NCBI GenBank assembly: GCA_009843635.1
Contig: VYDB01000017.1
Coordinates: 1 to 39,874, forward strand
Origin: Gammaproteobacteria bacterium
Lineage (GTDB): Bacteria > Pseudomonadota > Gammaproteobacteria > Pseudomonadales > Azotimanducaceae
DNA length: 39,874 nucleotides
Reading direction: 5' to 3'
Shown here one piece after another: positions 1-39,874 of the stretch. How positions within the stretch are numbered: the stretch's first letter is position 1; each line of letters starts with the position of its first letter. The notes beneath the pieces were generated by a model, which was not told the DNA's origin, made no database searches, and saw only the letters and a program-made list of their open reading frames with translations. Both the position numbers and the translations under genes were made by a program.

Positions 1-59
1 ATGCCCCCCCACTCAGGCGTCAGCCAAAGGCGCGGGGGTGCGAGTAGTTACAGAAATAG

Positions 60-848
60 CTAGTCCGAGCCTCGCCGCGGCCGAATGACACCGACTTCCG
101 ACGCCTCCACGGAGGCGACGAAGCGCTCGACTTCCGGGCAGTCGGCGTGTTCCCGCCGCAGTTGCTGGCAAGCCTCCTCCGCGGTGAGGCCAGAGCGGTA
201 CAGGGTCTTGAAGGCGCCGCGCAGGATGCCGATGAGTTCCGGGGCATAGCCCCGCCGGCGCATCCCCTCGACGTTCATGCCCACCGCTGCGGCTGGGTTG
301 CCCGCCACGGTGACATAGGCCGGCACGTCCTTGAGCACCAAGCTCATTCCCGCGATGTGGGCGTGTGCGCCTATGGCGCGGAATTGCGGCACCCCCGCGT
401 AGCCGCCGAAGTTGGCGTGGTCGCCCACCGTGCAATGACCGGACACCGAGGCGTTGTTGGCCATGATGACGTGGTCCCCCACCGTGCAGTCGTGGCCGAT
501 GTGGACATAGGCCATGAACAGCCCATGGCTGCCGACGATGGTCGCACCCTGGCCCTGCTCCATGCCCCGATGCACGGTGACGCCTTCACGGAAGACATTG
601 CCGTCGCCGATTTCCAGACGGGTGGGCTCGCCGCGGTAAGCCAACGCCGGGGTGTCCTCGCCGATGGTGGCGAACTGAAAGATGCGGTTGCCCGCACCCA
701 TGCGGGTGGGTCCCTTGATGACGGCGTGCGGCCCGATGACGCAGCCGTCGCCGATCACGACGTCCGGCCCGATGAGGGTCCAAGGCCCGACTTCGACGCC
801 GTCGCCGAGTTGGGCGGAGGGGTCGATGATGGCGCGGGCGTCAATCAT
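60..848 (-). CDS. lpxA: UDP-N-acetylglucosamine acyltransferase (LpxA)
   Basis: LpxA catalyses the first step of lipid A synthesis in the cytoplasm, moving a 3-hydroxyacyl chain from ACP to UDP-GlcNAc. The 262-residue product equals the usual length and consists of left-handed beta-helix hexapeptide repeats followed by a helical C-terminus. The HIGHDCTVG segment (H116, H119) matches the catalytic-histidine region, and H138 also aligns. The position of E. coli H160 is proline (P154, in GVPQF rather than GVHQF). G167 aligns with the E. coli ruler residue G173, which would fit a long (about C14) acyl donor; that is inference. The ATG at 848 lies 7 nt after the fabZ stop, so it is the fourth gene of the skp-lpxD-fabZ-lpxA unit. 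lpxB would be expected next, but positions 1-59 are too short to show it. Confidence 0.97.
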   Translation of the reverse strand: MIDARAIIDPSAQLGDGVEVGPWTLIGPDVVIGDGCVIGPHAVIKGPTRMGAGNRIFQFATIGEDTPALAYRGEPTRLEIGDGNVFREGVTVHRGMEQGQGATIVGSHGLFMAYVHIGHDCTVGDHVIMANNASVSGHCTVGDHANFGGYAGVPQFRAIGAHAHIAGMSLVLKDVPAYVTVAGNPAAAVGMNVEGMRRRGYAPELIGILRGAFKTLYRSGLTAEEACQQLRREHADCPEVERFVASVEASEVGVIRPRRGSD

Positions 849-855
849 CGGGAAG

Positions 856-1302
856 TCATGGCTTGCGGCCCGCGCAAAGAATGTCCGAAGTGCAGGCGAG
901 TTCACCGTCCACATACGCCCGGCAAGCGAATTTCATCACCGTGCGGCGCTCGACGAGGATTTCGCTTTCCATGTCGAGGCGGTCGCCGGGCACCACGGGG
1001 CGCTTGAAGCGGGTGTTGTCAGTTCCCGCCAAGTAGAAGATCAGGTCCTTCGCTTCCTGGTCCTTCGTCACCATCGCCAGCACCCCGGACAGCTGCGCCA
1101 TGGCCTCGACGATGAGCACCCCCGGCATGATGGGGTAGTTAGGGAAGTGGCCGCTGAAGAAGGGCTCGTTGATGGTGACGTTCTTGTAGCCCTTGACGCA
1201 TTCTCCCGGCGTCAGCGCCGTGATCCGGTCAACGAGCAGAAACGGGTAACGGTGCGGCAAATACTTGAACAGGTCGTCCATGCTCACGATTGAATCGCTC
1301 AT
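856..1302 (-). CDS. fabZ: 3-hydroxyacyl-ACP dehydratase (FabZ)
   Basis: FabZ dehydrates 3-hydroxyacyl-ACP in type II fatty-acid synthesis and competes with LpxA for the same substrate. The 148-residue hot-dog-fold protein has LPHRYPFLLVDRI near the N-terminus and GHFPNYPIMPGVLIVEAMAQ with catalytic H52 and E66. The ATG at 1302 was chosen because its ATGA overlaps the lpxD stop and gives the usual family length; the frame stays open upstream but with no family-like sequence. It lies between lpxD and lpxA in the standard order, which couples fatty-acid and lipid A synthesis. Confidence 0.97.
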   Translation of the reverse strand: MSDSIVSMDDLFKYLPHRYPFLLVDRITALTPGECVKGYKNVTINEPFFSGHFPNYPIMPGVLIVEAMAQLSGVLAMVTKDQEAKDLIFYLAGTDNTRFKRPVVPGDRLDMESEILVERRTVMKFACRAYVDGELACTSDILCAGRKP

Positions 1303-2344
1303 CGGTCGAACTTTTCCAGTTCGGTGACCCGCCGATCCAGCTTGGCGGCAAGGCGGGCCAGCGCATCGAGATTTTGGAAGCGCAGGGCGTTGCGCTTCCA
1401 AGCGGTCGCGGCGTTGTGCAAGACGCCTCCGGAATAGGTGCCGGGCTCGGAGATCGACCGCGATACATGGGTGCAGCCACTGATGGTGACGCCATCGCAG
1501 ATGCGGATCGGTTGATCTCCGCCGACGCCAACCATGCCGGCCAAAACGCAGCCTCGGCCGATTTCGGTGCTGCCGACGATTCCCACGCAGCCGCAGATCA
1601 CGCTGTGGGCGCCGATGCGGCAGTTGTGGCCGATTTGCACTTGATTGTCTATCTTGACGCCGTCCTCGATAAGGGTGTCTTCGATAGCGCCCCGATCGAC
1701 AGTGGTGGCTGCCCCGATGCTCACGTCCCGACCGATCGTCACGCCGCCGAGTTGGGCGATGGGCGCCAAGGCGCCGTCGCTGCTGCGGGCGAATCCGAAG
1801 CCGTCGGCGCCGAGCACGGCGTTGGCGTGCACCACGGAGTGCGCGCCGATTTTGACGTCGTCATAGAGGGTGGCGTTGGCCATGATGCGCACGCCTACGT
1901 CAAGTTGGCAGCGGTCGCCGACGACGGCGTTGGCGTGAATCGCCACGTTGCCGGCCACCGTGGTTTCCGATCCAATTGCCACCCCGGGGCCGATGCGCGC
2001 CGCTGGGTCGATGACGGCGCTGGCGTCAACTCGGGCGCTGGCGTGAATGCCGGCGTTGAGCTGCGGTGGACGCTCCCAAAGGCGCGAGGCTAAGGCGAAT
2101 GCGAAATAGGGATCAGCAACCACGATGGCGTTGGTGGGACAAAGCGCCAAGTCGCGATCGCGGAGAATGACCGCTGACGCCTTGGTCTTGGGCAAGTCCC
2201 GCCGATAGGCCGGGTTGGAAAGGTGGGTGAGTTGGCCCGGCGCCGCCGAAGGCAGGGCCCCTAAGCCGGAAATCGCAACATCCGCATCGCCGACGACCTG
2301 GCCGTCCAATCGCTCGGCCAGTTCATCGAGGCGATAGCTGCCGG

Positions 2345-2348
<4 letters not shown>
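1299..2348 (-). CDS. lpxD: UDP-3-O-acyl-glucosamine N-acyltransferase (LpxD)
   Basis: LpxD adds the second 3-hydroxyacyl chain, at the 2-amino position, in lipid A synthesis. The 349-residue protein has the N-terminal uridine-binding domain, a long hexapeptide-repeat beta helix, and the QIGHNCRIG segment that holds the catalytic histidine. A C-terminal helix of about 35 residues carries the ACP-binding region (RVTELEKF). The start is GTG at 2348 and forms a GTGA overlap with the skp stop; the lpxD stop overlaps the fabZ start. Length and order match the gammaproteobacterial cluster. Confidence 0.97.
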
Positions 2349-4481
<2,133 letters not shown>

Positions 4482-4487
4482 CGGCTG

Positions 4488-6101
4488 ATGCCAACGCCTC
4501 TTCAAGCCGCCCCTCGGGCGGCCGGGCGGCTCCGGGACGAACGGCTGCTCATTGTCGATTTCGGTTCGCAATACACCCAACTCATAGCCCGGCGGGTGCG
4601 TGAGGCGGGCGTCTATTCGGAAATCCTCTCCTACGACGCGGGCATCGAGGCCATCGCCGCCTTTGGCGCCCAAGGCATCATCCTGTCCGGCGGGCCGGAA
4701 TCGGTTACCGAAGCCGCGGCGCCACCCATTCCGGAGGGCCTGTTTGAACTCGGCGTGCCGGTGCTCGGCATATGCTATGGCATGCAAGCGATGGCCAGGC
4801 ACTTCGGCGGGCAGGTGGCGGCGTCCGCCAAGCGGGAGTTTGGTCCGGCGGAGATTTTGGTGCGCACCCCGTCGCGGCTGCTGTCGGCAATTGAACTCAA
4901 TGCGCAAGGCGGCCTGCCGGTGTGGATGAGCCATGGCGACAAGGTCGTGTCGGCGCCGTCGGGTTTTCGAGTCACCGCATCGACGGACAGCGCTCCAGTG
5001 GCCGCCATGGAGCATGAGCAGGCACCCTGGTACGGCCTGCAGTTCCATCCCGAAGTCACCCACACCGATCAGGGCGAGGCCATATACCGCCACTTCGTGC
5101 ACGCCATCTGCGGTTGCGAGAGCGCTTGGACGGCGGACAACATCATCGATGACGCCATACAACGGGTGCGGCAGCAGGTGGGCGGCGATAGGGTGGTGCT
5201 TGGCCTGTCAGGCGGCGTGGATTCCAGCGTGGTGGCCGCGCTGCTGGCCCGGGCCATCGGCGATCAGCTCACTTGCGTGTTCGTTGACAACGGCTTGCTG
5301 CGCAAGAACGAGCGGGCGGAAGTGGAGGCCGCGTTTGCTTCCGGCGAAGCACCTTCCAACGCACCCAACCTCAACCTGGTCACCGTGGATGCTCGCCGGG
5401 AGTTCTACGCCCGCTTGGGTGGAGTCGATGAACCCGAAGCCAAGCGGCGGGCCATTGGCGAGACTTTCATCGACGTCTTCGAGCGGGTGGCGAAAGAGAT
5501 TGACGGCGTCTGTTGGCTTGCGCAGGGCACTATCTACCCCGACGTGATCGAATCCGCTGCCAGCGTTCACGGCAATGCCCACGTTATCAAGTCCCACCAC
5601 AACGTCGGTGGGCTGCCGGAGCGCATGGCGCTCAAGCTGGTGGAGCCCCTGCGTGAACTGTTCAAGGACGAAGTGCGCAGCGTGGGCGCCCGGCTCGGCT
5701 TGCCGGACAGCCTGATCCGTCGCCACCCGTTTCCAGGACCGGGACTGGCGGTGCGCGTGCTCGGCGAAGTGAAGCCCGAGTATGCCGACGTGCTGCGGGA
5801 GGCGGACGCCATCTTTCTGGAAGCATTGCGCGCGGCGGGCCTCTACGATCAGGTCAGCCAAGCGTTCGCCGTTTACTTGCCGGTGAAGTCCGTAGGCGTG
5901 GTCGGTGACGCCCGCCGCTATGAACACGTCATCGCCTTGCGGGCGGTGGAGACGGTGGACTTCATGACCGCGCGTTGGGCGAGGCTGCCCTTCGACCTCC
6001 TGGAGCAGGTCTCGGCCCGGATCATCAACGAGCTGCCGCAGGTCTCCCGGGTGGTGTACGACATTTCCAGCAAACCACCGGCGACCATCGAGTGGGAGTA
6101 G
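4488..6101 (+). CDS. guaA: GMP synthase, glutamine-hydrolysing (GuaA)
   Basis: GuaA converts XMP to GMP with ATP and glutamine. The 537-residue product has a class I glutamine amidotransferase domain ([16 protein letters not shown]; nucleophile C96 in GICYGMQ; H187 and E189 in QFHPEVTH), the ATP pyrophosphatase domain with the SGGVDSS loop at 241-247, and the C-terminal dimerisation domain with [12 protein letters not shown]. About 17 extra N-terminal residues precede the amidotransferase core. No Shine-Dalgarno sequence is visible, so translation is probably coupled to guaB, which ends 6 nt upstream. Confidence 0.98.
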
Positions 6102-6559
6102 CGGCAGCGGACCTCGCCTGGATGGCGCAGGCATTCATCCTAGCCGAAGAGGCCGCTAGCTGCGGGGAAGTGCCTGTGGGGGCAGTGGTGGTGGATTTGG
6201 CCAACAATGTTCTGCTCGGCCGGGGCCGCAACCGGGTCATCGAAGACTGCGACCCCAGCGCCCACGCGGAAATCGTGGCCCTGCGCGCCGCGGGCGCAGC
6301 ACGGGGCAACTACCGCCTGCCCGGCGCCACTCTCTACGTCACCGTGGAACCCTGTACCATGTGCGCGGGCGCACTCGTTCACGCCCGCATCGAGCGCCTG
6401 GTGTTTGGGGCCTTGGAGCCCCGAGCCGGAGCGGTTCAGAGTCGCAGCCGGGTGTTGGAAAACCCGGCCCAAAACCATCGGGTCGCCGTCAAAGGCGGCG
6501 TGATGGCGACGGACTGCGCAGCCCTAATGCGCGCGTTCTTCGAGGATCGGCGACCGTGA
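6092..6559 (+). CDS. tadA: tRNA-specific adenosine deaminase (TadA)
   Basis: TadA deaminates A34 of tRNA-Arg(ACG) to inosine. The zinc-dependent deaminase motifs are present: H58-A-E60 in [10 protein letters not shown] and C88/C91 in [10 protein letters not shown]. The GTG at 6092 overlaps the end of guaA by 10 nt and gives 155 residues. It keeps the residues before the conserved W-M of the first helix, as in E. coli TadA. The alternative is ATG 6122, giving 145 residues; neither has a clear ribosome binding site. It ends the guaB-guaA-tadA unit. Confidence 0.94.
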
Positions 6560-6622
6560 CGAGTGCTTGGATGTTGCCGATAGACCTCAAATACCCTGTA
6601 AATCTGGAATATACCTCCTAAA

Positions 6623-7801
6623 ATGCAAGGTATGTTGAAGCGCCAAATCAAAGAAAGGCTCCGAGCAACCATCGCTCAAGTGCCTGCGGTGGTGCTGCTT
6701 GGCGCACGTCAGGTCGGCAAGACGACCCTCGCGAAGGCCATTGCCCAAGACACCCCGTCGATTTATCTCGATTTGGAAGCCCCCGAGGATTTGCTGAAGC
6801 TCAGCGACCCTACCAGCTACCTGAGAGCCCATGCCGACAAGCTGGTTGTTCTGGACGAAATGCAGCGCAGCCCGGAATTGTTTCCCGTACTGCGGGGGCT
6901 GATTGACGAAAATCGCCAGCAGGGCCGCAGGGCGGGTCAGTTCCTGCTGCTCGGGTCGGCATCCATGGACTTGATGCATCAGTCATCGGAGAGCTTGGCG
7001 GGCCGGATCGCTTACATCGAAATGAGCGGCTTGAATCTGGCGGAGGTGGATCACAGTCCACCGGATCGGCGGACGCTTTGGCTGCGGGGCGGCTTCCCGG
7101 AGAGCTATCTTGCGGCGGATGACGATCTGGCCATGGACTGGCTTGAAAACTTGGTTCGCACCTATTTGGAGCGCGATGTCCCGCAGATGGGGTTCCGTGT
7201 CCCCGCCGCTCGGCTGCGTCGGCTTTGGACGATGCTGGGCCATTTGCAAGGCGAGGCCATCAACCACGCCAAGCTGGCAGCGAATCTGGAAGTCGATGCC
7301 AAGACGGTAAGCCACTATGTCGACATTCTGACGGATCTGCTGTTAGTCAGGCGTCTTGAGCCTTCGCATGCCAACGTCAAGAAGCGATTGGTCAAGTCAC
7401 CCCGCTACTACGTTCGCGACAGCGGCATCCTGCACCGCTTATTGGGCATCAACAACCATGATGAACTGTTGTCCAATCCGGTCTTGGGCAAGAGTTGGGA
7501 GGGCTTCGTGATTGAAAACGTCCTCTCGGTCCTGCCGGCCCGATCGGAAGTCCGCTTTTACCGAACGGCCGCCGGAGCAGAGGTCGATCTAGTGGTCAAA
7601 ATGCCGTCGTCCGAAATCTGGGCTGTGGAGATCAAGCACGGCCTCGCCCCGAAGCTCGGCAAGCACTTCAGCCAAACCTGCGATGACGTGGGCGCAACGC
7701 GCAAAGTCGTTGTCTATGGCGGCGACGATGAGTTTCCCGTGGGCAACAGTGTGCAGGTCATGTCGCTGCCGCGGCTTATGGACCGACTGCATTCGGGCTG
7801 A
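6623..7801 (+). CDS. AAA ATPase with DUF4143 C-terminal domain
   Basis: A 392-residue P-loop ATPase of the AAA_14/DUF4143 type, a widespread family without a settled function. It has Walker [10 protein letters not shown] (27-35), Walker B LVVLDE (74-79) and a sensor-like LLLGSAS (108-114). A winged-helix-like middle follows. The C-terminal segment has AEVDLVV and then WAVEIKHG, spaced like a PD-(D/E)xK nuclease core. It is a single gene between tadA and purL, with no toxin-antitoxin partner beside it, and looks like an insertion into a housekeeping region. ATG 6623 and ATG 6632 are both possible starts; no clear Shine-Dalgarno sequence is seen. Role unknown. Confidence 0.9.
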
Positions 7802-7829
7802 TTGTGGTCTTGGAACAGGGAGTTTCCCC

Positions 7830-10800
7830 ATGACCGAAGTGTTGGCGCTGCCGGGTCCGCCTGCGCTGTCCGAATTCGCGTTGCGCAAGCTCCGGGAGCC
7901 CTTGCGGCTCGACGCTTTGTATGCGGAGTACGTGCACGTCCTGCACCTTGCTCAACCGCTGGACGCCGCTGAAACGGAGCGGGCGCGGAGCCTGCTGCAG
8001 TATGGTCCGCAGCGGGGCCTTCCAGCGTCCTTGGCGTCTCGCCCGGATGCCGTGCAGGTCGCCACCGTCATGCCGAGGGCGGGGCTGATTTCGCCTTGGT
8101 CGAGCAAGGCCACGGACATCTTCCAGATTTGCGGGCTCGACAAGGTGGTTCGGGTGGAGCGGGGCGTACGCTGGTATGCCGCGCCGGGGATGGATAGGCC
8201 CTTGGTTGGGCGGCTCTACGACCGAATGACCGAGGCGCCCATGGACGAGGCGGCGTTCGAGCGGCTGTTTGAGACCCAGCCGCCAAGGCCTTTGGCGCGA
8301 ATTCCAGTGCTGAACGAGGGGCAGGCGGCGCTCGAGGCGGCCAACCGGGATCTCGGCTTGGCATTGGCGCCGGTGGAAGTCCGCTACTTGGCCGATGCGT
8401 TCACCGACTTGGGACGCGACCCGACGGACGTCGAACTGATGATGTTCGCCCAAGCGAACTCCGAGCACTGCCGACACAAGATATTCAACGCCGGCTGGAC
8501 CATCGACGGCCAGCTCGTGGATCAGTCCCTGTTCGCCATGATTCGCAACACCGCCCGCGCCACCAACGGCTTTGGCATCCTAAGCGCCTATGCCGACAAC
8601 GCGGCAGTGATCGCCGGACCGCGCAATCAGCGTTGGATGGCCGATCCCCGCTCTCATCAGTACCTCTACGTGGAAGAGGATGCGCCGGTGCTGATGAAGG
8701 TGGAGACCCACAACCATCCCACCGGCATCGCGCCCTATCCGGGGGCAGCCACCGGCAGCGGTGGCGAGATTCGGGATGAGGGCGCGGTGGGCCGAGGCTC
8801 CAAGCCCAAGGCAGGGCTGACCGGGTTCACCACCTCCCACCTGAACATCCCCGACTGCCCGGAACCCTGGGAAATCGGCACCAGCAAGCCGGAGACGATG
8901 GCCTCGGCGCTCGACATCATGCTGGAAGGCCCCATAGGCGCGGCGGCCTTCAACAATGAGTACGGTCGTCCGGGCCTCGGCGGCTACTTCCGCACCTTTG
9001 AGCAACCTGATCCTGGCAATCCCCAAGTGGTGCGCGGCTACCACAAGCCGGTGATGATCGCCGGGGGCCTCGGCACGGTTCGGCCCGACCATGTGCAGGC
9101 CGAGAACTTTGCGCCGGGCACACAGCTCGTGGTGCTCGGCGGGCCGGCCATGCTCATCGGCTTGGGCGGCGGCGCGGCATCAAGCATGGCGTCGGGCGCG
9201 AGTTCGTCGGAGCTGGACTTCGCCTCGGTGCAGCGGGACAACGCGGAGATGCAGCGCCGCTGCCAGGAGGTCATCGACGCCTGCACGGCCTTGGGCGACG
9301 AGAACCCCATTTTGCTGATTCACGATGTGGGTGCGGGCGGGCTGTCGAACGCCCTGCCGGAACTGGTCAAGGACGCTGGCACCGGCGGGCGCTTCGAGTT
9401 GCGCAAGGTGCCCAATGCCGACCCCGGCATGTCGCCTGCGGAGATTTGGTGCAACGAGGCCCAGGAGCGATACGTCTTGGGCGTCGCTGCGGCGCGCTTG
9501 GACGAATTCGCGGCGCTTTGCGAGCGCGAGCGCTGTCCTTGGGCGGCGGTCGGCGAGGCCACCGAAGATCAGACGTTGCTGGTGCAGGACGATTCCTTCG
9601 GCAACCGCCCGGTTGAGATGCCGCTCTCGGTGCTGTTTGGCAGCCCGCCGGCGCTGCATCGGACCATCACTCGATCGGCGCCTGCGCTGACGCCGCTCAG
9701 CTTGACCGATGTGGCGCTGGCGGATGCCATTGATCGGGTGCTCGGCTTCCCGGCGGTGGCCAGCAAGCAATACCTGATCACCATTGGCGACCGCAGCATC
9801 ACCGGCCTCGTGGCTCGCGAGCAGATGGTGGGGCCTTGGCAGACGCCGGTCAGCGATGTGGGGGTGACCTTGGCGGGCTACCGCACCTATCGCGGCGAGG
9901 CGATGGCGATGGGCGAGCGCTCGCCCATCGCCCTGATCGACCCGGCGGCTTCCGCCCGCTTGGCCGTTGCGGAGGCGCTGACCAACCTTTTTGCTGCCGA
10001 CGTGGCCGAACTTGAACGGGTGGTTCTCTCTGCCAATTGGATGGCGGCGGCGGGCCGTGATGGAGAGGAGCAGGCGCTGTTCGACGCGGTGCAGGCGGTA
10101 GGCCTTGAGCTGTGCCCCGAACTCGGCATCGCCGTGCCGGTCGGCAAGGACAGCCTGTCCATGAGCACCCGCTGGCAGGAGAATGGCGATGAGCGCAGCG
10201 TCGTCTCGCCGATGACCCTGATCGTGTCGGCCTTCGCGCCGGTGATCGACGTGCGGCGGACGCTGACGCCGGTGCTCCAGCAGGTGCCTTCCAGGTTGCT
10301 GCTGGCGGACTTAGGCGATGGGAAAGCGCGTCTTGGCGGCAGCGCCTTGGCCCAGTGCTTCGGGCAACTCGGCGATCAGTGTCCCGACCTGGACGACGCA
10401 TCGGCGCTGGCTGGCGCTTTGCGCGCCACGGCGGCGCTCAACCGGGAGGGGGCGCTGCTGGCCTACCACGACCGATCCGATGGCGGGCTGATCGCCACCT
10501 TGGCGGAAATGGCCTTTGCTGGACGGGTTGGTTGGGACATCGACATCGAGGATGAGAACTTGCTGGCCGCGCTGTTTGCGGAGGAACTAGGGTGGGTGGT
10601 GCAGGTTGCCGACGCCCAAGTCGCCCAGGTGACAGCCGCCTACGAGGACGCGGGGGTGAGGGTGGTTGATCTTGGTGCCGTGCGCGCCGACGAATGGTTA
10701 TGCATCCGTCATAGAGGCAGCTTAGCGGTGGACGCGGAGCGAGCCGCGTGGCAGCGCCGATGGGCCGAGCCGAGCCATCGGATGCAGCGCCTGCGCGACA

Positions 10801-11690
10801 ATTCCCAAGCCGCTGATGAAGAGTATGCCGGCGTCAGCGCAGTTGATCCGGGGCTCTCGGCCAAGCTGACGTTTGATCCACAGTCGGTTGAGGCACCTGC
10901 CTTCACCGTCGGCCAGCCGCGTCCGCGCATTGCCGTGCTTCGGGAACAGGGTGTTAACGGGCAACTGGAAATGGCGGCAGCCTTCGACCGCGCCGGGTTT
11001 GCCGCCGTGGATGTCCACATGACGGATCTCATTTCCGGGGCGGTGTCCCTGCTCGACTTCCCCGTGCTGGCCGCATGCGGCGGTTTTTCCTACGGCGACG
11101 TGCTAGGTGGCGGTGGCGGCTGGGCGAAGAGCATCCTGTATCACGAAGCGGTGCGCGACGCCTTCGAGGCCTTCTTTATGGCGGACCGCTTGGCGCTTGG
11201 CGTCTGCAACGGCTGCCAGATGATGGCCCATCTCAAGGCGTTGATTCCGGGCGCGGATTCTTGGCCACGGTTCGTGCGCAACCGTTCAGAGCAGTTCGAG
11301 GGACGCAACGTGCTGGTGCGCATCAACCCCAGCGCATCGCCTTGGCTGGCCGACATGGCGGGCAGCGTCCTGCCGGTGCCGGTCGCCCACGGCGAAGGCC
11401 GTGCAGAATTCGACGAACCGGGCGACCTTGGGCAACTCACCTCATCAGGCTTGGTCGCGGCGCAATACGTGGACACCCACCATCAAGTGTCCGAAGCCTA
11501 CCCAGCCAACCCCAACGGTTCGGAGGACGGCTTGGCGGGCGTCACGGCGGCGGATGGGCGGGTGCTGATCCTGATGCCGCATCCGGAACGCGTGTTCCGC
11601 ACCGTTCAGAACGCTTGGTCGGACCCGTCTTGGGGCGAGGACGGCCCTTGGCTGCGATTGTTCCGCAACGCGAGGCGGGTGGTGAGCTAG
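7830..11690 (+). CDS. purL: Phosphoribosylformylglycinamidine synthase (PurL)
   Basis: Large single-chain PurL of 1286 residues (E. coli 1295), converting FGAR, glutamine and ATP to FGAM in purine synthesis. In order: the PurS-like N-terminal domain, a linker, and two AIR-synthase-like ATP-binding halves, the first with [20 protein letters not shown]. The C-terminal class I glutaminase has [11 protein letters not shown], the nucleophile in GVCNGCQMM, and a PHPERVFR triad region. ATG 7830 follows GGGAG (7818-7822) at 7 nt and fits the family start. It lies 28 nt after the ATPase gene. Confidence 0.98.
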
Positions 11691-11720
11691 ACACCGCTAA
11701 AGTCCCGCCCAAATTCCCCC

Positions 11721-11749
11721 TTGACAACCCCGTCCCGCATCGGGATAGT
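11721..11749 (+). promoter_or_regulatory. Sigma70-like promoter of the leuA leader and leuA
   Basis: A perfect -35 TTGACA (11721-11726), a 17-bp spacer and GATAGT (11744-11749, 4/6 to TATAAT). The predicted start near 11756 lies within a base or two of the leader-peptide GTG at 11757, so the leader would be translated from an almost leaderless mRNA. The promoter follows the purL stop by 30 bp and makes leuA independent of purL. Confidence 0.72.
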
Positions 11750-11756
11750 GCGCCGC

Positions 11757-11846
11757 GTGAACAAGATCCTCTTCCAAGACCCTTCCTTGCGTCCGCAAGA
11801 CCTGCGCCTGCAAGGCCTGCACTTGCGCCTCCTGCTGCCGGCGTAG
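11757..11846 (+). CDS. Leucine-rich leader peptide of leuA (LeuL-like)
   Basis: A 29-codon frame (GTG to TAG) between the promoter and leuA with 9 leucines (31%), including three in a row at residues 25-27 just before the end. The leucines use CTC, CTG and TTG. This composition, position and size match the leader peptides that control leucine biosynthesis by ribosome stalling; the sequence is not otherwise recognisable. It would start at or next to the predicted transcription start, so translation would need leaderless initiation at GTG, or the real start lies slightly upstream. The function as a leucine sensor is inferred. Confidence 0.68.
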   Translation: MNKILFQDPSLRPQDLRLQGLHLRLLLPA

Positions 11847-11914
11847 CCGGCACACTCACCTCCAAAAAGGGCAACTGCCCGCCTTAACCCAAAGCCCCGA
11901 TCCATCCGCAGGAG
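11829..11914 (+). promoter_or_regulatory. Candidate translational attenuator of leuA
   Basis: CTCCTGC (11829-11835), the last leucine codons of the leader, is perfectly complementary over 7 nt to GCAGGAG (11908-11914), the Shine-Dalgarno region of leuA. Between them are a perfect 7-bp hairpin, TGCCGGC/GCCGGCA (11836-11842 and 11846-11852) with the leader stop codon in its loop, and a short GGGC-AACT-GCCC stem (11869-11880). No U-tract follows, so no intrinsic terminator is evident. Model (inference): with leucine plentiful, the leader ribosome leaves and the Shine-Dalgarno is hidden; stalling at the leucine codons masks CTCCTGC and frees it. Confidence 0.55.
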
Positions 11915-11922
11915 TCTTGGCC

Positions 11923-13644
11923 ATGAGCGAGTCTGCCGCAGCCAGCGAGCCGCAATCATCTTCCCATCAACCGCGCAGCCGTGCCGGCGGCGCGATGCCG
12001 TTCCACAAGTACCGCCCGTTTGCGCCCATCGACCTGCCCGGCCGGCAATGGCCGGGCCGGACCCTTGAACGCGCGCCGCGCTGGTGCAGCGTGGATCTGC
12101 GGGACGGCAACCAGGCCTTGATCGATCCCATGAACGTGCAGGAAAAGCTGCGCATGTTCGACCTGTTGCTCGAGGTCGGCTTTGCGGAAATCGAGGTTGG
12201 CTTCCCGGCGGCGTCGCAGCCGGACTTCGACTTCATTCGCCGCATCATCGACGAAGGCCGCATTCCCGATGGCGTCGCCATTCAAGTGCTGTGTCAAGCG
12301 CGTGAGGAGCTCATTGAGCGAACCGTGGAAGCATTGGCCGGCGCGCCCGAGGTCATTTTCCATCTGTACAACTCCACTTCGGAGTTGCAGCGGCGGGTAG
12401 TGTTCGGGATGGACCGCCAAGGCATCATCGACCTCGCGGTGAAGGGCGTCTCCTTGGTCAAGGCGGGTCTTGCGGCCCTGGATTCCGACATCACCTTCGA
12501 ATACTCGCCGGAGAGCTTCACGGGCACGGAACTCGACTTCGCCGTGGACATCTGCACCGCCGTGGCGGAACAGTGGGGCGCGACGGTCGAGAAGCCGATG
12601 ATCGTCAATCTCCCGTCCACCGTGGAAATGGCCACGCCAAATGTCTATGCCGACCAGATCGAGTGGTTCGCCAGCCGCTTCCCGCACCGCGACAAGGCGG
12701 TGGTCAGCCTGCACACCCACAATGACCGGGGCACCGGCATCGCCGCCACCGAATTGGCGCTGCTGGCGGGCGCCGAGCGGGTTGAGGGCACCCTGTTCGG
12801 GAACGGCGAGCGCACCGGCAACTGCGACATCGTCACCATGGCGATGAACCTCTTCAGCCAAGGCGTGGACCCGGAATTGGACTTCCGCAACATGCCTCGC
12901 ATCCGCCAAACCGTGGAGGCCATCAACAAGCTGCCCGTGCACGAACGCCACCCCTACGCAGGCGACTTGGTGTTCACGGCCTTCTCGGGCTCCCACCAGG
13001 ACGCCATCAAGAAGGGCATGGCGCAGGTCGATCCGGACCATTGGGAAGTGCCCTACCTGCCCATCGACCCCGGCGACGTGGGTTCGTCCTACAAGGAAAC
13101 CGTGCGCGTCAACAGCCAGTCGGGCAAGGGCGGCGTCGGCTTCCTGCTCGAGGAGTTCTACGGCATCATTCTGCCCCGGGAGATGCTCAAGGAGTTCAGC
13201 GGCGTCGTCCAAAAGCTGACCGAGACCCTCGACCGGGAAATCAAGGCCCAGGAAATCCACCAGGCACTGCTTGATGAGTACGCCGTGGAGGGCGGTCCCT
13301 ACCGGCTGGTTGACTTTGACGTGCTGACTGGACACCGCGCCGAGCAACGGTGCGTCGCCCGCATCGAGGCGTCCGAGCAGTTGGTCACCATCGACGGCGA
13401 GGGCGGCGGCCCCATCGAAGCCTTCGTTCATGGCCTCGAGGAGACCTTCAACGAGCCCGTCAACATCGTCGAATACCACGAGCATGCGCTGACCACGGGC
13501 AGTGACGCCCAGGCCATCTGCCTGCTCGCCATCGAGGATGCCGATGGCGGGCGGTGCTATGGCGTGGGCGTCAGCCGCAACACCATCACGGCTTCCTTCA
13601 ACGGGGTTATTGCCGCGTTGAACCGCCGTTGGCGCGCGACCTGA
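11923..13644 (+). CDS. leuA: 2-isopropylmalate synthase, type 2 (LeuA)
   Basis: LeuA condenses acetyl-CoA and 2-oxoisovalerate, the first committed step to leucine. The 573-residue protein is of the long LeuA2 type found in Pseudomonas and actinobacteria: a catalytic TIM barrel (DLRDGNQAL near residue 60; HTHNDRGTGIAATELALLAG; GNGERTGN), linker domains with SGSHQDAIKKG, and a C-terminal regulatory domain ending in NTITASFNGVIAALNRRW, where leucine feedback acts in the family. The ATG at 11923 follows GGAG (11911-11914) by 8 nt; an in-frame TTG two codons earlier is less likely. No leuB, leuC or leuD adjoins it. Confidence 0.97.
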   Translation: MSESAAASEPQSSSHQPRSRAGGAMPFHKYRPFAPIDLPGRQWPGRTLERAPRWCSVDLRDGNQALIDPMNVQEKLRMFDLLLEVGFAEIEVGFPAASQPDFDFIRRIIDEGRIPDGVAIQVLCQAREELIERTVEALAGAPEVIFHLYNSTSELQRRVVFGMDRQGIIDLAVKGVSLVKAGLAALDSDITFEYSPESFTGTELDFAVDICTAVAEQWGATVEKPMIVNLPSTVEMATPNVYADQIEWFASRFPHRDKAVVSLHTHNDRGTGIAATELALLAGAERVEGTLFGNGERTGNCDIVTMAMNLFSQGVDPELDFRNMPRIRQTVEAINKLPVHERHPYAGDLVFTAFSGSHQDAIKKGMAQVDPDHWEVPYLPIDPGDVGSSYKETVRVNSQSGKGGVGFLLEEFYGIILPREMLKEFSGVVQKLTETLDREIKAQEIHQALLDEYAVEGGPYRLVDFDVLTGHRAEQRCVARIEASEQLVTIDGEGGGPIEAFVHGLEETFNEPVNIVEYHEHALTTGSDAQAICLLAIEDADGGRCYGVGVSRNTITASFNGVIAALNRRWRAT

Positions 13645-13670
13645 CGGTCGCGGCGAGCCTTCGGCCCGTT

Positions 13671-13729
13671 GGAGTTTCGCTGCGCGAAACTCCGCGCTGG
13701 CAAGTTGCGTTCGAGTTGCTTTGCAACTC
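13671..13729. terminator. Two hairpins between convergent leuA and ypjD
   Basis: Hairpin 1 has a 9-bp stem GGAGTTTCG/CGAAACTCC (13671-13679 and 13685-13693) with a 5-nt loop. Hairpin 2 has a 7-bp stem GAGTTGC/GCAACTC (13713-13719 and 13723-13729) with a TTT loop. They fill the 127-bp gap where two genes converge, so they may end transcription from either side. Neither is followed by a strong T-tract, so they could instead be dispersed palindromic repeats. Confidence 0.5.
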
Positions 13730-13771
13730 AGCGGTTGGTTTGTGTGGGACTCTCGCCCGGCTCTTGGGACC

Positions 13772-14596
13772 TCAACCCCGTTGCAGCAGCATCTCGAGCA
13801 CGAACTTGCTGCCGAAGTAGCCGAGCAGCAGGAAGGTGAAGGCGATGATGGTCCAGCGCACCGCGGATGCGCCGCGCCAGCCGAGCCACATGCGGCCTGC
13901 CAACAGGCCCCCGTAGATGGCCCAGGACAGCGATGTCAGCACCGTGTGATGGACCACGTGCTGGGCGAACATGTCATCCAAGTAGAAGAAGCCGGTGCCG
14001 ATGGCGCCGGTCAAGGCGGCGAAGCCGGCCCAGATCATGGCGAACAGCAATCGCTCCATGGTCTCCAAGGGTGGCAGGATGCGCAGCAGCAGGATGTGGC
14101 TGCGGGTTCGTATGCTGCGCTCGACAAAACCAAGCACAATCGACTGAATGGCCGCCATCATCAGGATGCTGTAGGCCAGGATGGAGACGAAGATGTGCGT
14201 TCCGAGCCCGGCATCCGACGCCTCGACCGCCTTGGAGGTGGGCTCGGCGACCAACGACGCCGTCAGGGCCAAGGCCGATAGCGGAAACAGCACGACCAGC
14301 AGGCTGCGGACCGGTTGCACGGTGCTTAGGATCGTCACCAAGGCGACCATGATCAAGGCCGTGAGGCTGGCCACGGGGAGCAGTCCGAGATTGACGCCGC
14401 CGGGGGCGTCAATCTGCGCATGAACGGCGAAGGCGTGCAGAACAATGGCCGGCACCGCCAACGCTGTCAGCAGGCGCATGGAAAGCTTGGCGTTGTGCGC
14501 CAGTGTTCTCGCCTGTAGCCCGGTGCCCGCCAGATAGAGAACGATGGCGATCAGCCCCGGCAATACGGGACTGGCGGCGACAGGATCGAGCGGCAT
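13772..14596 (-). CDS. ypjD: CcsA/YpjD-type inner-membrane protein
   Basis: A 274-residue integral membrane protein of the cytochrome c assembly (CcsA/HemX) superfamily, with about eight hydrophobic segments. The C-terminal part has HHTVLTSLSWAIYGGLLAGR and GWRG, typical of the ypjD group that lies next to ffh in gammaproteobacteria. The precise function is unsettled: the fold suggests haem or cytochrome handling, while E. coli YpjD has been linked to magnesium/cobalt resistance. ATG 14596 was chosen because it places the first hydrophobic helix (PGLIAIVLYLAG) near the N-terminus; an ATG at 14671 would add 25 residues. It is divergent from ffh. Confidence 0.87.
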   Translation of the reverse strand: MPLDPVAASPVLPGLIAIVLYLAGTGLQARTLAHNAKLSMRLLTALAVPAIVLHAFAVHAQIDAPGGVNLGLLPVASLTALIMVALVTILSTVQPVRSLLVVLFPLSALALTASLVAEPTSKAVEASDAGLGTHIFVSILAYSILMMAAIQSIVLGFVERSIRTRSHILLLRILPPLETMERLLFAMIWAGFAALTGAIGTGFFYLDDMFAQHVVHHTVLTSLSWAIYGGLLAGRMWLGWRGASAVRWTIIAFTFLLLGYFGSKFVLEMLLQRG

Positions 14597-14638
14597 GGCC
14601 TGATTGGTTGGGGTAAGGAAATTCGCTGGATGCCCAGT

Positions 14639-14668
14639 TTCGCACACCGTAAGCGCATCCGCTACACT
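14639..14668 (+). promoter_or_regulatory. Possible promoter of ffh
   Basis: TTCGCA (14639-14644, 4/6 to TTGACA), an 18-bp spacer and TACACT (14663-14668, 4/6 to TATAAT), with the ffh ATG 31 nt downstream. This is the only reasonable pair in the 103-bp gap between ypjD and ffh. The call is weak. Confidence 0.35.
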
Positions 14669-14699
14669 CACTCATTTGCGCGTCCAAGCGCCAAAGGCC

Positions 14700-16073
14700 A
14701 TGTTTGAAAAGCTCTCCGATCGATTGAGTGGTGCCCTGAAGGGTTTGTCCGGCAAGGCGCGGCTGACCGAGGACAACGTCGCCGGGGCCCTGCGCGAGGT
14801 GCGCGCCGCCCTGCTTGAGGCGGATGTCGCCTTGTCGGTGGTCCGGTCGTTTACCGACAACGTCAGGCGGCGGGCGCTCGGCCAGTCGGTCGCCGCGGCC
14901 CTCGATCCTGGCGAAGCCCTGGTCAAGATCGTCCATGAAGAGCTCGTGGAGGTCATGGGGCAGGCGAACGATGCGTTGAATCTGGCCACGGTGCCGCCGG
15001 CCGTCATCCTCATGGCAGGACTGCAGGGAGCTGGCAAGACCACGACCGCCGCCAAGCTCGCGCTGTTTGTGAAGGAGCGGCTCAAGAAGCGGGCGGCGCT
15101 GGTCAGCGCCGACGTTTATCGGCCGGCGGCCATTGAGCAACTCGAGGCCTTGGCCAGCCAAGTCGGTGCTCAGTTCGTTGCCTCCAGCGCTTCGGAAACG
15201 CCCATCGCCATCGTCGAGCGAGCGTTGGCGGAGGCGCAGAGCAAGGTTGCGGATGTGCTGATCGTCGATACCGCCGGCCGTTTGGCCGTGGATGCGGCCA
15301 TGATGGATGAAATCGCGGCCTTGCAGAAGCGTCTCAATCCGATTGAAACCCTCTTCGTGGTCGATGCGATGACCGGTCAGGACGCGGCGGCGACTGCCAA
15401 GGCGTTCAATGACGCCTTGGACCTGACCGGCGTGATTCTCGCCAAGGCCGACGGCGACGCCCGGGGCGGAGCGGCGTTGTCGGTGCGCTTCCTGACCGGC
15501 AAACCGATCAAGTTCCTCGGCATGGGCGAAAAGCCCGAGGCGCTGGAGCCCTTCCATCCGGATCGCCTCGCCTCGCGCATTCTGGGCATGGGTGACGTGC
15601 TTTCGCTGATCGAGGAGGCCGAGCGCAAGGTCGATCAGCGCAAGGCCGCGCGCTTGGCCAAGAAGGTTACCCGGCGGCAGAAGTTTGATCTGGCCGATTT
15701 TCGCGACCAGTTGGAGAGCATGGCCAGCATGGGCGGCGTCGGCAGCATGCTGGACAAGCTGCCGGGCATGAACCAAGTGCCGGCCTCGGCCCGAGCCCAA
15801 CTCGACGACGGCCAATTTCGCCGCATGGCGGTGATCATCGACTCCATGACCCCCCATGAACGCCGCTTCCCGGATGTCGTCAACAGCTCCCGCAAGCAGC
15901 GCATTGCCCGAGGCAGCGGCACCACCGTCATCGACGTCAACCGCATGCTCAAGCAGCACCGGCAGATGCAGAAGATGATGAAGAAGTTCGGCCGCAAGGG
16001 CGGCATGCAGAACATGATGCGCGGCCTGCAAGGAATCAAGGGCACCGGGCGCCCGCCGGGGCTGCGGCGCTGA
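14700..16073 (+). CDS. ffh: Signal recognition particle protein (Ffh)
   Basis: Ffh is the GTPase that binds signal sequences of nascent membrane proteins and docks at FtsY. The 457-residue product has the helical N domain, the G domain with P-loop GLQGAGKTT (107-115), DTAGRL and KADGDARGGAAL, and the methionine-rich M domain (MASMGGVGSMLDKLPGM; QMQKMMKKFGRKGGMQNMM) that binds 4.5S RNA and signal peptides. ATG 14700 gives the typical MFEKLSDRLS start and usual length. It lies 73 nt before rpsP, as in many proteobacteria. Confidence 0.98.
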   Translation: MFEKLSDRLSGALKGLSGKARLTEDNVAGALREVRAALLEADVALSVVRSFTDNVRRRALGQSVAAALDPGEALVKIVHEELVEVMGQANDALNLATVPPAVILMAGLQGAGKTTTAAKLALFVKERLKKRAALVSADVYRPAAIEQLEALASQVGAQFVASSASETPIAIVERALAEAQSKVADVLIVDTAGRLAVDAAMMDEIAALQKRLNPIETLFVVDAMTGQDAAATAKAFNDALDLTGVILAKADGDARGGAALSVRFLTGKPIKFLGMGEKPEALEPFHPDRLASRILGMGDVLSLIEEAERKVDQRKAARLAKKVTRRQKFDLADFRDQLESMASMGGVGSMLDKLPGMNQVPASARAQLDDGQFRRMAVIIDSMTPHERRFPDVVNSSRKQRIARGSGTTVIDVNRMLKQHRQMQKMMKKFGRKGGMQNMMRGLQGIKGTGRPPGLRR

Positions 16074-16109
16074 CGCGCTTTACCTGTTTCATTGGCGCAC
16101 CCGCTCCAT

Positions 16110-16115
16110 TAGAAT
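16110..16115 (+). promoter_or_regulatory. Candidate -10 element of the rpsP operon
   Basis: TAGAAT followed by GCGCCCCC, 31 nt upstream of the rpsP ATG: a 5/6 -10 match with a very GC-rich discriminator, as expected for a growth-rate and ppGpp-controlled ribosomal promoter. The -35 region (TTTCAT at 16087-16092, 17-bp spacer) is poor. The same TAGAATGCG motif precedes skp and pal. Confidence 0.5.
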
Positions 16116-16146
16116 GCGCCCCCTTTCCATCTAGGGGCTGCAAGGC

Positions 16147-16560
16147 ATGGTGACGATTCGCTTGGCGCGGCATGGCGCCAAGAAAAATCCCTTCTATCAC
16201 ATCACGGTGGCGGACCGCCGTGCCAAGCGCGATGGGCGCTTCATTGAGCGGGTGGGCTTTTTCAATCCCTTGGCTCGGGGCCGGGAAGAGGCGTTGCGGG
16301 TTGATCTCGAGCGAGTCGATCACTGGCTGGCTGAAGGCGCCAAGCCGTCGGACCGGGTGCGACAGCTCATCAAGCAGGCGCGCAAGCAGGCGCTCGCGCC
16401 AGCCGAGGCACCGCCCGTCGCTGCGGAAGAGGCTCCGGTGGATGAAGCCGCCGGGGAGGAAGCTGCCGTGGAGGAAGCCGCGGTCGAGGAACAAGTGGCT
16501 GAGGAAGCGGTCGCTGAGGAAGCGGCCGCGGACCAACCCGCCGAGGCCAGCGAAGCCTGA
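16147..16560 (+). CDS. rpsP: 30S ribosomal protein S16 with long acidic tail
   Basis: S16 is an early-binding protein of the 30S subunit. Residues 1-82 match the whole canonical protein ([40 protein letters not shown]). Residues 83-137 form an extra Ala/Glu/Val/Pro tail with repeats such as [12 protein letters not shown] and [10 protein letters not shown], strongly acidic and probably disordered, so the protein is 137 instead of about 82 residues. Such tails occur in some proteobacteria. The gene heads rpsP-rimM-trmD-rplS-xerD. Confidence 0.97.
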
Positions 16561-16580
16561 CCGAGCGGGATGGCGAACTA

Positions 16581-17096
16581 GTGACCGTCGGTCAAGTCGG
16601 CGGTGCTTATGGCGTCCAGGGCTGGGTGCGCATCGTCTCCTTTACCGATCCACCGTCCAATTTGCTTGACTATCAGCCGTGGCATTTGCGTTTGAAGGGG
16701 GCGGATGGACGGGAACCTCATTGGCAGCCCTGTCTTGCGCAGGCCATTAGGCCCCATGGCGACGGCTTCGTGGCCCGTTTTCGGGAGGTCGCCGACCGCG
16801 ATGCGGCATTGCGCCTCTCGGGGGCGGAAATCGGGGTTCCGGAATCCTGCCTGCCTGCGCCCGGCGACGGCGAATTCTATTGGCGCGATCTCATCGGGCT
16901 TCGGGTAGTGGACCAAAATGGCGTGGAACTGGGTGTGGTGGGCGAGCTGATGCCGACCGGCATTCACGATGTCCTAGTCGTCCAAGGCGGCAAGCAAGGC
17001 GGCGAAGCGGTGTTGATTCCCTTTGTGAGCGCCCACGTGGGGGCGGTGCGCATCCAGGATGGCGTCATTGAAGTCCATTGGGAGGCGCCGCAGTGA
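16581..17096 (+). CDS. rimM: 16S rRNA processing protein RimM
   Basis: RimM assists maturation of the 30S head domain, binding S19. The 171-residue product starts TVGQVGGAYGVQGWVRIVSFTDPP, the N-terminal beta-barrel, and its PRC-barrel domain has FYWRDLIGLRV and the conserved DVLVVQGG. The start is a GTG at 16581 directly after an in-frame TAG, so no longer in-frame version is possible. It lies 20 nt after rpsP. Its stop overlaps the trmD GTG start. Confidence 0.96.
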   Translation: MTVGQVGGAYGVQGWVRIVSFTDPPSNLLDYQPWHLRLKGADGREPHWQPCLAQAIRPHGDGFVARFREVADRDAALRLSGAEIGVPESCLPAPGDGEFYWRDLIGLRVVDQNGVELGVVGELMPTGIHDVLVVQGGKQGGEAVLIPFVSAHVGAVRIQDGVIEVHWEAPQ

Positions 17097-17896
17097 ATCT
17101 ATGGGTCGGCTTGGTCTCCCTGTTCCCGGAGATGGTTTCGGCGATCGCTTCGGCGGGCATCCTGGGCCGGGCGATTCGGCGCGGCGAGATGGGTCTCGAG
17201 GTGTTCAATCCCCGGGACCATGCCAGCGACCGACGCCGCACGGTTGATGACCGACCTTACGGCGGCGGCCCGGGCATGGTCATGATGGCGGAGCCCCTGT
17301 TGGGGGCGATCGGGGCGGCCCGCGAGCGAGCGCCGTCGCCGCCTCGGGTGGTCTATCTGTCACCCCAAGGCGCCCGGCTCGATCAGCCCGGGGTGGAGCG
17401 CCTTTCCCGGCTGGGCAGCTTGGTGCTCATTGCCGGACGTTATGAGGGCATTGACGAACGGGTCGTCGAGTTGGCGGTGGACGAGGAGCTGTCCATTGGC
17501 GACTACATCCTAAGCGGCGGCGAGCTGCCGGCCATGGTGCTGGCCGATGCCCTGTGCCGGTTGCTGCCCGGCGCCTTGAACAACGAGGAGTCGATTCAAA
17601 CCGAATCTCTGCTTGATGGATTGCTCGAATACCCGCAATATACGCGCCCGGAGCAGGTGGGGCCGCTTAAGGTGCCGACGGTGCTGCTAGGCGGCGACCA
17701 CGGCGCCGTTCGCCGCTGGCGGCGCACGCAGGCCCTGCTGCGCACTTGGCGGCGGCGCCCTGACTTGCTGACCTCAAGGGCGCTATCGGATGCCGACTCG
17801 GCCCTGCTGAAAGCAGGCTTGCTGAAAGCAGGCCTGCCGGCCGAGGCGCCTGCGGCAGAACAAGGGTCGAACGGCGGTGGGATTGAAGGAGATTGA
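17093..17896 (+). CDS. trmD: tRNA (guanine-N1)-methyltransferase (TrmD)
   Basis: TrmD makes m1G37 in tRNAs reading CNN codons, preventing frameshifts. The 267-residue SPOUT-fold protein starts [14 protein letters not shown] and has the S-adenosylmethionine knot motifs [23 protein letters not shown] and [20 protein letters not shown] 17093 forms a GTGA overlap with rimM. The C-terminus carries a small in-frame duplication (LLKAG twice) and an Ala/Glu/Gly tail of low conservation. rplS follows after 2 nt. Confidence 0.97.
17806..17835 (+). repeat. 15-bp tandem duplication inside trmD
   Basis: GCTGAAAGCAGGCTT is followed directly by GCTGAAAGCAGGCCT (one mismatch). In frame it codes for [10 protein letters not shown] near the C-terminus of TrmD, outside the catalytic knot. 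It looks like a recent replication-slippage event. Confidence 0.85.
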
Positions 17897-17898
17897 GA

Positions 17899-18249
17899 AT
17901 GCGCAGGAACAAAGTGCTTGAAGGCTTGGAAAACGAACAGTTGAAAACCGACCTGCCGGACTTCTCCCCGGGCGACACCGTGGTGGTGCAGGTCAAGGTG
18001 CGCGAGGGTAGCCGGGAACGGCTGCAGGCCTTCGAGGGCGTGGTGATCGGCAAGCGCAACCGCGGCCTCAACTCCGCCTTCACCGTGCGCAAGATGTCCC
18101 ACGGCGTGGGCGTGGAGCGCACCTTCCAGACCCACAGCCCGTTGATCGCCTCGGTCACCGTGAAGCGGCGCGGCGACGTGCGCAAGGCCAAGCTCTACTA
18201 CCTGCGGCAACGCTCTGGCCGAGCGGCTCGCATCAAGGAAAAGGTCTAG
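17899..18249 (+). CDS. rplS: 50S ribosomal protein L19
   Basis: L19 lies at the 30S-50S interface. The 116-residue product has the family features: [36 protein letters not shown] and [15 protein letters not shown], ending [19 protein letters not shown] 17899 follows AAGGAG (17886-17891) by 7 nt, the best ribosome binding site in the operon, as expected for a highly made protein downstream of low-expression rimM and trmD. Confidence 0.98.
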
Positions 18250-18275
18250 CGAAGCGAGGCCCTAGGGGGTGCGCC

Positions 18276-19148
18276 TTGAGCGCCGCCATTGATGAGTACC
18301 TTGAGGAAATCTGGCTAGCCAAGGGATTGAGCGAAAACACCTTGGCCGCCTACCGGCGCGATCTTGCCGCCTTGGAGTCGAACCTCGGCAAGGCGTTGCT
18401 GGACGCGACCGCTGCCGACCTGATGGCCGTCATGGCCAGCCGCTACGATCAGGGCTACCGGGCGACGAGTTCCGCCCGCTGGCTGTCCTGCATCAAGGGG
18501 TTCTACCGACATAGCCTTGGCAAGGGTCGCATCGGCACAGACCCAGCCGTCCATTTGGAGTATCCGAAACTGGGACGGCCTTTGCCGTCATCGCTGTCCG
18601 AAGCCCAGGTGGAGGAGCTGTTGAGGGCTCCGGACGCCAGCACTGCCGTCGGCTTGCGGGACCGCGCCATGCTGGAGCTGCTGTACGCCACGGGTTTGCG
18701 GGTCTCCGAACTCGTACGCTTGGAGGTCGGGTCGCTCAACTTACGCCAGGGCGTGATCAGGGTGATCGGCAAGGGCGGCAAGGAACGCTTGGTGCCGGTC
18801 GGCCAAGAGGCGCTCGCTTGGGTGGGGCGGTTCGTCGCCGAAGGCCGCGGAAAGTTGGGCGGGGAGGGCACCAGGGCGCTGTTCCCCAGCAACCGGGGCC
18901 GCGCCATGGTCCGGCAGACCTTCTGGCACGCCATCAAGCGTTATGCGGCGGCGGCCGGCATTGAGCAAAACCTGTCGCCCCACGGCCTGCGCCATGCCTT
19001 CGCCACCCACCTGCTGAACCATGGCGCGGATTTACGGGCGGTGCAGATGATGCTTGGCCACGCCGACCTTTCCACGACCCAGATCTACACCCACGTAGCC
19101 CAGGCGCGGCTCAAGTCCCTTCACCAAGCGCATCACCCCCGTGGATAG
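18276..19148 (+). CDS. xerD: Site-specific tyrosine recombinase XerD
   Basis: XerD acts with XerC at dif to resolve chromosome dimers at the septum with FtsK. The 290-residue protein has the SAM-like N-terminal domain (1-105) and the full catalytic set R142, K166, H236, R239, H262 and nucleophile Y271. The C-terminal STTQIYTHVAQARLKSLHQAHHPR is the XerD rather than XerC signature. The start is a TTG at 18276 after AGGGGG (18264-18269). It lies 26 nt after rplS, so it may be read through from the ribosomal operon. The catalytic-residue complement argues against an integron or phage integrase. Confidence 0.95.
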   Translation: MSAAIDEYLEEIWLAKGLSENTLAAYRRDLAALESNLGKALLDATAADLMAVMASRYDQGYRATSSARWLSCIKGFYRHSLGKGRIGTDPAVHLEYPKLGRPLPSSLSEAQVEELLRAPDASTAVGLRDRAMLELLYATGLRVSELVRLEVGSLNLRQGVIRVIGKGGKERLVPVGQEALAWVGRFVAEGRGKLGGEGTRALFPSNRGRAMVRQTFWHAIKRYAAAAGIEQNLSPHGLRHAFATHLLNHGADLRAVQMMLGHADLSTTQIYTHVAQARLKSLHQAHHPRG

Positions 19149-19173
19149 TCGTATAGCGCATCGTTCGGGAACC

Positions 19174-19287
19174 GGGAGTGGGCGCACGGCGCGGGCCTCC
19201 GGTACACCAGGCGGGGTTGGCTTGCGGGAGGTTGGGCTTACCAGGAGCCTTAACAGTACCGGATGCCCGCGCCGCGCACCCACTCCC
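19174..19287. repeat. Large imperfect palindrome, possible MITE or structured RNA
   Basis: Two 32-bp arms (19174-19205 and 19256-19287) pair at 29 of 32 positions around a 50-nt centre. The outer arm begins GGGAGTGGG and ends CTCCGGTAC. On the plus strand the three misfits are two C-A and one C-T; on the minus strand the two C-A become G-U wobbles, so a minus-strand RNA would pair at 31 of 32. I see no clear target-site duplication and no transposase. The rest of the 258-bp gap between xerD and the FmdB-like gene (19149-19406) holds only a TAATAT -10-like string at 19326-19331 without a good -35. Confidence 0.75.
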
Positions 19288-19406
19288 TCACTCCCTCCTT
19301 GCGTTCGACGGGAGCATCGCGTTTCTAATATCATGCGCGCCCCAAGCGTTGCAGCACTTTCCTAGGTGTTGGGCGCATTCCCGACTAACGGCTTTGAGGA
19401 ACATCG

Positions 19407-19802
19407 ATGCCCATCTACGAGTATCGCTGCGAGAACTGCGGCCATGAGATGGAGGCCATCCAGAAGATCAGCGAGCCGCCCTTGGTGGACTGCCCGCAGT
19501 GCGAGGCGGCTAGTTTGCGGAAGAAGATCTCCGCAGTGGCGTTTCGCTTGAAAGGCAGCGGTTGGTATGAGACGGACTTCAAGTCCGGGCAGCAGAGAAA
19601 CCTGGCCGGTGCCGATGGCGGGGCGGACAAGGACTCGTCCAGCGGCGACGGCGACAAGGCCCCAGCGTCCGCGGCCAGCGATGCCGGGGGCGATGCGGGC
19701 AAGGACGCCAAGAAAAACGGCAAGACCACTGAAAAGGCGGCAAGCGGCGGCAAAGCCAGCGGCGTCGCGGCCAAGGCGGCTTCGGCTGCCGCCTCGGAAT
19801 AG
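19407..19802 (+). CDS. FmdB-family zinc-ribbon protein
   Basis: Residues 1-60 are the FmdB-type regulatory zinc ribbon: [16 protein letters not shown] with Cys pairs C8/C11 and C29/C32, which should bind one zinc, then [23 protein letters not shown]. Residues 65-131 are a low-complexity Gly/Ala/Asp/Lys/Ser tail, probably disordered. Small proteins of this family often precede aspS in proteobacteria; the cellular role is not established. It ends 5 nt before the aspS GTG, so the two are one transcript. Confidence 0.92.
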
Positions 19803-19807
19803 GCCCC

Positions 19808-21583
19808 GTGCGCAGCCACCTCTGCGGGGCGCTCAACAGCACCCACATCGGCGAGACCGTGAATCTCACCGGTTGGGTGCATCGGCGGCGCGACCACGGC
19901 GGCGTCATCTTCCTGGACGTGCGCGACCGCACCGGCATCGTGCAAGTGGTTTACGACCCGGATGCCCAAGAGAGCTTCCAAGCGGCCGACCGGGTGCGCA
20001 GCGAATACGTGCTGCGCATGACCGGCCGGGTGCGCCGCCGCCAAGCCGGTGCGGAAAATCCCAACATGGCGACCGGCGAGATCGAAGTGCTCGGTGCGGA
20101 GCTCGAAGTGCTCAACCCATCGGTCACGCCTCCGTTTGGCCTTGATGAGCACTCCGACGCCGGCGAAGACATACGGCTGCGCTACCGCTATCTCGACCTG
20201 CGCCGCCCGGAGATGCAGGAGCGCCTGCGGATTCGGGCGCAGGCGGCGAGCGTGGTGCGCGGCTATCTGGAGGAGCAGGGGTATTGGGAGATCGAGACGC
20301 CCACCCTAAGCCGCCCGACGCCGGAGGGTGCGCGTGACTACCTAGTCCCCAGCCGCACCCATCCCGGCCAGTTCTTCGCCCTCCCTCAATCACCGCAGAT
20401 CTACAAGCAATTGCTGATGATGTCCGGGATGGACCGCTACTACCAGATCGCCCGCTGCTATCGGGACGAGGATCTGCGTCATGACCGCCAGCCGGAGTTC
20501 ACACAGATCGACATCGAGGCCTCCTTTGTCTGCGAGCAGGATGTCATGGACCTTACGGAAGGCATGATCAAGCGCCTGTTCCGGGCGGTGAAGGGGGTCG
20601 AGCTCAGTGACTTTCCGGTGTTGACCTTTGACGAGGCCATGGGCCGCTACGGCAGCGACCAGCCGGATCTGCGCAACCCCCTCGAACTGACTGACATCGG
20701 CGATCTGATGGCCACGGTCGAGTTCAAGGTGTTCAACGGCCCGGCACGGGATCCCCAAGGCCGGGTGGTGGCCCTGAACGCACCCGGCGGCAGCCTCTCG
20801 CGCAAGGCCATCGACGACCTTACCGAATTCGTGGGTCGCTATGGGGCCAAGGGGTTGGCCTACATCAAGATCAACGACCTTGGCGCCGGGATGGCGGGCC
20901 TGCAGTCGCCGATCCTTAAGTTCCTGCCCGACGACGTCGTGCGCCAAGTATTGGAACGCTGCGCAGCCGGCAATGGTGACATCGTTTTTTTCGGTGCCGG
21001 GCCAGCCGCCGTGGTCAACGACTCCATGGGCGCCCTGCGGGTCGAGTTGGGTCGCCTGCTAGGTCTCACCGGCGAGGGGTTTGCGCCGCTGTGGGTGGTT
21101 GACTGGCCGCTGTTCGAGGTGGCTGCGGACGGCGGCATCGCCGCCATGCACCACCAGTTCACCCGGCCCGCGTGCAGCATCGAGGAGTTGATGAACGCGC
21201 CTCTGAAGGCCCGCGCCGCCGCCTATGACTTGGTGCTCAACGGCTATGAGGTGGGCGGCGGCTCCCTGCGGATTCACACTGAGGCAATGCAAAAGGCGGT
21301 GTTCGAGGCGATGGGCATCGCCCAGGAGGGGGCGGTCAAGTTCGGCTTCCTGCTCGATGCGCTGCGCTACGGCTGCCCACCCCATGGCGGCATCGCCTTG
21401 GGCTTCGACCGCTTGGTCATGCTGTTGGCCGATGCTGCAGCCATCCGCGACGTGATCGCCTTCCCTAAGACTCAGTCCGCAGCCTGCCTGATGATGGCTG
21501 CACCCGCCGAGGCCGATGAGCGCCAACTGCGCGAACTGCACATTCGCCTGCGTGGCAAGGCGGCAGCCAAGACAGTAGGTTAG
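19808..21583 (+). CDS. aspS: Aspartyl-tRNA synthetase (AspRS)
   Basis: Class II bacterial-type AspRS of 591 residues, charging tRNA-Asp. It has the N-terminal OB-fold anticodon-binding domain, the catalytic domain with [20 protein letters not shown], FRxxE-like [18 protein letters not shown], the GAD insertion domain, and motif 3 [14 protein letters not shown]. In the anticodon domain it reads RRRDHGG, with H30 where E. coli has leucine; histidine here is the Pseudomonas-type state linked to non-discriminating charging of tRNA-Asn as well. The start is GTG 19808, matching the family N-terminus. yebC follows after 3 nt. Confidence 0.98.
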
Positions 21584-21586
21584 ATC

Positions 21587-22321
21587 GTGGCCGGGCACAG
21601 CAAGTGGGCCAACATCAAGCACCGCAAGGCTGCTCAGGATGCCAAGCGGGGCAAGCTGTGGACCAAGATTCTGCGCGAAGTGACTGTCGCCGCCCGGCTC
21701 GGCGGAGGCGTGGTGGAGGACAATCCACGATTGCGCACCGCCGTGGACAAGGCGCTTGGTGCCAATGTGCCCAAGGACACGATCCAAAAGGCCGTCAACC
21801 GGGGCGCAGGCGGGGGTGAGGGCGCTGACCTCGATGAGTTGACTTACGAGGGCTACGCCGCTGGTGGCGTGGCGCTGTTGATCGAAGCGATGACCGACAA
21901 CCGCAATCGCACGGTGGCGGAAGTGCGATACGCCTTCGGCAAGCACGGCGGCAGCCTTGGCGCCGACGGTTCGGTGGCGTACCTGTTCAAGCGCCAAGGT
22001 GTGATCACCTTTGCGCCAGGTGCCGATGAGGAGGGGGTCTTGGACGTAGCGCTTGACGCCGGTGCCGAGGACTTGGAGACCGATGACGACGGCGCCTTGG
22101 CGGTGATCACGCCATGGGAGGCCTTGAGCGCGGTTGCCGACGCACTGGAAGGCGCCGCCTTGGTGCCGGACCACAAGGAGGTGACGATGGTGCCTTCGAC
22201 CCTGCAAGACTGCGACGAGGCCCAAGCAGCGACCTTGCTGCGGCTGATCGACGCGCTTGAGGAGTTGGATGATGTGCAGAACGTTTACACTAACGCCCGT
22301 CTGCCGGACGGCGCTGCATGA
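21587..22321 (+). CDS. yebC: YebC/TACO1-family protein
   Basis: A 244-residue member of the YebC/PmpR family, beginning with the signature AGHSKWANIKHRKAAQDAKRG and containing GYAAGGVALLIEAMTDNRNRT. Family members have been described as transcription regulators (for example of ruvC or quorum-sensing genes) and, more recently, as translation factors relieving ribosome stalling. The position between aspS and ruvC is the usual one. The start is GTG 21587, 3 nt after aspS. Confidence 0.96.
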   Translation: MAGHSKWANIKHRKAAQDAKRGKLWTKILREVTVAARLGGGVVEDNPRLRTAVDKALGANVPKDTIQKAVNRGAGGGEGADLDELTYEGYAAGGVALLIEAMTDNRNRTVAEVRYAFGKHGGSLGADGSVAYLFKRQGVITFAPGADEEGVLDVALDAGAEDLETDDDGALAVITPWEALSAVADALEGAALVPDHKEVTMVPSTLQDCDEAQAATLLRLIDALEELDDVQNVYTNARLPDGAA

Positions 22322-22330
22322 GGAGAAAAT

Positions 22331-22837
22331 GTGAACCCTGTAAGGGTGCTCGGCATTGATCCGGGCACCCGCTCAACGGGCTACGGCTTGGTTGAGGCGG
22401 TCCAGGGCCGGATCGCCTACATCGCTTCCGGCTGCATTCGCCCTGCCGCTGGGGCCATGGCGGAGCGCCTCGGCGAGATTCAAGCCGGCATCAGCGAGTT
22501 GATCGCTGCCCACGGCGCCAACCAGTTGGCCATTGAGGAAGTCTTCATGTCTCGCAATCCCCAAGCGGCCTTGAAGCTCGGCCAAGCCCGTGGCGTGGCC
22601 ATGGCCACTGCCGTCGCCGCCGGCTTGGCGGTTTTTGAGTACGCGCCGCGCACGGTCAAGAAGGCGGTGGTGGGCACCGGCGGAGCCACCAAGGCGCAAG
22701 TGCAGCACATGGTGCGCATCCTGCTCAATCTGCGCGGCGGACGGTTGGCCGCGGATGCGGCGGATGCCCTTGCGATTGCCATTTGTCACGTCAATACTGC
22801 GTCACAGGACGTCGGCATGGCCGACCGGAATGGCTGA
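22331..22837 (+). CDS. ruvC: Holliday junction resolvase RuvC
   Basis: RuvC is the dimeric endonuclease that cuts Holliday junctions in the RuvABC complex. The 168-residue protein has the RNase H fold with acidic residues D10 (GIDPGTRSTGYG), E69 (AIEEVFMSRNP) and D142/D145 (ADAADALAIA). The start is GTG 22331 with AGGAG at 22321-22325; an ATG two bases earlier is out of frame and stops at once. It is followed by ruvA after 16 nt. Confidence 0.97.
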   Translation: MNPVRVLGIDPGTRSTGYGLVEAVQGRIAYIASGCIRPAAGAMAERLGEIQAGISELIAAHGANQLAIEEVFMSRNPQAALKLGQARGVAMATAVAAGLAVFEYAPRTVKKAVVGTGGATKAQVQHMVRILLNLRGGRLAADAADALAIAICHVNTASQDVGMADRNG

Positions 22838-22853
22838 GCGCTAACGAGGCACA

Positions 22854-23453
22854 GTGATCGGACGCATTGCAGGCCGCTTTGTTGAAGCCGTTGAGCAGTT
22901 GGCGCTGATCGACGTGGGCGGCGTGGGCTACGAAGTGGAGCTTTCCACCGGCGCCCGGTCGGACCTGCCGCCGCCCGGCGGCGATGTCGCACTGTACACG
23001 CACCTTCTCGTGCGCGAGGATGCGCAGCAACTCTACGGGTTCGCCTCCCGTTCGGAGCGGGAGCTGTTTCGGGCGGTGCTGCGCATCTCCGGGGTGGGCC
23101 CGAAGCTGGCCCTGTCGCTGATTTCCGCCTTTGACGTGGACGAACTGGCCCATGCCGCGGCCGACGGCGATCCGGGACGCCTGACCCGGGTGCCCGGCAT
23201 CGGCCGCAAGACCGCCCAGCGCATGCTGCTTGAATTGAAGGATCGGCTGGCGGAGTTCGCCGTCACGCCGGCTGTTGGGCGGTCGGGTGCCGATGCCTCC
23301 GCCGCCGCCGAAGCGGAACATGCGCTCATCGCCTTGGGCTATCGCCCCCAGGATGCCGCTCAATTGGTTCGCGAAGTGGGTGATCAGGACATGGCCACGG
23401 AAGCGATTGTTCGCGAGGCGCTGCGGGCCGTTGCCCGGCGGTCGGCCTCATGA
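22854..23453 (+). CDS. ruvA: Holliday junction DNA helicase subunit RuvA
   Basis: RuvA is the tetrameric junction-binding subunit that loads RuvB. The 199-residue product starts [10 protein letters not shown] with the OB-fold domain, two helix-hairpin-helix motifs ([16 protein letters not shown] and [16 protein letters not shown]), and a C-terminal UBA-like domain that contacts RuvB. The start is GTG 22854 and the stop overlaps the ruvB ATG (ATGA). Confidence 0.97.
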
Positions 23454-24532
23454 GCGTGGTGCCCGATCGGTTGGTGGATCCTGCAGCCGAAGGGGCTGCG
23501 GAAGGGCGCCTCGACCGCAGCCTGCGCCCGACCACTTTGGACGAGTACGTCGGCCAGGGCGCAGTGCGGGAACAGATGGCCATTTTCATCGAGGCGGCCC
23601 GGCGGCGCCGCGAGCCGCTTGACCACACGTTGATATTCGGCCCGCCTGGGCTCGGCAAGACCACCATGGCCCACATCGTTGCCCATGAGATGGGCGTCGC
23701 GATCAAGTCAACCTCCGGCCCAGTGATGGAGCGGGCCGGGGACTTGGCTGCTTTGCTCACTAACCTAGAGGAGGGGGACGTGCTCTTCGTGGATGAAATC
23801 CATCGACTCTCGCCGGTGGTCGAGGAAATCCTGTATCCAGCCATGGAGGACTTTCAGATTGACATCCTGATAGGTGAAGGCCCGGCAGCGCGTTCCTTGA
23901 AGCTTGACCTGCCGCGCTTCACCTTGGTTGGCGCCACCACCCGAGCCGGGCTTCTGACGTCACCGTTGCGCGACCGCTTCGGCATCGTGCAACGACTGTC
24001 CTTCTATTCGGTCGAAGAACTCTGCGAGATCGTGCAGCGGTCGGCCCGCAAGCTGGATCTCGTCGCTGAAGAGTCCGGTGCCGTTGAAGTGGCGCGCCGT
24101 TCACGGGGCACGCCGCGCATCGCCAACCGGCTGTTGCGCCGGGTGCGGGACTTTGCCGAGGTGAAGGCGGATGGCGTGGTGACCCAGGCAACCGCCGACG
24201 ATGCCCTGAACCTGCTCAAGGTGGACCGCGAGGGATTTGACGCCATGGACCGCCGCCTGCTCGAAACCATCATCAAGAAGTTCTCCGGCGGGCCCGTGGG
24301 CCTCGACAACTTGGCCGCTGCGGTGGGCGAGGAGAGCGATACAATTGAAGATGTCATCGAACCGTACCTGATCCAGCAGGGCTACGTGATGCGCACGCCG
24401 CGGGGCCGAGTGGCGACGGCCAACGCCTACCTTCACTTTGGCCTGGCGGCGCCGGATGATCCCGCAGCCGCAGCGGCGCGCCAAGCCGCCCTGGACTTAG
24501 TTTCCTTGACCGCGGAGCAAGAGAACAAATGA
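23450..24532 (+). CDS. ruvB: Holliday junction DNA helicase motor RuvB
   Basis: RuvB is the AAA+ hexameric motor driving branch migration. The 360-residue protein has Walker A GPPGLGKT (64-71), Walker B VDEIHRL with DEIH at 115-118, sensor 1 GATTRAG, the arginine-finger region [11 protein letters not shown], and a C-terminal winged helix ([16 protein letters not shown]). It is coupled to ruvA by a 4-bp overlap. About 69 bp without any gene separate it from tolQ, where E. coli would have ybgC. Confidence 0.98.
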
Positions 24533-24601
24533 TGCAAGCCGTTGGCCGACGACCGGCCTCACATTGGTCAGGGGCATCACCCCGCTTGGCTGGAACCTGA
24601 C

Positions 24602-25279
24602 ATGCCCGAGCAAATTTCGATATTCGAGTTGGTGGCCAATGCCAGCCTGTTGGTGCAGATGGTCATGGCGCTGTTGGCGCTGGCCTCGATCATCTCCTGG
24701 ATGATGATCTTTCAGCGCTGGTTTTTTCTGCGCCGGGTGGCCAATGAGGTCGATCAGTTTGAAGACCACTTTTGGTCCGGCGTTGACTTGCGCGAACTCT
24801 ACGCGGAACTTGAGGGCCATGACGACCTGACGGGCATTGAGACCGTCTTCGTGGCGGGTTTTCAGGAATTCGTGCGCCTCTCGGACCAGGCGGGGGCGGA
24901 GGTGGACTCCATCATGCAGGGCGTGCAGCGCGGCATGCGGGTGGCGTTGAATCGTGAAGAGGAGCGGCTTGCCACCCACTTGGCTTTTCTGGCGACGGTT
25001 GGCTCCACGAGCCCCTACGTCGGGCTTTTTGGAACGGTCTGGGGCATCATGAACTCCTTCCGCAGCCTGGCCAACATGAGCCAAGCGACGCTCGCCTCGG
25101 TGGCGCCGGGCATCTCGGAGGCCTTGGTGGCCACCGCGATGGGCCTGTTCGCCGCCATCCCGGCAGTGATCGGCTACAATCGTTTTTCGGCCCAGGTTGA
25201 AGAACTGATGAAGCGCAATGAGGCCTTCAGCGACGAGGTGACCAGCATCCTGCATCGCGCAGCCCAAGCGAGATCCTAG
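24602..25279 (+). CDS. tolQ: Tol-Pal system proton channel subunit TolQ
   Basis: TolQ forms with TolR the inner-membrane motor that energises TolA during cell constriction. The 225-residue protein has three membrane helices (about 14-36, 126-150, 166-192) with the family motifs GSTSPYVGLFGTVWGIMNSF and ISEALVATAMGLFAAIPAV. Resemblance is closest to TolQ rather than ExbB, supported by tolR, tolA, tolB and pal following. ATG 24602 gives the usual N-terminus; no strong Shine-Dalgarno sequence is present. Confidence 0.97.
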   Translation: MPEQISIFELVANASLLVQMVMALLALASIISWMMIFQRWFFLRRVANEVDQFEDHFWSGVDLRELYAELEGHDDLTGIETVFVAGFQEFVRLSDQAGAEVDSIMQGVQRGMRVALNREEERLATHLAFLATVGSTSPYVGLFGTVWGIMNSFRSLANMSQATLASVAPGISEALVATAMGLFAAIPAVIGYNRFSAQVEELMKRNEAFSDEVTSILHRAAQARS

Positions 25280-25301
25280 TGATCACGAGAAGTTAGTGAC
25301 T

Positions 25302-25733
25302 ATGCGCCGCAAACCGATGTCGGAAATCAACGTCGTGCCCTACATCGACGTGATGTTGGTGCTGCTGGTGATCTTCATGGCCACCGCGCCGCTGCTGACC
25401 CAAGGGGTGCTGGTCGATTTGCCGGAAGCGCCCTCCGAACCGATCACCGATACCGAGGATGATCCGCTGGTGGTTTCCATTCGGGCGGACGGCGCCATTT
25501 TCGTGAATCTGGGCATCCAGGACGCCGACGATGAGGGCACTCGGGTGACCATTTACTCCTTGGGCGATCAAGCCGGCAAGATTCTCCGCGCCCGACCCGA
25601 TGTGCCGGTTTACGTCAAGGCGGATCACCGCTTGGACTACGGCAAGGTGGTCGGCGTCATGACGGTGCTGCAGAAGTCGGGGGCCGAATCCGTTGGCCTC
25701 ATCACCGAACCGCCTTCGGAGATCGAAAGCTGA
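25302..25733 (+). CDS. tolR: Tol-Pal system protein TolR
   Basis: A 143-residue ExbD/TolR-family protein with one N-terminal membrane helix after SEINVVPYIDVMLVLLVIFM; D16 is the conserved proton-carrying aspartate of the motor. The periplasmic domain ends in GVMTVLQKSGAESVGLITEP, a TolR hallmark. ATG 25302 is preferred; a GTG two codons earlier (25296) is possible. Its TGA overlaps the tolA ATG (TGATG). Confidence 0.96.
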   Translation: MRRKPMSEINVVPYIDVMLVLLVIFMATAPLLTQGVLVDLPEAPSEPITDTEDDPLVVSIRADGAIFVNLGIQDADDEGTRVTIYSLGDQAGKILRARPDVPVYVKADHRLDYGKVVGVMTVLQKSGAESVGLITEPPSEIES

Positions 25734-26431
25734 TGGCCGACACCGTTCGCGCCTACAGCGGTCCCCTTGTTTTGGCGCTGCTGGTGCATCTGGCGGCGGT
25801 CACCGCCCTGCACGACGGTTGGTTCCCTGGAGCGCAGCCGGAAGGCCGTGCCATCAAGCCGAATCTCGTTCAGTCGCAACTGATCGTGATGCAGCCCAAG
25901 GCTCGGCCTGAGCCCAAGCCTGCCCCGCCGAAGCCTGCGGCCGAGGCGCCCGTTGTGGCTGAGCCGGAGCCCCAAGCGAAGCCGGAGCCGCGCCGCGACC
26001 GGGAGGCGGAGCGGCGGCAGCGGGAGGTGGCGGAGGCGCTGGAGAGGCAGCAGCGCCGCTTGGCGGAACTGGCCCAGGACTCGTTCACCCAAGCGTTGGC
26101 GGAGGAAGCCTCCGAACTGGCAGCCGACCAGGATCTAAGTGCCGCGCAGAGCTTTCGCTTCGGCATCTACCAGCGCGTGGTGGCCAATTGGTCGCGTCCG
26201 CCGAGTGCCCGCAACGGCATGCAGGCGCGCCTGTTGGTCGAACTGATTCCAACGGGCGCGGTTGTTGGGGTCACGGTGGTCGAGTCGAGCGGCAACAGCG
26301 CCTTTGACCGTTCGGCAGAGGCCGCGGTGCGCAAGGCCCGCGCCTTTGACGTGCCTCCGGAATCCGACTTGTTCGAACGCCATTTCCGGCGCTTTTCCCT
26401 GTTGTTCAAACCGGAGGATCTTTTGCGGTGA
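25733..26431 (+). CDS. tolA: Tol-Pal system protein TolA, short form
   Basis: TolA spans the periplasm from the TolQR motor to TolB-Pal. It has an N-terminal membrane helix (about 11-27), a Pro/Lys/Glu stretch (about 56-85), a charged helical part rich in Arg/Glu/Ala (about 85-130), and a C-terminal TonB/TolA-like domain (FGIYQRVVANWSRPPSARNG; VVESSGNSAFDRSAEAAVRKA). At 232 residues it is much shorter than E. coli TolA (421): the long Ala/Lys helical domain II is mostly missing, so its reach across the periplasm would differ. Confidence 0.94.
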   Translation: MADTVRAYSGPLVLALLVHLAAVTALHDGWFPGAQPEGRAIKPNLVQSQLIVMQPKARPEPKPAPPKPAAEAPVVAEPEPQAKPEPRRDREAERRQREVAEALERQQRRLAELAQDSFTQALAEEASELAADQDLSAAQSFRFGIYQRVVANWSRPPSARNGMQARLLVELIPTGAVVGVTVVESSGNSAFDRSAEAAVRKARAFDVPPESDLFERHFRRFSLLFKPEDLLR

Positions 26432-27765
26432 TGAACAGGCTGCACAGCATCGCCCAGGTGGTTGCCGGGGTCGCCTTCATGGTGGCTGCGGCCTTCTGCC
26501 ATGGTGCGGAAAGCCTTGACAGCATTATCATCGATGCGGGCTACGACCAACAGACCAAGATTGCGGTGGTGCCCTTTCGGGCCGGGCCGGAATTCGGGGA
26601 CCTTGAACCCCTGTCGGACATCATTGGCTTCGACTTGGCTCGCAGCGGCCAGTTTGCGCCCACCGAACGGGGCAACATGCTGTCGTTTCCGGCCGAACGC
26701 GCCGAAGTTTTCTTCCGCGACTGGCGCATTCTCGGCGTGGAGTATTTGCTCGTCGGACGGGTCGCGGCCGAATTCAATGGCGACGTCTCGGTGAGCTACG
26801 AGCTCTATGACGTGACCAATGAACGGGCCATGGCCGAAGAGCGCTTGACGGCGCCGGCTGCCAAGTGGCGCGACCTTGGGCACGCCATCGCCGATGTGGT
26901 CTTCGAAGCGATCACCGGCGTGCGCGGCGCGTTTGCCACCCGAATTCTCTATGTGCTGGCCCAGAACACGGGCACCGATTACGCCCGCTACCGGCTGGAA
27001 ATGGCTGATTCCGATGGCGCTCGGGCGCGCACCTTGCTGACCTCGGACGAACCCATCATGTCGCCGAGTTGGTCCCCGGATGCACAGCGGGCGGCCTACG
27101 TCACCTTCGAGACAGGACGTCCGGTTATTGCGCTGCAGAACGTTGCCACCGGCGAGCGGGAGTTGTTGCCGCATTTTCCGGGCATCAACGGCTCGCCAAT
27201 CTTCTCCCCGGACGGGCGGAGCCTGGCGGTGGTGCTGTCTCGGGACGGCAATCCGGAAATCTACCTGATGAATCTGGCGGATTACCGACTTCGGCAGATC
27301 ACCCGCCATCACGGCATCGACACCGAACCCTCTTGGACGCCGGATGGGCGCAGCCTCATCTTCACGTCGGACCGCGGTGGCCGGCCGCAGATCTACCAGG
27401 TGGAGCTAGCCACCAACTTCGTGGAGCGGCTGACCTTTGAAGGGCGGTACAACGCCCGGGCCCGCCTGCTGCCTGATGGCGTCCACTTGGTGTTCGTGCA
27501 TCGTCGCGATGGGGTCGATCACATCGCTTGGCAGGACCTGGAGCGCAACGATCTGCGCGTTCTCACCGAAACCGCCCTGGACGAGTCCCCCTCCTTGGCG
27601 CCCAATGGCACCATGCTGATCTATGCCACCCAAGACCAAGGCCGAGGCATTCTCGCGGTGGTGTCCATCGACGGAGGGGTGAAGTACCGCCTGCCTTCGT
27701 CGAGCGGGGATGTGCGGGAACCGGCTTGGTCGCCGTTCATAGATGGCTTGAAATCGGCGTTTTAG
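26428..27765 (+). CDS. tolB: Tol-Pal system beta-propeller protein TolB
   Basis: TolB is a periplasmic protein that links TolA and Pal. The 445-residue product has a signal peptide (VVAGVAFMVAAAFCHGAES), the N-terminal alpha/beta domain (VVPFRAGPEF; NMLSFPAERAEVFFRDWRILGVEYLLVGRV) and a C-terminal propeller of WD40-like repeats (SPSWSPDAQRAAYVTFETGR; PIFSPDGRSLAVVLSRDGNP; PSWTPDGRSLIFTSDRGGRP). The GTG at 26428 overlaps the tolA stop (GTGA) and is 11 nt from GGAGG (26412-26416); the ATG at 26431 is the alternative. Confidence 0.96.
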   Translation: MMNRLHSIAQVVAGVAFMVAAAFCHGAESLDSIIIDAGYDQQTKIAVVPFRAGPEFGDLEPLSDIIGFDLARSGQFAPTERGNMLSFPAERAEVFFRDWRILGVEYLLVGRVAAEFNGDVSVSYELYDVTNERAMAEERLTAPAAKWRDLGHAIADVVFEAITGVRGAFATRILYVLAQNTGTDYARYRLEMADSDGARARTLLTSDEPIMSPSWSPDAQRAAYVTFETGRPVIALQNVATGERELLPHFPGINGSPIFSPDGRSLAVVLSRDGNPEIYLMNLADYRLRQITRHHGIDTEPSWTPDGRSLIFTSDRGGRPQIYQVELATNFVERLTFEGRYNARARLLPDGVHLVFVHRRDGVDHIAWQDLERNDLRVLTETALDESPSLAPNGTMLIYATQDQGRGILAVVSIDGGVKYRLPSSSGDVREPAWSPFIDGLKSAF

Positions 27766-27782
27766 GCTGTCAAGCGACTTTT

Positions 27783-27809
27783 CCTATCGGTTGGCCTATC
27801 GGTTAGAAT
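27783..27809 (+). promoter_or_regulatory. Candidate pal promoter with a 10-bp direct repeat
   Basis: TAGAAT (27804-27809) followed by GCGGCGC is a 5/6 -10 match with a GC-rich discriminator. Just upstream CCTATCGGTT occurs twice (27783-27792 and 27795-27804), 12 bp apart, covering the spacer and -35 region, so it may bind a regulator. The 143-bp gap before pal and the known separate pal promoter in E. coli support an independent transcript. Confidence 0.5.
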
Positions 27810-27829
27810 GCGGCGCTGTGATAGCCTTG

Positions 27830-27857
27830 CCAAGCACGCCTGCAGCAAAATGCTTGG
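27830..27857 (+). other. Hairpin in the pal 5' untranslated region
   Basis: CCAAGCA (27830-27836) and TGCTTGG (27851-27857) form a perfect 7-bp stem with a 14-nt loop, inside the roughly 90-nt predicted leader of pal and well before its Shine-Dalgarno sequence. Possible roles are mRNA stability or processing; no function can be read from the sequence. Confidence 0.4.
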
Positions 27858-27908
27858 ATGATGTGGGCATGACGGCAACTGATGCAGGTCTCAAACGGAG
27901 AAAGAACC

Positions 27909-28436
27909 ATGCTTAAGCGGCAAATCGGCCTTTTGACATTCTTCGCGGCGGCAGCGCTTCTGGCGGGATGCCAGACGCCCGAGCCCACGCCGGAACCCAG
28001 CCCCCCCACGGACACGCGGCCCATTTCCACGCCGCCACCCACGCCGGAGCCGCCACCGGCTTTCAACGACAACATGGAACCCTACGTTCCGGGCAGCACT
28101 ACCGAACTGCTGCCGCGGGTGTTCTATTTTGAGTTGGACAAGGCGGTGATCGATCAGGCCGACCTCGCGGCCTTGGAGCTCCATGCTCGGGTGCTCATGG
28201 ACAATCCGCGGCGCCGGGTGATGATCGAGGGTCACTGCGACGAACGGGGTACGCGGGAGTACAACTTGGCCTTGGGCGAACGGCGTTCAGACGCGGTGTC
28301 GAGCTTTCTCAAGGCGGCTGGCGTTCCCGCATCGCGCATTGAGACGGTCAGTTACGGTGAGGAGCGGCCAGAAGATCCCGGCCACACGGAAGCGGCTTGG
28401 TCGCGCAATCGCCGGGCCGTGATGATCTATCGCTAG
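27909..28436 (+). CDS. pal: Peptidoglycan-associated lipoprotein Pal
   Basis: Pal anchors the outer membrane to peptidoglycan and is positioned at division sites by TolQRAB. The 175-residue precursor has a lipoprotein signal with lipobox LLAGC (lipidated C21), a Pro/Thr-rich linker (about 22-50), and a C-terminal OmpA-like domain ([39 protein letters not shown]) that binds meso-diaminopimelate. ATG 27909 follows GGAG (27897-27900) by 8 nt. Confidence 0.97.
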
Positions 28437-28478
28437 GCTTTTGGGAACGTTGCACCCTCTGGGAGGGCGCAGCGTGGA

Positions 28479-29381
28479 GTGTTCGCGACACGCGCACTGA
28501 TGGGTTGCTGGGTTAAGCCATTGAAGCCAAAAGGCATTCGATCTTCGGTGCGGTGGCTTGGCGCACCCTTGCTGGTGGTGTCGCTAGCCTCCGGTTCGGA
28601 ATCGGTGGCTGCCGTGCCAGTGGAGGAGTCGGCGCCGGATGTGACGGTCGAGCGGTCACCACCGCAGCCGCCGAGTGCCGCCCCGGAGGAGGGCGTTGTG
28701 GCCTTCCCCGCCGCGCAACCGGCGGTGGCTAGGCCCCAGCCAGCCCAAGGAGGTGGCGTCGCCCCCCTGTTCCATCAACTCCAGGTCTTGCAAGGCGAGC
28801 TTCAAACCTTGCGCGGCATGGTGGAGGAGCTCCGGTTTCAAATCGAACGCCTCGCTCAGGACCAGCAAGCCCAATACGTCGATCTGGACCAACGTCTGAT
28901 GGCGTTGCGCAGCGGTGGCTCCCAGCCAGGAGCGGGCGATGCGGGAGCGGACGCCTTGGTGCCGAGCCGTCCGGCATCAACCCCGGGCGTGGCGGATGGA
29001 GATGGCGAGTCCGAACAACAGGCTTACGCGGCTGCTTTCAACCTGATGAAGGACCGGGCATTTGATGAGTCCGAGGATGCCTTCAAGCAGATGATCGAAA
29101 CCTACCCAAATGGGGAGTTCACCCCCAATGGCTACTATTGGCTTGGCGAACTGCATCTTGCCCAAGGGCGGACGGAAGAGGCCCGCCAGAACTTCGCCCA
29201 GGTGGTGAACCTCTACGCCAGCCACACCAAGGTCCCGGATGCGCTTTACAAGCTCGGCGTGGTGCATCATCGTCTCGGAGACAATCAGCGGGCGCTTGAG
29301 TACTTGGACCGGGTGCAGGCGGAAAGCCCGGACAGTTCCGCCGCCGGTCTGGCACGTACGTATGCGGCGGAGTTGCGCTGA
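28479..29381 (+). CDS. cpoB: Cell division coordinator CpoB (YbgF)
   Basis: CpoB links Tol-Pal constriction to peptidoglycan synthesis by PBP1B. The 300-residue precursor has a hydrophobic signal segment (LGAPLLVVSLASG) with likely cleavage near VAA, a Pro/Ala-rich stretch, a trimerising coiled coil (HQLQVLQGELQTLRGMVEEL onward, about 102-140), and C-terminal tetratricopeptide repeats (YAAAFNLMKDRAFDESEDAF; YYWLGELHLAQGRTEEA). The start is uncertain: GTG 28479, or ATG 28500 giving 293 residues. The place right after pal is standard. Confidence 0.93.
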   Translation: MFATRALMGCWVKPLKPKGIRSSVRWLGAPLLVVSLASGSESVAAVPVEESAPDVTVERSPPQPPSAAPEEGVVAFPAAQPAVARPQPAQGGGVAPLFHQLQVLQGELQTLRGMVEELRFQIERLAQDQQAQYVDLDQRLMALRSGGSQPGAGDAGADALVPSRPASTPGVADGDGESEQQAYAAAFNLMKDRAFDESEDAFKQMIETYPNGEFTPNGYYWLGELHLAQGRTEEARQNFAQVVNLYASHTKVPDALYKLGVVHHRLGDNQRALEYLDRVQAESPDSSAAGLARTYAAELR

Positions 29382-29402
29382 CTGGGAGCCTGGGCCTCCA
29401 CC

Positions 29403-30044
29403 ATGCGGTTGCGCATTACCGAAATCTTCCTGTCGCTGCAAGGCGAAACCACCGCCGTCGGCCTGCCCACGGTTTTCGTACGCCTGACCGGCTGCCCGCT
29501 GCGCTGCGGCTACTGCGACACGGCCTACGCTTTTACCGGCGGGGAAATGCGCACGGTCGAGAGCATATTGGCCGAGGTGCAAGGCCACTCCGTCCCCCAC
29601 GTGACCGTGACCGGCGGCGAGCCGCTCGCGCAGCCTGAGGTCCACGGCCTGCTCGGCGCGCTGTGCGACGCGGGTTTCAAGGTGTCATTGGAGACCAGCG
29701 GGGCGCTTGACGTTGCGCCGGTGGACCCTCGGGTCAGCAAGATTGTCGACATCAAGACCCCGGGCTCCGGAGAGGTCGGGCGCAATCTTTGGCGCAATTT
29801 GGATTGTTGCGGTCTTCAGGATCAGGTCAAGTTCGTGATTTGTGACCGCGCCGACTACGATTGGGCGAAGCTGAAATGCGATGAACTGAAGCTCGTCGAG
29901 CGCGTGGGTGCCGTGTTGTTTTCACCGAGCCATGAGGATTTGTCCGCTCGAAGCCTCGCCGATTGGATTGTCGCAGACCGCTATCCCGTGCGTCTGCAGA
30001 TTCAATTGCACAAGATTCTGTGGGGCAACGAACCGGGACGATGA
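29403..30044 (+). CDS. queE: 7-carboxy-7-deazaguanine synthase (QueE)
   Basis: A radical SAM enzyme turning 6-carboxytetrahydropterin into 7-carboxy-7-deazaguanine on the path to queuosine. The 213-residue protein has the [4Fe-4S] triad C31, C35 and C38 ([10 protein letters not shown]), the SAM-binding TGGEPL, and KTPGSGE. It starts with [11 protein letters not shown], typical of QueE. Its stop overlaps the queC ATG, so the two successive steps are translationally coupled. Confidence 0.97.
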
Positions 30045-30709
30045 AGGCGGTCGTTCTGCTGTCTGGGGGCTTGGATTCCGCCACCGCCTTGGCCATTGCA
30101 AGGTCCCAAGGCTTTGATTGCCATGCGCTGTCCTGCCGTTACGGACAGCGCCATCGGGTGGAATTGGCAGCGGCGGCGGCGGTGGCTCGTTCGCTCGGCG
30201 CTGTTGAGCACCGGGAGGTGGCGGTTGACTTGGCCGGCTTTGGCGGCTCGGCGCTCACCGATGCGGGCATCGACGTGCCCGAAACGCCAACCGCCGGCAT
30301 TCCGGTGACCTATGTGCCGGCCCGCAACACGGTCCTGCTCGCCTTGGCCTTGGCGTGGGCCGAGACCCTAGGTGCTGCGCACGTCTTCGTTGGAGTCAAC
30401 GCTGTGGATTACTCGGGCTATCCGGACTGCCGTCCTGAGTTCATAGCCGCCTTTGAAGCCATGGCCAACTTGGCCACCAAGGCGGGCGTTACGGGCCGGC
30501 GCTTGCGCATTCACGCGCCGCTGATCGATCTCGGCAAGGACGAGATCATTCGCCGCGGGGTGGGCCTAGGGGTGGACTACGCCTTGACCGTTTCGTGCTA
30601 TCAACCCACGGACCTAGCCGAGGCCTGCGGCCAATGCGACAGTTGCCGGCTGCGCCGCGCTGGATTTGAGGCGGCTGGCGTTGCCGACCCCACTCGGTAC
30701 GTTGGGTAG
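30041..30709 (+). CDS. queC: 7-cyano-7-deazaguanine synthase (QueC)
   Basis: QueC makes preQ0 from 7-carboxy-7-deazaguanine, ammonia and ATP. The 222-residue protein has the PP-loop SGGLDS (8-13), the YGQRH segment, VPARNTVLL, and the zinc-binding cysteines SCYQ...CGQCDSC near the C-terminus. ATG 30041 overlaps the queE stop (ATGA). No queD or queF is visible here. preQ0 could also feed DNA modification, but no dpd genes are nearby. Confidence 0.97.
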
Positions 30710-30722
30710 TGCTCCGTCACCC

Positions 30723-31787
30723 TTAATCCGAGGATTGGCCGCCGCCTGCCACCGCCGCATCGGCTTCGAGCAGCCGCGCCCCGCGCAGGATGTTGCCGAG
30801 GGCGTAGTTGCCTTCGTGGCAGGCGTATTCGTATACCCGCGTGTCCGTTGCTGGCCAAGGATACTCGCCGGACCAAGATGCCTCCCAGGCGGTGGAATCC
30901 TCTACCGTGAAGGCGTAAAGCAGCTCATTCTGGCTGGTGCGGGTGAAGCGCTCCGTGACGGTTAGGTTTTCGGTGGCGCCGAAGAAGTAGAGCCCGGATC
31001 GCGTTTTGAAGTTCTTGGTCTCCACCACCAAGGTATCGCCGTCCCAATGGCCCGCGGAATCTCCCATCCATTGACGGATTCCCGGCGTGTGTCCGCCCGC
31101 CAAGGGGATGATCCGGGCATCGTGGACCATTTCATTGAGGATCATGACGTAATCCCGTGTCTGCACGATACGCTTGAGGTTGTTGTACAGGGTGGGCAGC
31201 ATCGGTGGCCCGGAGGAGGAGCCGAAGGCCAGTAGGCAGCGCTCGCCAAGCGGACGCATTTCGGGGTCGTCGTAGGGGCCGGGGCCTTCCCGCCCCAGCC
31301 ACCAAGCGGTGCCGGTATTCTCGCCAAACAGGCTGAACAGCGCCGCTCGGCGCTGCTGGCCGACTGGCGTTAGCGTGGGGAGCCGCCCGTTGACGGGGTC
31401 GAAAATAATCGAAGTGCGGAATTTGCCGTCGATCATGAAGCGGTCGTTGCCGGGATCGACCCAGAATGCGTTGTAGCCTCCCACATTGCCCGCAGCGCCC
31501 GTCGAACCGTCGCCGCCGGCTGGGGGCGCCTCCCGGTCGGGGTCGCTCTGCTGCGCGTCCTCGGCAATGAACGCTCGCGTTTCCGCAACCAGCTTCTGCG
31601 CTTCCTCGGGTGCCAGAAAGAGGTTGTCGCCATAGGCCTCGGGCCGCTCCAGGGGCGTCAGCGTGGCGATGTCGTAGGTGCCGCTCAGGTCCGGACGGCC
31701 ATCCGCAGTGCGCGGAATGTCCGCGCTTGCGGGCCAGGCGAACAGGATCAGCGGGACGATGAAGGTCGATTTCAACTGCGCTCCCAT
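30723..31787 (-). CDS. Secreted protein of unknown function
   Basis: A 354-residue protein with an N-terminal signal peptide (hydrophobic FIVPLILFAWPASA, cleavage likely after A22), so probably periplasmic. The mature part opens with RTADGRPDLSGTYD and has WMGDSAGHWDGDTLVVETKNF and NLTVTERFTR, a pattern I associate with a large family of uncharacterised secreted proteins common in Acidobacteria and marine gammaproteobacteria. No catalytic motif is recognisable. It converges on queC with 13 bp between them and stands alone; tRNA-Lys lies upstream on the same strand. Confidence 0.88.
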   Translation of the reverse strand: MGAQLKSTFIVPLILFAWPASADIPRTADGRPDLSGTYDIATLTPLERPEAYGDNLFLAPEEAQKLVAETRAFIAEDAQQSDPDREAPPAGGDGSTGAAGNVGGYNAFWVDPGNDRFMIDGKFRTSIIFDPVNGRLPTLTPVGQQRRAALFSLFGENTGTAWWLGREGPGPYDDPEMRPLGERCLLAFGSSSGPPMLPTLYNNLKRIVQTRDYVMILNEMVHDARIIPLAGGHTPGIRQWMGDSAGHWDGDTLVVETKNFKTRSGLYFFGATENLTVTERFTRTSQNELLYAFTVEDSTAWEASWSGEYPWPATDTRVYEYACHEGNYALGNILRGARLLEADAAVAGGGQSSD

Positions 31788-31855
31788 GGCGAGCCCCCGA
31801 TTGGAAAAAACCCGATAACCTTACCGCAAAACGGCTTGGCTAAGGAATGGAAGGA

Positions 31856-31872
31856 CGCCCATGGAAAGGGCG
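31856..31872 (-). terminator. Possible hairpin terminator after tRNA-Lys
   Basis: CGCCC (31856-31860) and GGGCG (31868-31872) form a 5-bp stem with a 7-nt loop right after the tRNA 3' end on the minus strand, followed by a pyrimidine-rich stretch. The stem is short and there is no clean T-run, so confidence is low. Confidence 0.3.
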
Positions 31873-31873
31873 C

Positions 31874-31949
31874 TGGTGGGTCGTCTGGGGCTCGAACCCA
31901 GGACCAACGGGTTAAAAGCCCGGTGCTCTACCAACTGAGCTAACGACCC
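31874..31949 (-). tRNA. tRNA-Lys (anticodon UUU)
   Basis: A 76-nt cloverleaf including an encoded CCA end. The acceptor arms are GGGTCGT and ACGACCC with discriminator A. The D arm is GCTC-AGTTGGTA-GAGC, the anticodon loop CTTTTAA (anticodon TTT), and the T arm CTGGG-TTCGAGC-CCCAG. The anticodon stem CCGGG/CCCGT has a C-U mismatch at its outermost pair (27-43). Most of the rest matches the E. coli lysine tRNA. It decodes AAA and AAG. Confidence 0.97.
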
Positions 31950-31968
31950 CGACGCCAGCAGGGCGCGC

Positions 31969-31997
31969 ATTGTATTCAGGGATAGCTGCCCAAACAA
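31969..31997 (-). promoter_or_regulatory. Promoter of tRNA-Lys
   Basis: Read on the minus strand: TTGTTT (31992-31997, 3/6), a 17-bp spacer, TACAAT (31969-31974, 5/6), then a GCGCGCC discriminator. The mature tRNA would begin about 12 nt after the predicted start. A GC-rich discriminator is typical of stable-RNA promoters under stringent control. Confidence 0.55.
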
Positions 31998-32003
31998 GCC
32001 AAA

Positions 32004-32024
32004 CGCACCCGCGAAGCGGGTGCG
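32004..32024. repeat. Perfect 9-bp hairpin between tRNA-Lys and desaturase
   Basis: CGCACCCGC-GAA-GCGGGTGCG: a perfect stem closed by the GCGAAGC mini-hairpin, one of the most stable DNA and RNA turns known. It lies just upstream of the tRNA promoter and 36 bp before the desaturase ATG, in a 111-bp divergent region. It could be an operator, an mRNA leader element or a dispersed palindrome. Confidence 0.6.
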
Positions 32025-32060
32025 CTGGCGCTGAAACGGCGAAAAAGGTAGTATTCCAGC

Positions 32061-32969
32061 ATGATGAAAACCACCGAAACGGTCAATCTTTCTGACTATA
32101 TAAGCGCCGAGGAGATGCGCCCCCTGCTGGCGCGCTCCGACTGGCTGGCCGGCTGGATGACGTTGTTCAATCTCGCCGTGATGGCGACTGCCTTCGCTTT
32201 GCCGGTGATGTGGCTCAATCCGCTGACGGTGCTGCTGGCCGTGCTGTTGCTCGGTGGGCGTCAGTTGGGCCTTGCGGTGCTCTACCATGAGTGCGCCCAC
32301 CAGATTTTCTTCAAGGCTCGCTGGTTGAACGACGCCTTCGGCACTTGGTTGTGCGGCGGGCTGATGAACACCTCGCTGGCCCGCTATCGGGCCTACCATC
32401 TCGACCATCATCGCCATGCGGGCACCGACCAGGATCCGGACTTCACCATGGCCAACGCCTATCCGGCCGAGCCTGCCAGCATGCGCCGCAAGCTGACCCG
32501 GGATCTGACGGGCCGCACCGGCTTCAAGGATCTGCGTCGGCAGATCAAGTCATTCGGCTTGGCGCGCAACGCCCCTTTCCTGGCTTCCCACGGCCTTATG
32601 CTCGGTTTGCTGGCCTTGGCCGGCGCGCCTTGGGCCTACGCTCTTTGGTGGTTGGCCTATCTGGTGGCCTATCAGGTGGTCACCCGCATTCGGTTCATGA
32701 GCGAGCACGGCGTTGCCGTGAATCGGCTGAGTGCTGATGTACGCGAGAACACCGTCACCACCTTGGTGTCCTGGTGGGAGCGGCTACTCATCGGGCCGAA
32801 TTTCGTCAACTATCATCTGGAGCACCACCTGCAAGCGGGAGTGCCCTGCTATCGCTTGCGCCGCTTTCACAACCTGCTCAAGGGAAGAGGGTTTTTCGGC
32901 GGCTGCCCGCAGCCCGAGCGTTGTTTCTCCAAAGGCTATCTGCACGTTCTGCGCAAAGCCACCGCATAG
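32061..32969 (+). CDS. Membrane fatty-acid desaturase family protein
   Basis: A 302-residue di-iron membrane enzyme with the three histidine boxes HECAH (76-80), HLDHHRH (113-119) and HLEHH (252-256), and four or more hydrophobic segments between them. The family introduces double bonds or hydroxyl groups into acyl chains or carotenoid-like substrates; substrate and position cannot be told from sequence. A role in membrane fluidity is plausible. It is monocistronic, divergent from tRNA-Lys and convergent with nhaC. The start is ATG 32061; a second ATG follows directly. Confidence 0.93.
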   Translation: MMKTTETVNLSDYISAEEMRPLLARSDWLAGWMTLFNLAVMATAFALPVMWLNPLTVLLAVLLLGGRQLGLAVLYHECAHQIFFKARWLNDAFGTWLCGGLMNTSLARYRAYHLDHHRHAGTDQDPDFTMANAYPAEPASMRRKLTRDLTGRTGFKDLRRQIKSFGLARNAPFLASHGLMLGLLALAGAPWAYALWWLAYLVAYQVVTRIRFMSEHGVAVNRLSADVRENTVTTLVSWWERLLIGPNFVNYHLEHHLQAGVPCYRLRRFHNLLKGRGFFGGCPQPERCFSKGYLHVLRKATA

Positions 32970-32989
32970 GCGGCTTTCAGGGTTCCGAG

Positions 32990-34453
32990 TTATGCCGCTA
33001 CCGCTTTGGCATCGGCCGGCGGCTCCGCCTCGGCGGGTTCGATCTTGAAGCCGGTGGCGCCGTAAGCCATTGAGACGACCGGATTGATCAGGTTGAAGAA
33101 GCAGAAGGGCAGATAGGCCAAGGTGGGCACACCTAGGGTGGCTGCCATGTAGGCACCGCAGGTGTTCCAAGGCACCAGCGGCGAAGTGATGGTGCCGGTG
33201 TCTTCGACCACCCTTGCCAAGTTCTTTTCGTGCAGGCCGCGGCGCAGGAATTCGTCCCGGAACATGCGCCCGGTCAGCACGATGGACATGAATTGATCGG
33301 CAGCCAGCACGTTGATGCCGAAGCAGGTGCCGCCGCTGGCCGCGATGAGGCTGCCGGTGCTGCGGCCCAGTTTGACCAAGCCGCGCAGGAGGACCTGGAG
33401 AACACCGGCCCTTTCCAAGACCGCGCCGAAGGCCATGGCGGCGATGACCAGCCAGACGGTGGTCAGCATCGAACTCATGCCGCCTCGGGACAGCAGCGAA
33501 TCGAGGTTGGCGTCGCCGGTGGCGGCCGTGTAGCCGTCGAACAGCACCGTCCACAGGGTCCGCGTGATGGTGCCGACGCCACTGTCATCACCCCCGGCCA
33601 TCGCCAGAATGGCGGGGCGTTGAAACGCCAAGGCAAACAGGACGCCGGTCAAAGCGCCCGCTAAAATCGTGGCCACTGCGGGGGTTTTGCGGACCGCCAA
33701 GCCGATCACCAAAGCCACTGGGACGAGATGCAGCGCGCTGATGTCGAAGTGGGCCTCAAGCAGGGTCAGGGTGGCATCGAGGTTGCCGGCCTGTGCGGCT
33801 TCGGAGCGGCCGCCGATCAAGAGAAAGATCGTCAAGGCCACGGCTAGGCTGGGCATGGTGGTCCAAGTCATGTGCCGAATGTGGGTGAAGATGTCGATGC
33901 CGGTGACCGCCGGCGCCAGGTTAGTGGTGTCCGAAAGCGGCGACATCTTGTCGCCGAAGTAGGCGCCGCTGATGATGGCCCCGGCAGTGATCTCCATCGA
34001 TTGGCCCAAGGCTGCGGCGATGCCTACCAGCGCGATGCCCAAGGTGCCCGCCACCGTCCAGGAACTGCCGATCGCCACTGCCGTGATGGCGCACAGCAGG
34101 CAGCAGGCGGCGTAGAAGAAGCCTGGGTCGAGAACCAGCAGTCCGTAGTAGATCAGCGTCGGCACCGTGCCGCTGATCATCCAAGCGCCGATCAGGCTGC
34201 CAACGGAGAGCAGAATCAGGATCGCCGGCATGGCGGTGCCGATGCCGCCCACGATCGCCTGTTCGATCGCCTTCCAGCGATGGCCGTTCTTAATGCCAAT
34301 GCCCGCGGCGATCGCCGCGCCGCAGGCCAGGGCGATTTGATTGGCTCCGGCTGAAGAGTCGCTGCCGAACAGCGCCACTGAAGCCGTCAGCAGCGCCAAC
34401 GTGCCGCCGATGCCGATGAACGCATCCGCGGTGTTGGCTTCCCGGATCTCCAA
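32990..34453 (-). CDS. NhaC-type Na+/H+ antiporter family protein
   Basis: A 487-residue multi-spanning membrane protein with the NhaC family signature GAYFGDKMSPLSDTTNLAPA near the middle and about ten to twelve hydrophobic helices. The family exchanges sodium (or in some members lactate or malate) for protons. The start lies 2 nt after the stop of the CoA-transferase gene, so it is the third gene of an operon with two non-transport genes; a carboxylate substrate fits that setting as well as sodium does. Confidence 0.93.
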   Translation of the reverse strand: MEIREANTADAFIGIGGTLALLTASVALFGSDSSAGANQIALACGAAIAAGIGIKNGHRWKAIEQAIVGGIGTAMPAILILLSVGSLIGAWMISGTVPTLIYYGLLVLDPGFFYAACCLLCAITAVAIGSSWTVAGTLGIALVGIAAALGQSMEITAGAIISGAYFGDKMSPLSDTTNLAPAVTGIDIFTHIRHMTWTTMPSLAVALTIFLLIGGRSEAAQAGNLDATLTLLEAHFDISALHLVPVALVIGLAVRKTPAVATILAGALTGVLFALAFQRPAILAMAGGDDSGVGTITRTLWTVLFDGYTAATGDANLDSLLSRGGMSSMLTTVWLVIAAMAFGAVLERAGVLQVLLRGLVKLGRSTGSLIAASGGTCFGINVLAADQFMSIVLTGRMFRDEFLRRGLHEKNLARVVEDTGTITSPLVPWNTCGAYMAATLGVPTLAYLPFCFFNLINPVVSMAYGATGFKIEPAEAEPPADAKAVAA

Positions 34454-34455
34454 CG

Positions 34456-35637
34456 CTATATCGTCCCGTCGGCGCTGAAAGCTGCAATCTCGGCCCTTGC
34501 GTAGCCTAAGCCCGTCAGTATCTCTTCGGTGTGTTCGCCCAGCCCCGGTGCGCCCCGCATGAGCGTGGGGCCATCCTCGGACGCGCAGTGCCCTGAGAAC
34601 ACCACCTTGGTGCCGTCGCCGGCTGGCTCGGACGAAGCGATCTCGACAAAAGCCTTGCGGTGCTCGAATTGGGCATCATTGGCCACATCGGGCAGTTCGC
34701 GCACTTCGCTGGCTGGCACGCTCTGCTTGTGCAGTGCGGCAAGCCAGTGGGCGGTGTCTTGGCGCTTGAGTGCGGCACAAAGCAAGGCGTTGACCTCCTC
34801 GCTGCGCTTGAAGCGTGTTCGGGCGTCCGGGAAGTCCGGAAAGCGAGCGTCAAGGCCAAGAACTCGAAATAGCGACTCGGCCTGCTTGTCCTTGAGCGCC
34901 ACGATTTGAATGCTGCCATCGGCGGTAGGGAAGACGTTTACGGTCGGCTGAAGGGTGGGCGAGAGGTTGCCGATTCGTTCCGGCGCTTTGCCGCTCATCA
35001 GGTAGTCGGTCATCTGTGGGGCGAGCATGAGCATGGACGTGTCCATCATCGCCACGTCGATGTGCTGGCCTTCGCCGGTGAGCCGTTTTCGGTACAGGGC
35101 GGCGGCCAAGGCGAAGGCGGCGTGCAGGGCGGTGGCCATATCGACGGCGTAGTAGCCAGCCCGCACCGGCCCGCTCTCCGGGAAACCGGAAACGGCCATC
35201 ATTCCGGAAGCGGCTTGAATGGCTCCGTCGAAGGCGGGCAGCGGCGACTTTGGCCCGCTTTGGCCGTATCCGGAAATCGAGCAGTACACCAGGTCGGGCT
35301 TGATTTCTCGCAGCTGGTCGTAGCCGAAGCCGAGGCGCGCCATGACGCCCGGCCGGAAGTTCTCCACCACCGCATCGGCATCAGTGGCGAGGCGGTGAAC
35401 AATGCGCTTGGCGCCAGCACTCTTTAGGTTCAGGGTGAGACTCTTCTTGCCAAGGTTGGCGGTGGTGAACATCGCCGAGGGCCGCTTGGGGTTGCCGACT
35501 CGGGTCAGGTCACCGGTTGCCGGCTGCTCTATCTTGATGACTTCGGCGCCGAGCGCCGCCAATTGCTGGGTGGCGAAGGGGCCAGCCAGAACTTGGGTGA
35601 AATCGAGGACCTTCAGCCCCTCGAAGGCGAGGCTCAT
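34456..35637 (-). CDS. CaiB/BaiF family (class III) CoA-transferase
   Basis: A 393-residue class III CoA-transferase: LEGLKVLD-type start (FEGLKVLDFTQVLAGPFATQ), ENFRPGVMARLGFGYDQL, SGYGQSGP, and catalytic D166 in YYAVDMATALHAAFALAAAL. Such enzymes move CoA between carboxylic acids through an aspartyl-CoA anhydride. The substrate is unknown. Its ATG overlaps the stop of the upstream small membrane protein gene (ATGA), and nhaC follows after 2 nt, so the three are one operon. Confidence 0.95.
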   Translation of the reverse strand: MSLAFEGLKVLDFTQVLAGPFATQQLAALGAEVIKIEQPATGDLTRVGNPKRPSAMFTTANLGKKSLTLNLKSAGAKRIVHRLATDADAVVENFRPGVMARLGFGYDQLREIKPDLVYCSISGYGQSGPKSPLPAFDGAIQAASGMMAVSGFPESGPVRAGYYAVDMATALHAAFALAAALYRKRLTGEGQHIDVAMMDTSMLMLAPQMTDYLMSGKAPERIGNLSPTLQPTVNVFPTADGSIQIVALKDKQAESLFRVLGLDARFPDFPDARTRFKRSEEVNALLCAALKRQDTAHWLAALHKQSVPASEVRELPDVANDAQFEHRKAFVEIASSEPAGDGTKVVFSGHCASEDGPTLMRGAPGLGEHTEEILTGLGYARAEIAAFSADGTI

Positions 35638-36149
35638 GCTCTTGGCGTCACTTCAAAGAACCAGAAGGCGCCGGAGGTCACCACCTCCACCGGTATCGGC
35701 TGGCCCCCAGCGTACTTGCGCGACATTTCCGCCAACAAGGGCTCAAGAATCGGCCCTTCTTGGATGCGCACTAAGTTTTGGTTGTAAAGCTTGCCGTCGA
35801 TGCGGGTGATGATGCGCCCGTCCCGCTCGGCTTCGACGGGCCACTTCTTCCAGATGCGGCCCCAGGTTGAGTTCATGTAGCCGCACGGAATGAACATCCG
35901 CCCCTCGTGCGCCAGCACCCAGACGGTGCGCGAACGCGGCGGCTCCAGGGATTGGAACTCGATGGTCTCGGCATCCCGCATGAACGACCAGTCGGCTGGC
36001 GGCTTCGATTGCAGTTCGCCGCTGGTGAAGGGCCCCCCGGCGATCATCTCCAAGGGACCATCGGCAAAGCGGGTGCCGATCAGCACGGCGGCGACGACGG
36101 TGGCGATGGCCAGAACCGTGCCTAGCACGATCTTTGCAAACAGCTTCAT
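35634..36149 (-). CDS. Small membrane-anchored protein of unknown function
   Basis: A 171-residue protein with one N-terminal hydrophobic helix (about 5-26) and a soluble, probably periplasmic domain with FADGPLEMIAGGPFTSGEL, DWSFMRDAETIEFQS and RSRTVWVLAHEGRMFIPCGY. I do not recognise the family with certainty. The beta-rich pattern with a W-V-x-x-H/D-G strand hints at a split-barrel flavoprotein-like fold, as a guess. ATG 36149 starts the hydrophobic helix; the upstream open frame has no such sense. It is the first gene of an operon with a CoA-transferase and an antiporter. Confidence 0.8.
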   Translation of the reverse strand: MKLFAKIVLGTVLAIATVVAAVLIGTRFADGPLEMIAGGPFTSGELQSKPPADWSFMRDAETIEFQSLEPPRSRTVWVLAHEGRMFIPCGYMNSTWGRIWKKWPVEAERDGRIITRIDGKLYNQNLVRIQEGPILEPLLAEMSRKYAGGQPIPVEVVTSGAFWFFEVTPRA

Positions 36150-36187
36150 AAACCCAACCCCTGCGCAGTGTGTGCAACTCAGGATGC

Positions 36188-36216
36188 AGGTTAGTCGCGC
36201 CATTGACGGACGGCAA
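36188..36216 (-). promoter_or_regulatory. Possible promoter of the CoA-transferase operon
   Basis: Minus strand: TTGCCG (36211-36216, 4/6 to TTGACA), a 17-bp spacer and TAACCT (36188-36193, 3/6). It is weak by itself, which would fit an activator-dependent promoter given the three CCGTTGG repeats directly upstream of the -35 box. Confidence 0.3.
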
Positions 36217-36217
36217 G

Positions 36218-36248
36218 CCGTTGGCGTGCCGTTGGGCGGCTCCGTTGG
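36218..36248. repeat. Three phased CCGTTGG repeats, possible operator
   Basis: CCGTTGG occurs at 36218-36224, 36229-36235 and 36242-36248, with starts 11 and 13 bp apart, close to one DNA turn each. They sit in the 210-bp region between the divergent CoA-transferase operon and the coiled-coil/crotonase pair, adjacent to the candidate leftward -35 box. This layout suits a transcription factor binding cooperatively on one face of the helix. Confidence 0.5.
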
Positions 36249-36359
36249 GTGCTGAATGGTCGATTTCCTACACGACGGCGGGCGAATCGCCACTGTTCAG
36301 CGCCGCGGCGAGGGTTCAACCTGGCTTGCTATTCTCAACGCGACCAAGGAACATGGATC

Positions 36360-36740
36360 ATGCAGCAGGCAGTCAGGGAAATTGAGGCGATGTCGGAGCG
36401 GCTTGAGGCCTCCGGGATGACCCAACAGCAGAGCAAGGCGGCGATTGCGGCGATCGCTAATTCCATCGAGAGGTTCGCCGTCACGCCGGAGCGGCTGCGG
36501 GCGGAGTTTGAGCGCAACTACGAATTGCTGTGGAAGCGCATTGACGATCGGTTCAATGCAGTTGACCAGCGCTTCAAAGCAAATGACGAACGGTTCAAGT
36601 CAGTTGAAGGGCGCTTGGACCGGATCGAGTCCCTGATGGAGAAAATGATCGGCTGGATGGTCACTTTCTTCGTGACCTTCATTGTCGGCCTGATGGGACT
36701 GTTCGGAACCTTGGTGGTGGGCATCTGGCCCCTAGCATGA
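36360..36740 (+). CDS. Coiled-coil protein with C-terminal membrane helix
   Basis: A 126-residue protein. After an N-terminal helical part (residues 1-50), heptads of the form DxRFxxxDxRFKxxDERFK (about 62-90) form a coiled coil, and a single hydrophobic helix (about 97-121) ends the chain. This is like DUF1640/MCUR1-like and Bdr-type tail-anchored coiled-coil proteins; function unknown. ATG 36360 has AAGGA (36346-36350) at 9 nt. The stop is 26 nt before the crotonase start, so the two are probably co-transcribed. Confidence 0.85.
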   Translation: MQQAVREIEAMSERLEASGMTQQQSKAAIAAIANSIERFAVTPERLRAEFERNYELLWKRIDDRFNAVDQRFKANDERFKSVEGRLDRIESLMEKMIGWMVTFFVTFIVGLMGLFGTLVVGIWPLA

Positions 36741-36766
36741 GCACTAGCACAACGGAGGCATTGAAA

Positions 36767-37663
36767 ATGAGCGAAGCCAGCGTATTTGAGCAGATTCGTT
36801 ACGAGGAGCCTGCCGAAGGCGTGGCGCGGATCATGCTGGCGCGCGCGGACATCCGCAATGCGCAGAACAAGCAGATGCTCTACGAGATGGACCGCGCCCT
36901 CAACGTGGCCATGCACGATGACGCCGTCAAGGTCGTCATCATTGGCGCCGACGGCCCGCACTTCTCGTCGGGGCACCACCTGAAGGACCGCAGCCGCATT
37001 GGCGACTACGGCCCGCCAATCATGGGGGTGGGTGGCTACCGGCGCCCCGGCCAGGAGGGGCACATGGCGATGGAGCAGGAGATCTTCATCGGCTTCTGCT
37101 GGCGCTGGCGCAACATGCCAAAGCCGACCATTGCCCAAGTGCAAGGTAAGGCCATCGCCGGCGGGCTGATGTTGGTCTGGCCCTTCGACCTGATCGTCGC
37201 CGCCGAGGACGCTCAATTCTCCGATCCGGTGATCGCCTTCGGCGTCAACGGCCACGAGTACTTCGTCCACGCTTGGGAAGTGGGCCACCGCAAGGCCAAG
37301 GAAATGCTCTTTACTGGCGACGCCATCAGCGCCCAGGAAGGCAAGGAACTGGGCATGGTCAACCACGTCGTGCCGAACGCCGAACTCACCGATTTCACCT
37401 TGGATCTCGCCAGGAAGATCGCCAAGCAGCCCCCCTTCGGTTTAAAGCTGGCCAAGCTCGCCGTGAATCAGTCGCTGGACGCCCAAGGCATGTACAACGC
37501 CATCCACTCGGCTTTCGGCCTGCATCACTTGGGGCACGCCAACTCGCGCATTCTCTACGAGATGGGGGTGGACCCCACCGGCGCGGAGAAGATCGAGAAG
37601 GAGGCCCGGGAGCAGATCGCCAGCGGCAAGGCGGCTCGTAAGGAGGCGGCTGGTAAGGGTTAA
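36767..37663 (+). CDS. Crotonase-fold protein lacking the hydratase glutamates
   Basis: A 298-residue crotonase-superfamily protein. The oxyanion-hole segments HFSSGHHLKD and GKAIAGG are kept, so it should bind an acyl-CoA. The two catalytic glutamates of enoyl-CoA hydratase (rat E144 and E164) align with M135 (GGLML) and V155 (SDPVIAFG). It has an unusual GHEYFVHAWEVGHRKAKE block at 162-179. It is thus unlikely to be a standard hydratase; hydrolase, isomerase or decarboxylase chemistry is possible. ATG 36767 has a strong GGAGG (36754-36758) 8 nt upstream and is preferred to ATG 36737, which overlaps the previous stop. Confidence 0.9.
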   Translation: MSEASVFEQIRYEEPAEGVARIMLARADIRNAQNKQMLYEMDRALNVAMHDDAVKVVIIGADGPHFSSGHHLKDRSRIGDYGPPIMGVGGYRRPGQEGHMAMEQEIFIGFCWRWRNMPKPTIAQVQGKAIAGGLMLVWPFDLIVAAEDAQFSDPVIAFGVNGHEYFVHAWEVGHRKAKEMLFTGDAISAQEGKELGMVNHVVPNAELTDFTLDLARKIAKQPPFGLKLAKLAVNQSLDAQGMYNAIHSAFGLHHLGHANSRILYEMGVDPTGAEKIEKEAREQIASGKAARKEAAGKG

Positions 37664-37756
37664 ACCCTAACGAGGCGATGCCTTAGACCAACGGGTGGGC
37701 GGTCGCCGGGCACAAGTGTTGACCGATGGGACAACCTCGCTCCGCGATCAAGAAAA

Positions 37757-38530
37757 CTAGATAAACTGATTGATCAGCCCGGCCAAGGCTTCCGGCTGGT
37801 CGAGTTCCACCAGGTGCCCGGCCTTGGCCACCTCCTGAATCAGGGATTCGCCGGCAGTGGCGGCATTCAGCTTTTCCAGGCAGGTTCGGGGAACCAACTC
37901 ATCCTCGGTGCCCCGAAGCAGCAGCATGGGTTGGGTGATTCGGTAGCCACGCTTTAGGATGCCGGTGTCGTTGAGCGGCCACAGATAGCGGGCGGCTGCT
38001 TCCCGGGCCCGGATCTCCATCACCTGCCATTCGATTTCGTCCACGTCGTCGGGCTGCTGCCAAAGTGCGGCGAAGCGTTCGGGACGAGCGCACAGCAGCG
38101 GCGGATAGCTCTTGGGGCCGGGGCGTTGCGCCCAGAGATCGATGGCCTCGGGGCGCTCGTCGTGGATGCCGAAGGGACCGATGAGCACCAGCTTGGCGAT
38201 GCGCTGGCGCTGCATCGCGGCTGCTTCGAGGGCTAAGGGGGCGCTGACCGAACTGGCGATCAGCCCGAAGGGGCCGTCAGTTGCGCCTTCGAGGATTTCC
38301 AATGTTGCGGCCGTCCAGTCCGACAGGTCGTCCAGCCGGTCGTGGCCTTCAGCGCCGGGAAAGCCGGGCAGGGAGGGGACGATGACGCGGCGGCTTTCGG
38401 CCAGCCGGTCGAGGAAGGGAATCCACTTCGGCAGGCCGCCGAAACCGGCGAGGAAGACGATGGGCTCGCCGTCACCTTGCTCCCAAACTCGAACTTCCGC
38501 GCCATTGCAGCGCAGCTTTCGGCTGCGCAT
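37757..38530 (-). CDS. Alpha/beta hydrolase
   Basis: A 257-residue alpha/beta-hydrolase-fold protein. The likely nucleophile is S94 in IASSVSAPLA, where the usual G-x-S-x-G elbow reads A-S-S-V-S. The acid is in LLRGTEDELVP and the histidine in AGHLVELDQPE. GEPIVFLAGFGG supplies the oxyanion-hole region. There is no signal peptide, so it is cytoplasmic. Its ATG overlaps the stop of the luciferase-like gene (TGATG), suggesting that it acts on the product of that enzyme. Specific activity is unknown. Confidence 0.92.
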   Translation of the reverse strand: MRSRKLRCNGAEVRVWEQGDGEPIVFLAGFGGLPKWIPFLDRLAESRRVIVPSLPGFPGAEGHDRLDDLSDWTAATLEILEGATDGPFGLIASSVSAPLALEAAAMQRQRIAKLVLIGPFGIHDERPEAIDLWAQRPGPKSYPPLLCARPERFAALWQQPDDVDEIEWQVMEIRAREAAARYLWPLNDTGILKRGYRITQPMLLLRGTEDELVPRTCLEKLNAATAGESLIQEVAKAGHLVELDQPEALAGLINQFI

Positions 38531-39792
38531 CAGGCGACTTGACGGGGTGCCCGGCGCTCGGCGCTGGCCATGGGCTCAGGCCACCAACGGTTCTCCCACT
38601 CGGAGAAGAGATCGGTGATTTGGGGCAGCACCTGCTCGGCGTAGAGCTGAGTGTTGTACTTGGTCAATTCGTGGCTCATGTTGCCGAACTGCAGCAGCAG
38701 CATCAGGTTGCCGACGTTGAGCGTGGTGCAGACTTCACGCAACCGCTCAGCCACTTCGTCGGGCGTGCCGACGATGACGTAGCCGGCTTCAATGATCTCC
38801 TCCCAAGTGGTGGCGCCAGCGCCGAAGCCGCCGCCCTTGGTCCGCTTACTCTGTTCCTTCATCGCCGCCGCAGCTACCTGGGATTGCACCTGGGCGCGGA
38901 TGGTGGCTTCGGTGGTGTAGCCTGGCGGCTGCACGAAGTTCGGGCTGACGTGCAGGCAGCGGCCGTAGAAGTACTCGGCAGGCTCCTTGTACAGGCTTAA
39001 GGCCTCCGCATGGGTTTCGGCGACGCCGACGAACTGCAGGAAGCCCGCCCGGTAGGGGTTGCGGTCCTTGCCGAGCTTGTCCATTTCCTTCCAGAATCCC
39101 TGCATGGTGCGCAAGCCCAGCTTGTAGCCGAAGTACGAGAGGTAGCAGTACACGTAGTCCAGTTCCGCGCACCAGCGCCAAGTCTCGATGGAGCCGCCGC
39201 CGGGAATCCAGACGGGGGGATGGGGCCTTTGCACGGGACGGGGCCAGACGTTGACGTAGCGCAGTTGGTTGAAGCGGCCGTTGAAAGCGAAGGTCTCCTC
39301 CGCCGACCAAGCCTTCATGATGAGATCGTGGGCTTCGTAATAGCGCTCGCGCAGCTTGGACGGGTTCTGCCCGTAGGCATAGGCGGTGTCCATGGGCGAG
39401 CCGACCGGAAAGCCGGCAATCAGGCGGCCGCCGGAGATGCAGTCGAGCATGGCGAACTCCTCGGCCACCCGGATGGGCGGGTTGTAGAGCGCCAGCGAAT
39501 TGCCCATCACGCACAGCGCCGCGTCCTCGGTGCGTCGGGCCAGAGTGGAAGCGATCAGGTTGGGGGAGGGCATCAATCCATAGCCGTTGGCGTGATGCTC
39601 GTTGCAGCAGATGCCGTCGAAGCCGGCTTCTGCAGCGAACTCCAGCTCATCCATGAACTCGTTGTACATGACGTGTGCCCGGTTGGGGTCGAGCAGGCCG
39701 GGATCGATATCAACCCACACCGATTTGTGCTGGTCGCGGAAGTCGTCCGGCAGTTCCTTGTAGGGCATCAGGTGGAACCATAGGTTCTTCAA
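38530..39792 (-). CDS. Luciferase-like (LLM class) flavin-dependent oxidoreductase
   Basis: A 420-residue bacterial-luciferase-family TIM-barrel enzyme, using FMNH2 or F420 as cofactor. Family features: FDGICCNEHHANGYGLMPSPNLIAS, LALYNPPIRVAEEFAMLDCISGGRLIAGFPVG, and RYVNVWPRPVQRPHPPVWIPG. The start is TTG 39792 with AGGAG (39801-39805) at 8 nt; it gives KNLWFHLMPYKELP, which fits the N-terminal strand better than the internal ATG at residue 9. It forms a coupled pair with an alpha/beta hydrolase, as in some pathways where a monooxygenase makes an ester or lactone that is then cleaved. Substrate unknown. Confidence 0.94.
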   Translation of the reverse strand: MKNLWFHLMPYKELPDDFRDQHKSVWVDIDPGLLDPNRAHVMYNEFMDELEFAAEAGFDGICCNEHHANGYGLMPSPNLIASTLARRTEDAALCVMGNSLALYNPPIRVAEEFAMLDCISGGRLIAGFPVGSPMDTAYAYGQNPSKLRERYYEAHDLIMKAWSAEETFAFNGRFNQLRYVNVWPRPVQRPHPPVWIPGGGSIETWRWCAELDYVYCYLSYFGYKLGLRTMQGFWKEMDKLGKDRNPYRAGFLQFVGVAETHAEALSLYKEPAEYFYGRCLHVSPNFVQPPGYTTEATIRAQVQSQVAAAAMKEQSKRTKGGGFGAGATTWEEIIEAGYVIVGTPDEVAERLREVCTTLNVGNLMLLLQFGNMSHELTKYNTQLYAEQVLPQITDLFSEWENRWWPEPMASAERRAPRQVA

Positions 39793-39874
39793 GCCGCGTT
39801 CTCCTCGGGCCGTCTTGGCGCTCAGGCCTATTCAAAAGTCCTTGATTTGCCGTTGATCGGTCGGGTTTTTGGAG

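Follow-up and report, generated by a model that had tools for sequence, protein, structure and literature searches.

Results

The leuA locus

The window, by which we mean the whole analyzed stretch of 39,874 nucleotides, carries leuA with purL upstream and, downstream, ffh and a minus-strand frame; the minus-strand frame had no NCBIfam match. The leuA gene starts with the ATG at 11923, and in a profile search its product scored 717.8 bits against TIGR00970 (cut-off 697.4). The region leading to the gene contains the following features, all on the plus strand:

11721 to 11749, plus strand: promoter, TTGACA-17-GATAGT (scan of 11600-12000; similar promoters occur in the family)
11757 to 11846, plus strand: leader open reading frame of 29 codons, 9 of them for leucine, with a GTG start and a TAG stop, predicted to be nearly leaderless
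11829 to 11835, plus strand: CTCCTGC, leucine codons complementary to the leuA Shine-Dalgarno (SD) sequence, a genus-level feature at most
11836 to 11852, plus strand: hairpin I, TGCCGGC-GTA-GCCGGCA, over the last leucine, proline, alanine and stop codons, conserved and with compensatory changes
11853 to 11868, plus strand: G-free linker between hairpins I and II, C/A-rich here and U-rich in many relatives
11869 to 11880, plus strand: hairpin II, GGGC-AACT-GCCC, kept with compensatory changes
11881 to 11907, plus strand: C-rich, G-poor leader segment (composition of 11854-11913)
11908 to 11914, plus strand: leuA SD, GCAGGAG
11923 to 13644, plus strand: leuA, 2-isopropylmalate synthase of the yeast-like class (TIGR00970 above cut-off)

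The initial annotation of this DNA had described the promoter, the 29-codon frame with nine leucine codons and the 7-nt complement between leucine codons and SD, and had reported that a U-tract terminator is missing; each of these descriptions held. The promoter (TTGACA at 11721-11726, a 17-nt spacer, GATAGT at 11744-11749) is the single promoter-like site in 11600-12000, where 50 shuffles gave a mean of 0.0. The frame runs from the GTG at 11757 to the TAG at 11844-11846, and its product ends in LLLPA*. No plus-strand terminator-like site was found in a scan of 11600-12000; the sole match of that scan lies on the minus strand at 11883-11870 (0.4 expected). Absent from the initial annotation was hairpin I, a perfect 7-bp stem adjoining the leucine codons; the stop codon falls within its loop and the first base of its 3' arm.

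At the Rfam gathering score, neither the leader of the window nor the leaders of 10 relatives matched any family, which sets aside an identity such as Leu_leader, presumably the Rfam name of the classical leu leader. The only match of the window at that score is a tRNA gene (31877-31949, minus strand). When the whole genome was searched for further copies of the element, only leuA (E 1.8e-12) and a leuA remnant (E 6.3e-6) stood out, the next match being at E 0.02. A decayed second copy lies at G000:C104:21429-21695 on the minus strand (loci L111 and L189). It has a promoter-like TTGGCA-17-TACAAT, the leader MNAPSRHQRPSLPKLLLLPA* and hairpin I, directly followed by sequence that matches leuA codons 346-400 and contains a stop codon; the leuA start is missing there.

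The leader frame in the family

A LeuA match was obtained in all 58 close relatives and in 197 of 206 genomes of the family. We took 104 family loci (28 from close relatives, 16 + 60 from the family list), and the upstream region was readable in 103. Hairpin I was present in the window's form in 82 of these (group A), 14 formed group B, and our script left 7 unassigned, although visual inspection reveals hairpin I in two of the latter, L124 and L133. The leuA start could be assigned in 81 of the 82 group-A leaders (L155 is the exception), and group A gave 79 distinct leaders that are free of N and have an assigned start. The window's genus is represented by nine genomes (L001-L009, with L001 the window's own leader). 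Loci L031-L054 overlap in part with the genomes of L001-L030 and were left uncounted. The titles of close named records include Pseudomonadales, marine gamma proteobacterium HTCC2089 and K189A clade, among others.

Group B (L028, L030, L171, L172, L177 and L179-L187) is defined by the exact string TGCCGTTGTAGGCGGC. In many of its leaders we noticed by eye leucine codons such as CCTACGAC that are able to pair with GTTGTAGG, and a TGTAGG able to pair with a downstream CCTACA or CCTGCA. These pairings possibly constitute a classical three-strand switch.

In the 79 group-A leaders, the leucine share of the seven 3'-most codons is 100%, 68%, 86%, 53%, 43%, 53% and 42%, the value of 100% at the last codon being given by construction because the frame was anchored on that CTG. 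The two other frames have 6% and 2% leucine over codons -1 to -7. None of the 79 leaders has an in-frame stop in the 13 codons upstream, and all of them have a stop 6-33 nt past the last leucine codon. In 54 leaders this stop falls within hairpin I, at a distance of 6 or 9 nt, and in 25 it is farther downstream. A promoter and an in-frame start were paired by script in 64 leaders, and the 15 without such a pair include L015, whose frame the script missed. Of these 64 leaders, 29 have the start 6-8 nt past the -10 box and 35 have it 9-42 nt past the box; some of the 35 may be miscalled (for instance, L007 was given +17 despite an ATG at +8). Judged by this comparison, the leader frame is real and far from chance because it is conserved across the family. 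The recurring promoters, starts and leucine-rich frames also support the earlier proposal of a leucine-rich, nearly leaderless leader frame of leuA.

Two hairpins and the RNA after them

Hairpin II follows hairpin I at a nearly fixed distance of about 16 nt, and the two covary. Over 78 sequences and 11 pairs, 93.1% of the alignment cells are paired (90.6% in shuffles; 22.8-45.7% in slid controls), and 6 pairs changed on both sides as opposed to 1.5 in shuffles, with none of 500 shuffles reaching 6. These counts are lowered by MAFFT having misplaced hairpin II in some alignment rows. Sequence comparison establishes the frame, the promoter and the hairpins, with their conservation and covariation. 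No recurrent alternative (antiterminator) helix was noticed in the folds that we inspected.

The RNA past hairpin I has an unusual composition. Its first 13 nt are free of G in 44 of the 79 leaders (background 0.0076), and its first 8 nt hold a family mean of 3.28 T (background 1.61) and a single T in the window. Segment 11854-11913 contains 25 C and 10 G, and only 0.84% of 15926 segments of 60 nt, taken from both strands of the window, are as biased or more. In the 39 of 79 loci long enough for a local control, the median share of segments at least as biased is 0.0088, with 28 leaders at <=0.05 and 11 outside the top 5%. Such a bias is typical of Rho-loading RNA, and C-rich, G-poor RNA downstream of the leader stop, as expected of a Rho-dependent leader attenuator, is what we find here; the bias is not proof of Rho action. 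Hairpin I and the leuA start are separated by anything from 66 to 283 nt in the family, but by a constant 69-76 nt within the genus.

Pairing between leucine codons and the leuA SD

CTCCTGC (11829-11835) is perfectly complementary to GCAGGAG (11908-11914) over 7 nt, and the initial annotation proposed on this ground that the leucine codons mask the leuA SD. As it had suggested, we folded the region. Both minimum-energy folds, one of 11790-11945 and one of 11757-11945, do contain the SD pairing, but they are at most mildly more stable than those of shuffles (z-scores of -0.65 and -1.62), and the SD is no better sequestered than in shuffled sequence: 52% of 25 shuffles of the sequence upstream of the window's SD sequester it as much. 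Across 76 leaders the SD was unpaired at 0.355 (0.382 in shuffles; p 0.08, not significant). The energy of the window's leader-SD duplex is equalled or bettered with 9.3% of foreign SDs and, likewise, with 9.3% of foreign leaders. Its longest perfect match of 7 nt is reached by 0 of 72 foreign SDs, whereas among 72 foreign leaders 16 reach it. We therefore do not regard the 7-nt pairing as clearly beyond chance.

At homologous positions in L001-L009, 7, 7, 7, 5, 6, 5, 6, 1 and 4 of the 7 pairs can form, the SDs of L008 and L009 having been placed by distance. Only 3 of the 9 therefore have the full helix, namely the window and its two nearest companions in that series. The initial annotation had named covariation of this helix as a check; we found no compensating change among the nine genus members, and the departures are mismatches or, twice, G-T. 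Pairing of the SD with the leader exceeds 0.5 in the ensemble in 5 of the 9 genus members (L001, L002, L003, L007 and L009) and in 20 of 71 other leaders. In L009 the SD is sequestered through different pairs.

Outside the genus, the duplex of a leader with its own SD did not stand out from those with foreign SDs (71 leaders, median percentile 0.47, KS p 0.27), nor did it when the genus was included (79 leaders, median 0.44, KS p 0.057). A contiguous match of 7 nt occurred in 2 of 72 leaders outside the genus and in 2.6% of mismatched combinations. Leaders of the bacterial-type leuA described below had a slightly better duplex with their own SD than with foreign ones (16 leaders, median 0.33, KS p 0.013), these leaders being very alike among themselves. 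The initial annotation had tied its proposal to the conservation of frame and pairing in relatives: the frame is conserved, and the pairing is not. On the duplex, match, sequestration and homologous-pair tests we reject SD masking as a conserved mechanism at the level of the family, since the helix decays within the genus without compensation and is at chance level in the family. In the window's genus the pairing may be an added translational layer or incidental.

The same anatomy in other families

We ran a covariance model of hairpins I and II with their flanks at E 0.01 on 369 genomes of the class and 244 of the order, and obtained matches in 35 and 29 genomes, respectively, family members included. 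Most matches outside the family look like chance. For 32 of them the loci were read, and 7 lie shortly before a leuA of the bacterial type. The LeuA class was confirmed by profile (TIGR00973) for L193 and assigned by the motif F-[DE]-T-T-[LM]-R-D-G-E-Q for the others. The pattern CTGCGACTGCN{0,12}GGCAG matched 79 of the 369 genomes; alone it is not specific because a reversed-pattern control also matches many. We read 29 pattern loci. Twelve precede a bacterial-type leuA, and in each of the twelve CTGCC/GGCAG arms flank a stop codon that is in frame; the other 17 do not precede such a gene, and one of these (L240) also has the arms. Both searches together yielded 17 genomes from 14 other gammaproteobacterial families, two loci being common to both.

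In these bacterial-type leuA leaders, hairpin I is present, most of the 16 that were folded have a second hairpin further on, and the gene starts 86-166 nt downstream. Leucine-rich frames precede this class of leuA also, and 15 of the 17 peptides, as read from the printed sequences, have Leu-Pro right before the stop. A combined alignment of the leaders of both leuA classes misaligned the groups to each other and was left unused.

Six leuA loci with Alphaproteobacteria titles or class assignment (L056, L064, L069, L072, L097 and L099) have leucine codons, then CGACT(T/A), which reads CGACTT in L056, L069 and L097, and a GC-rich hairpin before leuA. By eye, a stop codon lies in the hairpin loop in some of them.

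Discussion

Relation to known leaders

The enterobacterial leucine operon has a leader with classical transcription attenuation. Classical attenuation is also described for the leader of the leucine operon of Shewanella (PMC2659441). Like these leaders, the element described here has a short leucine-rich leader peptide, with clustered leucine codons, upstream of leuA, and ribosome stalling is the presumed sensor. The known leaders have a terminator and a competing antiterminator. Here the scan of 11600-12000 gave no intrinsic terminator with a U tract, and no conserved competing antiterminator was noticed in the folds inspected, so the classical two-structure switch appears to be missing. Instead, the leader stop is located within hairpin I or directly downstream of it, and hairpin II comes next at a nearly fixed distance. 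In TnaC and other Rho-linked leaders, a ribosome near the leader stop controls factor-dependent termination in a C-rich leader. The presumed position of the leader ribosome near the stop and the C-rich leader are similar here, whereas an arrest peptide or Rho dependence would be hypothetical.

In the LEU element of Actinobacteria, leucine codons pair with the leuA SD (PMC1262725). It resembles our element in having a leucine-rich leader frame before leuA, leucine codons complementary to the leuA SD and no classical terminator. There, the alignment of the element includes the SD stem together with a pseudoknot (PMC1262725), whereas here the SD pairing is limited to part of one genus (the full helix in 3 of 9 members and no family-wide signal) and two hairpins are conserved instead. 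The leuA leader of Streptomyces lividans is leaderless and without a typical terminator (PMC8079986). The trp leader of Sinorhizobium meliloti, a known leaderless attenuator (PMC10117765), is a proteobacterial example of a leader peptide whose coding sequence begins right at the transcript's 5' end, as predicted here; it differs in responding to tryptophan and in having a small-RNA product. According to PMC4833913, Lopatovskaya 2010 treats attenuation by covering of the ribosome-binding site. High-GC bacteria are reported to have amino-acid leaders that lack a U-tract terminator and have no settled mechanism (PMC1262725, PMC8079986). Amino-acid leader attenuation of the classical kind and SD-linked leuA leaders in Actinobacteria are thus already known from these sources. 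Among titles and abstract openings we found no description of the gammaproteobacterial element. New would be a two-hairpin, terminator-less leader type with no Rfam match in the sequences tried, and it may have been predicted earlier (Vitreschak 2004, Lopatovskaya 2010).

A proposed mechanism and its alternatives

Judging from the conserved sequence, the leader upstream of leuA is very probably a leucine sensor. We think it reasonably probable that it is a leuL-type leucine leader-peptide attenuator of leuA, widespread in gammaproteobacterial families and most likely acting on transcription. A leader-peptide attenuator is the best reading because two distant classes of leuA are preceded by a conserved frame in whose final part leucine codons cluster. 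The transcript would start at or beside the leader start codon, and a ribosome would translate a short frame, rich in leucine over its last ~7 codons, with the stop in or just past hairpin I. The position of the ribosome would report the supply of leucyl-tRNA and set whether hairpin I forms. The output would most likely concern RNA polymerase while it transcribes the G-poor, C-rich leader, through elongation or termination and with or without Rho; the leuA ribosome-binding site is not the likely target. We infer the leaderless start, the response to leucine, the role of hairpin I as the switch and transcription as the output. An effect on transcription elongation is favored because the leaders have in common a hairpin that a ribosome could affect, the G-poor RNA, hairpin II and the C-rich RNA, while the spacing to the gene varies. 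The variable hairpin-to-start distance (66-283 nt), the G-depleted linker, the C-over-G bias and the missing family-wide SD masking all speak for this output. Against this reading count the apparent lack of a two-structure switch, the 11 of 39 leaders outside the top 5% in C-over-G bias, the SD pairing in the window's minimum-energy folds and in the ensembles of several leaders, and the slightly better own duplex of the bacterial-type leuA leaders. The polarity could take either of two forms: a stalled ribosome opens hairpin I, or a finishing ribosome does.

The second form leads to an alternative that we regard as quite unlikely, a tandem-hairpin RNA in which a ribosome completing the leader peptide melts hairpin I, so that the terminating ribosome is the repressor. 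The leucine run starts ~5-7 codons before hairpin I, and a ribosome stalled there would leave the hairpin intact; with the stop inside hairpin I, a finishing ribosome would open it. Leu-Pro before a stop codon should slow release. When leucine is scarce, the two hairpins would affect RNA polymerase or protect the C-rich leader against Rho. This would be an attenuator without a terminator/antiterminator pair, common to two distant leuA classes across Gammaproteobacteria. The masking of the leuA SD by CTCCTGC, relieved when a leucine-starved ribosome covers these codons, is also unlikely. It draws on the 7-nt perfect complement beside a conserved hairpin and its place in minimum-energy folds, on 5-7 of 7 homologous pairs in 7 of the 9 genus members with a constant hairpin-to-start spacing, on L009 hiding its SD by other pairs, on the weak duplex signal with bacterial-type leuA and on the actinobacterial precedent (PMC1262725). 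However, the helix has no compensatory change, the signal vanishes outside the genus, sequestration does not significantly exceed that of shuffles, and CTC/CTG leucine codons and AGGAG-type SDs are complementary by nature. In an experiment that PMC1262725 cites for the actinobacterial system (its reference 22), mutated leucine codons were without effect on regulation.

Hairpin I could instead be a weak intrinsic terminator that a ribosome on the adjacent leucine codons occludes, letting RNA polymerase pass, which we consider rather unlikely. In pyrBI, a ribosome occludes a terminator hairpin and lets RNA polymerase through. The GC-rich 7-bp stem, the leucine run adjoining it and the T-enriched 8 nt after the stem in the family are consistent with such a role, but in the window those 8 nt hold one T, in 5 of 17 leaders of bacterial-type leuA they hold none, and the scan of 11600-12000 was without a plus-strand terminator. 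A ribosome at the stop would also occlude the hairpin, so the leucine-rich and leucine-poor states would not be cleanly separated. On the T counts and the terminator scan, a terminator with a U tract is weak at best. That the leader is a translated upstream frame with no leucine regulation, for example one that boosts initiation on a leaderless transcript, is highly improbable, given that ahead of two distant leuA classes a conserved frame is enriched in leucine over its final seven codons.

With the attenuator as our preferred reading, a guess of SD masking from a single genome gives way to a defined RNA element whose hairpins covary and which is open to experiment and modelling. As the element is common to two distant leuA classes and its stop lies inside a hairpin, the target of such leaders becomes directly testable.
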